From: Ruminococcus sp.
Lineage (GTDB): Bacteria; Bacillota; Clostridia; Oscillospirales; Ruminococcaceae
DNA length: 64,000 bases
Assembly (NCBI GenBank): GCA_015066815.1
Contig: SVNR01000005.1
Location: 1 to 64,000, forward strand
Reading direction: 5' to 3'
A program made the translations under genes and the position numbers. This document shows, piece after piece, positions 1-64,000 of this stretch. The notes beneath the pieces were generated by a model that worked only from the letters and a program-made list of their open reading frames with translations, searched no databases and was not told the DNA's origin. The first letter of the stretch is position 1. Each line of letters starts with the position of its first letter.

Positions 1-169
1 TATTCAGCTTAGATTTTTTTGAGAAAACGTACTAATTTTACGTACTATCAAAATATTTTAATAGATTTTTTCAAAGATTTAAGTTCTTGTCTGGTAAAGA
101 ATTTTTCTGGAATTTTTACTTGAAAATTCGCTCCTGAAGCTCGGTGACCTTACACATTTCTCCTACCTC

Positions 170-198
170 TTGAATATCCGGACGGAATATAATATAAT
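170..198 (+). promoter_or_regulatory. Putative sigma-A promoter of the 76-aa gene
   Basis: TTGAAT (170-175) and TATAAT (193-198) are separated by 17 nt and lie 50 nt before the start codon at 249. The rest of 1-248 is AT-rich and I see no gene in it. Confidence 0.5.
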
Positions 199-248
199 AA
201 TTGTATAAGTGTCTCTATATCCAAAATCACACAAAGGAGGATTTGAGT

Positions 249-479
249 ATGAGCAGAACAATAAAATTAAATGACAATCGTTCGGTTACAGTTGTATCGG
301 CGGAAAGCTCAGAAGCAGCAATCACACCAAACGACGCTGAAATGGACATAAGAGCAAAAGAAGCTGTAAAATCCGCCATAAACAGGGCAAAAACCTGTAA
401 GAAACCTATTGCAAGATACGACAGAGAGAGCAGAAGGGCATATATCGAAACTGCTAACGGAGAAAAAATATATGTCTGA
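249..479 (+). CDS. Small protein of unknown function upstream of a DUF3990 ruin (possible antitoxin remnant)
   Basis: A 76-aa protein starting MSRTIKLNDNRSV, with an AAAGGAGG ribosome site 7 nt before ATG 249. The upstream in-frame start at 201 lacks such a site. The protein is hydrophilic, with a helical middle rich in Ala, Lys and Arg and a C-terminus resembling a short beta element (RAYIETANGEKIYV). Its stop overlaps the start of the broken DUF3990 reading frame by 8 nt. DUF3990 genes are often paired with a short upstream gene, so an antitoxin-like or partner role is possible, but I do not recognise the family. This gene looks intact while its downstream partner is decayed. Confidence 0.7.
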   Translation: MSRTIKLNDNRSVTVVSAESSEAAITPNDAEMDIRAKEAVKSAINRAKTCKKPIARYDRESRRAYIETANGEKIYV

Positions 480-847
480 TAATAACACAATTACCTTATA
501 TCACGGCTCTGCATGAGCGTATATCGAAGATGGCTGAGGGATATGATACTATTGTCGGTTTTATCACAAACGATAGAATGTTCGTTGTGCTTGACAGGTT
601 TTTTAATGGTGAAATAACTGATACTGCCCTTGTCAGCTCTTAAACTTGGTAAGCAGTATGTTGCAATTACCGAAAAAGCTTGCAAAAACATAAAAATCAT
701 CAAGGAAACGACTTTGAGTAAACAGGACAGAGTACTTCTGAAAACAGAAAGCGAGCATAACCGCAGTGAGGAATTGCTCTTGCAGAAGAAATGTGCCGTA
801 AGTATCGACGTGACGGAGAGTACTTAGACGAAATTGAAGGACGGTAA
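472..847 (+). pseudogene. Decayed DUF3990 family (ADP-ribosyltransferase-like toxin) gene
   Basis: ATG 472 overlaps the previous stop and encodes MSDNNTITLYHGSA, the characteristic N-terminal LYHGS of DUF3990 proteins, before a TGA at 514. The family's C-terminal half then follows in other frames. 515-640 reads ERISKMAEGYDTIVGFITND and then RMFVVLDRFFNGEI. After an indel, about 630-772 reads ALKLGKQYVAITEKACKNIK. From 773 the earlier frame returns with IALAEEMCRKYRRDG and a stop at 845-847. The middle of the domain, roughly 80 residues, is missing. Internal deletion plus at least two frame changes make it non-functional. The family assignment comes from remembered family pattern; the frame breaks are seen directly. 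Confidence 0.75.
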
Positions 848-852
848 ATAAT

Positions 853-1011
853 ATGTTTGGGCTGAAACTACAGCAAAGACAGCTTTGTGATATTCAAGGA
901 AGATTGTTTGAAATGGATTATTTTACAAAAACGCACGCGTGCGTTTTTAATAGAATCAGTCCCTCCGATAACCCGAAAGGACTGACTGATTTGGAATATG
1001 TACAGCAGTAA
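853..1011 (+). pseudogene. Remnant of a small gene that follows DUF3990 in such loci
   Basis: A 52-codon frame begins MFGLKLQQRQLCDIQGRLFE and ends at TAA 1009-1011. The opening resembles small proteins that accompany DUF3990 genes, but it is interrupted by a 22-bp palindrome (927-948) and then ends early. No ribosome site is visible. It is probably a dead fragment of the same three-gene unit as the two preceding entries. The call rests on context and weak resemblance. Confidence 0.4.
927..948. terminator. 22-bp perfect palindrome, candidate bidirectional terminator
   Basis: Arms AAAAACGCACG and CGTGCGTTTTT are perfect complements. It lies 87 nt past the stop of the last restriction-operon gene (minus strand) and inside the remnant small frame on the plus strand. 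The six GC-rich base pairs followed by a T run on either strand suit an intrinsic terminator. Confidence 0.5.
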
Positions 1012-1034
1012 ATTAAGGAGCAAAAGTCAGTGAA

Positions 1035-1763
1035 CTATCCAACTATTATATTTTCCAGAAGTTTTTTACTTTCTCTCCAGTCAGGAAGCATTATCTGTAA
1101 CAATGTGTAAAACTGCTTTGAATGATTAGGATGTATAAAGTGACAAAATTCATGATACACCACATATTCAATACAGTTTTTAGGAGCTTCAATAAGACGT
1201 TTATTGAGTGTTATAATGCCTTTGTCAGGAAGACAGCTTCCCCAGCGTGAAATCATATTGCGAAGTTTTAATTGTGGAAAAGCAATATTGTACGGAACAA
1301 ATTTTTTATAAACTTCTTCTGTTATCTCATTGAAAACAGTACTGCATTGTTCTCTAAGCCAATTATTCAACAGATTTTTCTTTCGATTATAATAATCAGG
1401 ACGCTTTACGTGAATGTACACGTAAACCCCATCGCAGCTGACATACTCCTGAGTGTCTTTAATTACATTGATACGCATGTTTTTGCCAAGAAACGTTATG
1501 TTTTCTCCGCTGATATACTGCTTCTCTGATTTTTGGATGTCATGTTTCCTGAAGCTATCGAGTGCATTATGTATATAATCACATTTGTCAGCAACAAACG
1601 CATCTACAGTTGCCTCAGGAACACATGGCGGAGCTGAAACAAATGCTTCTCCATTATGCTTTATTCTGAGATTAATGTTCTTGATATGTTTTCGTTCAAA
1701 CGTAAACACTATTTCACCAATGTCGGTCTGAACTTTTCTTATTTCTGCTGATATTATCTTCAT
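1035..1763 (-). CDS. YgjP-like zinc metallopeptidase (SprT/M48-related, DUF45)
   Basis: A 242-aa protein whose C-terminal half carries YHEFCHFIHPNH. This is the HExxH zinc site with a third histidine two turns later, as in the YgjP/DUF45 family. RLIEAPKNCIEYVVYHE and MISRWGSC upstream of the site are also typical of that family. It has no signal peptide, so it is cytoplasmic. AGGAGG lies 5 nt before ATG 1763, and the start touches the hsdR stop, so it is the last cistron of the type I restriction operon. YgjP-like genes are recurrently found next to type I hsdR genes in Firmicutes and Proteobacteria; the role there is not established. Processing or turnover of the HsdR motor is an inference. 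Confidence 0.88.
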   Translation of the reverse strand: MKIISAEIRKVQTDIGEIVFTFERKHIKNINLRIKHNGEAFVSAPPCVPEATVDAFVADKCDYIHNALDSFRKHDIQKSEKQYISGENITFLGKNMRINVIKDTQEYVSCDGVYVYIHVKRPDYYNRKKNLLNNWLREQCSTVFNEITEEVYKKFVPYNIAFPQLKLRNMISRWGSCLPDKGIITLNKRLIEAPKNCIEYVVYHEFCHFIHPNHSKQFYTLLQIMLPDWRESKKLLENIIVG

Positions 1764-4700
1764 CAGAACCTCCTGAGTGCAATAGTTTTAACGTTGTCAA
1801 TTATTCTGTCCATTATCTCAAAGCTGAGAGCCCAGTTATTGTTATCACTGTAATCATAAAGCAGATCATCAAGAGCATGAGATATTTTTTTATGAATATC
1901 AGTGTTTGAAGTCCAATCCACCTTACTGAAATCCTTGATAATATTCGTAATATCAACTGATAGATCAGCTATTTGAGCCTTGTTTTCGGAAAGTGATATA
2001 ACCTCATCAAGCAAAGCTGAAACGACACCATAAAACGCCTGTGCATGAACATTGTCTTTTATTTTTTCAGGATATCTGAGCTCTGTTTTTCCACTTCTGA
2101 ATTCTTCCATTATCTTTGTCATTTTCATAAGATATTCAGCTTCGCTTATGACTTGTTTCTTATACAGTTCAAGAGCTTCTTTTATCTTCTTAGAAAAGTT
2201 ATCATAGTATGCAGGATTTTCATCATATTTTTCAGATATACTTTTCGTCATTCTTGAACGTATAGCATCAGCTTTTGATCTTGCTGTACCAAGTTCATCA
2301 AGCTGTTTTTCAAGTCCGTCTGAATCAAGTATATCAACCGGAGCTGCAATTATTTTAAGTCCCATTACAGAAAGATTCTGATCAAGGAGATTCTGCATTA
2401 TAGGCTCATATTCTTTGTTATCAATAGCATCAGCATATCGAAGCTTGACTGACTTTCTTATTTTTGAAAACATTATGAAGTCAGACTTATATCTGTTTAT
2501 TTCATCATACGGAACAGCTTCATAAGCCTTTTCCGAATTTACAACAATAGCAAGGTTTTTTCCGAATTTGCACAAAAGATTATAAAAATCATTTCTCAAA
2601 TCCTCATCGGCTAATTTGTCCTCGTATTCGTTAGTATCGTTTTTATTTTTGATTCCTATAAAAAGGTCACAAAGCTGAGAATATGACTCTCTGAGTTCAC
2701 CGACTATTGTTATTACATCAACAATAGCACCTGAAAGATCAGTTCCTTCATAGTTTTCAAGTCCTGCACCACTATACATATTCATAGCTGTATCAAGCTT
2801 CTGAATAAGTCCCCGATAATCAACTATCAGACCAAAATCCTTGCCTTCGTAAAGTCTGTTTGTACGTGCAATAGCTTGTAGCAAACCGTGCTCTTTTAAC
2901 TCCTTATCAATGTAAAGAACATGACATACAGGTGCATCAAAGCCTGTTAAAAGCTTACTGCAAACGATAAGTATATCTATCTCACCGTCACAGAATTTAT
3001 TTTTTATCGTTTCTTCATAGGTATCGGCATCTCCGTACTGCTTCATCATTTTGTTCCAGAAAGCCGTAACTTTGTTATCAGTTTCCGACAGCACGTCTTC
3101 TTCACCTTCACGCATATCAGGTGAGGAGATTACCACTGCACAGTTTAGTGTTCCAAGCTGTTCAAAAACTTCAAGATAACGAACAGCGTCACGTTTGAAA
3201 TTTGTCGCGAGCATAGCTTTCATACCTGTATTTTTTATGCTGTCCGTAAAATGTTCTTCAATATCGAGTGCAATCCTTCGTATTCTTGCATCAGTTGAAG
3301 TCAGACGTTTAATACTGCTCCATTTTTTCTTCAGATCTTCACGTTCACGCTCATTTAGTCGGCGGGTTGTTTTTTCAAACCACAGGTCTATATTTTCTTC
3401 ATCAACCTTCTGCTCCACAAATCGTCCCTCATAGATAAGCGGAACTATTGCCTTATCGTCAACAGCGTCTTTAATAGTATATTTATGGATATAATTATTA
3501 CCGCCAAAACGTCCTACTGTAGATCTTTCCTTTTTCATAAGCGGAGTCCCTGTAAATCCGATATAACATCCACATGGGAAAACAGTCCTCATTTTTGCGG
3601 CGAGAGAGCCATAATTACTTCGATGACTTTCATCTACAAGAACAAAAATATTTCTGTCGTTAATTTTTATCTTCTGATTTTCGGCAGTATTGAATTTATT
3701 TATGATAGTTGTCACAACATCAGCTTTACCGCTTTGAATAAGCTCCACAAGATGCTTTCCGCTTGTCGCTTTTGCAGGCGATAAACGGGTATGAGCAAAT
3801 GTCTTTGCAATCTGATTGTCAAGATCCTTTCTGTCGGTAACGATGATAACTTTAGGGTGATATTTTGTCAGCTCCATAAGGATATATTTAGCAAGCATCA
3901 CCATTGTCAGCGACTTTCCGCTGCCCTGAGTATGCCATATAACACCGCTCTGACGATTACCGTTTTCATCATCAGTGTTTACTGTATTTATAATACTGCG
4001 GATAGCAAAGAACTGCTGGTGACGGCAGATTTTCTTGATATTTGCGTCAAAAACAACAAAATATTTTGTAAACTCCATCAGTCTTTGCGGAGTAAAAAGC
4101 GATACGATATCCCTGTCCTGCTGAGTTATACTTCTGCCGGTGATATGTTGTCTGAGCTGTTCATCACGCCACTCTGTATCCTCTTCACGCCATACATTCC
4201 AGAATTTTTTAGCCGTGCCTGATGTCGCATACTTTACAGAATTTTTATTAGTCGCAGCTACTATCTGAGCAAATTTGAAAAGCTGCGGCGTATAGTCCTG
4301 CTTCTGATTACGTATAGTCTGCTCTACAGCCTGCTCCACAGATATAGTCGGAGCCTTGCACTCTATCACAGCAAATGGTATTCCATTGACAAAAAGAACA
4401 ATATCAGAACGGGTATCATGCTGACGGTCGGCACTGTGTACGGTAAATTCTTCTGTAACATGGAACACATTGTTTGAAATATTATCCCAGTCAATATACT
4501 TCATATTGAAGTTAATTGTTCTGCCATCAGGGAGAGTTTCGGGGTAACTTCTTCCGAGCATAATATCGTTATAGATTTTTTCGCTTGATACAACAAGGTT
4601 ATCGGAAAGCGGCTCATCGATTTCATTAATTGCTCTTTCGATGTTTTCATCGGAAAATTTGTACTTGTTGCCGCTGAAAGAATAGCTGTTAAGGCGGTGG

Positions 4701-4858
4701 AGCTGATTACGGAGAATATCTTTGAGTATTACGTTATAGAGTCCGTCACGATAAGTTTCACATTGTTTGGGTGGGATATATATGTAGCCGAGGTTTTGTA
4801 ATAATTCAAGTGCGGGGGATTGGCTTATTTTGTCTTCGAGGTATGCGTTTCCATTCAT
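1763..4858 (-). CDS. hsdR: Type I restriction enzyme R subunit (nuclease-translocase)
   Basis: About 1031 aa. The N-terminal nuclease domain shows the D...ExK pattern in RSDIVLFVNGIPFAVIECKA (residues about 150-170). It is followed by a superfamily 2 motor with Walker A HTQGSGKSL (about 305), the DEAD-like box DESHR, motif III GFTGTPL, and motif VI AIARTNRLYEGK. The C-terminal third is the helical domain that docks to the HsdM/HsdS core. It cuts unmethylated DNA after ATP-driven translocation. Start: GTG 4864 lies inside the ribosome site, so I prefer ATG 4858, 5 nt after GGTGGAG. It is preceded directly by the membrane-protein gene and is translationally coupled to it. The gene appears full length. 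Confidence 0.96.
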   Translation of the reverse strand: MNGNAYLEDKISQSPALELLQNLGYIYIPPKQCETYRDGLYNVILKDILRNQLHRLNSYSFSGNKYKFSDENIERAINEIDEPLSDNLVVSSEKIYNDIMLGRSYPETLPDGRTINFNMKYIDWDNISNNVFHVTEEFTVHSADRQHDTRSDIVLFVNGIPFAVIECKAPTISVEQAVEQTIRNQKQDYTPQLFKFAQIVAATNKNSVKYATSGTAKKFWNVWREEDTEWRDEQLRQHITGRSITQQDRDIVSLFTPQRLMEFTKYFVVFDANIKKICRHQQFFAIRSIINTVNTDDENGNRQSGVIWHTQGSGKSLTMVMLAKYILMELTKYHPKVIIVTDRKDLDNQIAKTFAHTRLSPAKATSGKHLVELIQSGKADVVTTIINKFNTAENQKIKINDRNIFVLVDESHRSNYGSLAAKMRTVFPCGCYIGFTGTPLMKKERSTVGRFGGNNYIHKYTIKDAVDDKAIVPLIYEGRFVEQKVDEENIDLWFEKTTRRLNEREREDLKKKWSSIKRLTSTDARIRRIALDIEEHFTDSIKNTGMKAMLATNFKRDAVRYLEVFEQLGTLNCAVVISSPDMREGEEDVLSETDNKVTAFWNKMMKQYGDADTYEETIKNKFCDGEIDILIVCSKLLTGFDAPVCHVLYIDKELKEHGLLQAIARTNRLYEGKDFGLIVDYRGLIQKLDTAMNMYSGAGLENYEGTDLSGAIVDVITIVGELRESYSQLCDLFIGIKNKNDTNEYEDKLADEDLRNDFYNLLCKFGKNLAIVVNSEKAYEAVPYDEINRYKSDFIMFSKIRKSVKLRYADAIDNKEYEPIMQNLLDQNLSVMGLKIIAAPVDILDSDGLEKQLDELGTARSKADAIRSRMTKSISEKYDENPAYYDNFSKKIKEALELYKKQVISEAEYLMKMTKIMEEFRSGKTELRYPEKIKDNVHAQAFYGVVSALLDEVISLSENKAQIADLSVDITNIIKDFSKVDWTSNTDIHKKISHALDDLLYDYSDNNNWALSFEIMDRIIDNVKTIALRRF

Positions 4859-4860
4859 TT

Positions 4861-5826
4861 TCACTCCACCTTTACAAAATCAAATATTACATATTCTGTA
4901 TCTGCAATAGAGATATGTTTTTGTTTATTCTTATTTAATTTTATACACCATTGTCCATTATTTTCTGTTATTTGGGCTTCTACACACACATATCTATCAT
5001 TATGTTCAGTAATTATAGCATACATCTTAGAATTCTTTGCTTCTTCTACTATTATACTGAATTCTTTCTGGCTTGTAGCAATAGAATATCCAAAAAACAA
5101 GAAATACAACATAAACATTAATATAATAAAAGCAAATACTACTATAACATCAATTTTGGTGTTATTACTTTTTGAATTATTATCTATTTGGCTATTATTT
5201 TTTTCTTTATTTTTATTCTTTTTTATTTTCTTGTATTTTCTATTTGTAAAAAAGTTTAATATTTTAAACAAAATCACCCCAAAAACATGTATAACAACAA
5301 TTATAAATGTAAAGGCAAAAGAAATCTTTAAATTATTAATAAAATTAGAAAGACTTATACTTGTTGTAGCTGATATAAATATAAAAATGCTCATAAACAA
5401 AAATAAAAACGTGACCACTGAACCACAAATATGATTCCTTTGCCAGATTGATCTTAAAAAACATACAAAAACCAAAAGTATAATAGCACAGGCAACTGAT
5501 AGAGCTATACTTAAAATTGTCGATTGAGAAAAATCAACATACGATGATTTAATGTTAAAATATTCGAGATAACCAACTCTAAAAAGGTAATACATAAATC
5601 TTATCAAAAAATATAATGTTGCTGTAATAGCCGTGAAAGCCACAGTAGAAAGCGGTGGTATTCCTTTAAAAAATTCATACATAGGCTTTTTGGTAAATTC
5701 ATTAAATACATTTACATTTTCAGAAGTTTTAATTTCGTTACTTTCTTTAGCAGTTTCTTCTTTTATAGGTTTTGATGAAGTATTCATATTTTTATTAATG
5801 TTTTTATGCTTTTTATTTTTTCCCAT
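4861..5826 (-). CDS. Five-helix membrane protein of unknown function inside the type I R-M operon
   Basis: A 321-aa protein. A Lys/Asn-rich cytoplasmic N-terminus of about 60 residues is followed by about five hydrophobic segments near residues 55-80, 105-125, 133-155, 168-190 and 228-248. A long basic loop (KKIKKNKNKEKNNSQ) lies before the last helix. A soluble C-terminal domain of about 75 residues contains VCVEAQITENNGQWCIKLN. No catalytic motif is recognisable. It overlaps hsdS by 14 nt, and its stop adjoins the hsdR start, so it is co-translated within the R-M operon. Its composition is much more AT-rich than its neighbours, suggesting separate acquisition. It could be an accessory defence effector or simply cargo; the sequence does not decide. 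Confidence 0.85.
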   Translation of the reverse strand: MGKNKKHKNINKNMNTSSKPIKEETAKESNEIKTSENVNVFNEFTKKPMYEFFKGIPPLSTVAFTAITATLYFLIRFMYYLFRVGYLEYFNIKSSYVDFSQSTILSIALSVACAIILLVFVCFLRSIWQRNHICGSVVTFLFLFMSIFIFISATTSISLSNFINNLKISFAFTFIIVVIHVFGVILFKILNFFTNRKYKKIKKNKNKEKNNSQIDNNSKSNNTKIDVIVVFAFIILMFMLYFLFFGYSIATSQKEFSIIVEEAKNSKMYAIITEHNDRYVCVEAQITENNGQWCIKLNKNKQKHISIADTEYVIFDFVKVE

Positions 5827-7048
5827 CTATTATCCTAACCTTTCCTGTTAATAATAATTGCATCAAAGATTTTTTCTTTTGCTTTTCTTGATCAAGCTTA
5901 CGCTGATGAAGGGTGATAAGGTTGTCGAGGTTGCGGAAATAGGAGCCGATTTGCTGTTGTTCGGTACAAGAAGGAATACAATATATATTTTTCCCGTAAT
6001 CCTTAAAATAGATATGAGGAATAGTTGAGCCAGTATATGTTTTTCCTAAATCTGCTTTTGTGATTAACTGATATAAAAAATCTAAATCACTATTTCGGGG
6101 TGTTAAAGCACCCATAGTTCCCAAAAACATTGAATTTTTAGGTAATAATCTTGTTCGACCAACACCAGCACCATCTTTGATTATTGTAATATAATCTTTT
6201 TCCATACACCCTTTGTTTGTTTTGCCTATTAAAGAATTAGCATCATATAAATCATAACTTCCATCTTCATAAACATCTTTTGCAGTTAATGATGAAGAGT
6301 GATATTCGCATATATCCCCCAACTCACGCTGTTCCCAAGCATCAGTAAATCCTTTAAACCTCAACTCAGGATACTTACAACCTTTTTTCGGAAACATCTT
6401 TTGCAGATATCCTTTTTTCAATGTTTGCAACTGTTCAATCTTACGAACCTGTAATTCTATAAGCTTGTCTTGCGCCCCAAGTATTTCGGCAATTTTTTGT
6501 TGCTCGGGGAGAGGTGGGATAACAATGTCAAATGTTTTAAACTCTTGTGCATTTATTCCAGGTTGTCCAGAACGCATAGAAAAAACACGTACCCAATTAT
6601 CGTATCGTTCTGTAAGAGTTTGGCAAAAAACAAAAAATGAATTAAACTCTTTTTTGATATTTGCACGGATAAGGAAGCCTGCAAAATACATTTTTCCATC
6701 ACTAAGATTATATAGATACGTTTTTCCTGTACTTGCACCAGTACGTGCAAATAAAATATCATTTTCTTTGACTATATAAGCATCATCAAGTTGACAATCA
6801 GGAGATACCAAATTTGAATTATAATATTTATGAGAATCTTCATCAATATCAGTAATTCGTATATATTTGTTTTCTCCGTCATACTCTTTAGCCGCAGCAT
6901 TCATACCATAATCAAATCTAGTTGCGATTTCATCAAATCGTGCAATATCCCACTCCACCGGCACAATCCCAACTTTCGTTTTCTTATACCCTTCCGGAAC
7001 AATGCCATTATTAATTTTTTCAATCCTTTTCGCTATATCTTCTTTCAT
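5813..7048 (-). CDS. hsdS: Type I restriction-modification specificity subunit (two TRDs)
   Basis: About 411 aa with the classic duplicated layout. TRD1 starts near GIVPVEWDIARFDEIATRF, and the first central conserved helix is IPPLPEQQKIAEILGAQDKL. TRD2 starts near GFTDAWEQRELGDICEYHSS, and the second helix is CTEQQQIGSYFRNLDNLITL. The subunit recognises a bipartite DNA target and positions HsdM and HsdR. The first ATG (7063) overlaps the dinD-like stop but has a ribosome site only 1 nt away. ATG 7048, preceded by GAGGG and giving the usual MKEDIAKRIEKIN start, is more likely. Both TRDs seem intact. Confidence 0.93.
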   Translation of the reverse strand: MKEDIAKRIEKINNGIVPEGYKKTKVGIVPVEWDIARFDEIATRFDYGMNAAAKEYDGENKYIRITDIDEDSHKYYNSNLVSPDCQLDDAYIVKENDILFARTGASTGKTYLYNLSDGKMYFAGFLIRANIKKEFNSFFVFCQTLTERYDNWVRVFSMRSGQPGINAQEFKTFDIVIPPLPEQQKIAEILGAQDKLIELQVRKIEQLQTLKKGYLQKMFPKKGCKYPELRFKGFTDAWEQRELGDICEYHSSSLTAKDVYEDGSYDLYDANSLIGKTNKGCMEKDYITIIKDGAGVGRTRLLPKNSMFLGTMGALTPRNSDLDFLYQLITKADLGKTYTGSTIPHIYFKDYGKNIYCIPSCTEQQQIGSYFRNLDNLITLHQRKLDQEKQKKKSLMQLLLTGKVRIIDGKK

Positions 7049-7055
7049 ATATCCC

Positions 7056-7895
7056 TCACTCATTCCCCTTCAATTTCCTACATTCCTGCTCACGCTCAAT
7101 CTGTTTGATACTTTTATCAGGTGTAGGCAAATCTTCGGGCATTGTACCGCCAAGTTCTTCAATAGTCTGGCGTACCTTCTGACCAACTTCATAATGAGTT
7201 TTATTTGCTTCTGATTTACCTTTTATCTTCTCTCTTCGTAGTTTTTCCTCTGTTTGTGTAGCACGGAATAAATTAGCCGCAAGTTCAGTACTGCCCATAT
7301 AATCAAGAATGTCTTGATTCTTTTTAAGCCCTTTTCTCTGCTTTATATCCTTAGCTTTCAATCCATCATAAAGCCCCATATATCCATAGTTCTGAAATCT
7401 TGCATAGTCCAAAGATTTAACAATTCCTGCATCATGTGCCGCCGCAGCCAATGACGTGTTGTGACGTTTCATTTCATTTCGGATTGCAAGACGTTTCTGA
7501 TTTTCGGTTAATTCTTCATAATCGTCTATCAATTCTTGTTGTCGTGTTTTTACAGCAAAATAAGTTTGTCCTACTGCAATTACTTCTTTACGTGGATCAC
7601 CATTCTGAACAATCAGATAACAAGCGTAACGGGATAACTGAATATCAGATATTTTTCGTTCCGCACCTGAGCCTATGTCAACCATTTTGTTGACGTCAAC
7701 AAAATGGTCAGATACCTCATTATCGCTGTTTTCGCAAGATATCTTAGCTTTGGCAACTACCTTTAAAAAGTTTCTCCATTCACTGTATTCAAGTACATTT
7801 TGCAACTCTCTTGCAAACCAAAACTCCTGCCCATTTTCATTAATGTGTTTAATACTCTCAAATGTCTGTTCACTGTATACTTTTATATCACTCAT
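7056..7895 (-). CDS. dinD: DinD-like (BRO-N domain) protein in the R-M operon
   Basis: A 279-aa protein with the DinD pattern. An N-terminal BRO-N-like module (FESIKHINENGQEFWFAREL, then LEYSEWRNFLKVVAKA) is followed by LSRYACYLIVQNGDPRKE and QTYFAVKTRQQEL. The C-terminal half is helical and charged, including MGSTELAANLFRATQTEEKL. E. coli DinD inhibits RecA filaments and is SOS-induced, but BRO-N proteins are also common next to type I R-M genes. The start is set by AAGGAG about 10 nt before ATG 7895. It overlaps hsdM by 8 nt. I see no LexA-type operator at the operon promoter, so SOS control is not supported here. Confidence 0.88.
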   Translation of the reverse strand: MSDIKVYSEQTFESIKHINENGQEFWFARELQNVLEYSEWRNFLKVVAKAKISCENSDNEVSDHFVDVNKMVDIGSGAERKISDIQLSRYACYLIVQNGDPRKEVIAVGQTYFAVKTRQQELIDDYEELTENQKRLAIRNEMKRHNTSLAAAAHDAGIVKSLDYARFQNYGYMGLYDGLKAKDIKQRKGLKKNQDILDYMGSTELAANLFRATQTEEKLRREKIKGKSEANKTHYEVGQKVRQTIEELGGTMPEDLPTPDKSIKQIEREQECRKLKGNE

Positions 7896-9423
7896 ATATA
7901 CCCAACTCCTTCAAAAACTCATCCATTTTCGCCTGTACCTCTGCAATTTCCTTTTCTGTAACCGCAATATCAGCTGTAACAGCCTCTATATCTATAGGTG
8001 CTTCCTCCTCAAAAGTATCAACATATCGTGGAATATTAAGGTTATAGTCGTTTTCCTTTATTTCTTCTTTTGAAGCAAGATAGCAGTATTTTTCAATATT
8101 TTCACGGACCTTATATGCTTCGACAATTCGGGAAATATCACATTCACGCAGCAAGTTCTGATTTTTTCCTTTTTCGTAGTTTCCATCACCGCTTGCATCA
8201 ATAAACAGCACGTCACTTCTGCCTCTGTTCTTCTTGAAAACAAGTACGCAAGCAGGGATTCCCGTACCATAGAATAAGTTAGCAGGAAGACCTATCACAG
8301 CATCAAGAAGATTAAACTCAATTATCTGTTTACGTATCTTACCCTCGCTTGCACCTCTGAAAAGAACACCATGAGGAAGTACAACTGCCATACGTCCGCC
8401 ACTCTCATCAAGACAGTGGAGCATATGCAGAACAAAAGCATAGTCACCCTTTGATGAAGGTGGAACTCCCCATGTAAAACGGTTATATTTATCAAGAGAA
8501 GCTGACATCTTTTCTTTTTTCTTGTTTTCATCAGTAATAGCCGACAAGAAACCACTGTCCCATTTATCAAGTGAGAAAGGCGGATTTGCTACGATACACT
8601 GAAACTTCATAAGCTTATCATCCTTGATATTCTGCGGATTTGCAAGAGTATCACCCTGCCATATAACAGCGTCATCAACGCCATGCAGAAACATGTTCAT
8701 TTTACAAAGTGCCCAGGTCTGATTATTGACTTCCTGACCGTAAACTGCCACCTTATGAGATGATATCTTGTTATAAGCTTTAAGCAGTAAACCTCCGCTT
8801 CCGCAGGTGGGATCATATATGCGTTCATTTTCCTCAGGTGCTACCAGTTCCGCTACAAGCTTTGATACCTGACTTGGTGTGAAAAATTCTCCACCTTTCT
8901 TGCCTGCGTCCGAAGCAAAGTTAGCAATCATATATTCATAAGCATCACCGATAATATCCGCACTGTCAAGCTGAGACGGACTAAGATCAAGATTATAAAA
9001 GTCCTCAAGCAGATTGCGGAGTATAGCGTTTTTATCTTTTGTTTCACCGAAGTCTACTGTAGAATTAAAGTCAATTGCACGGAAAACATTCCTGAGTTTT
9101 TCGCTGTTGTTATTTTCGATTTCAGCAAGTGCGATATTTATCTTCTGTCCGATCTCATTATCTGTACGGCTCTTATACAGATAATCAAAAGTTGATGTTT
9201 CAGTAAGAGTGAAACGTTCGTTGCGCATAGCACGTTCAACACGTCTTTCATCACCTTTGTATTCGGTAATATACTTTGCTTTTGTTTCGTTATAAACATC
9301 ATTAAGATATTTTACAAAGAGCATAGCCAGAATATAATCCTTATAACGGGAACTGTCTATCTTATTTCTGAAACTGTCACAAGCGTTCCAGAGCACCTTT
9401 TCGATATCATTTTTTGTAGTCAT
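7888..9423 (-). CDS. hsdM: Type I restriction-modification methyltransferase subunit
   Basis: A 511-aa N6-adenine methyltransferase. The N-terminal helical HsdM domain (about 1-140) starts MTTKNDIEKVLWNACDSFRN. The SAM site is DPTCGSGGLLLKAY (about 205) and the catalytic NPPF motif is in VANPPFSLDKWDSGF (about 275). It also has RMAVVLPHGVLFRG and GLPANLFYGTGIPACVLVFK, typical of the family. The C-terminal acidic coiled-coil is where HsdS packs. GAGGTAA precedes ATG 9423. It lies 11 nt after the half-size hsdS and overlaps the dinD-like gene, in the middle of the seven-gene operon. Confidence 0.97.
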   Translation of the reverse strand: MTTKNDIEKVLWNACDSFRNKIDSSRYKDYILAMLFVKYLNDVYNETKAKYITEYKGDERRVERAMRNERFTLTETSTFDYLYKSRTDNEIGQKINIALAEIENNNSEKLRNVFRAIDFNSTVDFGETKDKNAILRNLLEDFYNLDLSPSQLDSADIIGDAYEYMIANFASDAGKKGGEFFTPSQVSKLVAELVAPEENERIYDPTCGSGGLLLKAYNKISSHKVAVYGQEVNNQTWALCKMNMFLHGVDDAVIWQGDTLANPQNIKDDKLMKFQCIVANPPFSLDKWDSGFLSAITDENKKKEKMSASLDKYNRFTWGVPPSSKGDYAFVLHMLHCLDESGGRMAVVLPHGVLFRGASEGKIRKQIIEFNLLDAVIGLPANLFYGTGIPACVLVFKKNRGRSDVLFIDASGDGNYEKGKNQNLLRECDISRIVEAYKVRENIEKYCYLASKEEIKENDYNLNIPRYVDTFEEEAPIDIEAVTADIAVTEKEIAEVQAKMDEFLKELGIYE

Positions 9424-9434
9424 TTTTATTTACC

Positions 9435-10001
9435 TCACATTCTGTTTATTTTGTTTATAAGCGACTTATAATAAATTTTCTTCTGCCTGATTAATTTTTC
9501 AAGCAGTTCTATTTCGGAGCGGGAAATATCATATAGGTCAACAACCTGTTTCTGACGTTCAAGTGTCGGTAATCTGATCTCGGTTTCTGCGACTGTACTT
9601 GGCTTGATTTGTTTCAGAGTTCCCATACAACTCATACGAAAAGCTTTTTTTATACACTCCTTGTTCAGATACCATGCTATGTATTTAGGAAGTACCAAAT
9701 TCTCATCTGCACGGATTATAACAAAATGAGAAGGTATAACAAGTCCTGTATACTCTTCATTGATGTATATGGCTGTATACGGATCAGATGTTTTTACAAT
9801 TACATCTCCTTTCTGAGTAAGATAATTGTTCGATAATTTTTCTGAAGCATAAAATTTTATAGTATGTTCTAATTCTATAGCATTATCGGAAACTGCTTTT
9901 AAATTTAACTGCCTGTATTCATAACCTTCGCTGCTGTTTTTGGTTTCCTTACGTGATAACACGAGTCCTGTTTTCACCGAAGCGATTTTATTCAGCTTCA
10001 T
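9435..10001 (-). CDS. Half-size type I specificity (HsdS-like) subunit, first gene of the operon
   Basis: A 188-aa protein starting MKLNKIASVKTGLVLSRKET, chosen because GGAGGAG lies 3 nt before this ATG and the promoter is just upstream. The longer in-frame extension to 10181 would run through that promoter. It contains one TRD-like region and one terminal spacer helix (RLPTLERQKQVVDLYDISRS, then EIELLEKLIRQKKIYYKSL). Half-size HsdS proteins can act as homodimers that read palindromic targets. They may also modulate a full HsdS. It shows no obvious sequence identity with the full hsdS at 5813-7048, so it is not a recombination donor by eye. Confidence 0.82.
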   Translation of the reverse strand: MKLNKIASVKTGLVLSRKETKNSSEGYEYRQLNLKAVSDNAIELEHTIKFYASEKLSNNYLTQKGDVIVKTSDPYTAIYINEEYTGLVIPSHFVIIRADENLVLPKYIAWYLNKECIKKAFRMSCMGTLKQIKPSTVAETEIRLPTLERQKQVVDLYDISRSEIELLEKLIRQKKIYYKSLINKINRM

Positions 10002-10052
10002 AACTCCTCCTAAAAATATTTTGTTTTGGTTTATATGTAACTTTTCGAGTTT

Positions 10053-10081
10053 AGTATAACACATAAAAAAAGATATGTCAA
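10053..10081 (-). promoter_or_regulatory. Sigma-A promoter of the type I R-M operon
   Basis: On the minus strand TTGACA (10081-10076) and TATACT (10058-10053) are 17 nt apart, with the start codon 52 nt beyond the -10. It is the only strong promoter for the seven overlapping genes down to 1035. Confidence 0.8.
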
Positions 10082-10185
10082 TTATTTTCCGGAAATATTT
10101 CTGGTTATATTTATAATACAGAACAACACCCCATAACTTTTTAATAGTCACAGATGCAGTTTTCAACAAAATTACACACAAACTG

Positions 10186-10214
10186 TTGACAATGCTATAT
10201 CATAATGTTAAAAT
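10186..10214 (+). promoter_or_regulatory. Sigma-A promoter of the GH43-dockerin gene
   Basis: TTGACA (10186-10191), a 17-nt spacer and TAAAAT (10209-10214), 30 nt before ATG 10245. It is divergent from the R-M promoter; the two share the 10002-10244 spacer. Confidence 0.7.
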
Positions 10215-10244
10215 ATAAAAAAACAAGCAGAACGGAGGATTACC

Positions 10245-13145
10245 ATGATTCACATTAAAAAAATCGCTTCTGCTCTTATCAGCACAGCTCTTATGCTTCA
10301 GTGTGCAGCTTCATTTCCGGTATCGGCTGTCGGAGAAAACGGAAATACAGTTACACATATAACTGCAGACTCTTACGGACAGATAGTCAGCGGAGCATTC
10401 TACAGAATCTCGCCGTGCAACAGTGAAAAGTATATAACGGCGGCTTCAGACAATACAGTGTGCCAATGGGAAGCGATTGCAGACAACACACAAAAATGGC
10501 AGATAATCAGCACGGGGAACGGATACTGCAAAATATTATCCGCTTCTTCTCCGTCACTTGCTGTAACTGTTGAAAATCAGGACAGCACAAACGGAAACAG
10601 GATGATACTTACCGAATACAGCGGGAAGCCTTCTCAGCATTTCCGGCTTAACCGTACAGGCAGCTGCTACTATATAACTGCCGAATGCTCAGGCAATGCC
10701 GCACTTGACGTATACGGACAAAGCAGTGAAAACGGCGCAGTTATCGACCAGTGGGACTACTGGGGCGGACAGAATCAAAAATTCTACATAATACCTGACG
10801 GCAGTGAAGGCGTTGTTTCGTTCGGGGATATGAACGGAGACGGAAAAACAAATATCATAGACAGAATTCTTCTTGAAAGCGGCTGTCAAAACGGATTTGA
10901 CGATATTTCTGCCTCTATAGCAGATCTTAATAACGACGAAGAAAACGATTTCAAGGATATAACTGCCATGAACGAATATTTTTTCGGAATAACAGGGGCA
11001 GTAAACAGTACGTTTGAAACAAAAAAAGATCAGACTGCGTATCTGTTTGCATATTTTCTCGGAAACGATCCGTCACAGGAAAGACTGTCATATGCTGTAA
11101 GTACCGACGGATATAACTTCAAAGCACTCAATAACGGAAACGCTGTATGGAAATCCGATGTAGGCACAGGCTGTATAAGAGACCCTTACATCTTCAAGGG
11201 AGAAGACGGCTTTTACTATCTGCTTGCAACCGATATGAAATCCTCTCTCGGCTGGAGCAGCAACAGAAATATTATAAGCGCAAAATCAACCGATCTTATA
11301 AACTGGACAGATGTCACTCTTATCGAAATATCCGGCAAATACCCCTCCATGATGGGTGCAGACAGAGCATGGGCTCCTCAGGCAATATACGATCCTGAAA
11401 AAAATTCGTACATGATCTACTGGGCAAATCGTTCTTCCGAAACAGGAAGCAGAACAATAATGTACTATGCATACAGCAGTGATATGAAAACCCTGGATAC
11501 CCAGCCTTCTCTTCTTTTTGCCCCGGCAAACGGAGACTGTGCAATAGATTCGGATATAATTTTCCATAACGGAAAATATTATATGTATTATAAAAACGAA
11601 ACAAACAAAAGAATATATCTCGGAACCTCCGAGCATGCAAGCGGTCCGTATACCGAGGTAAAACAGATATCCGAAGGAAACCTCGGCGTTGAAGGTCCGA
11701 ACATATACAACATTGTCGGAACAGACAGCTGGCTCCTTATGTCTGACGCATACGGAAACGGCTACTATGTGATGCAGAAAACAGATGACCTTGAAAACTT
11801 CACTTCAGTAAGCAGAAACGACTACAGCTTTGACTTTACGCCAAGACACGGTTATGTTATACCTATAACAAACGAACAGTACACAGAGCTTGTAAAAGCA
11901 TTTCCTTCATCATCAGTAACACCGCACAGCATAGAAACAGAAACAGCAATGATCACAGCAGACATCGGTGAAACAGTATCTCTTCCTGAAGAGGTAACAG
12001 TAAAATACTCCGACGGAAAAGAAATCGGATATCCTGTAGAATGGAACCATGATGAGCTTTCAAAGATAAATAAAAATAAAAAAGGAATATATACTGTTTC
12101 AGGAAATGTACAATACAAAAACTATAACGACCCGTTCATAGAGGAACGTGCAGACCCTTATATAGTTGACGGGGAAGACGGGTATTATTATTTTACAGCC
12201 TCATATCCTGCCTTTCAAAATGCCGATAACGGATATGACCGTATAATACTCAGAAGAAGCAGTACTGTCGAAGGGCTTGCAAAGGCAGAAGAAAAAACGA
12301 TATGGAAAGCACATAGCAGCGGAATACTTGCCAAGCACATATGGGCTCCCGAAATGCACAGGATAAACAACGTATGGTATATGTTCTTTGCGGCAGGAAG
12401 CAGCAGTAATGTATGGGCAATAAGGCCATATGTCCTGAAGTGTGACGGAGACCCATACACAGGCAACTGGACAGAATGCGGTCAGATGCAGGCGTCATAC
12501 GGAGATACTGAATCTTTTGCAAACTTTTCTCTTGATATGACTTACTTTGAGCACAACGGAAAGCACTATGTGATATGGGCAGAAATAAAAGGGGATTCGT
12601 CTCTTTTTATGGCTCAGATAAATCCTGATGAACCATGGAAGCTTATATCTAAGCCTGTTTTGCTGACTAAACCCGAATACAGCTGGGAAAAAGTAAATAA
12701 CAGAGTAAACGAAGGAGCGGCTGTACTGAAAACAGATTCAAAGATATATGTCTTTTTCTCTGCATCAGGAACGGGCTCAGAATACTGCGTAGGAAGACTT
12801 GAAGCAGATACCGGTTCAGAGCTTATGAATGCTTCAAGCTGGAAAAAAATCACTTCACCGGTACTTCAGACTTCAGATCTTGACGGACCAACAGGACCCG
12901 GACACAACAGCTTTGTTACGGATGAAAACAATAACCTTCTTCTTGTTTACCATGCCCGTCCGTCTTCTCACGATTCAGAACAATGCGGCTCATACTGTAA
13001 AGATCCGCTCTATGATCCATGCCGTCATACACGAATAAAAAAAGTTTTCTTTGATAAAAACGGTGTGCCTGTTATAAACATGAGCACACAGAAAGAGCTT
13101 GCCTCAGCACACCGGACTGTTACAGCAATTATAAAAATAGGTTAA
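10245..13145 (+). CDS. Secreted cellulosomal enzyme: ricin/CBM13 - dockerin - GH43 - Ig-like - GH43
   Basis: 966 aa with a signal peptide (about 1-28, cleavage near FPVSA-VG). A ricin-type CBM13-like domain (about 45-185) shows QKW, QHF and QKF repeats. A type I dockerin (about 194-248) has the calcium loop DMNGDGKTNIID and a weaker second loop DLNNDEENDFKD. The first GH43 five-bladed propeller (about 262-560) has RDPYIF, RAWAPQ and VEGPN. An Ig-like bacterial domain (about 585-632) follows. The second GH43 (about 637-960) has ADPYIV, IWAPEMH, NEGAAV and PGHNSF. GH43 enzymes are arabinofuranosidases, xylosidases or arabinanases acting on hemicellulose side chains. The dockerin would anchor the protein to a scaffoldin; its internal position is unusual. 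GGAGGAT precedes the start. Confidence 0.93.
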   Translation: MIHIKKIASALISTALMLQCAASFPVSAVGENGNTVTHITADSYGQIVSGAFYRISPCNSEKYITAASDNTVCQWEAIADNTQKWQIISTGNGYCKILSASSPSLAVTVENQDSTNGNRMILTEYSGKPSQHFRLNRTGSCYYITAECSGNAALDVYGQSSENGAVIDQWDYWGGQNQKFYIIPDGSEGVVSFGDMNGDGKTNIIDRILLESGCQNGFDDISASIADLNNDEENDFKDITAMNEYFFGITGAVNSTFETKKDQTAYLFAYFLGNDPSQERLSYAVSTDGYNFKALNNGNAVWKSDVGTGCIRDPYIFKGEDGFYYLLATDMKSSLGWSSNRNIISAKSTDLINWTDVTLIEISGKYPSMMGADRAWAPQAIYDPEKNSYMIYWANRSSETGSRTIMYYAYSSDMKTLDTQPSLLFAPANGDCAIDSDIIFHNGKYYMYYKNETNKRIYLGTSEHASGPYTEVKQISEGNLGVEGPNIYNIVGTDSWLLMSDAYGNGYYVMQKTDDLENFTSVSRNDYSFDFTPRHGYVIPITNEQYTELVKAFPSSSVTPHSIETETAMITADIGETVSLPEEVTVKYSDGKEIGYPVEWNHDELSKINKNKKGIYTVSGNVQYKNYNDPFIEERADPYIVDGEDGYYYFTASYPAFQNADNGYDRIILRRSSTVEGLAKAEEKTIWKAHSSGILAKHIWAPEMHRINNVWYMFFAAGSSSNVWAIRPYVLKCDGDPYTGNWTECGQMQASYGDTESFANFSLDMTYFEHNGKHYVIWAEIKGDSSLFMAQINPDEPWKLISKPVLLTKPEYSWEKVNNRVNEGAAVLKTDSKIYVFFSASGTGSEYCVGRLEADTGSELMNASSWKKITSPVLQTSDLDGPTGPGHNSFVTDENNNLLLVYHARPSSHDSEQCGSYCKDPLYDPCRHTRIKKVFFDKNGVPVINMSTQKELASAHRTVTAIIKIG

Positions 13146-13148
13146 AAG

Positions 13149-13187
13149 AAAAACGCAGAGTCATAAAAATCTGACTCTGCGTTTTTT
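13149..13187. terminator. Bidirectional terminator between convergent genes
   Basis: AAAACGCAGAGTCA pairs with TGACTCTGCGTTTT around an 8-nt loop, with T runs on both strands. It ends the GH43 gene on plus and overlaps the end of the DUF3592 gene on minus. Confidence 0.9.
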
Positions 13188-13189
13188 GT

Positions 13190-13909
13190 TTATATTCCTT
13201 CTTTGAGCTGCACGTTCTCAGTAAGTGAATCAAGGTCCACATATCCCTCGTCAGGGTCTGACGGATTTACGTATACTGTAACATATGAGTTTATATACAG
13301 TGTAAGATCGTCAAACGATGATTCTGAATAATATCTGTGTACTGCACCGGTATATTCGTCTTTTATTTCGCATATTAGCATAAGCGGATTATTGCCATTT
13401 ACCTCAAGACTTGTGTCAAAGTCATATCCTGTTATAAGCGCCTGACTTACTATACCTTCTTTTTTAAGAAACTTTTTTCTGTTTGATTTTTTAACTGCAC
13501 CTACTGTAAATCCGACTCCGAGAGCAGTAAAAACTACTCCGATGAGAACCATAACTATCTCTGTAGTATACTTTTTGGTTTTTATCTCTCCCGGACGATC
13601 AGGGTTATAGTGTATCTTTACTACATCTCCTTCGTTCATGGATGATGTATAATAATTAAGCTTTGCTTTTTCCTTATCTCCGTCTTCGGTTCTGTAGGAT
13701 ATATAGACATCATGATATTTTTTGGATTTGCCGTTAGAATAACTTCTGTGGCTCTTGATCTCCGTTATGATCGCCTCTGTCTCCGGCATAGTCTTGTTAA
13801 AGTCTATGTGTTGTTTGAACTGTACTATTCCTATTACTGATAAAACAAGCCCAACCAACAGAAACACTACCAAAACTATAGACATAGAACCAACTTTTTT
13901 GATTTTCAT
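13190..13909 (-). CDS. DUF3592 family membrane protein
   Basis: 239 aa. The N-terminal membrane segment is about residues 10-30 (VLVVFLLVGLVLSVIGIVQF). A small beta domain follows with the DUF3592 pattern EAIITEIKSHRSYSNGKSKK and VKIHYNPDRPGEIKTKKY. The second membrane segment is about 113-137 (IVMVLIGVVFTALGVGFTV). A cytoplasmic or extracellular C-terminal domain of similar fold follows (YVTVYVNPSDPDEGYVDLDS). It is probably a two-helix membrane protein with duplicated beta modules. Function unknown. AAAAGGAGATA precedes the start. It is a single gene, not evidently co-transcribed with the HD-GYP gene, because a terminator lies between them. Confidence 0.85.
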   Translation of the reverse strand: MKIKKVGSMSIVLVVFLLVGLVLSVIGIVQFKQHIDFNKTMPETEAIITEIKSHRSYSNGKSKKYHDVYISYRTEDGDKEKAKLNYYTSSMNEGDVVKIHYNPDRPGEIKTKKYTTEIVMVLIGVVFTALGVGFTVGAVKKSNRKKFLKKEGIVSQALITGYDFDTSLEVNGNNPLMLICEIKDEYTGAVHRYYSESSFDDLTLYINSYVTVYVNPSDPDEGYVDLDSLTENVQLKEGI

Positions 13910-13998
13910 AATTAAAATATCTCCTTTTCTTTTGTATGTATATTTTTATAAACATAAGTTATTATATCACATTGCCGACTCAAAAATCAATATTTTTA

Positions 13999-14027
13999 CA
14001 AAAAAACTGCCGAAAAAATCCGGCAGT
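13999..14027 (-). terminator. Terminator of the HD-GYP gene
   Basis: ACTGCCG pairs with CGGCAGT around an 8-nt loop, and the minus-strand copy is followed by seven T. It starts 7 nt after the stop at 14034. Confidence 0.88.
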
Positions 14028-14033
14028 AATTTT

Positions 14034-15344
14034 TTATGATTCAAATTCGCATGAAAGCTTTTCGCTTAACTTTTCCTTTAACTCTATAACTGCATTTGCA
14101 ATAACAGGATCGAAGTGTTTTCCGGAATCTTTTTTTATGATTTCCAGTGCTTCTTCAACAGGAAACGCATCTTTGTAGCAACGCTTTGAAACCAGTGCGT
14201 CAAAAACATCGGCTGCTGCCATTATCCTTGCGCACAGAGGTATTTCTTCTCCGGCAAGGCTTTTCGGGTAACCGCTTCCGTCCCATTTTTCATGATGTCC
14301 GATAACAACGTTTGTTATAATATCACGGTATTCGGGTCTTTCAAGCTGAAGCTTTCCAAAGATTTTCCTTGTCATCTTTTCGCCTTCGGTAGTATGGGTT
14401 TTTATTATATCAAACTCCTCAGGTGTAAGCTTTCCCGGTTTTCTCAGTATGCTGTCCGGAATAGCTATCTTTCCGATATCGTGCATAGGTGCCGCTCTTT
14501 CGAGCATATCAATAAATCCGTCTGTTATCTCATCTGTATAGTGTCCGGTTTCTCTGAGATGTACAGCTATCATTTTTACGTATTCGCTTGTACGCTGAAT
14601 ATGATTTCCTGTGTCATTATCACGGGTCTCGATAACTGAAGCCATACCTCTTACGATAATATTGAGGTTTTGTATCTTCTGCTCCTTTTCAGCTATTATG
14701 CCGGATGCGAGCGTTTTGTTTCTTTCCTCAAGATCCTTTGATCTTTTTATATCTTTAATATATGAACTGGTTCTCGAAAAAACCATAAAGAAGTTAAGTA
14801 TCAGAAAAGTATATGCATTAAACAGTACAGGAGTTCCGTAGGTTGATTTTATTACCGGAGACATTATCAGCATAGTAGCCGTCTGAAGAAGAGCTATACT
14901 TACCGGGCATATATGAAACACCAGAATAGTAATCATTGAAACACATGTAAAAACCATATATGCGTTTATCGGATGATGACTTCCGTAACACAGAAATATA
15001 CATTCACAGAACATAAAAGAAAACGTAGTATAAGCAGCAATGTTTTTGTGAAGCTTCGGAAGTTTATCCTTTGTTATTTTTCTGATATACAAAAGAGCAA
15101 ACAAACAATAAGTGGCAAGCGTAGCATAATAAAAGCAGTCCGCTCCGCTCATTGCAACACAGGTCATGAGTTGTGCTCCTGTCACATAGCACAGCAGATA
15201 AATAACACAGCATATGAACGAAAAAATAAAGAGCGGTATCAGAGCAACCTTAAGATACCTGAAGTTCTGTTCAGCTACTTCTTCGGAAAATTCGTCGGGC
15301 ATGCGATATTTTTCTCTGTATTTTTTTTTGTATTTTTCTAACAT
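14034..15344 (-). CDS. Membrane-anchored HD-GYP domain phosphodiesterase
   Basis: 436 aa. The N-terminal half (about 30-210) has six or so hydrophobic segments and no recognisable ligand domain. A coiled-coil linker (RSKDLEERNKTLASGIIAEK) leads to the HD-GYP domain (about 235-430). Its motifs are all present: HIQRTSEYV, MHDIGKIAIPDSIL, IIKTHTTEGEKM, GHHEKWDGSGYPKSL and IMAAADVFDAL. HD-GYP enzymes hydrolyse cyclic-di-GMP or related dinucleotides at a di- or tri-iron centre, so this is a likely membrane-sensing c-di-GMP phosphodiesterase. No diguanylate cyclase is seen in the window. Its ribosome site is weak. It is a single-gene unit with its own terminator. Confidence 0.92.
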   Translation of the reverse strand: MLEKYKKKYREKYRMPDEFSEEVAEQNFRYLKVALIPLFIFSFICCVIYLLCYVTGAQLMTCVAMSGADCFYYATLATYCLFALLYIRKITKDKLPKLHKNIAAYTTFSFMFCECIFLCYGSHHPINAYMVFTCVSMITILVFHICPVSIALLQTATMLIMSPVIKSTYGTPVLFNAYTFLILNFFMVFSRTSSYIKDIKRSKDLEERNKTLASGIIAEKEQKIQNLNIIVRGMASVIETRDNDTGNHIQRTSEYVKMIAVHLRETGHYTDEITDGFIDMLERAAPMHDIGKIAIPDSILRKPGKLTPEEFDIIKTHTTEGEKMTRKIFGKLQLERPEYRDIITNVVIGHHEKWDGSGYPKSLAGEEIPLCARIMAAADVFDALVSKRCYKDAFPVEEALEIIKKDSGKHFDPVIANAVIELKEKLSEKLSCEFES

Positions 15345-15471
15345 ATCAAATTGTGTTCTTCACAAGTCACTCCCCTCGCGATTTCTCTATGATATATACA
15401 TATTTTATCACAAAAAAAAACGATAGTCAACAAAATCGACAAAATTAGATTAAATTTTAAAGATGGATATT

Positions 15472-15508
15472 TATAGTGAACTCAAAAAAATATTTTTCGT
15501 TTACTATA
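15472..15508. repeat. Intergenic palindrome family copy 1
   Basis: TATAGTGAACT...CGTTTACTATA with an A/T-only centre. It lies 11 nt past the NRPS stop and could act as its transcription end. Same family as copies at 23009, 23095, 28268, 46528, 48332, 56142, 62140 and 63719. The remainder of 15345-15518 is AT-rich with no gene. Confidence 0.85.
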
Positions 15509-15518
15509 TTTCTGTCAC

Positions 15519-18500
15519 TTATACCTCCAGATAGCCTGTCTTTCTGAAATACTCAATGTATTTTTTCAGATATGAAAAATCAATGTCACTCCATTCAAAG
15601 CCAAGCTTCTTAAGATACTCAACCGTAAAATCATTTTCAATACGAATATTGCTGTCATAGCTTAGCTTTTCGTTTTCATCCATATCATTGATAAACGTTT
15701 CAAAAATATGCTCCATATCACTTTGCACTGCAGCAGACCTGAGTGCCTTGCCAAACGTTTCACCGCTTACGATCCTGAGCTTAATGCCGAGCTTTGTGAG
15801 ATGATCATAGAGCTTAAACATATACACGACTTTTACACTGTTTATATGGAAAACTGTCTTCCTGCTGTCAAAGCTTCTTGCAATAGTCATCACTGCTTGT
15901 GCAGCTTCATCAACAGGAGTAAACTCTGCATATAAATCCATAAGATAATCAGGTATCATGCCAAGCTCAAGAACCGAACGTACTCTTTTCAAAAATGCAT
16001 TTGATTCATGATTTTTCTGGAATAAACCATCTGAAAAACGATTTGTGAGATTACCCATTCTCATGATATTTGCCTGCAAACCGTCTGCAACAGCTTCAAG
16101 TACTTCAAGCTCAGCTATAAACTTACTGCGTGAATACACATTTTCAAGCGGCTGTCCTATATACAGACTGCTTTCTGAAAAATGCTTTACAGTTTCGCTT
16201 ACGTAACCGTCAAACTCATCTGCAAAAGAGTTACCCGAAACACTGAGCGTCGAAATATGTATAAGTCTTGCATCTGATTTTTTACAGAACTCTATAAGCT
16301 GTTTTGTCGTTTTTACATTTGTATCATAAAAATATGTATATAAACCATAATGCTTTACGCTTGCCGCTGAATTTACAACAGTACTTACAGAGCGGCCAAG
16401 CTTTTCATATTCATCATCAGACAAGCCGAATTTTTCTTTCTGAAGATCTGCGCAGATAACTTCTATACGCCTGTTATTAAGATACTTATCATCAAAGTAA
16501 AACTCAAGCAGCTCATCAAGACGTTTTTTACTGTCATCAGTATTGTTTCCACGCACAAGACAATAGGCCGTGCCTGTATCATTTTCAAGAAAATCAGAAA
16601 GTATATGAATACCAAGATAGCCCGTTGCGCCTGCAAGAAGAAGATTGCCGACTTCTGTTTTTTCCGGCTCTGTTATAAGCTCAGTCCTGTTCTTTTCAAG
16701 CACAGAAGAAATCTTTGAAAAATCATAATCTGCAAAAGATATTTTTTCTCTTTTACTATTCTGAATGAATTCACATAACTCTCTGACTGTCGGATAATCA
16801 AACACATTCTGAAGACTAAAGTATATTCCTTCATTATGCGCCGCTGATACATATTCGATAGCTCTCAGACTATCTCCGCCTATATCAAAGAAATCATCTG
16901 TAACACCGGTTTTTTCAACTTCAAACAGCTGTGCAAGTATGTTGCAAAGCTTGATCTCTGTCTCAGCTGCAGGTGCGATATATTCCTGATGTGATACTGT
17001 AAAATCAGGCAGCGGCAGATTCCTTCTGTCCGTCTTTCCGCTTGCTGTCACCGGAATTTTATCAAGGTGCACAAAGTAGCCCGGAACCATATATTTCGGA
17101 AGCTTTGCCGATAAATACTGACGTAATGATTTTTCATCAATTTCTGTTTTAGCTGTGTAATATCCGACAAGATACTGCCTGTTTTTTTCGTCACGCTTAT
17201 CTGTAACAGCCGTCATGTTTATACCGTCAAACGCACTCATAATACTTTCTATTTCGCCAAGCTCGATACGAAGTCCGCGGATTTTTACCTGTGTATCAAT
17301 TCTGCCGAGATACTCGATATGTCCGTCAGCTCTCCAACGTGCAAGGTCTCCTGTGCAGTACATAATTTTGCCTGATGACGGATTTAATTTTTCGTCATAG
17401 AACGGATTCTGAATAAACTTTTTGGCTGTAAGCTCAGGTCTGTTCAGATACCCCTTTCCGACACCGGCTCCGGAAATACATAACTCACCCGCAACGCCGA
17501 CAGGGAGGGGGTTTTTATGCTGATCGAGAATATAGACCTGAGTGTTTGCAATAGGTCTGCCGATGGTAATATCAATGTTATTTACATAAGAATTTGTTGA
17601 CCAGACTGTTGTTTCTGCAGGACCATAAATATTATAAATCTCTGCTTCTGTACAGCCTGATAATTCCTCATACAGATCAGCCGGTAACGCTTCACCGCCA
17701 AGAATAATAGTTTTCAGTTTCTTAAGATAATCAAGATTATTTTTGTCAAGCATATATCCGCGCATTTTTGTGGGCGTTGTCTGCATTATGTCAATCTGAT
17801 TGTTTTCAATTAATAAAGCAAGCTTATTCTGTGAAGCTGCTTCGTCGTCATTTGTAAAATAAACGGTCAAGCCATGTAAAACAGGCACTATGCTTTCAGT
17901 TACAAAAATATCAAACACAAAATTTGTGACCGAAACAATACTCTCCTGTCCTTTATCGAGTATGTTTTTAAAAACTATATTTTTCGAATTTTTATCTGCA
18001 TAATTTCTTACAGCAAAATGAGTCTGCATCGTCGCTTTAGGTTTGCCTGTAGATCCGGATGTTGTAATGAGATAACACAGATCATCCGGTGTATTGCAGT
18101 TTTCCAAAGAATATGTATTTTTACTGTAGTCAAAGGTTTCAAGTGCTGTTGTGTCTGTTATGATTTTTTCCTCATAGCCGAAGGTTAAAGCAGTCTTTGC
18201 ATCAGCCTCTTCAAGCATAAACAGAATTCTTTCCTGAGGATATGACGGATCAACAGGCATATATGCACCGCCGGCTTTTAATATACCAAGCATAGCTACG
18301 ATGATATGCCAGCTTCTTTTGGCGATAACCGGCACAATATCGTTTGGCATTATATCCTTTTCATTACGCAGATAATTCGCAAGGGAATCAGACATTTTAT
18401 CAAGATGCTTATATGTAAACTGCCTGTCCTCAAACACAAGAGCTGTTTTGTCAGGTGTTTTTGCTGCCTGTTCCTTAAAAAGCTCATGAATACATTTTTC

Positions 18501-21500
18501 ATCAGGATGATCAACGTCTGTATCATTAAAATCAAAGATCACCTTCTTGTATTCCTCATCATCAAGAATAAATATATCAGAAATATTCTCCGTTTCAAGC
18601 TGTTCAAGTATCAGAGTATATGCTTCAAAGAGCTTGTTTATCAGTATTTCCTCATACTTTCCGCTGTTGTATTCAATTCTTACAGCACAACCGTTTTCAA
18701 TCGGAGTCATCTCAAATGTAATATCAAACTTTGATGTGTGAGTATCAATAAACTCAGGAACAAGCTCTGTTTCACCCATATACAGCTTCTTTTCGCCGTC
18801 CGCCTGATACACAAAAGAGGTGTTTATGACAGATTTGTCCGTCATTCCTGTATCCTCTGCAATCTCTGTAAACGGCAGCTCCTGATACTCAAACATATTA
18901 AGCAGGGTATCTCTGAGCACTTCAAAAAACTCTGACGTTTTACCGGATGCATTCATAAACACCGGAAGCGTATTTACAAACATTCCGACAATATCCTGTG
19001 TTTCCTTATGAGTACGGTTTGTCAGCATAACGCTTGTGAGAACTTCAGGTTTTGCTGTATATTTTGAAAGAAGTATTCCGAATGCACCGAGAAACAGCAT
19101 TGTATCGGTAAGTCCGTTTTTGTGTGCGTATCTTTTTGCGTTTTCAAAAACAGCCTTGCTGATGCTGTAGATTTTTGAAACACCCTCAGAGTCTGTCTTA
19201 TTTTTCTTTTCCGGCAGTACTATCGGCTCAGGATCATATTTTAACATACTCCTGTAAAACGCTTTATGCCCGGAAAAATCAATGCTTTTAAAATATTCCG
19301 CATAATCTGCATACCTGATTTTTTCTGAAGCTGTTTCTGTTCCGATATACAGCTTTGCAAGGTCACTCAGAATAATATTCAGAGATTCACCATCTGCGAC
19401 AATATGGTGCAGATCAAACAGCATTGAGGTTTCTGTAAAGCCGATACGCATAAGCGGCGCCTGTGACAAATCAAACGGACGTACAAAATCCATATAGTTT
19501 TCATCAGTATATTCTTCAAAAACAAGCTCTGCATTTTCATTGATGATACCGAAAATATTCCCGGCTTCTGCTGAAATATATGTACGCAAGGAACTGTACT
19601 TTTTAATGATTTTTTCAAAGCAGGCCTTGATTTTATCCCTGTCTGTGTCCGGAGGGATAAAAATACGTGCCGGCATATTATAGGTCAGAGTGTGGTTTTT
19701 TTTACTGCACACAGCATAAATTGCCTTTTGCTGCGGAAGAAGTGAATATTTGTTTACGCCTGCTGAGGTAATTTTACCCGGTTTCTTTCCGGATTTTTCA
19801 ATGCATTCTGCAAGATTTTCAAGCACAGAATTTTCAAGAATATCCTTCATTGAGACATTGACATTAAACTCGTTTTCGATATAGCCAAGCAGTGTGATCG
19901 CCATAAGGCTGTCACCGCCAAGCTCATAAAAATCATCGTACCTTCCGACTTTTTCAAGCTTCATAAGTGTACTCCAGAGCTTTGAAAGTCTTATCTCCGT
20001 TTCAGTTTCAGGAGCAGCATATTCTTCTTTTGATACAGTAAAATCAGGCACAGGAAGATTTTTTCTGTCCGTCTTACCGCTTGAGGTCAGAGGCACTTCA
20101 CTCAGATGAACAAAATAGTTCGGTATCATGTACTTAGGCAGTTTTGCTGATAAGTGCTGACGCAATAACTTTTCATCTATCTTTGTTTTTGCTGTGTAGT
20201 AACCTACAAGATACTGCCGGTTGTTTTCATCACGCTTGTCCGTAACAGCTGTCATGTTTATTCCGTCAAACGTACTCATAACGCTTTCGATTTCTTCGGG
20301 CTCAATTCTTAAACCGCGAATCTTGACCTGTGAGTCAATTCTGCCGAGATACTCGATTTCTCCGTCTGCCCTCCAGCGTGCAAGATCACCTGTACAGTAC
20401 ATGATTTTTCCTGCTGTCGGATTTGTTTTTTCGTCATAAAAAGGATTTTTGATAAAACTTTCTGCTGTGAGCTCAGGTATGTTAAGATAGCCCTTTCCGA
20501 CTCCGTCACCCGAAATACACAGCTCGCCTGCAATTCCGACAGGTAAAGGCTTTTTGTACTTATCGAGTATATATATCTGTGTGTTTGCAATCGGTCTGCC
20601 GATTGTAATATCTGTTTTATCTGTAATTTTTTTAAACGAAGCACCTATCGTTGTTTCAGTTGGTCCATAGCCGTTATAAATTATTGCGTTTGTATACTTC
20701 GAGATAGTGTTATATATCTCACCTGTAAATACCTCTGCGCCAATCATAAGCACCTTAAGCTTCCTTACGGCCTTCTGAAAATTTTCATTATTCAGAAACG
20801 TAAGAAATTTTGTTGGTGTGCTGTGAACAACATCAATGTCATTTTCTATAATTAGCTTCGCCAACAATTCAGCTGACAGATTTTCTTCTTCATCAGACAG
20901 AACAACCCTGAGTCCATTGATAAGAGACAGAAAAATCTCAAAGACTGATATATCAAACGAAAATGTTGTCAACGCCAGAACTGTATTGCATAAATTTACC
21001 ATATCCCGCTGATAAACATTGCTCTGATTATTTTTATCAACGAAGTTGCTCAGATTGTTATGAGAAATCATTACAGCTTTAGGCTTGCCCGTTGAACCAG
21101 AAGTAAACAGAACGTAGCATTTATCATCCGGATAGTTTATGTTTGTGACAGCTTTACAGAAGCTATTGTAATCAAAAGCCTCAAGACAGATAGCCTCAAC
21201 CGGAAGGTTTCCTGTATATCCGCATACAAGCGCTACCTTTGCACCTGCTTCCTTGAGCATATATTCTATTCTGTCTGACGGATATGACGGATCTACAGGC
21301 ATGTATGCACCGCCTGCTTTCATAACACCGAGCATCGCAGTTACGAAGTGCCGGCTTCTTTTTGAAATAATCGGTACAATATCATTTTGTCTGATTCCTT
21401 TTTCCTCACGCAGATAATGCGCAAGAGAATCTGACATCTCATCAAGCTGCTTGTAGGTAAGCCTCTTATCCTCAAAAACAAGTGCTGTTTTCCCGGGAGT

Positions 21501-22874
21501 TTTCATTGCCTGCTCACTGAACAGCTCATGAATACACTTATCCCTTTTTGATTCTGAGGATGTGTCATTAAAAGCCAGGACAACCTTCTGATATTCTTCC
21601 TCCGGAATAATATCGATATCACAAACAGTAATATTATGATTTTCTATAATCTGATCGATTATCAGCATTAATCTGTCGGTCAGCATAGAGATTTCTTCTG
21701 AATCAGGAAATACTTCTGTCTGATAATCAGCATTCAACGTATAGCTCTCCGCACTGTCACGATTGTCAATATGCAGAGAAAACGGAATTTCGCTGTAGCC
21801 ATTTGAAAACCACCGGGTTTTTATATCTTCGTCTGTTTTCGCATTCTGAAAGCTTACAACTACATCATACATGCTTCCTTCAAACTGATGCTTCTGACGA
21901 ACCTGTGAAACGATCCTGCTGTAAGGGTATTTCTGATGTCTGAACAACCTGCTGTGCGTATCGGTTATCCTTCTGATTAACTCATAAGCTGTATCTCCGG
22001 CACTGATATCAATAGTAAGCGGTATTGTTGAAATAAACATACCTACTGTTGATTTTTCTCTTTTGTTCTTACGGTTCAGCACCGGAACACCGATTGTGAT
22101 ATATTTGTTTTCGGGATTTATCTTCGACAGATATACCAATACCGCTGTTTCAAAAAGTACTGCCTGTGAAATCCTGCTTTCATTGCAGTATGTATTTATT
22201 TTCGCAGTTTGTTCAGGGGATAAAAGCTTTGTGAACCTCCGGGCCTTTGGTACTGCAGCAGATGTATTTTTCATCTTAACCGGACTGCTTTCAGGTTTGT
22301 CAGAGTATACTTCGTTCCAGTAAACTTCATCTTTTCTGAATCTTTCAGAATCGAGATATTCCTTTTCTGAATTTACAAATTCAGCATAATCATACATCTG
22401 ATTTTCGGATAATGTACCTTTTTCAAATTCAAGAATTAAATTATATACTCCTTTTGCAAGCAGGCTGAATGTCCAGGCATCTGAAATCAGATGACTCAGG
22501 CACGACAGGATCCCTGATTCTCCATTCAGTTCAAAAATAACAAAACGATACATAGAAGAGTTTTTCATTTCAAATGGCGTCAACGCAAAGCTCTTAGCAT
22601 ATGTTTCAAATTCTTCTTTGCTTTTAAACTGAATAAAAGTGTAATTTTTATCAGTATATTCTTCCGTATACTGACATACTTCACCGTTTATCTCATCAAA
22701 CTGCATCCTCATTCCTGCCTGCAGCTCTATGAATCTGTTCAGTGCCTTCCTTGAAAAATCAGCATCAATTTTTCTTCCGAAAAAAACTGCTCCGCACAAG
22801 TTTGATATGCTTGTATTCCCGAACGTTTTCTGCAGATTCCATATGTTATGCTGTGGTGTTGTCAAACTATACAT
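15519..22874 (-). CDS. Two-module non-ribosomal peptide synthetase with terminal reductase (C-A-T-C-A-T-R)
   Basis: 2451 aa. C1 (about 1-415) has SHLISDAW in place of HHxxxDG: catalytic His and Asp kept, first His and Gly changed. A1 (about 435-945) has FTSGSTGKPKAVM. T1 has LGGDSL (Ser near 987). C2 has the canonical HHIVADG (near 1156). A2 (about 1455-1955) is followed by T2 with IGGDSL (near 2001). The thioester-reductase R domain (about 2075-2451) has GATGYLG for NAD(P)H and YSRSK as the catalytic Tyr/Lys. A C domain at the start suggests N-acylation of the first residue, and R suggests release as an aldehyde or alcohol, as in gut pyrazinone and peptide-aldehyde NRPSs. My alignment-by-eye pocket codes are DIFHMGGIGK for A1 (no match known to me) and DITQIGIVWK for A2, close to the glycine code. 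No phosphopantetheinyl transferase or export gene is adjacent. GAGG precedes ATG 22874. Confidence 0.95.
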   Translation of the reverse strand: MYSLTTPQHNIWNLQKTFGNTSISNLCGAVFFGRKIDADFSRKALNRFIELQAGMRMQFDEINGEVCQYTEEYTDKNYTFIQFKSKEEFETYAKSFALTPFEMKNSSMYRFVIFELNGESGILSCLSHLISDAWTFSLLAKGVYNLILEFEKGTLSENQMYDYAEFVNSEKEYLDSERFRKDEVYWNEVYSDKPESSPVKMKNTSAAVPKARRFTKLLSPEQTAKINTYCNESRISQAVLFETAVLVYLSKINPENKYITIGVPVLNRKNKREKSTVGMFISTIPLTIDISAGDTAYELIRRITDTHSRLFRHQKYPYSRIVSQVRQKHQFEGSMYDVVVSFQNAKTDEDIKTRWFSNGYSEIPFSLHIDNRDSAESYTLNADYQTEVFPDSEEISMLTDRLMLIIDQIIENHNITVCDIDIIPEEEYQKVVLAFNDTSSESKRDKCIHELFSEQAMKTPGKTALVFEDKRLTYKQLDEMSDSLAHYLREEKGIRQNDIVPIISKRSRHFVTAMLGVMKAGGAYMPVDPSYPSDRIEYMLKEAGAKVALVCGYTGNLPVEAICLEAFDYNSFCKAVTNINYPDDKCYVLFTSGSTGKPKAVMISHNNLSNFVDKNNQSNVYQRDMVNLCNTVLALTTFSFDISVFEIFLSLINGLRVVLSDEEENLSAELLAKLIIENDIDVVHSTPTKFLTFLNNENFQKAVRKLKVLMIGAEVFTGEIYNTISKYTNAIIYNGYGPTETTIGASFKKITDKTDITIGRPIANTQIYILDKYKKPLPVGIAGELCISGDGVGKGYLNIPELTAESFIKNPFYDEKTNPTAGKIMYCTGDLARWRADGEIEYLGRIDSQVKIRGLRIEPEEIESVMSTFDGINMTAVTDKRDENNRQYLVGYYTAKTKIDEKLLRQHLSAKLPKYMIPNYFVHLSEVPLTSSGKTDRKNLPVPDFTVSKEEYAAPETETEIRLSKLWSTLMKLEKVGRYDDFYELGGDSLMAITLLGYIENEFNVNVSMKDILENSVLENLAECIEKSGKKPGKITSAGVNKYSLLPQQKAIYAVCSKKNHTLTYNMPARIFIPPDTDRDKIKACFEKIIKKYSSLRTYISAEAGNIFGIINENAELVFEEYTDENYMDFVRPFDLSQAPLMRIGFTETSMLFDLHHIVADGESLNIILSDLAKLYIGTETASEKIRYADYAEYFKSIDFSGHKAFYRSMLKYDPEPIVLPEKKNKTDSEGVSKIYSISKAVFENAKRYAHKNGLTDTMLFLGAFGILLSKYTAKPEVLTSVMLTNRTHKETQDIVGMFVNTLPVFMNASGKTSEFFEVLRDTLLNMFEYQELPFTEIAEDTGMTDKSVINTSFVYQADGEKKLYMGETELVPEFIDTHTSKFDITFEMTPIENGCAVRIEYNSGKYEEILINKLFEAYTLILEQLETENISDIFILDDEEYKKVIFDFNDTDVDHPDEKCIHELFKEQAAKTPDKTALVFEDRQFTYKHLDKMSDSLANYLRNEKDIMPNDIVPVIAKRSWHIIVAMLGILKAGGAYMPVDPSYPQERILFMLEEADAKTALTFGYEEKIITDTTALETFDYSKNTYSLENCNTPDDLCYLITTSGSTGKPKATMQTHFAVRNYADKNSKNIVFKNILDKGQESIVSVTNFVFDIFVTESIVPVLHGLTVYFTNDDEAASQNKLALLIENNQIDIMQTTPTKMRGYMLDKNNLDYLKKLKTIILGGEALPADLYEELSGCTEAEIYNIYGPAETTVWSTNSYVNNIDITIGRPIANTQVYILDQHKNPLPVGVAGELCISGAGVGKGYLNRPELTAKKFIQNPFYDEKLNPSSGKIMYCTGDLARWRADGHIEYLGRIDTQVKIRGLRIELGEIESIMSAFDGINMTAVTDKRDEKNRQYLVGYYTAKTEIDEKSLRQYLSAKLPKYMVPGYFVHLDKIPVTASGKTDRRNLPLPDFTVSHQEYIAPAAETEIKLCNILAQLFEVEKTGVTDDFFDIGGDSLRAIEYVSAAHNEGIYFSLQNVFDYPTVRELCEFIQNSKREKISFADYDFSKISSVLEKNRTELITEPEKTEVGNLLLAGATGYLGIHILSDFLENDTGTAYCLVRGNNTDDSKKRLDELLEFYFDDKYLNNRRIEVICADLQKEKFGLSDDEYEKLGRSVSTVVNSAASVKHYGLYTYFYDTNVKTTKQLIEFCKKSDARLIHISTLSVSGNSFADEFDGYVSETVKHFSESSLYIGQPLENVYSRSKFIAELEVLEAVADGLQANIMRMGNLTNRFSDGLFQKNHESNAFLKRVRSVLELGMIPDYLMDLYAEFTPVDEAAQAVMTIARSFDSRKTVFHINSVKVVYMFKLYDHLTKLGIKLRIVSGETFGKALRSAAVQSDMEHIFETFINDMDENEKLSYDSNIRIENDFTVEYLKKLGFEWSDIDFSYLKKYIEYFRKTGYLEV

Positions 22875-22930
22875 AGTTTTGCCTCTTCATTATTAATCAC
22901 GATCTTTTTTAATCTGACATAAATATAAGA

Positions 22931-23009
22931 AAAAAGCTGCTGTCTTTTCTTCATAATATGATGAAAAATAATCATATTATGAAGAACTCACAGACAGTAG
23001 CTTTTTTTT
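22931..23009. terminator. Long imperfect hairpin between the activase operon and the NRPS
   Basis: Inner arms TCTTCATAATATGAT and ATCATATTATGAAGA are perfect. Outer arms AAAGCTGCTGTCT and AGACAGTAGCTTT pair with one mismatch and carry flanking A and T runs. It can form a terminator on either strand. It sits 57 nt before the NRPS start, so it is either the end of the upstream minus-strand operon or a leader structure of the NRPS mRNA. Confidence 0.7.
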
Positions 23010-23094
23010 ATAGTAAACGACAAATAAACCTGTCGTTTACCATCAGCCTATATGCACGCAGCCTTCATAGTCAGCAGATATGCCGGGGAGATTA
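23009..23094. repeat. Intergenic palindrome family copy 2 with second module
   Basis: Arms TAGTAAACGACA and TGTCGTTTAC are followed by a second block, AGCCTATATGCAC, then AGTCAGCAGATATGCC. The same two-part order recurs at 63719-63803, which identifies a composite element of about 85 bp. Confidence 0.8.
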
Positions 23095-23126
23095 CAGTGA
23101 ACGAAAAAATATTTTTTTCACCGTAA
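23095..23126. repeat. Degenerate palindrome family copy 3
   Basis: ACAGTGAACG, an A/T-only centre and TTTCACCGTAA directly abut the end of the composite element and the stop of the gene at 23129. The right arm is degraded. Confidence 0.5.
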
Positions 23127-23128
23127 TA

Positions 23129-24352
23129 TTACCTTCTTGCATTTGCGAGCATAAGCTTTATTCTGTTTTCCTGGTTTACCTTGGTAGCACCCGGATCATA
23201 GTCTATAGCTACTATATTTGCGTCGGGGAACGCCTGTTTTATTACTCTTGCCATTCCCTTTGCAACTATGTGATTCGGAAGACATCCAAAAGGCTGTGCA
23301 CATATGATATTCTCTGTACCGGATGCGGCAAGAGCTGCCATTTCGGCAGGAATAAGCCAGCCTTCGCCCATTTTTACGCCCTGATGTATATACTTGTCGC
23401 ACTCACTTCTCAGATGCTCAAAATCATGAGGCGGTTCAAAAACACCATGTTTTTTTATTATGCTTATCATCTGCTTCTGTTTTGCATAGATAACGTCATA
23501 GCCTATCTTAAAAAGCCTTGTTGTCTTGTTCTTGAAGCCGTATATCCTGCCGTCGTTTACTGTATTTACTGCACAGTAAAGCACAAAATCAAGAAGTGAC
23601 GGAACAACCGGCTCACAGCCCTCGCTTATAAGAAAATCTTCAAGATGATTGTTGGCAAGAGGAGAATATTTTACGTATATTTCTCCTACTATTCCTACTT
23701 TTATTTTTTTCTTCTTGCTTCGTTTTATTTTTGCAAAATCATCGAGTATGAGCTTGTAGTTCTTCGCAGTACCCATAAACTTGTTGCCTGAAAAGTTTTC
23801 GTTAAGAATATTTTCCCACTTCTTAAGTACCTTGTCGGATTCGCCGGGAATAAGCTCATACGGTCTGCACTGATTATAGAGAAGCATCAGGATATCTCCG
23901 TAAAGAACGGCATACAGAAGCTTCATGATTATAGGAGCATTCAGCTTGAAGCCGCCTTCCTTTTCGAGTCCGCTGAAGTTCAGTGATATAACAGGAACCT
24001 GAGGATACTTTTCCTTCAGAGCTTTTCTGAGAAGATGGATATAGTTTGAAGCACGGCATCCGCCTCCGGTCTGAGTGAGCATAAGAGCTGTTTTATCAGG
24101 ATCATATTTGCCGCTGTTTAATGCCTCCATAAACTGACCTATAACAAGCAGGGCAGGGTAGCATGTATCGTTATGAACGTTTTTCAGGCCTTCGTCTATA
24201 ACCGTCTGTGTAGATGTACGCAGAAGCTCCATTTTGTAGCCGCTGCTGCGAAGAATACTTATGATGAGACTGAAGTGTATAGGCAGCATATCAGGGACGA
24301 GAATAGTATGCGTTGCCTTCATATCATCAGTAAAAATAGGGTACTTTGCCAA
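23129..24352 (-). CDS. Acyl-CoA dehydratase activase-related protein, C-terminal (HgdB-like) part
   Basis: About 407 aa. It resembles the C-terminal section of the large (about 1400 aa) activase-related proteins of Firmicutes (COG3581, 2-hydroxyglutaryl-CoA dehydratase-like). Features are VHNDTCYPALLVIGQFMEAL, MLTQTGGGCRASNYI and KVGIVGEIYVKYSPLANNHL. Later come AQPFGCLPNHIVAKGM and VAIDYDPGATKVNQENR. The cysteines in DTCYP, GGGCRA and FGCLP are candidate Fe-S ligands. GTG 24361 falls inside the AAGGAG ribosome site, so TTG 24352, 8 nt beyond it, is the better start. It follows the larger partner after 17 nt and is clearly co-transcribed with it. Enzymatic substrate unknown. Confidence 0.85.
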   Translation of the reverse strand: MAKYPIFTDDMKATHTILVPDMLPIHFSLIISILRSSGYKMELLRTSTQTVIDEGLKNVHNDTCYPALLVIGQFMEALNSGKYDPDKTALMLTQTGGGCRASNYIHLLRKALKEKYPQVPVISLNFSGLEKEGGFKLNAPIIMKLLYAVLYGDILMLLYNQCRPYELIPGESDKVLKKWENILNENFSGNKFMGTAKNYKLILDDFAKIKRSKKKKIKVGIVGEIYVKYSPLANNHLEDFLISEGCEPVVPSLLDFVLYCAVNTVNDGRIYGFKNKTTRLFKIGYDVIYAKQKQMISIIKKHGVFEPPHDFEHLRSECDKYIHQGVKMGEGWLIPAEMAALAASGTENIICAQPFGCLPNHIVAKGMARVIKQAFPDANIVAIDYDPGATKVNQENRIKLMLANARR

Positions 24353-24369
24353 TTTGCTCACTCCTTAGT

Positions 24370-27288
24370 TTATTCGGATGCTGCCATAAGGCTTCTGAGT
24401 CTTATTTTTGCCGCTCCGAGATTGCTTATCTCGTCTATCTTAAGCTGTGTGTACAGCTTGCCTCTTTTTTCAAGAATAGCTCTTACCTCATCTGTAGTTA
24501 CAGCGTCTATGCCACAGCCGAATGATACAAGCTGAACAAGCTGCATATCATCGTTTCTGGTAACATACTCGGCAGCCCTGTACATTCTTGAATGGTAAGT
24601 CCACTGATTGAGTACATCAAGGTCAGGCATATTTCCGAGCTCGCATATACTGTCCTCTGTGACTACTGCCATGCCGAGACTTGTTATAAGCTTGTTTATA
24701 CCGTGGTTTATTTCCTTGTCTATATGATATGGTCTTCCGGCAAGAACTATTATCTTTTTTCCTTCCTCACGGGCTCTTGCGATTATTCTGAGAGCTTCTG
24801 AAGAAACATCCTTACGGAATTTCATAAGAGCCTCAAAACCGCTTTCGAGAGCCGCGAGAGTCTGCTTGCGGGAAATACCGTACTCCTTAAGTAAATCAGC
24901 CATAACAGCCGCAACGTGTTCTTTTCTGTTAGGATCAATGTATGGATTTTTGAAGTTACTGTCGTTAAGCTCCGGAATATTTGCCTTGAGAAGCTCAGGA
25001 TAATATGCTACCACAGGACAGTTGTAGTGATTGTCTGTTTCCGGCTCTTCAATGTTGTAGCTCATACACGGATAAAAAATAAAATCAATATTTTTTTCGA
25101 GAAGATCGGAAATATGTCCGTGAACAAGCTTTGCAGGATAACATACCGTATCTGACGGAATAGTCTGCTGTCCCTTATAGTACATATCTCTTGAGCTTTC
25201 ATCAGAAATAATCACTTCAAAGCCCAGTGAAGTAAAGAACTTAGCCCAGAGAGGAAGCTGTTCAAAATAACTTAAAACCATAGGTATGCCTATTTTTGCT
25301 TTTGGAGCTCCCGCAGGCTTTAAGGAGGTTTTCATAATAAGATCATGCTTATACTCATAAAGACATATATCGTCAGTTGTACGTTTCTTTCCTGCACCCT
25401 TTTCACACTTGTTTCCCGAAATATGCTTTTCTCCGTTGGCAAATGTGACCATGTTAAGATTGCACTTTGCAGTACAGCCGCCGCACTGAAACGCCTTTGA
25501 CTTATATGAAAAGCTTTCTATTTCACTGCTTCCTATTATCGAGGAGCCGCCGTGTGTATTTTCCTTCGCATAGAGCGCTGCTCCGAAGGCACCCATAAGC
25601 CCTGCTATAGCAGGACGTGTTACATTTCTTCCGAGTTCCTTTTCAAACGAACGAAGAACTGCATCGTTTAAGAAGGTACCGCCCTGAACTACTATGTTTT
25701 CACCAAGATCCGAAGGGGACTTGGCTCTTATAACCTTGTATATGGCGTTTTTGATTATCGAAGAGGAAAGTCCTGCTGATATATCCTCAACTGTTGCTCC
25801 GTCCTTCTGAGCCTGCTTTACACTGCTGTTCATAAACACGGTACATCTTGAACCGAGATCTACCGGATTTTCTGCAAACAGACCAAGGTTTGAAAAACGT
25901 GCAATATCATATCCGAGTGCCTGCGCAAATGTCTGTATAAACGAACCGCATCCCGATGAGCATGCCTCGTTTAACATTATACTGTCAATAGCACCGTTTT
26001 TTATCTTGAAGCACTTGATATCCTGACCGCCGATATCTATTATAAAATCAACATCAGGACAGAAAAATGCCGCTGCCTTATAGTGAGCAACTGTTTCAAC
26101 AATACCGTGATCTATATGCAGACCTGCCTTTATAAGCTCTTCACCATAGCCTGTTACTGCTGAACCGGCTATTTTTATACGGTCTCCTGAAAGCCTGTAT
26201 ATCTCTCCGAGTTTTTTGGATATCCTGTCAAGCGGCTGCCCCTTGTTTGATGCATAGTACTGATAAAGAAGCTTTCCCTCAGGAGTGATAAGAGCGATCT
26301 TTGTTGTCGTAGAACCCGCGTCTATTCCGAGATATGCGTCTCCCGTATAGCTCTCTATGCTTTCGTACTTAAGATCGTTCTGAATGTGACGCTCTATAAA
26401 CTTTTCGTACTCTGCTCTGTTTACAAAAAGTCTTTCACCGGTTACAACGTTCTCAGTTGTCTTTGCGTTTTCTATACGGTTTATTATTTCGTCCGCGGTA
26501 AGACGTCCGCTCTCGCTTTTTTCGGCAAAAAGTGCTGAACCAAAGGCTACAAAAACAGGTGCTTCTTCCGGAAAACAAGCTGTCCTGTCATCAAGAGACA
26601 GAGTTTTTACAAAAGCGTTTCTGAGTCCCTTCTGGAAGAAAAGCGGTCCTCCGAGAAAAAGTACGTTTCCGCTTATTTTTCTGCCCTGTGAAAGTCCTGC
26701 AACAGTCTGGTCCACAACAGCCTGAAATATACTTGCGGCTATGTCCTCACGCTTTGCTCCCTGATTGAGAAGAGGCTGGATATCTGACTTTGCAAACACA
26801 CCGCATCTTGAAGCGATAGGATACACCTTCTGAGCGCTCAGTGCAAGCTTGTCAAGCTCGTCAGTAGTTATTCCGAGAAGAGTTGCCATCTGGTCTATAA
26901 AAGCACCCGTACCTCCTGCACAGGAACCGTTCATTCGCTGTTCAACTCCGCCTGTGAGAAAAATTATCTTTGCGTCCTCGCCACCGAGCTCTATTACTGC
27001 ATCAGTATCCGGATAGCTCTCTTTAACTGCTATAAAAGCAGCGTTTACCTCCTGAACAAAAGGGAGATCTGCAGCGTTTGCAAGTCCGAGACCTGCTGAA
27101 CCTGTAACTGCAAGTCTGAAGGCTGCGTCAGGGTATTTTTCTTTTATTATTTTTATCTGTTCCGAAACAGTTTCTCTTACTTTGGAAAAATGTCTCTGAT
27201 ATTTTGAATAAACTATCGTTTTGTTTTCATCCGTTATTACAGTCTTAACAGTAGTAGAACCTACGTCTATTCCCAAAGAATAATTCAT
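24370..27288 (-). CDS. Acyl-CoA dehydratase activase (tandem BadF/HgdC-type ATPase domains plus DUF2229)
   Basis: 972 aa. The first ASKHA ATPase domain (about 1-260) begins SLGIDVGSTTVKTV, with GGEDAKIIFL and MNGSCAGGTGAFIDQM. The second (about 318-580) has YLGIDAGSTTTKIALI, DIGGQDIKCF and NEACSSGCGSFIQTF. CxxG cysteines in CAGGTG and CSSGCG resemble the bridging [4Fe-4S] ligands of HgdC. A Cys cluster (FQCGGCTAKCNLN, about 630) and a DUF2229 domain with DTVCYPAKLVHGH follow. Such activases use ATP to inject a high-energy electron into 2-hydroxyacyl-CoA dehydratases. No dehydratase subunits lie nearby, so the physiological partner is open. SD is AGAGGTAAG before ATG 27288. Confidence 0.9.
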   Translation of the reverse strand: MNYSLGIDVGSTTVKTVITDENKTIVYSKYQRHFSKVRETVSEQIKIIKEKYPDAAFRLAVTGSAGLGLANAADLPFVQEVNAAFIAVKESYPDTDAVIELGGEDAKIIFLTGGVEQRMNGSCAGGTGAFIDQMATLLGITTDELDKLALSAQKVYPIASRCGVFAKSDIQPLLNQGAKREDIAASIFQAVVDQTVAGLSQGRKISGNVLFLGGPLFFQKGLRNAFVKTLSLDDRTACFPEEAPVFVAFGSALFAEKSESGRLTADEIINRIENAKTTENVVTGERLFVNRAEYEKFIERHIQNDLKYESIESYTGDAYLGIDAGSTTTKIALITPEGKLLYQYYASNKGQPLDRISKKLGEIYRLSGDRIKIAGSAVTGYGEELIKAGLHIDHGIVETVAHYKAAAFFCPDVDFIIDIGGQDIKCFKIKNGAIDSIMLNEACSSGCGSFIQTFAQALGYDIARFSNLGLFAENPVDLGSRCTVFMNSSVKQAQKDGATVEDISAGLSSSIIKNAIYKVIRAKSPSDLGENIVVQGGTFLNDAVLRSFEKELGRNVTRPAIAGLMGAFGAALYAKENTHGGSSIIGSSEIESFSYKSKAFQCGGCTAKCNLNMVTFANGEKHISGNKCEKGAGKKRTTDDICLYEYKHDLIMKTSLKPAGAPKAKIGIPMVLSYFEQLPLWAKFFTSLGFEVIISDESSRDMYYKGQQTIPSDTVCYPAKLVHGHISDLLEKNIDFIFYPCMSYNIEEPETDNHYNCPVVAYYPELLKANIPELNDSNFKNPYIDPNRKEHVAAVMADLLKEYGISRKQTLAALESGFEALMKFRKDVSSEALRIIARAREEGKKIIVLAGRPYHIDKEINHGINKLITSLGMAVVTEDSICELGNMPDLDVLNQWTYHSRMYRAAEYVTRNDDMQLVQLVSFGCGIDAVTTDEVRAILEKRGKLYTQLKIDEISNLGAAKIRLRSLMAASE

Positions 27289-27380
27289 TTACTTACCTCT
27301 TTAAAAAAATATTTTAAATCAACTTTTATTATAACATTTATTTTTCGAGTTTTAAAGTGTTTTTTCAAATTTTTCAGTAT

Positions 27381-27409
27381 TTGCTTTTAAATAAAATTTA
27401 TGGTATCAT
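27381..27409 (+). promoter_or_regulatory. Sigma-A promoter of the metallophosphoesterase gene
   Basis: TTGCTT (27381-27386) and TATCAT (27404-27409) with a 17-nt spacer, 30 nt before ATG 27439. It also rules out the earlier in-frame start at 27400. Confidence 0.65.
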
Positions 27410-27438
27410 ATAAAAACAAAAAAGAAAGCGGTGATAAT

Positions 27439-28209
27439 ATGAAAGTCAGTTTTTTCAGTATAAAAACCGGTAAGATCAAAAATAACGCCGGATTCAGAAT
27501 AGTACATCTTTCAGATCTCCATAAAAAACAGTTCGGCGAGGACAATTCAGAGCTTTTTGAAAAGATCTGTTCACTCAGACCGGATGCTGTTTTTATAACA
27601 GGGGATATGATCAGCCGCTCGACTCAGAGCCTTGAAGTAATAAAAAGCCTTTTAAAAAGGCTTTCAGACGTATTTCCGGTATATTACTCACTGGGAAACC
27701 ACGAAACAGATACGAAAACAACAAACCCCGTAATCTATAAGGAGCTTACAGAATACGCACTCGGGCTTGGCATACTTCTTGACAACAAAACCGTAAGGAT
27801 AGAAAACGAAAACCTTTTGATACAGCTTTCCGGACTTACGATATATGACGAGTGCTACAAAAAAGACGGACGCTACAAGAATCTCCGCAGTATCAGTGCT
27901 GCTGAAGTAAAAGCGCTTCTCAAGACAGAACCGCAAAAAAACTGTATAAACATTATGCTTGCTCACAATCCTGTTTTTTTTGAAGCGTATTCGGACTACG
28001 GCAGTGATATAATCCTGTCGGGACATATACACGGAGGCTGTATCAAGCTTCCTTTTATCGGCGGACTTCTTTCTCCGGAACGAAAGTTCTTTCCGAAGTA
28101 CTTTTCCGGTCTTTACAAACGAAAAAATTCCTCCATGATAGTTTCCTGCGGTCTCGGAAAATTCAGACTGTTCAACCCTTCCGAAATAGTAGTTTTAGAG
28201 CTTTCATAA
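27439..28209 (+). CDS. Calcineurin-like metallophosphoesterase (YkuE/YaeI type)
   Basis: 256 aa starting MKVSFFSIKTGK. All metal-binding blocks are present in order: VHLSDLHKKQFGEDN, FITGDMIS, YSLGNHETDT, LAHNPVFF and LSGHIHGGCIKLP. The family hydrolyses phosphoesters, often of lipid or nucleotide substrates, at a di-metal centre. Unlike many YkuE proteins there is no evident signal peptide or N-terminal membrane helix, so it is probably cytoplasmic or peripheral. GGTGAT lies a few bases before the ATG. The C-terminus (SSMIVSCGLGKFRLFNPSEI) resembles the end of the YkuE fold. It is a single gene and opposite in strand to its left neighbour. Confidence 0.9.
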   Translation: MKVSFFSIKTGKIKNNAGFRIVHLSDLHKKQFGEDNSELFEKICSLRPDAVFITGDMISRSTQSLEVIKSLLKRLSDVFPVYYSLGNHETDTKTTNPVIYKELTEYALGLGILLDNKTVRIENENLLIQLSGLTIYDECYKKDGRYKNLRSISAAEVKALLKTEPQKNCINIMLAHNPVFFEAYSDYGSDIILSGHIHGGCIKLPFIGGLLSPERKFFPKYFSGLYKRKNSSMIVSCGLGKFRLFNPSEIVVLELS

Positions 28210-28267
28210 CAGCGAAAAAAATTTTTTTCTATGCTTACTGTTATTTAAAAAAAAATGCAGATAATAC

Positions 28268-28300
28268 ATAGTAAACGACAAATAATTTTTCGTTTACTAT
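28268..28300. repeat. Intergenic palindrome family copy 4
   Basis: Perfect outer arms ATAGTAAACG and CGTTTACTAT with the centre ACAAATAATTTTT, between the metallophosphoesterase and spoVAC. Confidence 0.85.
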
Positions 28301-28325
28301 ATTTTCCAGAAAGGAAAAGATCTGT

Positions 28326-28763
28326 ATGAACATCACTCCAAAACAATATAACCGTATGGCAGCAGAGGCATCACCAAAATCAAAAAGCTATATAAACATA
28401 CCGGTAGCCTTTGCAGTAGGAGGACTAATATGCGTCCTTGGACAGATTATCACAAACACTTTTAAGAACATGGGCTTTGATAAGGATATATCAGGCATAT
28501 GGACCTCTGTAATACTTGTTTTCCTGAGTGCAGTCCTCACCGGTACAGGACTTTATGAAAAGCTTGCAAAGCATGCAGGAGCGGGAACACTCGTCCCCAT
28601 AACAGGCTTTGCAAACGCAGTCGTTTCTCCTGCACTCGAATCCAAAACAGAAGGCTTCGTTCTCGGCGTAGGTGCAAAACTATTCACAATAGCAGGCCCT
28701 GTGATCCTGTACGGAACTGCGGCGGCTTTTGTTTACGGGATAGTTTATTATATTATCTCCTGA
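28326..28763 (+). CDS. spoVAC: Stage V sporulation protein AC (SpoVAC family)
   Basis: A 145-aa membrane protein. The N-terminal motif KQYNRMAAEASPKSKSYINI is followed by about four hydrophobic segments, including VAFAVGGLICVLGQII. The conserved GFANAVVSPALESKTEGFVL is the SpoVA signature. SpoVAC forms part of the inner-membrane channel that takes up and releases dipicolinic acid in spores, and acts as a mechanosensitive channel. spoVAD and spoVAE, which normally follow, are absent here; a terminator lies directly downstream. AGGAAAAG precedes ATG 28326. It may be an orphan paralogue rather than the main spoVA operon copy. Confidence 0.88.
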   Translation: MNITPKQYNRMAAEASPKSKSYINIPVAFAVGGLICVLGQIITNTFKNMGFDKDISGIWTSVILVFLSAVLTGTGLYEKLAKHAGAGTLVPITGFANAVVSPALESKTEGFVLGVGAKLFTIAGPVILYGTAAAFVYGIVYYIIS

Positions 28764-28808
28764 CACAACAAATGCGGGATATTTTTATGAAAACACCGCT
28801 AAAACAAA

Positions 28809-28856
28809 AAAAATCGTACACAAAAACTTTTTATAAGCTTTGTGTACGATTTTTGT
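28809..28856. terminator. Bidirectional terminator between spoVAC and gyrA
   Basis: A 16-bp perfect stem (AAAAATCGTACACAAA with TTTGTGTACGATTTTT) around a 14-nt loop, with T runs on both sides, between convergent genes. Confidence 0.92.
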
Positions 28857-28875
28857 TTTTAATCAGAAACTCCGT

Positions 28876-31446
28876 TTAATCCTGAGCTTCGTCAGTGTCA
28901 TCGGGATCGGTTTCTTCTTCGATAACTTCGTTTTTTTCCTCTTCAGAAGCTCTCTGCTCTTCTGCAAGAACCTCCTCATCGGAAAGTGTTTCCACAGCCT
29001 CTATCTCTGCAGATTCGTCATGCTCTGCACGTGTAAACGTAACTACTCTGTCATCGCCTGTGACCCTCATTACCTTTACGCCTGTTGCATAACGTCCCAT
29101 TATCCTGATATCACTTGTTCTTATTCTGATAACTACACCATCAAGTGAGATAAGAATGATATCGTCTGTTTCATCAACGACCTTGATTCCGCATACATAT
29201 CCCTTTTCATCAGAAACCTTGTAGTTAAGCAGACCATATCCGCCTCTGTTCTGAATACGGTAGGATGAAAGCTCTGCTCTTCTTCCAAGACCCTTGTCTG
29301 ATACGGTGAGAACAGTAGCACCCTCACGGACTCTTGCTATTGAAACAACATAGTCACCCTCACGGAGCTTTATCGCCTTTACACCATGAGCCGCTCTTGA
29401 AAGCGGACGTACAGTAGTCTCATCTATGCGTATAGCAAAACCGTTTCTTGTTGCGATAAGAAGATGTGCGCTGCCGTCTGTCATACGTACTCCTGCTATC
29501 TCGTCGCCTTCATCAAGACCTATTGCAATAAGTCCGTTCTTGCGGACGTTCTTGTAAGCAGAAAGCTTCGTACGCTTTATCTTACCGTTCTTTGTAACGA
29601 GTATGAGGTATTTTCCTTCGTCAAAGTCCTCGGTCTTTATCATAGCCGCTATCTTTTCATCTTCCTGAAGAGGAAGAAGGTTTACAGCGTTAAGACCTCT
29701 TGAAGCCTTCGAGCCTTCAGGTATCTCATAGCACTTGAGCTTATACATGATTCCCTTTGTTGTGATAAAGAGGATATTGTCGTGTGTGGAGGCAACGAAC
29801 ATTTCGTTTACCACATCCTCCTCACGCTGTTTCATGCCTATGACGCCTTTTCCGCCGCGCTTCTGCGTCTTGTATGCGTCAAGTGCCATACGCTTGATAT
29901 ATCCTATGTTTGTATACGTAAGTACACAGTCCTCTACAGGGATAAGATCCTCGATATCAACTTCACCGCTGACGTTTTCTATCTTGGTTCTTCTCTCATC
30001 ACTGAATTTTTTTCTTATCTGTGCAAGCTCTGTCTTTATGATTTCCTTTACCTTGTACTCATCAGCAAGTATTGCTTCATACTCTGCTATCTTGATATTG
30101 AGAGCAGCCAGTTCATCAAGTATCTTCTGTCTTTCCATGTTGGAAAGCTGATAGAGCTGCATTTTTGCGATAGCCTCAGCCTGTATATCGGTAAGTCCGA
30201 ATCTTTCACAGAGTCTTTCTTTTATCTCTGTTATATTTTTCGAGCTGCGGCATATCCTGATAACCTCATCGATATTATCTGCTGCAATAACAAGACCTTC
30301 AAGTATATGAGCTCTTTCCTTCGCCTTACGAAGCTCAAAAAGAGTTCTCTTTGTAATAACCTCAACCTGGAACTCGATATATTTTTCAAGCATCTGCTTG
30401 AGAGTGAGTATCTTAGGCTCTCCGTTTACAAGAGCAAGCATAATTACGCCAACAGTATCCTGAAGCTGAGTATATGAGTAGAGCTTGTTGAGTATTATCT
30501 GAGGTACAGCGTCCTTCTTGAGCTCGATAACGATTCTCATACCTTCTCTGTCAGACTCATCCCTGATAGTGTGTATACCCTCAACTCTTTTTTCTTTTAC
30601 AAGGTTTGCTATGTTTTCGATAAGCCTTGCTTTGTTTACCATATAAGGAATCTCTGTTACTATGATACAGTTTCTTCCTTTTATCTCTTCTATGCTTGTT
30701 TCGGATCTTAGAGTTATTTTTCCGCGTCCTGTACTGTATGCAGCTCTCATTCCGGCACGGCCCATAATAACACCGCCGGTAGGGAAGTCAGGAGCCTTTA
30801 TGAATTCCATTATCTCATCAAGCGTACATTCAGGGTTATCTATAACAAGGTTTATACCGTCTATTACTTCTCCGAGATTGTGCGGAGGAATATTTGTAGC
30901 CATACCTACCGCAATACCTACAGAACCGTTTACGAGAAGATTCGGAAATCTTGAAGGAAGTACAACCGGTTCCTTAAGTCTGTCGTCGTAGTTTGACATG
31001 TAGGGGATAGTTTCCTTGTTGATATCTGTAAGCATTTCGACGGCCATTTTTGTCATCTTTGCTTCAGTATAACGGTAAGCAGCCGGAGGGTCTCCGTCTA
31101 CGCTACCGAAGTTTCCGTGACCGTCAACAAGAGGATACCTGAGTGAAAACTTCTGTGCCAGTCTTACGAGTGCGTCATATACTGACGAGTCACCATGAGG
31201 ATGATAACGACCAAGCACAGCACCGACTGTATCGGCACACTTTCTGTATGCCTTGTCAGGAGTAAGTCCGTTTTCATGAAGTGTATACAGGATTCTTCTG
31301 TGTACAGGCTTGAGTCCGTCTCTTACATCAGGCAGTGCACGTGAGACGATTACCGACATAGAATAGTCAAGGAATGATTTTTCCATTTCGTTTTCTATAT
31401 TTCTCGGAATAATCTTCGTGTTGGCATTTGCTAATTCAAAATCCAC
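28876..31446 (-). CDS. gyrA: DNA gyrase subunit A
   Basis: 856 aa. The winged-helix and tower region carries the catalytic tyrosine in [10 protein letters not shown]. The quinolone pocket reads [17 protein letters not shown], with the usual susceptible Ser and Asp. The C-terminal beta-pinwheel (about 510-810) has a GyrA-box-like QKRGGKG and repeats such as [13 protein letters not shown]. An unusually acidic tail of about 45 residues ([17 protein letters not shown]) may tune DNA wrapping. GyrA with GyrB introduces negative supercoils using ATP. GTG 31446 is the start, with AAGGAAA about 11 nt upstream. It is the last gene of the origin-proximal minus-strand cluster. Confidence 0.98.
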
Positions 31447-31452
31447 CTTTTA

Positions 31453-32094
31453 TCATTTCCTTTCCTCTATAAACTTAGCTTTTCTGAAGCTATCGGTCAG
31501 TATTTTTATTTCGTCGGCACTGAAAATATTTTTCGGTACAACGTAGAACATTCTCTTTACAAGATAGATGATATAATAATCCTTTTTTTCAAGTATCTTA
31601 ACATCATCGTTCACAAAGTCAATGACTGTTTTCACCGTTCCGGCAGGTACGTTTTCCTCTTCCTTATCGGCAAAAAAATCATCTTCCTCGTCTTTTTCCG
31701 GAACAGCATCTTCCGTCAGAGCTTCATCTGTATTTTCTTTGCTTTCAGAAGATATTTCGACAGTACTTATGCTCATACCGTTTTCAAAAAGACAAGCTAT
31801 GTACTTATCTCCCTGTATACCCTCTATTGAATTCATAAGGTTTTTGCGTATCATCAGTGTGTTCAGCCATATTCCGGCTATAAGAAAAACACATACGATT
31901 ATTATCATAACGCATATGGAATTTGAAGGGTCCTTGATAAGCGGAGGAATATAAGACGCTCCTATAAAACCGAAAGCCAGCGTCATCAGAATATTTTTCG
32001 GATATGCAAATTTTTTCTGAAAATCCTTAAAAGCATCTCCGAACATCTGAAGCGTTATGCTGTATTCTTTTGACAGTAATGTTTTTTCGTCCAT
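31453..32094 (-). CDS. YcxB-like two-helix membrane protein between gyrB and gyrA
   Basis: 213 aa. Two adjacent hydrophobic segments (about 36-52 and 60-80; ILMTLAFGFIGASYIPP and ICVMIIIVCVFLIAGIW) are followed by a cytoplasmic domain. An acidic, low-complexity insert (DAVPEKDEEDDFFADKEEEN) interrupts it. The end, YYIIYLVKRMFYVVPKNIFS, is typical of YcxB-like proteins. Function unknown. It has no clear ribosome site but lies 26 nt after gyrB and 6 nt before gyrA, so it is read within the gyr operon. The gyrB and gyrA genes are adjacent in most relatives; this insertion is the notable point. Confidence 0.75.
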   Translation of the reverse strand: MDEKTLLSKEYSITLQMFGDAFKDFQKKFAYPKNILMTLAFGFIGASYIPPLIKDPSNSICVMIIIVCVFLIAGIWLNTLMIRKNLMNSIEGIQGDKYIACLFENGMSISTVEISSESKENTDEALTEDAVPEKDEEDDFFADKEEENVPAGTVKTVIDFVNDDVKILEKKDYYIIYLVKRMFYVVPKNIFSADEIKILTDSFRKAKFIEERK

Positions 32095-32120
32095 ATCTTT
32101 TTTTGGTGCTGTCAGGCAGA

Positions 32121-34103
<1,983 letters not shown>

Positions 34104-34358
34104 CTATATACTTGTTTTTGCCCGTTTCAGAAGCGTATCCGCCGATATCTGGGATATGTAGACGGTTTCTGCGTTCTTTTCATTGCAAACGATAAAGCTT
34201 TTCGGCATTTCAAACGACACGTTAACAACACTGTCGTCATCAGTTGCTCTTTTTAAAAACTGTCTTGTATCGTTTCCGAGCGAAGTATTTTCTATATCAA
34301 ATATTCCGATAATCCCTTTGTCGCTTATAGAAATTTCATTTCCGAGATGAATATACAT
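34104..34358 (-). CDS. remB: RemB/YaaB-like regulator (DUF370)
   Basis: 84 aa: MYIHLGNEISISDKGIIGIF, then DIENTSLGNDTRQFLKRA. This is the DUF370/Rem pattern, found in the same recF-gyrB slot as B. subtilis yaaB (remB). Rem proteins are DNA-binding regulators of extracellular matrix genes in Bacillus; the role in this organism is unknown. AAAGGGAT precedes the start. It is co-transcribed between recF and gyrB. Confidence 0.88.
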   Translation of the reverse strand: MYIHLGNEISISDKGIIGIFDIENTSLGNDTRQFLKRATDDDSVVNVSFEMPKSFIVCNEKNAETVYISQISADTLLKRAKTSI

Positions 34359-34389
34359 AAAAAAATCCCTTTTTTCTTCAGAAAAAGCC

Positions 34390-35508
34390 TCAGTTTATCA
34401 GCTTTCCGCCATGCATTTCAAAAATATTGTCACACTGATGGATTATAGCCCTGTGATTGCAGGTAGTTATAAAAACCTGCATATCAGCTATAATACCACA
34501 GACAAATCTCTGTCTGTTCTCGTCAAGCTCTCCCATAACATCATCAAGCAGTATAACCGGAGACTCTTTTTTTTCATCGCTGTATATCTGTGCCTGAGCA
34601 AGTCTCATAACGAGTGCTGTGCTTTTTCGCTGTCCCTGTGAGCCATAGTCCTTTACGCTCAGATCGTTTATTTTCAGTAAAATATCGTCACGCCCAACTC
34701 CGGTATGTGTATAACCGAGCCTGAGATCATCCGGAATTCCTTTTTTAAGCTTGTTGTAGTAAAGCTCTGACATTGTGGTGTCAGGAGCATCTGGATAACT
34801 GTAGTCCTGCGGAAAAATATTTGACTGATACGAAACTGTAAGCAGTTCTTTTCCGTTGGCTATTTTACTGTATAATTCTTGACAATATCTGTTAAGCTTA
34901 ATCACATAATGATTTCTCATATACGAAATATACGAACCTGCAACTGCAAGCTGCCTGTCCCATATATCAAGCTCTTCTTCGTCTGCCTTACCCATGATGA
35001 TATTTTTTATAACGGCGTTCCGCTGGTTTATAAGCTGATCGTATTTTCTGATGTAGCTCATGGACTTCGGCTTAAGCTGAGAATAACACAGATCAACGAA
35101 GCTTCTTCTTTTTTCCGGAGTGCCCTTTATGAGCTCAGTATCCTCCGGAAGAAAGGCTATGCACTTGAAGTTTTCAAAAAGCCTGCTGCTGTTTTTCTGA
35201 ACCACGCCGTTAAGGGTTATAAGCTTGTTCTTCATGTTTTTACGGATCATACGGTAGCTTATTTCCTGAGTTCTCAGCTCATCTTCAAAAATTATCTTTA
35301 TGTCAAGCTCATCACCGTCAAAAGAAATATAATCCTTTTCCTTTGAACTGCGAAAGCTTCTGCAGCCTGTTGAGATCCATATTGCTTCCAGCAGATTTGT
35401 CTTGCCCTGTGCGTTATCTCCAAAAATAATATTAAAGGATTTTCCGGGCACAAGGTCAATGTCCTTAAGGTTTTTGAAGCCGTTTATAGTGATCCTTTTT
35501 ATATACAT
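34390..35508 (-). CDS. recF: DNA replication and repair protein RecF
   Basis: 372 aa. Walker A is FGDNAQGKTNLLEAIWIS (about 30-47), the ABC signature region is YGSQGQRKSTALVMRLAQAQ, and Walker B is VILLDDVMGELDENRQ. The order is that of an SMC-like ATPase that loads RecA at gaps with RecO and RecR. It lies 10 nt after yaaA. The ribosome site is weak, so translation probably depends on coupling to yaaA. Confidence 0.97.
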   Translation of the reverse strand: MYIKRITINGFKNLKDIDLVPGKSFNIIFGDNAQGKTNLLEAIWISTGCRSFRSSKEKDYISFDGDELDIKIIFEDELRTQEISYRMIRKNMKNKLITLNGVVQKNSSRLFENFKCIAFLPEDTELIKGTPEKRRSFVDLCYSQLKPKSMSYIRKYDQLINQRNAVIKNIIMGKADEEELDIWDRQLAVAGSYISYMRNHYVIKLNRYCQELYSKIANGKELLTVSYQSNIFPQDYSYPDAPDTTMSELYYNKLKKGIPDDLRLGYTHTGVGRDDILLKINDLSVKDYGSQGQRKSTALVMRLAQAQIYSDEKKESPVILLDDVMGELDENRQRFVCGIIADMQVFITTCNHRAIIHQCDNIFEMHGGKLIN

Positions 35509-35518
35509 ATCCGGCTTG

Positions 35519-35737
35519 TTAACGTACGTTTATGATGCAGCCTTCATATTCGACTGTATCACCGGGACGTACTTTTTTGCCTCTCATAGTACATACCTCT
35601 CCGTTATAAAGCACTTCGCCGTTCTGAACAGCTTCCTTTGCGATGCCTCCTGTTTCGGCAGCACCCGAAAACTTCAGAAGTGAATCAAGCTTTATGAACT
35701 CTGTGGTTATTTTTATGTCTATCGAATTTTTTTCCAT
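35519..35737 (-). CDS. yaaA: YaaA, S4-domain RNA-binding protein
   Basis: 72 aa with an S4-like fold: [20 protein letters not shown], then [21 protein letters not shown]. It sits in the conserved dnaN-yaaA-recF position of Firmicutes. A role in ribosome or RNA handling is assumed for the family. AGGAAGG precedes ATG 35737. Confidence 0.92.
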
Positions 35738-35754
35738 TTTTTTGAACCTTCCTG

Positions 35755-36918
35755 TTAATTCTTGAGCTGTATCGGCATGAGAAGATATATGAAGCTCTCG
35801 CCGACAGTCGGGATGATTTTTACAGGTCTGTTAGGAGCAGTAAGCTGGATTTTTATTTTGTCCGTTTCGCACGCCTTCAGCGCATCAAGCAAAAACTTGT
35901 TGTTGAAGCCTATCTCTATTGACGGGCCGTTAACCTCTGCAGGGATAGAATCGTTTAATTTTCCGATGTTGGTTTTGCAGTCTATTCTGAGTATTCCGCC
36001 GTCAAAAATACATCTTACCGGACGCTTGTTCTTTTCGTTGATAAGAAGTGAACAGCGTTCAATACTATCAGAAAAGTCCTTTGTTTTAACAATAACTTCT
36101 GTTGTAAAGCTACTTGGAAGACTTGCTTTATAATTGTGAAATTCACCTTCAAGAAGTCTTGAAACAACAATATATCCGGAAATCTCAAATATTATGTTCT
36201 TAGCACTTGTATATATTTTACAGGTTTCATCAGAAGTTGTTTTTGCATCGTTCTGTTCCTGTCCGGAGTCGTCAGAGGAAGACTTTGCCATATCACCCTT
36301 AGCAAGAAGTTTTGATATTTCGTTAAGAGTTTTTGAAGGAACAACAAAGCTTGTCTCTTCTGCTCCCGGCGCAGGTTCTGTTCTGACTGCGAGTCTGAAT
36401 CCGTCAATTGCTACCATACGGAAGATATTGTCATAAATATCAAAAAGCTCACCTGTCAGGATCGGCTTACTGTCGTTTATTGATACGGCGTGGTTTGTGT
36501 GCTCGATCATGTTTTTGAGGATATACTGAGGAATCTCGAAGTATTTTTCATTGTCAATAACAGGAAAAGCAGGGTATTCATCCGGAGGCATAGCAGAAAT
36601 ATCGTATGTTGTATCGTTGCCTGTAATGTTAACGTTCAGTTTTTCGTCAATAGTAACAGTAACTTCATCGGAAGACATTTTTCTGATGATTTCACTGAAC
36701 AGTCGTGAATTAATTACTAATTCACCTGAGCTTTCTGAGTTAACTTCCAGATTTGTGCGGATACCTAATTCAAGATCAAAGCCTGTAAGCTCGAGATTGT
36801 TTTCTGTCAGTTTAAGCTTCATTCCTTCAAGAGCTGCTATGTTGGATTTTGTAGCAACTGCTTTTGAGACATTTGTTATTGCGTCATGCAATCGGTTCTT
36901 ATTGCATATGAATTTCAT
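35755..36918 (-). CDS. dnaN: DNA polymerase III beta subunit (sliding clamp)
   Basis: 387 aa, slightly longer than usual. It begins [20 protein letters not shown] and has the three-domain clamp pattern. [20 protein letters not shown] and [13 protein letters not shown] come in the middle, and [14 protein letters not shown] is at the C-terminus. The extra length lies around residues 210-230, a polar stretch ([19 protein letters not shown]) at the end of domain 2. It looks like a surface loop insertion. The ring encircles DNA and tethers polymerase III. AAAGGTCC precedes the start, and the origin spacer lies upstream. Confidence 0.97.
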
Positions 36919-37374
36919 TTTTTATAAACCGGACCTTTCTTTCAAAAATGAAGACGTTAACCTTCCGAAATAAATAATATAATTAATAAAAAAGTTAACA
37001 GTCGCAGTAGTAGGGGGTGTGGAGTTGTTGAAATGAACGTTAACCTCTGATGGATTCTTGTTTCTTTAATCAACAATGCTCCGTGGATTTTTTGTTTGGG
37101 ATTTTTGAAAACTTTTGTTGATGTTGAGAGCGTGGAATGTTGTGGAGTTGAATTGGAAAATTTGTTGAGAGTTTTCTTGAAAACATTGTTTTTACACAAT
37201 TGATTTTTCTGGTTTTTCTGTTAAAACCGTTGAGGGTCTGTTGGAAAGCTGTTAACATCCTTTCGAAGAAAAGCTTTAAGACAAGCTATTTTCTGAAGAA
37301 TGTTGTGTTTAAATTTTTAAACGGGTTTTCAACAGAGTGTTGAAATGTTTGTGGAGAAACTGTTGGCCGGATGT
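36919..37374. other. dnaA-dnaN spacer: probable oriC unwinding region with DnaA-box-like sites
   Basis: There is no gene in this 456-nt spacer. An AT-rich block (36968-36993) is followed by CAGTAGTAG (37005-37013), GGGG (37014-37017) and TGTGGAGTT (37018-37026). That is the order AT-rich DUE, DnaA-trios, GC spacer, DnaA box described as the basal unwinding system in B. subtilis. Further box-like sites on the same strand are CGTGGATTT (37082), CGTGGAATG (37131), TGTGGAGTT (37141) and TGTGGAGAA (37350). None is the perfect TGTGGATAA. Confidence 0.7.
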
Positions 37375-38730
37375 TTATTTGCCTTTATCACGGATATTTT
37401 TTATGATGTCGTCAACTGTTTCCTTAAGGCTTACATCCTTTTTCAGATTGTGTTCTACGTTGTTTATTGCATATACTATAGTAGAATGATCTCTTCCGCC
37501 GAACTCTGTTCCTATTGCAACAAGGGACATCTGGGTTATCTCTCTTACTACGAAGATAGCTATTTTTCTTGCGTTTGATATCTGTGCTGCTCGCTTGTTG
37601 GAGCGTATGTCATCCGGAGTTACTCCGTATACGTTTGCTACTTCGGCGATTATTTTTTCAACAGTTATCGGGATCGGCTGATCGTCGTTGAGAATATCCC
37701 TGATAACGCTTTGTGCCATTGCCATTGTCGGAGGGCTTCCTGCGAGATGCTTTAACGCTTTGAGTTTTTTTACTGCGCCTTCGAGCTGACGGATGTTTGT
37801 TTTCAGTCTGTTTGCTATAAACTCTGAAACCTCGTCGGGGAGATTCAGGTTGAGAAGCTCTGCTTTTCTTCTTATTATTGCGATTCTTGTTTCAAAGTCC
37901 GGAGTGGATATATCAGCGATAAGTCCCCACTCAAACCTTGTTCTTATTCTGTCCTCGAGAGTTTTTATGTCCTTTGGCGGTTTATCTGATGTAAGAACTA
38001 TCTGTCTTCCGTCCTTGTGAAGCTCGTTGAAGGTGTGGAAAAACTCTTCCTGTGTACTTTCCTTGCCGGCTATGAACTGAACGTCGTCTACAAGAAGTAC
38101 GTCGGCGTTTCTGTATTTTTCGTGGAACGTCGTTGTTTCTTTTTTCATTTTTATGGCATCAATAAGCTCGTTGGAGAAGGTTTCTCCTGTTACATATATA
38201 ATGTTGATACCCGGACGTCTTTCTTTCATTTCGTTTGCTATAGCAGTAAGGAGATGGGTTTTTCCAAGTCCTGAAGGACCGTGTATGAAAAGCGGATTGT
38301 ATGTACTTCCGTTGTTGTCCTTTGCTACCGCTGTACATGCTGCATATGCAAATTCGTTGGATTTTCCTACTATAAAAGTATCAAAGGTATAGTCGTATTC
38401 TGCTCCCTCGAAGCTTTTTTCAAGCTGCTGGTGCTTTTCGTCTATTTCGTCCATATCTACCTTAGGGGCAGAATTCTGGTTGTCCTGTATTGTTACAACT
38501 ATCTCCGCATCTATTCCGGTTACTTCCTTAAAAGCTTCCTTGAAAAGCTTTTCGTAGTTGTTTAAGAATGTATCTTTCTGAAATTCGGTAGGGAAGAACA
38601 GGATTATCTGTTTTCCGTCAAAGCCTTTTGTTTGTATTGGCTTTATCCAGAGATTGTATGCCGTTTCCTGTACTCCGCCGGATTCTACGCAATGCTCTTT
38701 GACCTTGTCAAAAAGTTCTTCAAAGGACAT
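37375..38730 (-). CDS. dnaA: Chromosomal replication initiator DnaA
   Basis: 451 aa. Domain I (about 1-85) recruits partners. Domain II is a short linker rich in Asp, Glu and Gln. The AAA+ domain has Walker A IHGPSGLGKTHLLTAIA, Walker B VLLVDDVQFIAGKEST and a sensor region with LEDRIRTRFEWGLIADI. C-terminal domain IV carries the box-binding signature GGRDHSTIVYAI. GGAGG lies 11 nt before ATG 38730. A good promoter stands 100 nt upstream. It is transcribed away from rpmH, the usual divergent arrangement at Firmicutes origins. Confidence 0.98.
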   Translation of the reverse strand: MSFEELFDKVKEHCVESGGVQETAYNLWIKPIQTKGFDGKQIILFFPTEFQKDTFLNNYEKLFKEAFKEVTGIDAEIVVTIQDNQNSAPKVDMDEIDEKHQQLEKSFEGAEYDYTFDTFIVGKSNEFAYAACTAVAKDNNGSTYNPLFIHGPSGLGKTHLLTAIANEMKERRPGINIIYVTGETFSNELIDAIKMKKETTTFHEKYRNADVLLVDDVQFIAGKESTQEEFFHTFNELHKDGRQIVLTSDKPPKDIKTLEDRIRTRFEWGLIADISTPDFETRIAIIRRKAELLNLNLPDEVSEFIANRLKTNIRQLEGAVKKLKALKHLAGSPPTMAMAQSVIRDILNDDQPIPITVEKIIAEVANVYGVTPDDIRSNKRAAQISNARKIAIFVVREITQMSLVAIGTEFGGRDHSTIVYAINNVEHNLKKDVSLKETVDDIIKNIRDKGK

Positions 38731-38829
38731 ATTTTCTTCATCCTCCTGTAAAAATTAAGAATCTTTGGTTCTTTTGCTGTTGTTGTTTTAAAGCGACGTT
38801 AACTTCTGCCGCAATTGCAATTATCATTA

Positions 38830-38858
38830 ATTATAGCATATTTTAAATTTTATTTCAA
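38830..38858 (-). promoter_or_regulatory. Sigma-A promoter of dnaA
   Basis: On the minus strand TTGAAA (38858-38853), a 17-nt spacer and TATAAT (38835-38830), about 100 nt before the dnaA start. Confidence 0.8.
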
Positions 38859-39092
38859 GTAAGATTTCACGCATCAGCTTCTATATTTTGAGAGTGGTTT
38901 TTATGCTTTATTGCTGTTTTGTTGTTTTTCAGAGGCTGTCTGATTGTCAGACACCGGGAAATATCAGCAGAGATGGGAGCGAATTTTTTTGTTAACCTTC
39001 TTTTGTTTTTATGCATTTGTGTTATATAGTATAGTTTTTGACCCTGTTAATTGTGGATTTGATAAATTAATTTTAAAATTTATTAAAAAGAC

Positions 39093-39122
39093 TTGACACA
39101 GACAATTGTATTGGGATATAAT
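39093..39122 (+). promoter_or_regulatory. Strong sigma-A promoter of rpmH
   Basis: Consensus TTGACA (39093-39098) and TATAAT (39117-39122) with an 18-nt spacer. It leaves a leader of about 150 nt before rpmH. Confidence 0.85.
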
Positions 39123-39281
39123 TTATTATTGCAGGGTTATGTTATTTATTCATTATTCATTTTATTTTCATGAATATGATGATAGGCTGCTTATTGTAGT
39201 TTTATTATTGAATAAAAACTGTAGGCTCTCTGTTAATGAGTGCCTTGAATATCTATCTATTAAAATCGGAGGTAATTAAAA

Positions 39282-39416
39282 ATGAAAAGAACTTATCAGC
39301 CAAAGAAGCTTCACAGAAAGAAGGAACATGGTTTCAGAAAGAGAATGTCTACACGCAACGGACGTAAGGTTCTCGCTCGCAGACGTTTAAAGGGCAGAGC
39401 AAGACTCTCTCACTGA
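39282..39416 (+). CDS. rpmH: 50S ribosomal protein L34
   Basis: 44 aa: [20 protein letters not shown], then [20 protein letters not shown]. This is the complete, highly conserved L34 sequence, and is short enough to be missed by length filters. CGGAGG lies 9 nt before ATG 39282. It is the first gene of the rpmH-rnpA-yidD-yidC-jag group. L34 is a late-assembling basic protein of the large ribosomal subunit. Confidence 0.98.
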
Positions 39417-39434
39417 TTTTTTTGAATGAAGCTT

Positions 39435-39461
39435 GTCAGTGACGGAATTTCCGTTGCTGAC
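39435..39461 (+). other. Stem-loop just after rpmH
   Basis: GTCAGTGACGG pairs with CCGTTGCTGAC (11 bp with two G-T pairs). No T run follows on the plus strand, so it is more likely an mRNA processing or stabilising hairpin between rpmH and rnpA than a terminator. Confidence 0.45.
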
Positions 39462-39588
39462 AGCAAAAAAATTTATCAGCCGGTATGCACGAAACTGACT
39501 GAGTTATCAGATGTGCAGGGCAATAAGAATAAAATTATTATAGTGAAGGTCAGTTTTTTTCTGGCGTTCAATATAATTATGTCAGGAA

Positions 39589-39615
39589 GACCACAATTAT
39601 TATTTTTTTGTGGTC
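39589..39615 (+). other. Stem-loop before rnpA (possible attenuator)
   Basis: GACCACAA pairs with TTGTGGTC around a T-rich loop, 28 nt before the rnpA start. It could lower rnpA expression relative to rpmH, consistent with the poor rnpA ribosome site. Confidence 0.4.
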
Positions 39616-39642
39616 TATTTAATTAAGAAAACAAATATTTAT

Positions 39643-40005
39643 ATGCTTTATACTGAGGTACTGAATAAAAACAAGGATTTTCTTAATCTGTACCGCAGAG
39701 GGAGATCGATAGTCTCAAGGACTGTCGTTATTTATTTCAGGAAAAACGGCCTCCCCTGTAACAGATTTGGCATAACTGCGGGAAAAAAAGTAGGAAACGC
39801 AGTTATGAGAAACCGTGCAAAACGAATAATAAGACAGGCTTATCGAGAAAATGAACTTTTGTTTCCGCTGGGAATCGATATTGTTTTCGTTGCCAGAAGG
39901 CAAGCTGCAGAGGTAAAGGAAGACAAGCTCAGTGAATATCTTAGAAAATATGCTGTTGAGGAGATCAATGCATATCTGGCTTCTTCGGAGGAAACAAAAA
40001 TATGA
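39643..40005 (+). CDS. rnpA: Ribonuclease P protein component
   Basis: 120 aa starting [20 protein letters not shown]. The RNP signature is present: [20 protein letters not shown] and RQAYRE. It binds the RNase P RNA and helps cleave 5' leaders of pre-tRNA. The earlier GTG at 39610 lies inside a hairpin, so ATG 39643 is preferred, although its ribosome site is weak. It overlaps yidD by 4 nt. Confidence 0.95.
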
Positions 40006-40274
40006 AAGCTTTTATAAGAAGATTATATCTGTTTCCAGTAATACTTTACCGGAGATTTATTTCTCCTCTTAAACCACCCTGCTGCCGTTTTACTCCTACC
40101 TGCTCTGCTTATACTATAACGGCAATCGAAAGATTCGGTATAATAAAAGGAACTGTGCTTGCGCTATGGCGTATTCTCAGATGCAATCCGTTCTGCAAGG
40201 GCGGAATAGATCCTGTTCCTGAGAAATTCAGTTTCTTTGATGAAAAAAGAAAAAATGGAGGAGATAATACTTGA
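40002..40274 (+). CDS. yidD: Membrane protein insertion efficiency factor YidD
   Basis: 90 aa: [20 protein letters not shown], then [30 protein letters not shown] and PVPE. This is the full YidD pattern with its conserved cysteines. It is a small amphipathic membrane-associated protein that supports YidC-dependent insertion. Its start overlaps the rnpA stop (ATGA) and its stop overlaps the yidC TTG start. Confidence 0.96.
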
Positions 40275-41443
40275 AGATTTTAGGTTATCCGCTTGGATTA
40301 ATAATGTATGGGATCTATTACTTCTGCAAAAGCTACGGATTATCACTTATCATATTTGCGATACTTACAAAAGCTCTGCTGCTTCCTCTCAATATAAAAA
40401 GCCAGCAAAGCGCTGCAAAAATGAGAGCGTTGAACCCTAAGCTTGAAAAAATAAGAAAAAGCTTTGCAAACAACCCTCAGCGAATGCAGGAGGAACAGAT
40501 GAAGCTTCAGGCAGAAGAGGGCGTAAGTCCTATGTCAGGATGTCTTCCTGCTCTTATCCAGTTCCCGATACTTTTCGGTATCGTTGACGTAGTTTACAAG
40601 CCGCTTACACATATTGTGAGAATAAGCAAGGATACCATCGATGCTGCTGTAAAGCTTATGGAAAAAATCCCGGGGATATCAAAAACTGATTTGTCAGTAA
40701 ACTACCGTGAGCTTACACTTCTGAAGTATGCCTCTGATCCTGAGTACACAAGTTATTTTTCTGATATGGGATCTGATTTCATGTCAAAAATAGCTGATTT
40801 TAACTCCAGCAACATGTTCTTAGGCTTTATAAACCTCGGAACAAAGGCAGATTTTCATCCGGAAAAATGGACAGCGGGAGCTATAGCTCTTATAATGATT
40901 CCGGTTCTTTCAGGTCTTGTGAATCTTTTATCAACTATTATTTCACAGATCCATCAGAAGAAAACAAATCCCGCTGCTGCAAGTATGGGAAGCATGAATC
41001 TCATGATATACGGTATGTCTGTATTTTACATCTGGGTTTCCTTCAGTATTCCTTCAGGTGCCGCTTTTTACTGGACAGTTTCAGGAATACTCGGACTTAT
41101 ACAGATGATAGTGTTCAACAAGTACTATACGCCGGAAAGATGTGAGGCTATTCTCGCAGCGGATAAGGAAAAGAACAAGAACAAAAAGCCGGACTTCATG
41201 CAGCGCCTTATGGCTCAGCAGCAGGAAATGCTGGCTCAGCAGAACGGACAGGGAGGCGCCGGAAAAAGAGGCGATCTTTCAAGATCCGAATATAACGAAA
41301 TAAACAGAAAAGCCATAAACCAGGCAAGAAAGATAATAGACGCAAAGTACACTGACGTTGGTGAGGACGACGATCTTCTCAACCTTGCAAGAAAACGTAT
41401 GGCTCAGAAATACGGCGATGATTTTGCCGAGGAAAATGATTAA
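40271..41443 (+). CDS. yidC: Membrane protein insertase YidC (SpoIIIJ/OxaA family)
   Basis: 390 aa with five core helices. Landmarks are [20 protein letters not shown] (containing the conserved positive residue), [20 protein letters not shown], and [20 protein letters not shown] followed by [20 protein letters not shown]. The charged C-terminus is long ([15 protein letters not shown]). An insertion of about 70 residues lies between the second and third core helices (around [20 protein letters not shown]), as in many Clostridia. No lipobox is visible. TTG 40271 is the start, with GGAGG upstream, coupled to yidD. Confidence 0.95.
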
Positions 41444-41482
41444 GGATTATTGTACTTTTACTAATAAAAAGGAGTGATTGGA

Positions 41483-42379
41483 ATGAAGAACATATTTGTC
41501 GGAAAAACAATTGATGAAGCTAAGATGAAAGCTTCTGAGGCGTTTGGGGTTCCTGTGGAGGATATCACCTTTACTGTACTTGAAGAACCTAAGAAGGGGC
41601 TTTTCGGACTTATAAAGAGTGAGGCTAAGATAGAAGCGGAGTATGTTTCAGGTGATACATCAGAAGAAGCTGTTTCAGATAATTACACTGCTGAAGTTCC
41701 TGAAGCGGATGCGTCAGGTACAGAAGAAGCCGGAGCTTCAAAGACTAAGTTTGAGGGAAACAAGGCTGAAGCTGCTGTAAATTATGTTTTCAACATCTTT
41801 GATAAGATGGGTGTAAAAGCAGAATATACTTTTGAAGAAGCTGAAGACGGAGTTATCATTAATCTCAACAGTGAGGATACAAGCTTTATAATAGGAAGAA
41901 GAGGAGAAAACCTCGACGCTTTACAGTATCTTGCATCAATGTTCTGCAACAGACTTGATGATGAATATTACAGAGTCGTTCTTGACAGCAACGGATACAG
42001 AGAAAAGAGGAAGAAGACTCTTGAGGATCTTGCAAAGAAGATCGCAAAGAACGTACTCAGATCGGGACGTTCAACAGTTCTTGAACCGATGAATCCATAT
42101 GAAAGAAGAATCATTCATTCAATGATCTCTGAGATCGAGGGTGTTTCTTCACGTTCTGTAGGTGAAGAGCCTTACAGAAAGATCATCATTTCATCACTCA
42201 ACAAAAAAGATAACAGACATGGCGGCAAAAAAGGCGATAAGCGCAGAGGTGACGGCAGAAGAAACAGAAACTTTGAGCCCAGATCCCTTGACCTTAAGAC
42301 AAGCTTTGAAAAGGACTACAAAAAGCCAAAGCCGGAGGATGACCTTAAGGCCGGTCTGTACGGAAAAATAGAAATATAA
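41483..42379 (+). CDS. jag: RNA-binding protein Jag/KhpB (SpoIIIJ-associated)
   Basis: 298 aa. The Jag_N domain (about 1-52) starts MKNIFVGKTIDEAKMKASEA and contains KKGLFGLIKSEAKIE. An acidic linker follows. The KH domain (about 90-165) has NLNSEDTSFIIGRRGENLDA. The R3H domain (about 170-235) has LEPMNPYERRIIHSMISE. A Lys/Arg-rich tail completes it. It is an RNA chaperone that works with KhpA on cell-envelope mRNAs. ATG 41483 is 8 nt after AAGGAG; the earlier ATG at 41474 lies in the ribosome site. Confidence 0.93.
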   Translation: MKNIFVGKTIDEAKMKASEAFGVPVEDITFTVLEEPKKGLFGLIKSEAKIEAEYVSGDTSEEAVSDNYTAEVPEADASGTEEAGASKTKFEGNKAEAAVNYVFNIFDKMGVKAEYTFEEAEDGVIINLNSEDTSFIIGRRGENLDALQYLASMFCNRLDDEYYRVVLDSNGYREKRKKTLEDLAKKIAKNVLRSGRSTVLEPMNPYERRIIHSMISEIEGVSSRSVGEEPYRKIIISSLNKKDNRHGGKKGDKRRGDGRRNRNFEPRSLDLKTSFEKDYKKPKPEDDLKAGLYGKIEI

Positions 42380-42386
42380 AAGAATC

Positions 42387-42417
42387 TTCCCCGGTGAACC
42401 TTTTTTTCATCGGGGAA
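42387..42417 (+). other. Stem-loop between jag and mnmE
   Basis: TTCCCCGGTGAA pairs with TTCATCGGGGAA around an 8-nt loop of C and T. There is no T run after it, so it probably attenuates or processes the transcript rather than ending it. Confidence 0.45.
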
Positions 42418-42442
42418 ATAATTTAGGTGGTGCTGAATATAT

Positions 42443-43807
42443 ATGTCAACGGTTGCAGCGATATCAACGCCTAACGCTATAGGCGGAATATCTGTAATAA
42501 GGATCTCCGGACCTGACTCTTTTTGTATCTGCGATAAGGTTTTCAGAGCGTATAACGGAAAAAAAGCTTCAGAGATGGAGGGCTATACATGTGCATACGG
42601 AGAGATTTCTGAAAACGGAGAAAAGCTTGACGATGTGGTTCTTACTGTGTTCCGTGCGCCGAAAAGTTATACCGGCGAGGACGTGGCGGAGATATCCTGT
42701 CATGGCGGAATGTATATAACAAGACAGATCCTGAGGCTTGTCACAGCATCGGGAGCGGAGCTTGCCGGAGCAGGTGAATTTACCAAAAGAGCGTTTCTGA
42801 ACGGCAAAATGTCCCTTACTCAGGCAGAGGCAGTAATGGATGTTATTTCATCAAACAGCAGAAGCGAACTGAGATACGCTGTCGCACTCAAGGACGGAGC
42901 CATGTTCAGAAGAATATCATCTGTCAGGGAAAAGCTTCTTAAGGTTCTCGGAGATCTTGCGGCATGGGCAGATTATCCTGAGGAAGAGGATATTCCTTTT
43001 GTTGAGCCTCAGAAGCTTGACGCAGATCTTGAGGACATACGTGCAGAGCTTTCCGGACTTTCTTCTACATATGACTATGGAAAAATAATAAAAGAAGGCA
43101 TAAACACAGTCATAGTAGGAAGACCGAACGTTGGAAAATCAACTCTGATGAACTGTCTTAGCGGATACGAGCGGAGTATTGTGACGAACATAGCCGGAAC
43201 TACAAGAGACGTAGTTGAAGAGTATGTAAAAGTAGGCGAGCTTACGATAAGGCTTTCGGATACTGCAGGCATACGAAGCACCGATGATTGTATAGAACAA
43301 AAAGGAGTAGAGATAGCATACGGAAAAATAAAAGAAGCGGATCTTATACTTGCTGTATTTGATTCATCCGAAGAGTTATCTGATGACGATAAGAAAATAA
43401 TTGATTCCTTGTCAGAAAAAAATGCTATAGCGCTTCTGAACAAATCAGACAAGGAGCGCAAGGCGGATACCGGATATCTTGAAGCTCACTTTAAGTATGT
43501 CATAGAAATATCTGCAAAGCATTCGGACGGAATAGAAGGACTTGAACAGTGTCTTGAAAAAATGTTTATAAACGAAGAAATAGATGCTCAGGGCGGAATA
43601 ATTGCAAACGAACGCCAGAAGCTCTGTCTTGAGATGTCGCTTTCATCTGTAAACAATGCAATATCGGCACTCAGAGCCGGTGAAAGTCTTGATGCTGTTA
43701 CTGTTCTTATAGATGAATCACTTGCCGGGCTTCTCAGGCTTACGGGTGAAAACGTTGCAGACAGTGTAGTAAATGAAGTGTTCTCACGTTTTTGTGTGGG
43801 AAAGTAG
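42443..43807 (+). CDS. mnmE: tRNA modification GTPase MnmE (TrmE)
   Basis: 454 aa. The N-terminal folate-binding domain starts [20 protein letters not shown]. The helical domain contains a G domain with [32 protein letters not shown] and NKSD. The C-terminus ends FCVGK, the conserved CIGK-like motif. With MnmG it installs carboxymethylaminomethyl groups at wobble U34 of tRNAs. It is followed 16 nt later by mnmG. Confidence 0.98.
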
Positions 43808-43823
43808 GAAAGGAAAGTTTTTG

Positions 43824-45704
43824 ATGGAATATGTAATGGGAAGCTATGATGTCATAGTTGTCGGAGCAGGTCATGCCGGAGTAGAAGCTGCTCTTGGAGC
43901 TGCAAGACTCGGCTGTTCGGCTGCGCTGTTTACTATTTCTCTTGATACGATAAGCAATATGCCTTGCAATCCCTCTATAGGCGGAACAGCCAAGGGACAT
44001 CTTGTGCGTGAGATAGACGCTCTCGGCGGTGAAATGGGAAGAGCGGCAGACAAATGCTTCATACAGAGCCGTATGCTCAACAAGGGACGAGGTCCCGCTG
44101 TACACAGTCTGAGAGCACAGGCAGACAGAAAGCTTCTTCATCAGTATATGAAAAACGTTTGTGAAAATCAGGAAAACCTTGATATAAAGCAGGCGGAAGT
44201 AACCGCTGTTATAACAGAGGACGGAAAAATAACAGGAATAAAAACTCATCTTGGTGCTGTATATCATGCAAAGGCAGTTATCATAGCCACAGGCACATAT
44301 CTCAGAGGAAAGATACACGTTGGTGAAAGCTCCTACACAGGAGGACCTGATGCTATAATAGCTCCGATGAGTCTTACTGATTCTCTTAAAGAAAACGGAA
44401 TAACTCTCAGACGCTTTAAAACAGGTACGCCGTGCCGTGTACACCGCAGAAGCATAAACTTTGATATTCTCGAAAAGCAGGATGGGGACGATGATATAAC
44501 CCCGTTTTCCTTTGAGACAGACAGGAGCGGACTGAAGAATCAGGTAAGCTGCTATATTTCATATACAAACGCAGAGACTCACAGAGTAATAAAAGAAAAT
44601 CTTCATCGTTCTCCTCTCTATGGAGGCAAGATAGAGGGTGTTGGTCCGAGATACTGTCCTTCTATCGAGGACAAGATAGTAAGATTTGCAGATAAGGAAA
44701 GACATCAGCTTTTTATAGAGCCTATGGGACTTGATACTGACGAATATTATCTTCAGGGAATGTCATCATCTCTTCCGGAGGATGTACAGCTTGCTTTTTT
44801 AAGAACTATAAAAGGCCTTGAAAACGTAGAGATAATGCGTCCTGCATATGCTATCGAATATGACTGCTGTGATCCTACTGAGCTTCTTCCTACGCTTGAA
44901 TTCAAAAACATCAGCGGACTTTACGGAGCAGGTCAGTTCAACGGAACAAGCGGATACGAGGAGGCAGCAGCGCAGGGACTTGTTGCCGGAATAAACGCAG
45001 CCTTGAAGATACAGGGAAAAGAACCTCTTATTCTTGACAGAGCAAGCTCATATACAGGAACGCTCATAGACGATCTTGTTACAAAGGGATGTGACGATCC
45101 TTACAGAATGATGACCTCAAGGAGTGAATACAGGCTGCTTCTCAGACAGGATAACTGTGATCAGCGTCTTACACCGATAGGTCACAGGATAGGTCTTATA
45201 AGTGATGAACGTTTTGAAAGACTAAAAATAAAAGAAAAACAGATAGCTGAGGAGTTTGAGCGTGTAAGTACTCTTAACATCGCTCCGAGTGAAGAGCTGA
45301 ACAGATTTCTTGAGGAAAACGGAACGACTCCTATGTCTACAGGCTGCAAGCTGGTAGATCTTATGAGAAGGCCGCAGCTTAACTATTTTATGCTTGAAAA
45401 ATTTGATAAAAACAGGCCGTCACTTGATTTTTACGTGTGTGAGCAGGTAGATCTGAAGATAAAGTATGACGGTTATATCCAGAAGCAGATAGCACAGGTC
45501 GAACAGATGCGTAAGCTCAACGATAAGGTTCTTCCGGAGGATATAGATTATAAGGAGATAAAGGGCTTAAGACTTGAAGCAGTTGAAAAGCTTTCAAAAT
45601 TCAGACCCTTCAGTATAGGTCATGCTTCAAGAATATCCGGTGTATCGCCTGCTGATATTTCCGTTCTGCTTATATGGCTTGAACAGACAAACAGAAAAAA
45701 ATGA
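43824..45704 (+). CDS. mnmG: tRNA uridine-5-carboxymethylaminomethyl synthase MnmG (GidA)
   Basis: 626 aa. The FAD-binding start is [20 protein letters not shown], and signature blocks include [22 protein letters not shown] and [15 protein letters not shown]. The C-terminal MnmE-interaction part contains [15 protein letters not shown]. It begins at ATG 43824, after GGAAAGG; an earlier in-frame ATG at 43773 would overlap mnmE by 35 nt and lacks a good site. It acts with MnmE in tRNA wobble modification. Confidence 0.98.
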
Positions 45705-45722
45705 GAATAAGGACGGTGTCAT

Positions 45723-46427
45723 ATGTTACCCGAATACAGCGAATGCCGAAAAGTTTTTGAAGAAAACGGACTCGTGCTTACAGAGGAGGTTTATGAAAAG
45801 CTTGACATATATGCTGAGTTTCTTGTTGAAACAAACAAGGTCATAAACCTCACTGCTATAACTGAGCCTTCGGATATTCTGATAAAGCATTTTGCGGACA
45901 GCATATCGATAACAAAGTATGTTGATTTTTTTGACAAAGCAAGAGCGATAGACGTAGGTACAGGAGCAGGCTTTCCGCTTCTTCCTGTAAAAATATATAA
46001 GCCGGATATAAGGATAACACTGCTTGACGGAAACAACAAAAGAATACGTTTTTTGTCGGAGCTTTGTGAAAAAATATCAGTGGACGCCGAATGCATCCAT
46101 GAAAGAGCAGAGCTTCTGGCACGCAGGGATGAATACAGGGAGCAGTATGATATTGCAACCGCAAGAGCTGTCTCAGCGATGCCTGTTCTTAGCGAATACT
46201 GTATGCCGTTTGTGAAAAAAGGCGGTATATTCTGTGCTATGAAGGGACCTTCAGAGGATATAGCTGCCGCACATAATGCAATAAAGCTTCTCGGAGGGGA
46301 GCTTCAGAATGATATAAGCTATGAAATAAACGGTGAACAGAGAAGAGTTGTACTCGTAAAAAAAATATCCCGGATTTCGCCAAAATTCCCCAGAGCTTCT
46401 GGTAAAATAAAATCAAAACCGCTGTAA
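45723..46427 (+). CDS. rsmG: 16S rRNA (guanine-N7) methyltransferase RsmG (GidB)
   Basis: 234 aa. The core is VINLTAITEPSDILIKHFAD followed by the SAM site IDVGTGAGFPLLPVKI and LLDGNNKRIRFLSELCEK. It methylates G527 of 16S rRNA; loss gives low-level streptomycin resistance in other bacteria. AAGGACGG precedes ATG 45723. It is the last gene of the mnmE-mnmG-rsmG run, with a terminator overlapping the stop codon. Confidence 0.97.
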   Translation: MLPEYSECRKVFEENGLVLTEEVYEKLDIYAEFLVETNKVINLTAITEPSDILIKHFADSISITKYVDFFDKARAIDVGTGAGFPLLPVKIYKPDIRITLLDGNNKRIRFLSELCEKISVDAECIHERAELLARRDEYREQYDIATARAVSAMPVLSEYCMPFVKKGGIFCAMKGPSEDIAAAHNAIKLLGGELQNDISYEINGEQRRVVLVKKISRISPKFPRASGKIKSKPL

Positions 46428-46446
46428 AAACAGCGGTTTTTGTTTT
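46415..46446 (+). terminator. Terminator of the mnmE-mnmG-rsmG run
   Basis: AAAACCGCTG pairs with CAGCGGTTTT, followed by TGTTTT. The left arm overlaps the rsmG C-terminal codons. Confidence 0.9.
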
Positions 46447-46527
46447 ATCATAACGAAAAACGTCGAAATGTTTTTATAGAAATTATTTCCAGAATAGGTT
46501 ATAATACAGTTAACGAGGTTATGGTAA

Positions 46528-46570
46528 ATATAGTAAATGAAAAAATGTTTTTTTCGTTCTGTATTATACT
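46528..46570. repeat. Degenerate palindrome family copy 5, upstream of noc
   Basis: ATATAGTAAATG, an A/T-only centre and TTCGTTCTGTATTATA form an imperfect version of the family. A TATAAT at 46500-46505 lies just before it and may be the noc -10. The rest of 46428-46643 shows no gene. Confidence 0.6.
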
Positions 46571-46643
46571 GTTTCTTTAAACTGAAAATACATACGTCTA
46601 AAGTCTGAAAAAAGTTCGTCAAAAATAAAAAGGAGTTATTAAC

Positions 46644-47456
46644 ATGGGAGCGTTTTTGAGTTTTACAAAAGAAAAGCAGATAAACAAGGTAGTTCAGATA
46701 GATATTTGCGATATATCGCCGAATCCTCATCAGCCGAGGACTGAGTTTGAACGCGGAGATATTTTTTCGCTTGCAGAAAGCATAAGACAGAACGGCATAC
46801 TTCAGCCGCTTACAGTAAGAAAGTCAGATGACGGTTATGAGATAATAGCAGGAGAAAGAAGACTCAGAGCGGCAAAGCTTGCAGGACTCCTGAGTGTTCC
46901 GTGTATAATAATGAACATAAGCGAGAGAAACTCAGCTATACTTGCACTTGTTGAAAATATCCAGCGCCAGGATCTGTCGTTTTTTGATGAGGCAGCCGCA
47001 ATTGAAAAGCTTATAAACTACTACGGAATGACACAGGAGGATGCTGCAATAAAGCTCGGAAAGGCTCAGAGCACTATTGCAAACAAGCTCAGGCTTTTAA
47101 AGCTTTCTGAAGAAGAAAGACGTGTAATAACAAGATATGAGCTTACTGAACGTCATGCAAGAGCACTGCTTAAGCTTGGTTCTTCTGAGGACAGGCTTCT
47201 GATAATAAACAGAGTAGTGAAGGCTAAGCTCAACGTAGAAAAAACAGAGCAGATAATCGAGGAATACATATCAAAGAACAAGCTCAAGGAAAGCTACCGT
47301 AAGCGCAGCAAGGTGTTTGCAGATGTGAGGCTGTTTGTAAATTCGATAAACAAGGCGGTTGAAACAATGAAAGCCGCTGGTATATCCGCAGATTCATGTA
47401 AGATACAGTATGATGATTTTGTTGAATACAGAGTAAGAATACCTCTTGAAAAATAA
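46644..47456 (+). CDS. noc: ParB/Noc-like nucleoid occlusion protein
   Basis: 270 aa. The ParB N-terminal domain contains ISPNPHQPRTEFERGDIFSL and the CTP-binding GERRLRAAKLAGL. The helix-turn-helix part is MTQEDAAIKLGKAQSTIANK, and ELTERHARALLKL follows. It sits between rsmG and parA as noc does in B. subtilis. Noc binds its own sites and blocks division over the nucleoid; the family also includes plain ParB. Its short N-terminus (MGAFLSFTKEKQ) resembles the membrane-targeting helix of Noc. GGAG precedes the start. Confidence 0.88.
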   Translation: MGAFLSFTKEKQINKVVQIDICDISPNPHQPRTEFERGDIFSLAESIRQNGILQPLTVRKSDDGYEIIAGERRLRAAKLAGLLSVPCIIMNISERNSAILALVENIQRQDLSFFDEAAAIEKLINYYGMTQEDAAIKLGKAQSTIANKLRLLKLSEEERRVITRYELTERHARALLKLGSSEDRLLIINRVVKAKLNVEKTEQIIEEYISKNKLKESYRKRSKVFADVRLFVNSINKAVETMKAAGISADSCKIQYDDFVEYRVRIPLEK

Positions 47457-47470
47457 AAACTCTCTCCTAA

Positions 47471-47507
47471 AAAAAACAGATGTTCCACGTGGAACATCTG
47501 TTTTTTT
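47471..47507 (+). terminator. 36-bp perfect palindrome: terminator of noc
   Basis: Arms of 18 nt: AAAAAACAGATGTTCCAC and its complement (47489-47506), then a further T. It has the form of a strong intrinsic terminator 15 nt after the noc stop. Its centre is the parS site listed separately. Confidence 0.85.
47481..47496. promoter_or_regulatory. parS: parS centromere site
   Basis: TGTTCCACGTGGAACA is a perfect 16-bp palindrome that differs from the consensus TGTTTCACGTGAAACA only at one symmetric pair. It is the ParB nucleation site for origin segregation. I noticed no other exact copy in the window. Confidence 0.9.
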
Positions 47508-47620
47508 AAGGAGATTCAAGGATATTCTGTAAAAATATATTGAAACCCTGAGTGTTTTGTGATATACTATGATAAACCCATTCTGTTTTACAGACAAAAT
47601 AAAAAAGGAGACAAAACACT

Positions 47621-48163
47621 ATGATCGAAACTTATGAAACAGGACTCAAGGAGCTTACAGACAGCGATATAGTAAGTACGCTGCAGGCCACAAGTATAGG
47701 AACGCTTGCTGTGTCAGTACTTATAATACTGGTAATAGGGATTGTTGCACTGGTATCGTTTGTCAGAAACAAATCAGGAACAAGGACAGGAAGAAAATCC
47801 GACAAGGCAGCGTTTGTTATAATGATTATTATATTTACGCTGATGCTCGGACCGGGTACGGTAAACTCGGCGATAACTCTTGCAAATCCGGATAACTACA
47901 GCGTTCAGACTGTTTCTGTAACACACATGAATACCAAAACAAGAACATCCAGAAGAGGCAGCAGAAGAAGGAGATCAAAAAGCTACTATATAAAAGTAAG
48001 CGGATATAATAAGAAGCTGAAAGTAACCCAGGGAATGTATGAAAAGCTGAGTGTAGGAGAGCAGGTCTATGTTGTAAAGAACGAAAACATAAGACTTCCC
48101 GGCAAGGCGCTTTATGACTGTGTCTGGGAAAAGAGCGAATACAGGTATACAGGAAATAAGTAA
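47621..48163 (+). CDS. Two-helix membrane protein of unknown function between noc and parA
   Basis: 180 aa. Hydrophobic helices lie at about 27-49 (IGTLAVSVLIILVIGIVALV) and 66-87 (AFVIMIIIFTLMLGPGTV). An Arg-rich stretch of about 15 residues (TSRRGSRRRRSK) comes next. A small beta-rich domain follows with YYIKVSGYNKKLKVTQGMYE and VGEQVYVVKNENIRLPGKAL. The layout is reminiscent of DUF3592-like proteins, but I do not recognise the family. AAAAAGGAG precedes the ATG. The gene stands alone between two terminators. Confidence 0.8.
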   Translation: MIETYETGLKELTDSDIVSTLQATSIGTLAVSVLIILVIGIVALVSFVRNKSGTRTGRKSDKAAFVIMIIIFTLMLGPGTVNSAITLANPDNYSVQTVSVTHMNTKTRTSRRGSRRRRSKSYYIKVSGYNKKLKVTQGMYEKLSVGEQVYVVKNENIRLPGKALYDCVWEKSEYRYTGNK

Positions 48164-48208
48164 GCTTGTTTTTAAAAGAAGGTTTATATTTCAGAAAGAT
48201 AAAAAAAT

Positions 48209-48242
48209 CCTCTGTGAAATTTATCACACAGAGGGTTTTTTT
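48209..48242 (+). terminator. Terminator of the 180-aa membrane protein gene
   Basis: CCTCTGTG pairs with CACAGAGG around a 10-nt loop, followed by a run of seven T. Confidence 0.92.
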
Positions 48243-48253
48243 CTTTACACCGG

Positions 48254-48300
48254 TTGTAACCTCTCAGTCAGCTTTGCTGACAGCTCTCTGAAAGAAGAGC
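48254..48300. repeat. Twin-hairpin intergenic element (CTCTCAGTCAGC type)
   Basis: GTCAGC-TTT-GCTGAC is followed by a short CTCT...AGAG hairpin. Similar CTCTCAGTCAGC...GCTGACAGCTCTC elements are common between genes of gut Clostridia. Here one directly precedes palindrome copy 6. The family assignment is from memory. Confidence 0.5.
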
Positions 48301-48331
48301 GTATTTTCCGCTGTTTTTATCTTGTAGAAAT

Positions 48332-48376
48332 AAATTATAGTGAACGTCAAATTTATTTTGACGTTCACTATAATTT
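48332..48376. repeat. Intergenic palindrome family copy 6 (best preserved)
   Basis: Perfect 20-bp arms: AAATTATAGTGAACGTCAAA and its complement, around a 5-nt loop. This is the longest perfect version in the window and lies just upstream of parA. Confidence 0.9.
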
Positions 48377-48386
48377 ATGGTATAAT
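48358..48386 (+). promoter_or_regulatory. Probable promoter of parAB, using the repeat arm as -35
   Basis: TTGACG (48358-48363) is in the right arm of the palindrome. A 17-nt spacer ending in TGG leads to TATAAT (48381-48386). It is 45 nt before the parA start and is the only plausible promoter there. Confidence 0.7.
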
Positions 48387-48430
48387 AATAGTTGGCAAAA
48401 ATTTTTTTGAAACAGAGAGGAGGAGACGGA

Positions 48431-49243
48431 TTGGGTAAGGTGATAGCAGTCGCCAATCAAAAGGGCGGAGTAGGAAAATCAACTACCGTAATAAATCTTG
48501 CCGCGTTTCTCGGCAGCAGAAACAAAAAGATCCTCTGTATAGATCTCGACGCTCAGGGAAATGTAACGAGCGGCTTCGGGATAAGAAAAAAAACAGTCAG
48601 ATTTTCTTCATACGATCTGCTTATAGGCAGGGCGAATGTTCAGGAAACTGCCGTATATACCGAGTTTGAAAATATTTCTGTGGTTCCGTCAACATCCGCA
48701 CTTGCAGGTGCAGAAATAGAAATAATGGAGCTGGAAGGCAGACTTAAAAGACTTAAGATGCAGATACTTTCATGCAGACATGAGTATGACTATATATTTA
48801 TTGACTGTCCGCCGTCATTGAGTCTGGTAACTCTTAACGGACTTGTTGCTGCTGACAGTGTGATAATTCCGCTTCAGTGTGAATTTTTCTCGCTTGAGGG
48901 ACTTTCACAGCTCAGCGAAATAATAAAGCATGTCAAGTCAAAGGAAAATCCTTCACTTGAGATAGAAGGACTTCTGTTTACAATGTATGATCCTCGTCTT
49001 AATGTCACAAACATGGTTGTAAATGAAGTAAAAAAAGTTTTTCCGGATTCGGTTTTTGAAACTACTATACCACGTAACGTAAGACTTTCCGAAGCACCTT
49101 CATACGGCATGCCTGTCATGTACTATGATAAGAACTCAAAGGGTGCGGAGGCTTATGCAAGACTTGGAATGGAGCTTCTCGGAGAAAAGTACGAGGAAAA
49201 ACCAAAGAAGAAGTTTTCACTCGGCATAAAAAAGAAAAAATAA
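48431..49243 (+). CDS. parA: Chromosome partitioning ATPase ParA (Soj)
   Basis: 270 aa. The deviant Walker box is NQKGGVGKSTTVINLAAFLG, then CIDLDAQGNVTSGFG, IDCPPSLSLVTLNG and the later ETTIPRNVRLSEAPSYGMPV. It cycles on DNA with ATP and, with ParB at parS, separates origins; Soj also regulates DnaA. TTG 48431 (peptide MGKVIAVANQ) is chosen because GGAGGAG lies 5 nt upstream; an earlier TTG at 48392 has no ribosome site. The lysine-rich tail is long (KPKKKFSLGIKKKK). Confidence 0.95.
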   Translation: MGKVIAVANQKGGVGKSTTVINLAAFLGSRNKKILCIDLDAQGNVTSGFGIRKKTVRFSSYDLLIGRANVQETAVYTEFENISVVPSTSALAGAEIEIMELEGRLKRLKMQILSCRHEYDYIFIDCPPSLSLVTLNGLVAADSVIIPLQCEFFSLEGLSQLSEIIKHVKSKENPSLEIEGLLFTMYDPRLNVTNMVVNEVKKVFPDSVFETTIPRNVRLSEAPSYGMPVMYYDKNSKGAEAYARLGMELLGEKYEEKPKKKFSLGIKKKK

Positions 49244-49262
49244 CTGAAAGGAAGTGATGTGC

Positions 49263-50108
49263 TTGGCAGTAAAAAAAGGCGGTCTTGGAATGGGGCTGGA
49301 GGCGTTATTCAGTGACAATACCTCTGAGATACAGGTAAAGAAAACGCTGCGTACTTCAGAGATAGAACCGAACAGGTTACAGCCGAGAAAATCTTTTGAT
49401 GAGGACGGCATTGCTTCTCTTGCAGAATCAATAAAAGAACACGGTCTGATACAGCCGCTGCTTGTTCGTCCGTACAACGGCGCATATCAGATAGTTGCAG
49501 GTGAGAGACGTTGGAGAGCGGCAAAGGTCGCTATGCTGGAAGAGGTCCCTGTTATCATCAAGGAGCTTTCCGACTCGGAAACCATGCAGCTGGCTCTTAT
49601 AGAGAACCTGCAGCGTGAAAATCTTACTCCGATCGAAGCTGCATCGGGACTTAAGGAGCTTGTGGATACATATGGCATGACACACGAAAACATCTCACGT
49701 ATAGTAGGTATATCAAGGTCATCCGTATCAAACACAATAAGACTTCTCGGTCTGCCCGAAGAGGTAAAGGAGCTCATAGGACAGGGTCTTGTTTCTATGG
49801 GACATGCCAAGGTTCTTCTGTCGGTTGAAGACGAGGAGCTTATAAAGGAGCTTGCAGCGAGAGTTGCTGAAGGTAATCTTACTGTAAGGTCACTTGAAAC
49901 ACTGGTTGCAGGACTTAAGTCGGACAAGAAAAAAAGCTCAGACACGAAGCCTTCTGACAGTTACTTTAAAGAGATGGAAATAAGTCTTAAGGAGCGGCTT
50001 GGCAGAAAAGTAAGTGTCAAGCATAAGAACAACGATAAAGGAACTCTGGTTCTGGAGTTTTATGATAAGGCGGATCTGCTGTTTCTGGCAGATAAGCTTG
50101 CAAAATAA
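49263..50108 (+). CDS. parB: Chromosome partitioning protein ParB (Spo0J)
   Basis: 281 aa. It starts MAVKKGGLGMGLEALFSDN, the typical ParB opening. GERRWRAAKVAM is the CTP-binding box, ALIENLQRENLTPIEAASGL is conserved, and MTHENISRIVGISRSSVSNT is the helix-turn-helix. The C-terminal dimerisation domain ends with VLEFYDKADLLFLADKLAK. It binds parS and slides as a clamp. AAAGGAAG overlaps GTG 49254 and is too close to ATG 49257, so TTG 49263 is preferred. It lies 19 nt after parA. Confidence 0.95.
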   Translation: MAVKKGGLGMGLEALFSDNTSEIQVKKTLRTSEIEPNRLQPRKSFDEDGIASLAESIKEHGLIQPLLVRPYNGAYQIVAGERRWRAAKVAMLEEVPVIIKELSDSETMQLALIENLQRENLTPIEAASGLKELVDTYGMTHENISRIVGISRSSVSNTIRLLGLPEEVKELIGQGLVSMGHAKVLLSVEDEELIKELAARVAEGNLTVRSLETLVAGLKSDKKKSSDTKPSDSYFKEMEISLKERLGRKVSVKHKNNDKGTLVLEFYDKADLLFLADKLAK

Positions 50109-50137
50109 AAAAATATTGAAAGAGAGTACATAGTAGT

Positions 50138-51421
50138 ATGCTGGATATCAAATTTGTCAGAGAAAATCCCGATATAGTAAAACAGAACATAAAAAACAAG
50201 TTTCAGGACAGCAAGCTTCCTCTTGTTGACGAGGCTATAGAGCTTGACAAGAGAAACCGTGCGATAAAGCAGGAGGTAGAAGCTCTCAGAGCTGACAGAA
50301 ACAAGCTTTCCAAGCAGATAGGTGCACTCATGGGTCAGGGTAAGAAGGATGAGGCTGAGCAGGTAAAGGCTCAGGTAAAGACTCAGGCTGACCGTCTTGA
50401 CGCTCTGTCAGCAGAGGAAAAGGAAGTTGAAGAGAAGCTCAGAAAAACAATGATGGTAATACCGAATATCATCGATTCTTCTGTTCCGATAGGCAAGGAT
50501 GATTCGGAAAACGTTGAGATAGAAAAGTTCGGCGAGCCTCGTGTTCCTGACTTTGAGGTACCATATCACACAGATATCATGGAGAAGTTAAACGGTATAG
50601 ACCTTGAGAGTGCAAGAAAGGTTGCAGGAAACGGCTTCTACTATCTTATGGGTGATATAGCTGTGCTCCATTCATCAATACTTGCATACGCAAGAGACTT
50701 TATGGTGCAGAGAGGCTTCACATACTGTATTCCTCCTTTTATGATCAGAAGCGACGTGGTAACAGGTGTTATGAGCTTTGCCGAAATGGACGCTATGATG
50801 TATAAGATAGAGGGTGAGGATCTGTATCTTATAGGTACAAGTGAGCATTCCATGATAGGAAAGTTCATAGACACAGTAAATCCTGAGGAAAAGCTTCCGT
50901 ATACTCTTACAAGCTATTCACCATGCTTCCGTAAGGAAAAGGGTGCTCACGGACTTGAAGAGAGAGGCGTTTACCGTATTCATCAGTTTGAAAAGCAGGA
51001 AATGATAGTAGTCTGCAAGCCTGAAGAGAGTAAGGAATGGTTTGAAAAGCTCTGGAAGAACACTGTAGATCTTTTCAGAAGCCTTGATATTCCTGTACGT
51101 ACAATAGAATGCTGCTCAGGAGACCTTGCTGACCTTAAGGTTAAGTCAATAGACGTTGAGGCGTGGTCACCAAGACAGAAAAAATACTTTGAAGTAGGAA
51201 GCTGTTCAAACCTCGGCGATGCACAGGCAAGAAGACTCAAAATAAGAGTACGCGGCGAAAACGGAAATTATTTTGCACATACACTCAACAATACAGTTGT
51301 AGCTCCTCCGAGAATGCTTATTGCTTTCCTTGAAAACAACCTCAACGAGGATGGTTCGGTAAATATTCCTGAAGCACTCGTTCCTTATATCAGAAAGGAA
51401 AAGCTCACACCTGATGCATAG
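50138..51421 (+). CDS. serS: Seryl-tRNA synthetase
   Basis: 427 aa. The N-terminal tRNA-binding coiled coil (about 25-105) contains KQEVEALRADRNKLSKQIGA. The class II core has motif 2 in YSPCFRKEKGAHGLEERGVY and motif 3 in NNTVVAPPRMLIAFLENNL. Serine and ATP are joined and transferred to tRNA-Ser. It begins MLDIKFVRENPDIVKQNIKN, 29 nt after parB. It overlaps the thioesterase gene by 8 nt. No T-box leader is visible in the short gap. Confidence 0.98.
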   Translation: MLDIKFVRENPDIVKQNIKNKFQDSKLPLVDEAIELDKRNRAIKQEVEALRADRNKLSKQIGALMGQGKKDEAEQVKAQVKTQADRLDALSAEEKEVEEKLRKTMMVIPNIIDSSVPIGKDDSENVEIEKFGEPRVPDFEVPYHTDIMEKLNGIDLESARKVAGNGFYYLMGDIAVLHSSILAYARDFMVQRGFTYCIPPFMIRSDVVTGVMSFAEMDAMMYKIEGEDLYLIGTSEHSMIGKFIDTVNPEEKLPYTLTSYSPCFRKEKGAHGLEERGVYRIHQFEKQEMIVVCKPEESKEWFEKLWKNTVDLFRSLDIPVRTIECCSGDLADLKVKSIDVEAWSPRQKKYFEVGSCSNLGDAQARRLKIRVRGENGNYFAHTLNNTVVAPPRMLIAFLENNLNEDGSVNIPEALVPYIRKEKLTPDA

Positions 51422-52142
51422 TACAAGTTCGGAAACAACAGATGAAAAAAGAGTACGTTTTTACGAGTGTGACAGTCTGAAGCGCTTCAAGCTGTCAGAA
51501 ATACTCAGGTATGCGTCAGAGCTTGCCGGGTATGACTATACGCAAAAAGGCTTCTCACATGAGTATCTTATGAAAAACGATATGGTTTTTCTCGTTTCAA
51601 AGGTAAGCTTCAGGATTTTTAAAACCCCTGTCGACCAGCAGATGCTGAAAGCTTCAACATGGGAAAGAGAAATAAAGGGTGCGGTTTTCATGAGAGGCTT
51701 TGAGATAAAGGATGCCTCAGGAGAGCTTCTTCTCCAGGGAGAAAGCGGCTGGATACTCGTAAATCCTACAACACGCCGTATTCTGAAGCCGTCAGCCTAT
51801 GACTTTGGTACTGAAAAATTTCCTGAGAGGACCGTTCAGTGTGTACCGAACGGAAAAATAAAGCCCGGAGAGCTTACCTTCGCCGGCAGACGAGAGGTAC
51901 GCAGATCAGACATAGATGCAAACGGACATGTTTACAATGCAATATATGCAGATATGGCTCTCGATCATATCTCCGAAGATTTTTTCAAAAAAAATCCCGA
52001 AAACTTCAGGATAAACTACATAAGCGAAGCAAAGCTTGGCGATATAATAGATATATATGTATCTTATGAGGGGAAAAAAGCATTTGTTATTGGGACTACA
52101 GATGAAAAAACCTGCTTTGAAACAGAGTTCATCTACAGTTAA
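51414..52142 (+). CDS. Acyl-ACP thioesterase family protein (double hot-dog fold)
   Basis: 242 aa. The N-terminal hot-dog has RFYECDSLKRFKLSEILRYA, and KLSEILRYASELAGYDYTQK is typical of bacterial FatA/FatB-like proteins (PF01643). The second hot-dog has RSDIDANGHVYNAIYADMAL, where DxNxHVxN is the catalytic Asn/His motif. It likely releases free fatty acids from acyl-carrier protein; which chain length is unknown. It overlaps the serS stop by 8 nt and is translationally coupled. Whether it supplies acyl groups elsewhere, for instance to the NRPS, is only a speculation. Confidence 0.88.
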   Translation: MHSTSSETTDEKRVRFYECDSLKRFKLSEILRYASELAGYDYTQKGFSHEYLMKNDMVFLVSKVSFRIFKTPVDQQMLKASTWEREIKGAVFMRGFEIKDASGELLLQGESGWILVNPTTRRILKPSAYDFGTEKFPERTVQCVPNGKIKPGELTFAGRREVRRSDIDANGHVYNAIYADMALDHISEDFFKKNPENFRINYISEAKLGDIIDIYVSYEGKKAFVIGTTDEKTCFETEFIYS

Positions 52143-52159
52143 AGTTATTATTCTGTGCC

Positions 52160-52244
52160 AAAAAATAAATCCATAAAAAATTAATTTTTTTTATAAGCGA
52201 AGGTGCAGGGCGACCGCAAAGCCCTGCAAAAAGCCTTCAGAGCT
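52160..52244 (+). repeat. Tandem structured repeat unit A upstream of guaB
   Basis: An 85-nt unit: a T-rich lead ending TTATAAGCGAAGG, the hairpin TGCAGGGC-gaccgcaaa-GCCCTGCA, then AGCCTTC..AGCTT. The outer bases also pair. It is repeated 107 nt downstream with about two differences. Confidence 0.9.
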
Positions 52245-52266
52245 TCAGAATCAGAAACAAAAACCT

Positions 52267-52352
52267 AAAAAATAAATCCATAAAAAATTAATTTTTTTTA
52301 TAAGCGAAGGTGCAGGGCGACCGCAAAGCCCTGCAAAAAAGCCTTCAAAGCT
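52267..52352 (+). repeat. Tandem structured repeat unit B upstream of guaB
   Basis: An 86-nt second unit, nearly identical to unit A (one extra A, one G-to-A change). It ends about 50 nt before the guaB promoter. It matches no riboswitch class known to me. Confidence 0.9.
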
Positions 52353-52402
52353 CCATATCCACAAGAATAATAACAATAAATAAGAAATTTCATCCATTAT
52401 AC

Positions 52403-52431
52403 TTGACAAACATTTTAAAATAGAGTATTCT
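52403..52431 (+). promoter_or_regulatory. Sigma-A promoter of guaB
   Basis: TTGACA (52403-52408), a 17-nt spacer and TATTCT (52426-52431), 35 nt before the guaB ATG. Confidence 0.75.
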
Positions 52432-52436
52432 AATAG

Positions 52437-53945
<1,509 letters not shown>

Positions 53946-53955
53946 TTCAATAATC

Positions 53956-53993
53956 AAAAAGACTCTGCACGCTCCGGTGGGCAGAGTCTTTTT
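53956..53993 (+). terminator. Terminator of guaB
   Basis: AAAGACTCTGC pairs with GCAGAGTCTTT around a 12-nt loop, followed by a T run. The rest of the gap to 54178 holds no gene; AAAAAAGGGGTG near 54159-54170 is the mazF ribosome site. Confidence 0.92.
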
Positions 53994-54178
53994 TTAATAC
54001 GTGGCATATAATATAACCACGGAGTATTTTTGCGGCTCTCAGAAAAGCTGCGTTCTCCGGTTATGGAATATGTAAGGGAATTTTTAACGGGATTTTTATT
54101 TTTCTGATTAAAAACTGTTTCTATGGTAATAATATATACAGAAAATATACACAGTAAAAAAGGGGTGTAACAGAAAAC

Positions 54179-54532
54179 ATGTCAGTCAGACGAGGAGAGA
54201 TATATTATGCGGATCTTAGTCCTGTGGTAGGTTCAGAGCAGGGCGGAATAAGACCGGTACTTATAGTTCAGAACGATATAGGAAACAAGCACAGTCCTAC
54301 TGTTATTGCAGCTGCAATAACAAGTCAGAGGGATAAAGCAAAGCTTCCTACTCATATTGAGCTCAATGCTCTGCAGTATGGTCTTGCCAAGGACAGTGTT
54401 GTGCTTTTAGAGCAGATACGCACTATCGATAAAAGAAGACTCAAGGAGCGTATGGGAGAGCTCGATAATACATCTATGCATAAGGTGAACGACGCATTAT
54501 CAATAAGCTTCGGGCTTAATAACATAGTGTAA
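54179..54532 (+). CDS. mazF: MazF/EndoA-type mRNA interferase toxin
   Basis: 117 aa: [20 protein letters not shown], then [40 protein letters not shown] is the EndoA/NdoA signature, and [20 protein letters not shown] follows. It is a single-strand RNA endonuclease of the PemK/MazF family (B. subtilis EndoA cuts UACAU). All core segments are present, so it should be active. No antitoxin reading frame is found in the 230 nt upstream or directly downstream, so its MazE/EndoAI partner must be elsewhere or lost. Confidence 0.95.
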
Positions 54533-54536
54533 AGAT

Positions 54537-54586
54537 AAAAGGAGAATACGCTTTCAGATTTTCTGAAAGTGTATTCTCCTTTTTTG
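54537..54586 (+). terminator. Terminator of mazF
   Basis: AAAAGGAGAATACGCTTTCAGA pairs over about 22 bp with TCTGAAAG-GTATTCTCCTTTT (one wobble) around a short loop, with a T run after. Confidence 0.93.
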
Positions 54587-54666
54587 CAGCATATCTTCTT
54601 CCGTATATCCATAAAAATTATTTTACTGCCTTTTCGATGAGGGATTCGTGCTTTTGGGTTTATTTA

Positions 54667-54900
54667 TTATAGTTGATTCCCACAAGCAGAATTTCGCTGC
54701 TGTATGCTCATAAGATCTGTAAACTGCTCGTTTGTATCATTATCTTTGGCAACAACCTCTGTATGATAATCCTGTTTATGAGTGATGTTGAAATCAATAA
54801 CATTTATACATATCGTTCTCTTCGGATTATCATATGATTGTCCGCTTTCAATCCTACTTATATTATATATCTTGTTTACAAAAAATGCAAGTATTAGCCG
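54667..54900 (-). pseudogene. Fragment of an Rpn/PD-(D/E)XK nuclease family transposase
   Basis: The minus strand encodes IYNISRIESGQSYDNPKRTI, then CINVIDFNITHKQDYHTEVV and DNDTNEQFTDLMSIQ. This matches the middle of the Rpn/PDDEXK_2 family (usual form KxTIxINILDF...YHxxxxLxDxxTxExLTDxxEIHFIEL). Both the N-terminal catalytic part and the C-terminal half are missing, and the frame ends in unrelated sequence at 54667. No gene covers the rest of 54587-55085. Identification is from family memory; a search with the fragment would settle it. Confidence 0.55.
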
Positions 54901-54963
54901 GAGCTTAAGGAGTGTAAAAACAGCAGATAGGGTAGTGTGGTTGGGGCATCTGCGGCAGATGAT

Positions 54964-55014
54964 AAAAACCTGCATGGATGTGCAGTGTTATACTGACGGT
55001 TCATGCAGGTTTTT
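54964..55014. terminator. Terminator downstream of the first dockerin protein gene
   Basis: AAAAACCTGCATG pairs perfectly with CATGCAGGTTTTT around a 25-nt loop. It lies 70 nt past the minus-strand stop at 55086 and has T runs on both strands. Confidence 0.8.
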
Positions 55015-55085
55015 ATTTTAGAAGAATGTTAATAAGAACAATAGATTTGTTTTGCGGATAATGTTCTGCTGTAAGTGATCTGAGA

Positions 55086-56069
55086 TTAGCCTATTGATGT
55101 TATCTTGTTTGAAATATACTGCTTAAGCCTTGCAAGATCAGAGATGTTTACAGTGTCGTTGCCGTCTATGTCTGCAAGTGATGACTGTTCTGAAGTAAGC
55201 TCTGTATCTCCGAGGATAGCGAGGCTGAGAAATGACAGATCGTTCAGATCGATGATGTTGTCGTTGTTGAGATCTCCGATAGTTTTATCTGTTGTCTTAG
55301 GCGTATATACGATACTTGACAGCTCTCTGGATTCGGAGACATCTGTTGGACAAATAAATTCGACATGTTCTGACCGGAAAAATTCCAGAAGCTCATTGAA
55401 GTATTCTTCATTTTTCAGATTTGACACAGGATTTTCTTTCGGATATCCGACATAGCTGTAAGTTTTTCCATGTATTACTTTTTCTTCGGGTGATATTTCA
55501 AGATTGAACTTTTCAAACTTTTTTGTCAGTTCCTCGGCAGACAGCTCATCTGTGAAATATGCCCTCATAAAAGTTGCCTGTTTGGTAATCGCAACAGTTG
55601 AACATTCGGTTATGGATTTAATATTATCATATCCGAATAAAATATCGATAACGTCCTGCTTATCAGTATCTGTATAGGATGAGATACTTATCTGATAAGT
55701 GTTTTCCATGTCTGATATTTTATACAGTTTGTTGTTTTTATTTTTGAGCTTCTCATTGATTTCTTCAATAGGAAGTTCTGTGTCGTCACTGACCGCAACA
55801 ACCAGTCTGCGATTATATTCCTCATAATAGTGTGCACCTGTTTTATCTAAGGTCGTAAAGCCTTTGCGATATTCATCTTCGTATTTCGTAGCAACAGTCT
55901 GACCATCGTTTTCCATAAGCTCTTCAATTGATTGTGAGGTAACGAGAATAGAGTAAATATGATTATCTTGTTTAACGGAAGTTTCAGCTGAAACCTTCGT
56001 CATGGGCAATGTTGCTATAAGTATGGATGGTATTATTATTCGTGATAAAATCTTCTGAGTTTTTTTCAT
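55086..56069 (-). CDS. Secreted dockerin protein, novel N-terminal repeat domain (paralogue 1)
   Basis: 327 aa. The signal peptide is about 1-29 (RIIIPSILIATLPMTKVSAE). Two related units follow: one with LPIEEINEKLKNKNNKLYKI and YQISISSYTDTDKQDVIDIL, and one with LSAEELTKKFEKFNLEISPE. Then come NEEYFNELLEFFRSEHVEFI and ELSSIVYTPK. The C-terminal type I dockerin (about 265-325) has two loops, GDLNNDNIIDLNDLSFLS and ADIDGNDTVNISDLARLK. The middle region matches nothing I recognise; its EIN...Y.IS...A..L..YD pattern is vaguely like small protease-propeptide or inhibitor folds. The adjacent gene (56251-57264) is a paralogue. GAGGTGAT precedes the start. Confidence 0.9.
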   Translation of the reverse strand: MKKTQKILSRIIIPSILIATLPMTKVSAETSVKQDNHIYSILVTSQSIEELMENDGQTVATKYEDEYRKGFTTLDKTGAHYYEEYNRRLVVAVSDDTELPIEEINEKLKNKNNKLYKISDMENTYQISISSYTDTDKQDVIDILFGYDNIKSITECSTVAITKQATFMRAYFTDELSAEELTKKFEKFNLEISPEEKVIHGKTYSYVGYPKENPVSNLKNEEYFNELLEFFRSEHVEFICPTDVSESRELSSIVYTPKTTDKTIGDLNNDNIIDLNDLSFLSLAILGDTELTSEQSSLADIDGNDTVNISDLARLKQYISNKITSIG

Positions 56070-56141
56070 AAAATCACCTCATTGAGTTAAACGTGGATCA
56101 GATAAATAAAAACGTAACGTGAATTATATTTAAAGTGAAAC

Positions 56142-56177
56142 TATAGTAAACGACAAATATATTTGCCGCTTACTATA
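56142..56177. repeat. Intergenic palindrome family copy 7
   Basis: TATAGTAAACGACAAATA pairs with TATTTGCCGCTTACTATA (two mismatches), between the two dockerin protein genes. Confidence 0.88.
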
Positions 56178-56250
56178 AGTACATTAAATCACGTCAGACA
56201 GTTTACTTATCTGTTTTATTTTTTTACTTTCCGGTCAGTTTTTCAAGTCA

Positions 56251-57264
56251 TTAATTTATTGTATTATCATTTCTGGATATATATCTTTTAAGCTTTGCAA
56301 GGTCTGAGAGATTGATTTTTCCGTCAGCATTTATGTTAGCTGAGATCTTCTGAATGTCGTTGAATTCGTTATCGCCGATAAGATAGAGAGAAAGCAGTGA
56401 GAGGTCGGACATATCGATACAGAGGTCACGGTTTATATCTCCGTATAACAATTCGTGGGATTCTTTCTCATAGACTATGGTTGCGAAGGATTCGGAATCA
56501 GGGATTCTTTCAGCTGCCCAGAATTCAACAAACACATCATCATTTTTCAGAAGCTTCTCAAGCTTTTCGCAGTATTCCGGATCAGACATGTTTGTTATCG
56601 TGTTTTTTCCCCAATCTGCTAAATATATGTGCTTTCCATCATCTTCTCCGTATGATGATGGACGCAGATTTAAATCAAAGTAATCGAAATTATACTGTTC
56701 TTCTACTTCTTCTATGGAGAGAGGACTTTTTATTTCGACATGTCTGATTCCACAAAGAGTATTAGTCCATATCTCCACGGTTTCTGTGATAAGTGATGTC
56801 TGATCATATGAGGACAATACTTCAAGGGCGTTCTTGCGAGCATCCAAAGAATCTACACTGACAGTATACACATTTCTGTCACCGTTCTTTTCTGCCTTTT
56901 TAAGAGTATATGGTGCTATCTTTTCATTGATCTCATCTACGGGCAGTTCTTTTCCCGGAATTGTTTCAACAGTAAAAATGTATCTTTTTTCGGCATATGA
57001 GTTTATGTAAGGATTATCGGTTTCGGAATCTACACCAATTACGAACGTTGTATATCCTACGATACTCGACCAGTAATCTTTAAAAACGATTTTTGGTCCG
57101 GGGATTCTGTCTATGAGTTCTTCAACCTTTACATTCCAGTTTATGTCTATGTAGTACGGTGGATTGTATTCAGCCGCCGATACAGCAAACGAACCGGTGC
57201 TTGCGGCAAGTATGAAGAGTGCGGATAATGCTGCGGTTAGTTTTTTCATTGTTTTAGTTTTCAT
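56251..57264 (-). CDS. Secreted dockerin protein, novel N-terminal repeat domain (paralogue 2)
   Basis: 337 aa. The signal peptide is about 1-31 (LTAALSALFILAASTGSFAV, cleavage near VSA-AEY). The same unknown two-unit region as its neighbour follows. It has LPVDEINEKIAPYTLKKAEK, YTVSVDSLDARKNALEVLSS and LSIEEVEEQYNFDYFDLNLR, then FATIVYEKES. The C-terminal dockerin has GDINRDLCIDMSDLSLLS and ANINADGKINLSDLAKLK. The start is set by GGAGGGATCATT before ATG 57264; the upstream in-frame ATG at 57309 lacks a ribosome site. Identity with paralogue 1 is low outside the dockerin, but the order of motifs is the same, so the duplication is old. Cellulosome or cell-surface localisation is inferred from the dockerin. 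Confidence 0.9.
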   Translation of the reverse strand: MKTKTMKKLTAALSALFILAASTGSFAVSAAEYNPPYYIDINWNVKVEELIDRIPGPKIVFKDYWSSIVGYTTFVIGVDSETDNPYINSYAEKRYIFTVETIPGKELPVDEINEKIAPYTLKKAEKNGDRNVYTVSVDSLDARKNALEVLSSYDQTSLITETVEIWTNTLCGIRHVEIKSPLSIEEVEEQYNFDYFDLNLRPSSYGEDDGKHIYLADWGKNTITNMSDPEYCEKLEKLLKNDDVFVEFWAAERIPDSESFATIVYEKESHELLYGDINRDLCIDMSDLSLLSLYLIGDNEFNDIQKISANINADGKINLSDLAKLKRYISRNDNTIN

Positions 57265-57462
57265 AATGATCCCTCCGATATGTGTGTATTTAAAAATCAG
57301 TACTGCCAATGAGATTCGTTTTTTAAGCCTTCATATATATAATATTTTAAGGCATGAAAATGTTTGAGTTTGATTGCAAGTTTGGAGAAACTCACAATTT
57401 TAGCTCGAAAAATTGTTATATATATCCATCTGATACACCCCCCTATCCATAATTATTATCTG

Positions 57463-57497
57463 AAACAGGAAAAGCGTTCCGCTTTTTGTCCCTGTTC
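57463..57497 (-). terminator. Hairpin in the 57265-57630 spacer, possible end of the sigma/DUF4367 operon
   Basis: AACAGG..AAAGCG pairs with CGCTTT..CCTGTT around a short loop, about 135 nt past the DUF4367 stop. The remainder of this spacer is AT-rich with weaker inverted repeats (AAGCCTT/AAGGC near 57327-57354) and no gene. Confidence 0.4.
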
Positions 57498-57630
57498 ATA
57501 AATAATAACAATGCAGGTGTTCAAATCCTGACATAAAAATCTGATTTAAAAGTGAGTTCTACTTTTTTTATAAATTTAGTAAAGTTAAATAGTGAGTTTT
57601 TAACAAAAATCAGTTAAATAAATGTTAATA

Positions 57631-58305
57631 TTATTCTGACTTCTTTATGGAGTTTGCTACATCCAATAATAGTTTTTTTCCGGAGTTTGTTCTTAGTGTA
57701 AATATATAATCACCATTCTCCCATATTAAGTGATAAAAATTATGATTATCTACATAATGCATTGCTTCAAATCCGTTAATAATTATAGTTTCAATATCTG
57801 CATCTTCTGTATTCTTATTGATAGTAATATCTTTTGTGTATTGACAAAAATAAATGCTTACATCTCCCTTTGCATACTCAATCGTATTTCCGGTTGCATC
57901 CAATATTTCATAAACCACTTCATAATCACTCAGATCATAAGTAATCTCATATACCTCCTCAATGGTCTCCGGAAACCCTTCTTGTTCCGGTGAACGTATA
58001 ATCGAAAACTTTTCAAGTATATACACATAAAAATTCGCAAGAGTCTCACCGATAGCATCTACCTTAGTCACAGTTATAGACGACAGAACGATCACTACGC
58101 CTAATATCCATGCAGTTCTCTTCACCCCTGTGTTTATCAGCGGATAATAAGATTTTCTGCGGCGGCTGATAAGCTTTTTCATTTTTCGTTCAAACTTTTT
58201 AGAAAAGATATGCTCTTCAGGAGCTTCCGGCAGGGCGTCTGTGTATTCGGGAAGTAGTGCTTCTGCCACAGCTTTTTTGAAAATATTTTCAGATGTACTG
58301 CTCAT
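57631..58305 (-). CDS. DUF4367 membrane protein, probable anti-sigma partner
   Basis: 224 aa. A cytoplasmic N-terminus of about 67 residues is rich in Arg and Lys near its end (KFERKMKKLISRRRKS). One membrane helix follows at about 68-86 (TAWILGVVIVLSSITVTKV). The extracellular C-terminal domain has VYEITYDLSDYEVVYEILDA, and DIETIIINGFEAMHYVDNHN then FYHLIWENGDYIFTLRTN is the DUF4367 pattern. The gene overlaps the ECF sigma gene by 17 nt, the usual sigma/anti-sigma coupling. It probably holds the sigma factor at the membrane until a signal arrives; that is an inference from arrangement. Confidence 0.85.
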   Translation of the reverse strand: MSSTSENIFKKAVAEALLPEYTDALPEAPEEHIFSKKFERKMKKLISRRRKSYYPLINTGVKRTAWILGVVIVLSSITVTKVDAIGETLANFYVYILEKFSIIRSPEQEGFPETIEEVYEITYDLSDYEVVYEILDATGNTIEYAKGDVSIYFCQYTKDITINKNTEDADIETIIINGFEAMHYVDNHNFYHLIWENGDYIFTLRTNSGKKLLLDVANSIKKSE

Positions 58306-58825
58306 CCTTATCCAGCTCCTCTCTGAGCATTTTTTTACCGCGTTCTATCCTTTTCCGTACTGCATCAGTGGAAATATGGAGTGAATCTGCGATTTCTTTG
58401 CATTCGAATCCTAAAACATAATACAGAACAAAAACGTCCTTGTACGTCTGCGGAAGACCTGAGATAATATTTATGAGTCTCTGATATTCGTATTTTTCAA
58501 GAATATCATCGTCTATAGATATGTTCTCATTAAGCGCAGTACTGCGCTCGGCAGTTTTTTTATTTTTATTGTAAATGTTTATAGAATGGTTCCTGATAAT
58601 AATAACAAAGTAAGCCTCTGTTTCGTGACATGAAAACGAAGAAATTTTTTTAAAATTATTTGCAGCAGCGAGAAAAGCCGTCTGGACGGCATCCTCGGCG
58701 TCATGTGAATTGTTCAGAATCCTGTACGCAGCCGCATACATACGCTGTCTGTATTTATAATACAGCTGTTCAAACCTTTGCTTATCGTTCTCATCATCAA
58801 TAAGCGAAAGACATATTCCTAACAT
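58289..58825 (-). CDS. ECF-type RNA polymerase sigma factor
   Basis: 178 aa. Region 2 is RFEQLYYKYRQRMYAAAYRI then DAEDAVQTAFLAAANNF. Region 4 is LPQTYKDVFVLYYVLGFECK with the helix-turn-helix KEIADSLHISTDAVRKRIER. AAGGTGGTG precedes ATG 58823-58825. It is co-transcribed with the DUF4367 gene. Possible targets are the two dockerin genes beyond it, but I could not identify a shared -35/-10 pair distinct from sigma-A, so the regulon is open. Extracytoplasmic control of cellulosomal genes by sigma/anti-sigma pairs is known from Clostridium thermocellum (SigI/RsgI), a different family. Confidence 0.92.
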   Translation of the reverse strand: MLGICLSLIDDENDKQRFEQLYYKYRQRMYAAAYRILNNSHDAEDAVQTAFLAAANNFKKISSFSCHETEAYFVIIIRNHSINIYNKNKKTAERSTALNENISIDDDILEKYEYQRLINIISGLPQTYKDVFVLYYVLGFECKEIADSLHISTDAVRKRIERGKKMLREELDKDEQYI

Positions 58826-58851
58826 GAAAAAACCACCACCTTATTATATTT

Positions 58852-58880
58852 ACGATATAATATATTATCGGCTTTGTCAA
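58852..58880 (-). promoter_or_regulatory. Candidate promoter of the ECF sigma operon
   Basis: On the minus strand TTGACA (58880-58875) and a weaker TATCGT (58857-58852), 17 nt apart. The -35 is perfect, the -10 poor. Confidence 0.45.
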
Positions 58881-58950
58881 TAGTTTTTTTTAAACTGTTG
58901 CAAGAGCACAGGGAGAGCATCTATAATGGTCCGGCTCAGTACTTACCGAC

Positions 58951-58990
58951 AAAAAACAGCCGGCCACGGTATATATATCCGTGACCGGCT
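58951..58990 (-). terminator. Terminator of the 56-aa gene
   Basis: AGCCGG-CACGG pairs with CCGTG-CCGGCT (one mismatch), followed by six T on the minus strand. Confidence 0.88.
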
Positions 58991-59081
58991 GATATATGAA
59001 TATTCATGTGAACTAAGGAACCGACGTGTACCGGAAGGCTGGTCAGTTAATGGTCAGACTCCGGTTCGATTCGGAATAATT

Positions 59082-59252
59082 TCAGATAAGAGAGTATTCG
59101 AGGTTCTCCCATACAAGACAGCTTCCGGTATCGGTGCCCGGCGGAAGCAGAGCGAGAGCGACGAGTATGGTATCTCCGGTGCCGGTGTCTGTTCTCGTGA
59201 GAACGGCATATTCTCCGGTTATATCGGTTACCTCATAATAGTATGGTCCCAT
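59082..59252 (-). CDS. Small conserved-looking 56-aa protein (DUF3006-like)
   Basis: 56 aa: MGPYYYEVTDITGEYAVLTR, then TDTGTGDTILVALALLPPGT and DTGSCLVWENLEYSLI. A strong AAAGGAGG lies 8 nt before ATG 59252, and a good terminator follows 90 nt after the stop, so it is very likely expressed. The pattern 'DxxGxYAVL...ALLPxGTDxGxxLVWE' resembles small DUF3006-type proteins of Clostridia, but I am not certain of the family. Function unknown. It is easily overlooked because of its length, and a longer frame on the opposite strand covers it but has no ribosome site. Confidence 0.75.
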   Translation of the reverse strand: MGPYYYEVTDITGEYAVLTRTDTGTGDTILVALALLPPGTDTGSCLVWENLEYSLI

Positions 59253-59328
59253 GTTTTTGATCCTCCTTTTTTGCGTGTCGTGCTGATAAAGTTATTTTAC
59301 AGCAGCTGTATGCAAAAATCAAGAGTTT

Positions 59329-61968
59329 TTAACATATTTTTTTACTTGTGTTGAAAAAACTGCTTATAACAGGCATAACAGCAGCAAAGAGAAGGGAGGT
59401 GACAAGCTGTTTACTGTTGAGTGCGACGGTTGAAAAAACAGGCTGTGCAACAGGAAGATATACTGCAGCAGCTATTGCGGCAGCAGATATCAGTACAGCG
59501 CCGATAAGCTTGGGGTTGTTAAAATATTTTACAGTAAAGATGTTTCGTGTTTCGGATTTGCACTCAAAAACATGAAGCAGCTGAGAAGCTACAAGGGTAA
59601 CAAGCGCAGCTGTTCTCGAATGGGAGAGACTGCCTGTCATACGCATGACAGTCGAGAAGCTTCCGAGGGTGCATAGTCCTATCATAGCGCCGCGGAACAA
59701 TATTTTTCCGAGAAGTCCGCCTGCAAAAAAGCTTTCGGATGATTTTCTGGGCGGTTTTCTCATTTCTTCCTCGTCGAAGGGCTCCACACCGAGAGCTATT
59801 GCCGGCAGACCGTCGGTAACGAGGTTTACGAGCAGAAGCTGTATAGGCAGAAGAACTATCGGATACCCCATAAGTATTCCGAGAAACATGGTCAGTACCT
59901 CGCCTATGTTGCAGGAAAGAAGATACCGGACAAACTTTCGTATGTTTGAGTATATACAGCGCCCCTGTCCGACAGCCTTTACGAGTGTTGCGAAGTTGTC
60001 GTCAAGAAGTATCACATCAGCTGCCTGCTTTGTAACGTCTGTTCCTGTCAGTCCCATAGCAACTCCTACGTCTGCTTCTTTTATTGCAGGTGCGTCGTTT
60101 ACTCCGTCACCGGTCATAGTAACTATATGACCTTTTTGTTTGTAGGCTCTTACAAGACGGAGCTTGTGTGCAGGAGTTACCCCTGCAAATACAGAATAGT
60201 CTCCTATAGTTTCAAGCAGAGTGCTGTCGCTTAACAGATCAAGCTCTTTTCCCGTTATAGCTTTTTTGTTACGAAGGATTCCTGCCTTGCCTGCAATGGC
60301 AACAGCTGTGTTTTTCTGGTCTCCCGTTATCATTACGGTTTCTATGCCTGCGCTTCGGCAAAGCTTTATGGCTTTTTTTGCTTCCTTGCGGACAGGGTCT
60401 ATCATTCCGGTAAGACCTGCAAAAACCATTCCGCTGTCAGAGTTTTCAACGCCTACACAGAGCTTTGTTGAAAAAGCAAGAACTCTCAGAGCGTTATCGG
60501 AAAACTCAGTTATTTTTTCTTCTATGCTTTTTCTGATAAGGCCGGTCATCGGGATCACACCTCTGTCGGTTTCTACAAAGGCACATCTTGGCAGAATAAC
60601 ATCAGGAGCACCCTTTGATATGATAAGCTTGTTTGAGTTGCTGCTTCCTACAGTAACCGTCATAAAGCGTGTGCTTGAATCAAACGGGATCTCGGAAAGC
60701 TTGCTGTATTCATTTTTTAAAGCGTCTGCATGAATATTTCCCTTTGCAGCTGCGATGAGAAGGGCTGTTTCGGTCGGGTCTCCGGTTACCTTCCACTTGC
60801 CGGAGGAACGTACAGAAGCCCGGTTTCTGCTGTTTACAGGCTCAGAAGCCGATATAGATGCGTTGTTGCACAGTACACAGGCTGTGAGGAGCTTCTTCAG
60901 TGCCGGACATGAGGAGGAGTTTATTGTTCCGGAGTCTGCTTTTTGTATGCTTCCCGACATGCTGTAGCCTGTTCCGTCTACACTGAAATCCTCCATTCCT
61001 GCAAAAATATTTGTAACAGTCATACGGTTTTCTGTTATAGTACCTGTTTTATCGGAGCATATGACCGATGTACAGCCAAGCGTTTCAACAGAATGAAGTC
61101 TGTTGACAAGTGCTTTTTGTCTGAACATACGGTTTACTGCAAGTGCAAGCGCTATGGTAACAGCTGCAGGAAGTCCCTCAGGTATGGCGGCGATAGCGAT
61201 TGTTATTCCGGTCATAAGCATATCGAAGACATCTTCTCCGCGCAGTACGCCTGCAAGAAATACTGTTATACATACGGCAAGGCATATTATCGCAACAACC
61301 TTTCCGAGTTCTGCAAGGCGTATCTGGAGAGGCGTCATTTCGTCGTCTATGTCTGATATCATACCGGATATCATGCCTATCTGAGTGTTTTTTCCGGTAG
61401 CTATTACCTTTGCTGCAGCGTGCCCTGTTGTTATGACCGTACCTGCATATATGACAGTGTCCTTACCGAGCCTGTTGTCTGTATCCGCTTCACTTCCGGT
61501 ATGTTTTGAAACCGAATCAGACTCACCTGTAAGAATTGATTCGTCAGCGTGAAGGCCCTGTGCGCTGATCAGAACACAGTCGGCAGGTACCTTGTCGCCT
61601 GCTTCGACCTCTATGATGTCAGAGACAACAAGCTCTGCCGCATCGATGACGGAAAGCTTTCCGTCCCTGTAGGTCCTGGCGGTAGGTGATGTCATTTTTT
61701 TCAGCTCTTCAAGTGTTTTTTCAGTTTTGTATTCCTGTAGAAAACCAAGCACGGCGTTCAGAAGAACTATTGTTATGATAGTTACAGAGTCGTATATTTC
61801 TCCAAGAAACACAGATATGAGTGTTGCGGCAAGAAGTATAACAACCATGATGTCTCTGAACTGGTTTATGAATATTTTCAGAGGCCGTGCCTTTTTTTCT
61901 TCTGAAAAAGTGTTGTATCCATTTTGTTCAAGCAGCTTCCGAGCTTTTTCTGTAGTCAGTCCTGTCAC
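59329..61968 (-). CDS. P-type Ca2+-ATPase (SERCA/PMCA-like)
   Basis: 879 aa. The cytoplasmic N-terminus is a cation-ATPase N domain. The A domain has ILTGESDSVSKH. M4 has AIAAIPEGLPAAVTIALALA, which includes the PEGLP calcium motif. The phosphorylation site is CSDKTGTITENRMTV. The hinge is VTMTGDGVNDAPAIKEADVG. M6 has NLVTDGLPAIALG, again a calcium-site signature. About ten membrane helices in total; the last four lie in the C-terminal 200 residues. It exports Ca2+ (or Mn2+) using ATP. GTG 61968 follows GGAGGG by 8 nt. It is a single gene. Confidence 0.96.
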   Translation of the reverse strand: MTGLTTEKARKLLEQNGYNTFSEEKKARPLKIFINQFRDIMVVILLAATLISVFLGEIYDSVTIITIVLLNAVLGFLQEYKTEKTLEELKKMTSPTARTYRDGKLSVIDAAELVVSDIIEVEAGDKVPADCVLISAQGLHADESILTGESDSVSKHTGSEADTDNRLGKDTVIYAGTVITTGHAAAKVIATGKNTQIGMISGMISDIDDEMTPLQIRLAELGKVVAIICLAVCITVFLAGVLRGEDVFDMLMTGITIAIAAIPEGLPAAVTIALALAVNRMFRQKALVNRLHSVETLGCTSVICSDKTGTITENRMTVTNIFAGMEDFSVDGTGYSMSGSIQKADSGTINSSSCPALKKLLTACVLCNNASISASEPVNSRNRASVRSSGKWKVTGDPTETALLIAAAKGNIHADALKNEYSKLSEIPFDSSTRFMTVTVGSSNSNKLIISKGAPDVILPRCAFVETDRGVIPMTGLIRKSIEEKITEFSDNALRVLAFSTKLCVGVENSDSGMVFAGLTGMIDPVRKEAKKAIKLCRSAGIETVMITGDQKNTAVAIAGKAGILRNKKAITGKELDLLSDSTLLETIGDYSVFAGVTPAHKLRLVRAYKQKGHIVTMTGDGVNDAPAIKEADVGVAMGLTGTDVTKQAADVILLDDNFATLVKAVGQGRCIYSNIRKFVRYLLSCNIGEVLTMFLGILMGYPIVLLPIQLLLVNLVTDGLPAIALGVEPFDEEEMRKPPRKSSESFFAGGLLGKILFRGAMIGLCTLGSFSTVMRMTGSLSHSRTAALVTLVASQLLHVFECKSETRNIFTVKYFNNPKLIGAVLISAAAIAAAVYLPVAQPVFSTVALNSKQLVTSLLFAAVMPVISSFFNTSKKIC

Positions 61969-62089
61969 GTCAAATTCCCTCCGGATTCAAAAACATAAGA
62001 AGGCATATGTCTTTTTTATAATTTTTTTCTTTAGTAAGATATATTCATAAAAAACTGCAAGTATAACAAAAAAGCTGTTCTGAACAAAA

Positions 62090-62123
62090 CAACCGCCTCA
62101 AAGAAATTGCTTTGAGGCGGTTG
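62090..62123 (-). terminator. 14-bp perfect hairpin, terminator of the amidohydrolase gene
   Basis: CAACCGCCTCAAAG pairs with CTTTGAGGCGGTTG around a 6-nt loop. On the minus strand it is followed by TTTTGTT. It lies about 220 nt past the stop at 62345. The gap itself (62175-62344) holds no gene. Confidence 0.75.
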
Positions 62124-62139
62124 AATAAACGCTGAATAT

Positions 62140-62174
62140 TATAGTGAACGAGAATATTTTTTTCGTTTACTATA
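62140..62174. repeat. Intergenic palindrome family copy 8
   Basis: TATAGTGAACG...CGTTTACTATA around AGAATATTTTTTT, between the Ca2+-ATPase and amidohydrolase genes, directly next to the 14-bp hairpin. Confidence 0.88.
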
Positions 62175-62344
62175 AATTTTTCGGTTACTGTTAAACTTTT
62201 AAAACTCTGTTGAAAAGTGTGTGGAAAGTGTGGAAAAGACTCTTGAAAACAGCTTTTTCAGGTACAAAATGCATATATTTTATGTTAAAATCAGGACAGA
62301 TACTGTATAAAAATCAGTTAACGCACATAGTATATGTTGAAAAC

Positions 62345-63154
62345 TTAATTTGTGATGCCAAGGATCTGCATTGCATTTTTATAAAAGATCATATCTTTTT
62401 CCTCGTCAGAAAGAGGAAGCTCGTTTATCATGGATATTTCGTTTGTAGGGTCGTCCCACGGACAGTCGCTGCCGAAGAGTATCCTGTCTGCACCGTGTGC
62501 ACGGATTATGCGTAACAGCTGATCTTTTGGTATTTCACTTGCAATAACAGAAACGTCAAAGTAAAGTCTGCCTTTTTTCCCTGCGAGGTACTTTTCAACA
62601 TTATCCCAGTCACGCATACCTCCGCCGTGAGCAAGTATCAGGGTCATATCCGGTACAGCGTCAAAAACCTCCGATGCCTGTTTTGCTCCGCAGTGGAAAA
62701 GATCGGGGGATACAGGATCAAAGCCTGAGTGGATAAGTACGGGAAGTCCGAGCTCTGAGCATTTTTTATATACAGGAATCATAAACTCATCGTTTACCAT
62801 AAAGTTCTGATAATCCGGATGAAGCTTTACACCAAAAAGTCCGAGAGCTTTTATTCGTTCGAGTTCTTCGAGCCTGTCCTCTGCAAGAGGATGAATACTT
62901 CCGAACGGATAGAAAAAGCCGTCTGAAACCTCAGCCGCCCAGTTGTTTATGGTAGTCTGCTGAGAAGGCTTCGTAGCGATAGGGAGTATAACTGCTTTTG
63001 AAACGCCGCAGCTTGTCAGGCGTTTGCGGAGTCCTTCGGTCGTACCGTCAGTAACAGGCCGCATATTAAAGCCGGCGGCGGTAGTTGTAAGAGAGTCCAT
63101 TGCACGTTTTGCAATACTGTCTGCAAACGAGTGTGTGTGAAAATCTATATACAT
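62345..63154 (-). CDS. Amidohydrolase family metal-dependent hydrolase (COG2159-like)
   Basis: 269 aa TIM-barrel hydrolase. The metal ligands are in order: DFHTHSF (HxH at residues 5-7), GVKLHPD, VLIHSGFDP, LAHGGGM and FGSDCPWDDP. The family (PF04909) includes decarboxylases and lactonases; substrate unknown. It begins MYIDFHTHSF, with AAAGGAAG about 10 nt before ATG 63154. It is a single gene with its own terminator hairpin at 62090-62123. Confidence 0.92.
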   Translation of the reverse strand: MYIDFHTHSFADSIAKRAMDSLTTTAAGFNMRPVTDGTTEGLRKRLTSCGVSKAVILPIATKPSQQTTINNWAAEVSDGFFYPFGSIHPLAEDRLEELERIKALGLFGVKLHPDYQNFMVNDEFMIPVYKKCSELGLPVLIHSGFDPVSPDLFHCGAKQASEVFDAVPDMTLILAHGGGMRDWDNVEKYLAGKKGRLYFDVSVIASEIPKDQLLRIIRAHGADRILFGSDCPWDDPTNEISMINELPLSDEEKDMIFYKNAMQILGITN

Positions 63155-63334
63155 AGAGTTTTCGCTTCCTTTCAGTAAAAAGAGATATTTTTTTGTCCAC
63201 TATAATTATAAATAAAAAAAAGCAAATTTTCAAGCTGTCAGTTTTTTCGGAAAGAACGGTAAACCCTGTGAGCTTTTCTGAAGTTGCCTTTGTTATGTCG
63301 GTTTTTTTGGCGAAAAATAAATTTTAAAATACTA

Positions 63335-63363
63335 TTGCTTTTTTTATAAATTACTGATAAAAT
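63335..63363 (+). promoter_or_regulatory. Sigma-A promoter of the ferredoxin gene
   Basis: TTGCTT (63335-63340), a 17-nt spacer and TAAAAT (63358-63363), about 60 nt before the ATG. The rest of 63155-63423 holds only a half-decayed palindrome arm (near 63196-63214, ending CCACTATAATTATA). Confidence 0.6.
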
Positions 63364-63390
63364 TATATTGATGGATATTTGAGTTTTTAA

Positions 63391-63594
<204 letters not shown>

Positions 63595-63624
63595 TATCAG
63601 GCGAACAGATATTTTTAAAAAGGG

Positions 63625-63662
63625 ATTAAAGACCGTGGGGAAACTGCGGTCTTTAATTTTTC
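63625..63662 (+). terminator. Terminator of the ferredoxin gene
   Basis: ATTAAAGACCG pairs with CGGTCTTTAAT around an 11-nt loop, followed by a T run. Confidence 0.92.
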
Positions 63663-63718
63663 TGCCATACTATTGAATTATATATAAAAAAATGTTAGAA
63701 TGTATATATATTGATTTT

Positions 63719-63803
63719 TATAGTGAACGACAGATTTATTTATTGTTTACTATTAGCCGATATGCACAATGTTTTTTGCAGTCAGCAAATGTGCGTGGCA
63801 ATA
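63719..63803. repeat. Intergenic palindrome family copy 9 with second module
   Basis: TATAGTGAACGACAG...ATTGTTTACTATTA, then TTAGCCGATATGCACA, a T run, GCAGTCAGCAAATGTGCGTGGC. The second part matches that of copy 2 (23041-23090), and its ends (GCCGATATGCACA with TGTGCGTGGC) are inverted repeats. Confidence 0.8.
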
Positions 63804-63836
63804 AAAATAATGACTGATACTATGGAGGTTTCTTAT

Positions 63837-64000
63837 ATGAAAAAAAGAACTATGGCGCTTGTGCTTGCCGGACTTATGATAATGGCTTGTACTGCAGGCT
63901 GTGACAAAAAAAAGAGTTCAACAACTATTGTTGATTCAGAAACAAAGCATACGGAGGCTCCTGTAGTGACTCTGGCACCCGGTGAAAAGTTCAAGGCAAA
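63837..64000 (+). CDS. Lipoprotein, 5' part (runs off the window)
   Basis: The first 54 codons are visible. A signal peptide MKKRTMALVLAGLMIMACTA leads to a lipobox T-A-G-C (Cys near residue 22). A Ser/Lys-rich linker (DKKKSSTTIVDSETKHTEAP) typical of lipoprotein stalks follows. GGAGG lies about 8 nt before ATG 63837. It would be attached to the outer face of the membrane. The function cannot be told from this part; the gene is cut by the window end, not broken. Confidence 0.85.
   Translation, partial: MKKRTMALVLAGLMIMACTAGCDKKKSSTTIVDSETKHTEAPVVTLAPGEKFKA

Follow-up and report, generated by a model that had tools for sequence, protein, structure and literature searches.

Cellulosomes of ruminococci draw on large sets of dockerin-bearing proteins. 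Ruminococcus flavefaciens FD-1 has 118 dockerin proteins with unknown regions, and most of its dockerin proteins carry parts without known function (PMC2930009). RsgI is the precedent for anti-sigma sensors that control cellulosomal genes (PMC6056542; PMC11557425), and a 2024 survey assigned RsgI suites to Acetivibrio-type cellulosomes alone (PMC11557425). Dockerin-borne serpins have been discussed as guarding cellulosomes against proteolysis (PMC5301203). Among open-licence papers, we found none describing control of dockerin proteins by ECF/anti-sigma cassettes in Ruminococcus. The locus described here, which bears on the regulation of the very large dockerin sets of rumen ruminococci, offers a candidate regulator, a testably specific promoter motif, and a suggestion as to what some of the unknown dockerin proteins may do.

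The window, a stretch of 64,000 nucleotides representing contig C89, belongs to a 2.6-Mb Ruminococcus genome with 106 dockerin matches, some of which share one open reading frame. We confirmed all four open reading frames at positions 55086-58825, encoding an ECF sigma factor, a candidate anti-sigma protein with a DUF4367 ectodomain, and two secreted proteins, protB and protA, all on one strand and in this order (Table 1). The genes flanking this segment resemble housekeeping genes, as judged by eye. The sigma factor, with both sigma2 and sigma4 regions, adjoins the predicted membrane anti-sigma, whose gene overlaps the sigma gene by 17 bp and whose product has a single hydrophobic segment (residues 67-85). 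Orthologues of the sigma factor are found at loci L115, L116, L117, and L118, and DUF4367 orthologues with 53% identity adjoin the orthologous sigma genes in genomes G008 and G010. For protB, the ATG at 57264 is a likelier start than the TTG at 57309, and the resulting protein begins with the signal peptide MKTKTMKKLTAALSALFILAAS. Both protB and protA combine a signal peptide with a type I dockerin containing two calcium-binding repeats, scoring well above the cut-off of 22.9 bits, as found in cellulosomal proteins. They share 30% identity over 227 residues (E 9e-24), and the similarity extends outside the dockerin. The preliminary description of two secreted, dockerin-terminated paralogues lying downstream of a sigma/DUF4367 pair was therefore correct, and the motifs that it quoted (EINEK, YxIS/VS, YDxxxSITE, and IVY) are present.

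Table 1. Features of the sigma/anti-sigma/dockerin locus in the window.
Feature	Position	Strand	Remarks
ECF sigma factor, 178 aa	58289..58825	-	Sigma70_r2 and Sigma70_r4_2 above cut-off
Membrane anti-sigma candidate, DUF4367 ectodomain, 224 aa	57631..58305	-	PF14285, E 4.1e-10
ECF-type promoter motif TGTCAGGA-N15-TGTTAT upstream of protB	57505..57533	-	Exact match
9-codon ORF with conserved leader and RBS (GGGGGTGTATCAG-ATG)	57400..57429	-	Probable relic of the first operon gene
protB, secreted, 337 aa from ATG	56251..57264	-	Predicted tandem ferredoxin-like domain, C-terminal dockerin
protB unit 1, ferredoxin-like	56749..57015	-	pLDDT 92.9 when folded alone
protB unit 2	56455..56769	-	Second beta-alpha-beta-beta-alpha-beta unit
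protB dockerin type I	56278..56445	-	43.0 bits
17-pair hairpin with weak T tail, between protB and protA	56141..56178	-	Possible terminator or attenuator
protA, secreted protB paralogue with dockerin, 327 aa	55086..56069	-	
protA unit 1	55572..55844	-	
protA unit 2	55290..55592	-	
protA dockerin type I	55113..55277	-	37.4 bits

The region shared by protA and protB consists of a half-unit followed by two alpha/beta units. The dockerin is the sole part of either protein for which a Pfam or NCBIfam model passes its cut-off, and the domain has no Pfam or NCBIfam match in any of 17 family members; as a family, it is unnamed in the libraries that we searched. A profile search of the PDB with the domain gave nothing convincing (best E 0.013). 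The AlphaFold model, computed with 17 homologues, has a mean pLDDT of 77 with a core near 90, and predicts a helix-strand-strand element followed by two beta-alpha-beta-beta-alpha-beta(-beta) units, that is, a tandem ferredoxin-like fold. Foldseek returned weak E-values to generic ferredoxin-like domains (ACT, NikR, PII-like, and ribosomal S6). The domain had been described as unlike any known enzyme, which agrees with our finding that no enzyme homologue stands out in Pfam, NCBIfam, the PDB profile search, or Foldseek. The units of the proposed two-unit region are alike in predicted fold, but we could not detect them as a sequence repeat. Comparing the profiles of the two units gave no significant result, so the term "two-unit" is purely structural. 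We also considered membership in the peptidase inhibitor I9 family (PF05922) and rejected it: there is no Pfam match, hhalign with two I9 sequences gave a probability below 1%, and I9 is absent among the top 50 fold matches. The predicted model does have the ferredoxin-like fold of I9, which many other families have as well.

The ECF-type promoter motif upstream of protB came to light when sequences downstream of the orthologous DUF4367 genes were aligned. The exact motif occurs eight times in 11 congeneric genomes (about 36 Mb), against 0.46 copies expected, and all eight copies lie at orthologous sigma/DUF4367 loci (one in the window, three each in G008 and G010, and one in G005); as the motif was derived from these same loci, the count tests its specificity rather than its discovery. 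Four copies precede the first downstream operon, in the window, G008, G010, and G005, and two precede the sigma genes of G008 and G010. Across the loci, the motif is thus found before both target and sigma genes, the arrangement of an autoregulated sigma factor. The window's sigma gene instead has a sigma-70-like promoter, TTGACA-17-TATCGT. The remaining two exact copies lie inside sigma coding sequence and, like a one-mismatch copy at 58602-58630, fall in conserved coding sequence; we took these as coincidence. The genes behind the motif are protB; a gene for a secreted protein of 138 residues, with a dockerin S1 protease gene next in line; and genes for a 319-residue dockerin protein and a 148-residue secreted protein. 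Because the downstream genes differ between loci, conservation of the targets does not explain that of the motif, which we infer to be the promoter of the neighboring ECF sigma factor.

The leader between the motif and the first start codon is also conserved. Intact first genes at L115 and L117 can be aligned to it, as can a relic at L116 (G010), in which a C1A-protease dockerin tail, 88% identical to L074, forms the end. In the window, the leader ends in the 9-codon ORF. Since the conserved leader ends in such remnants, the first gene of the operon has probably been deleted, and in G010 this gene was probably a protease gene.

The proposal that the sigma factor controls the pair holds better for one gene than for the other. 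Control of protB by the neighboring ECF sigma is well supported at the sequence level by the highly specific motif, but protA has no exact motif in the scan of the 11 genomes and stands behind the 17-pair hairpin with sigma-70-like hexamers of its own; protA is perhaps transcribed by read-through from protB. These hexamers and the hairpin, together with the sigma-70-like promoter of the window's sigma gene, would also suit expression of both genes independent of the neighboring sigma factor, with the linkage being incidental. We regard such a coincidence as improbable, given that the exact motif precedes protB and unrelated downstream genes at orthologous loci and has no exact site outside these loci in 36 Mb.

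The profile searches for relatives that the preliminary description had suggested found the family within the genus, where eight of the 11 genomes have members, and across 398 genomes of its taxonomic family they gave a convincing member in one other genus (G360). Three further matches near E 1e-5 mostly cover the signal-peptide end and were left uncounted. A scan of genome contigs with the window protein gave no confirmed relative, and a scan with a homologue alignment found one contig of a rumen Ruminococcus MAG, RUG13497.

The genomic surroundings of these relatives point to proteases. In G006, G009, G007, and G010, a family gene lies 16-25 bp downstream of a gene for a secreted S1 (trypsin/V8-like) protease in the same direction, and at another G006 locus two dockerin S1 proteases flank a family gene. 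A family gene adjoins six of the 14 non-HtrA S1 genes of the genus, HtrA-like genes having been excluded on the basis of their score and ORF length; the chance of this is about 2e-14, or 1e-9 once orthologues and tandem duplicates are collapsed. Most of the other S1 genes precede different small secreted dockerin genes (L115, L121, L122, L123, and L126). Among these, a second small domain ("mini") follows the S1 proteases in L121 and L122; it also stands in place of the family at one sigma locus, and L064 has a fusion of the two domains. In another fusion, a dockerin joins a family member to a serpin (L069/L066 homologue, with the full serpin in L069). A cluster in G008 includes a dockerin C1A protease, and the operon behind the motif at the orthologous sigma locus of G008 includes the dockerin S1 protease. 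It is because of the S1 adjacency, the serpin fusion, and the C1A protease in the G008 cluster that we read the family as protease-binding. Between the previously suggested protease inhibitors and adhesins, this context favors inhibitors, whereas adhesins found no support in it. The window's genome itself has three S1 matches, all HtrA-like, and two C1A matches, none of them near the locus; we found no non-HtrA S1 protease partner in this genome.

The co-directional, directly adjacent position of family genes behind S1 protease genes would also be expected of trans-acting propeptides or foldases of the neighboring secreted proteases, chaperones that also inhibit, and some prodomains have alpha/beta folds. 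This explanation appears improbable, as many members, including those of the window's genome, have no such protease partner, and a dockerin would hold the "foldase" outside the cell permanently.

The family domain also occurs in the regulators themselves. A second ECF locus group ("sigA") is expanded in the genus (about 97 matches with E no higher than 1e-20), and family dockerin genes lie directly behind sigma/anti-sigma genes at the sigA loci L064 and L066. A simple dyad count for a common promoter motif of the sigA group and its targets yielded A/T-rich noise, and we discarded it. The family domain is the ectodomain of three anti-sigma proteins in G007, of a fourth in L172, where a dockerin protein with a mini domain follows, and of one in G003 (L101). 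This use of the domain was missed in the first reading of the sequence. Sigma/anti-sigma/dockerin triads recur across loci of the genus, in 24 of the 80 loci fetched and in 20 of the 29 with the closest sigma paralogues.

One locus differs between G006 and G009 in both the anti-sigma ectodomain and the dockerin-protein body. The sigma genes are 98% identical, and 1.2 kb covering the sigma gene and the anti-sigma N-terminus show 96% DNA identity, whereas the anti-sigma ectodomains are 25% identical. The next gene shows 91% DNA identity in the signal peptide and an unrelated body, with the family domain in one genome and two mini domains in the other; further downstream, a dockerin region is again 87% identical. 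Among the seven locus pairs with sigma factors at least 90% identical, a clear double replacement is found in one (L157/L159, with 25% identity in the ectodomain and 13% in the body), and the remaining pairs are conserved or partly diverged. With one clear case in seven, the joint exchange of sensor ectodomain and effector module is suggestive rather than established, and we rejected it as a general law.

The shared use of the domain, together with the simultaneous difference of ectodomain and effector body at an otherwise 96%-identical locus, would fit dockerin proteins that are ligand- or peptide-binding receptors or adhesins, the domain recognizing an extracellular protein or peptide, which it would sense as an anti-sigma ectodomain (as in G007) and capture as a dockerin protein in an RsgI-like manner. 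Ferredoxin-like folds of the ACT, NikR, and PII-like types often bind small ligands, and ferredoxin-like folds in general have many functions. We consider such receptors unlikely, since they would leave the tight linkage to S1 and C1A proteases and the serpin fusion unexplained.

The ECF-controlled domain family, restricted to the genus save for the G360 member, most likely comprises cellulosome-tethered protease-binding or inhibitory proteins, a reading in which protease inhibition is deduced from genome context. Several observations run against this reading: no sequence homology to inhibitor families was found, protA is without the motif, and several members (L068 and L071) are not near a protease. 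For the window, a sigma-switched cassette that makes a dockerin-borne, putatively protease-binding or -inhibiting protB, and perhaps protA, has in our judgment a probability just short of even. The membrane DUF4367 protein would keep the ECF sigma factor inactive until an extracellular cue frees it. The freed sigma factor would then transcribe protB from the motif, and possibly protA by read-through. After export, the dockerins of both proteins could plug into the cellulosome or the cell surface by binding cohesins. There, the non-catalytic tandem ferredoxin-like domain might bind, and most likely inhibit, secreted proteases, which in relatives are of the S1 trypsin/V8-like type, thereby shielding the proteins of the cellulosome or holding a partner protease in check. 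On a wider scale, it is conceivable, if rather doubtful, that ruminococcal cellulosomes are served by many modular ECF sigma/anti-sigma/dockerin cassettes following an RsgI-like logic built from ECF sigma factors and protein-binding domains, in which sensor and effector change together and some cassettes sense and neutralize extracellular proteases.

Compared with known systems, protA and protB share with the cellulosomal serpins (PinA of C. thermocellum and the group 6b Doc-Serpin of R. flavefaciens) the proposed role of dockerin-tethered, non-catalytic cellulosome guards, yet they are unrelated to them in sequence and predicted fold and lack the serpin domain (PF00079). With I9/subtilisin propeptides, of which free-standing inhibitors exist (e.g., 1v5i_B), they share the ferredoxin-like beta-alpha-beta-beta-alpha-beta fold class; they differ in giving no significant profile match and in the partner proteases of the family, which are S1 or C1A rather than S8. 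As in the SigI/RsgI systems of C. thermocellum/Acetivibrio, a membrane anti-sigma with an extracellular sensor would control dockerin-protein genes, and the same module can occur in both sensor and product. Unlike SigI, which lacks sigma4, the sigma factor here is of the ECF type with sigma4 present; the anti-sigma matches DUF4367 only, without the RsgI N-terminal domain, anti-sigma proteins of this system being of the DUF4367 or an unnamed type, and what sensor and product have in common is a protein domain instead of a CBM. Finally, protA and protB belong to the same class of secreted proteins as the UNK-dockerin proteins of R. flavefaciens FD-1, from which the present family differs in being defined by a profile, a predicted structure, and a regulatory context.

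The tandem ferredoxin-like domain of the secreted dockerin proteins protA and protB also forms the extracellular part of anti-sigma proteins in relatives. At one mosaic sigma/anti-sigma/dockerin locus, compared between genomes G006 and G009, the sigma factors are 98% identical, and the replacement hits both the anti-sigma ectodomain and the body of the dockerin protein, the signal peptide being kept. Directly 3' of sigA-type ECF genes, the second, expanded sigma group of the genus, the anti-sigma position holds ORFs of ~1060-1090 aa, whose ectodomains would be unusually large, provided that these ORFs are anti-sigma factors. In the window, no antitoxin for the toxin-like ORF was obvious among ORFs of at least 100 aa.

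Features and their locations
Feature	Location	Remark
Anti-sigma, protA/protB-type extracellular domain	L071:5135-6388	
Same	L071:8144-9277	
Same	L071:11768-12859	
Same	L172	
Same	L101:3-1313	
~1060-1090 aa ORF after sigA-type gene	L186, L191, L194, L198, L199, L205, L207, L209, L214	
Mosaic locus pair	L157 G006:C2:2130100-2136000; L159 G009:C93:7400-13000	
17-pair hairpin	window 56141-56178	near-perfect; weak T tail; between protB and protA
PemK/MazF-type toxin-like ORF	window 54179-54532	likeness by eye

Serpins are expanded in G004, G009 and G006 (up to 10 matches per genome), several matches lying inside dockerin ORFs. At L121, L122, L123, L126 and L124, dockerin or secreted proteases (S1, one S8) are followed by small secreted dockerin proteins with other unnamed domains, which are candidate partners or inhibitors.
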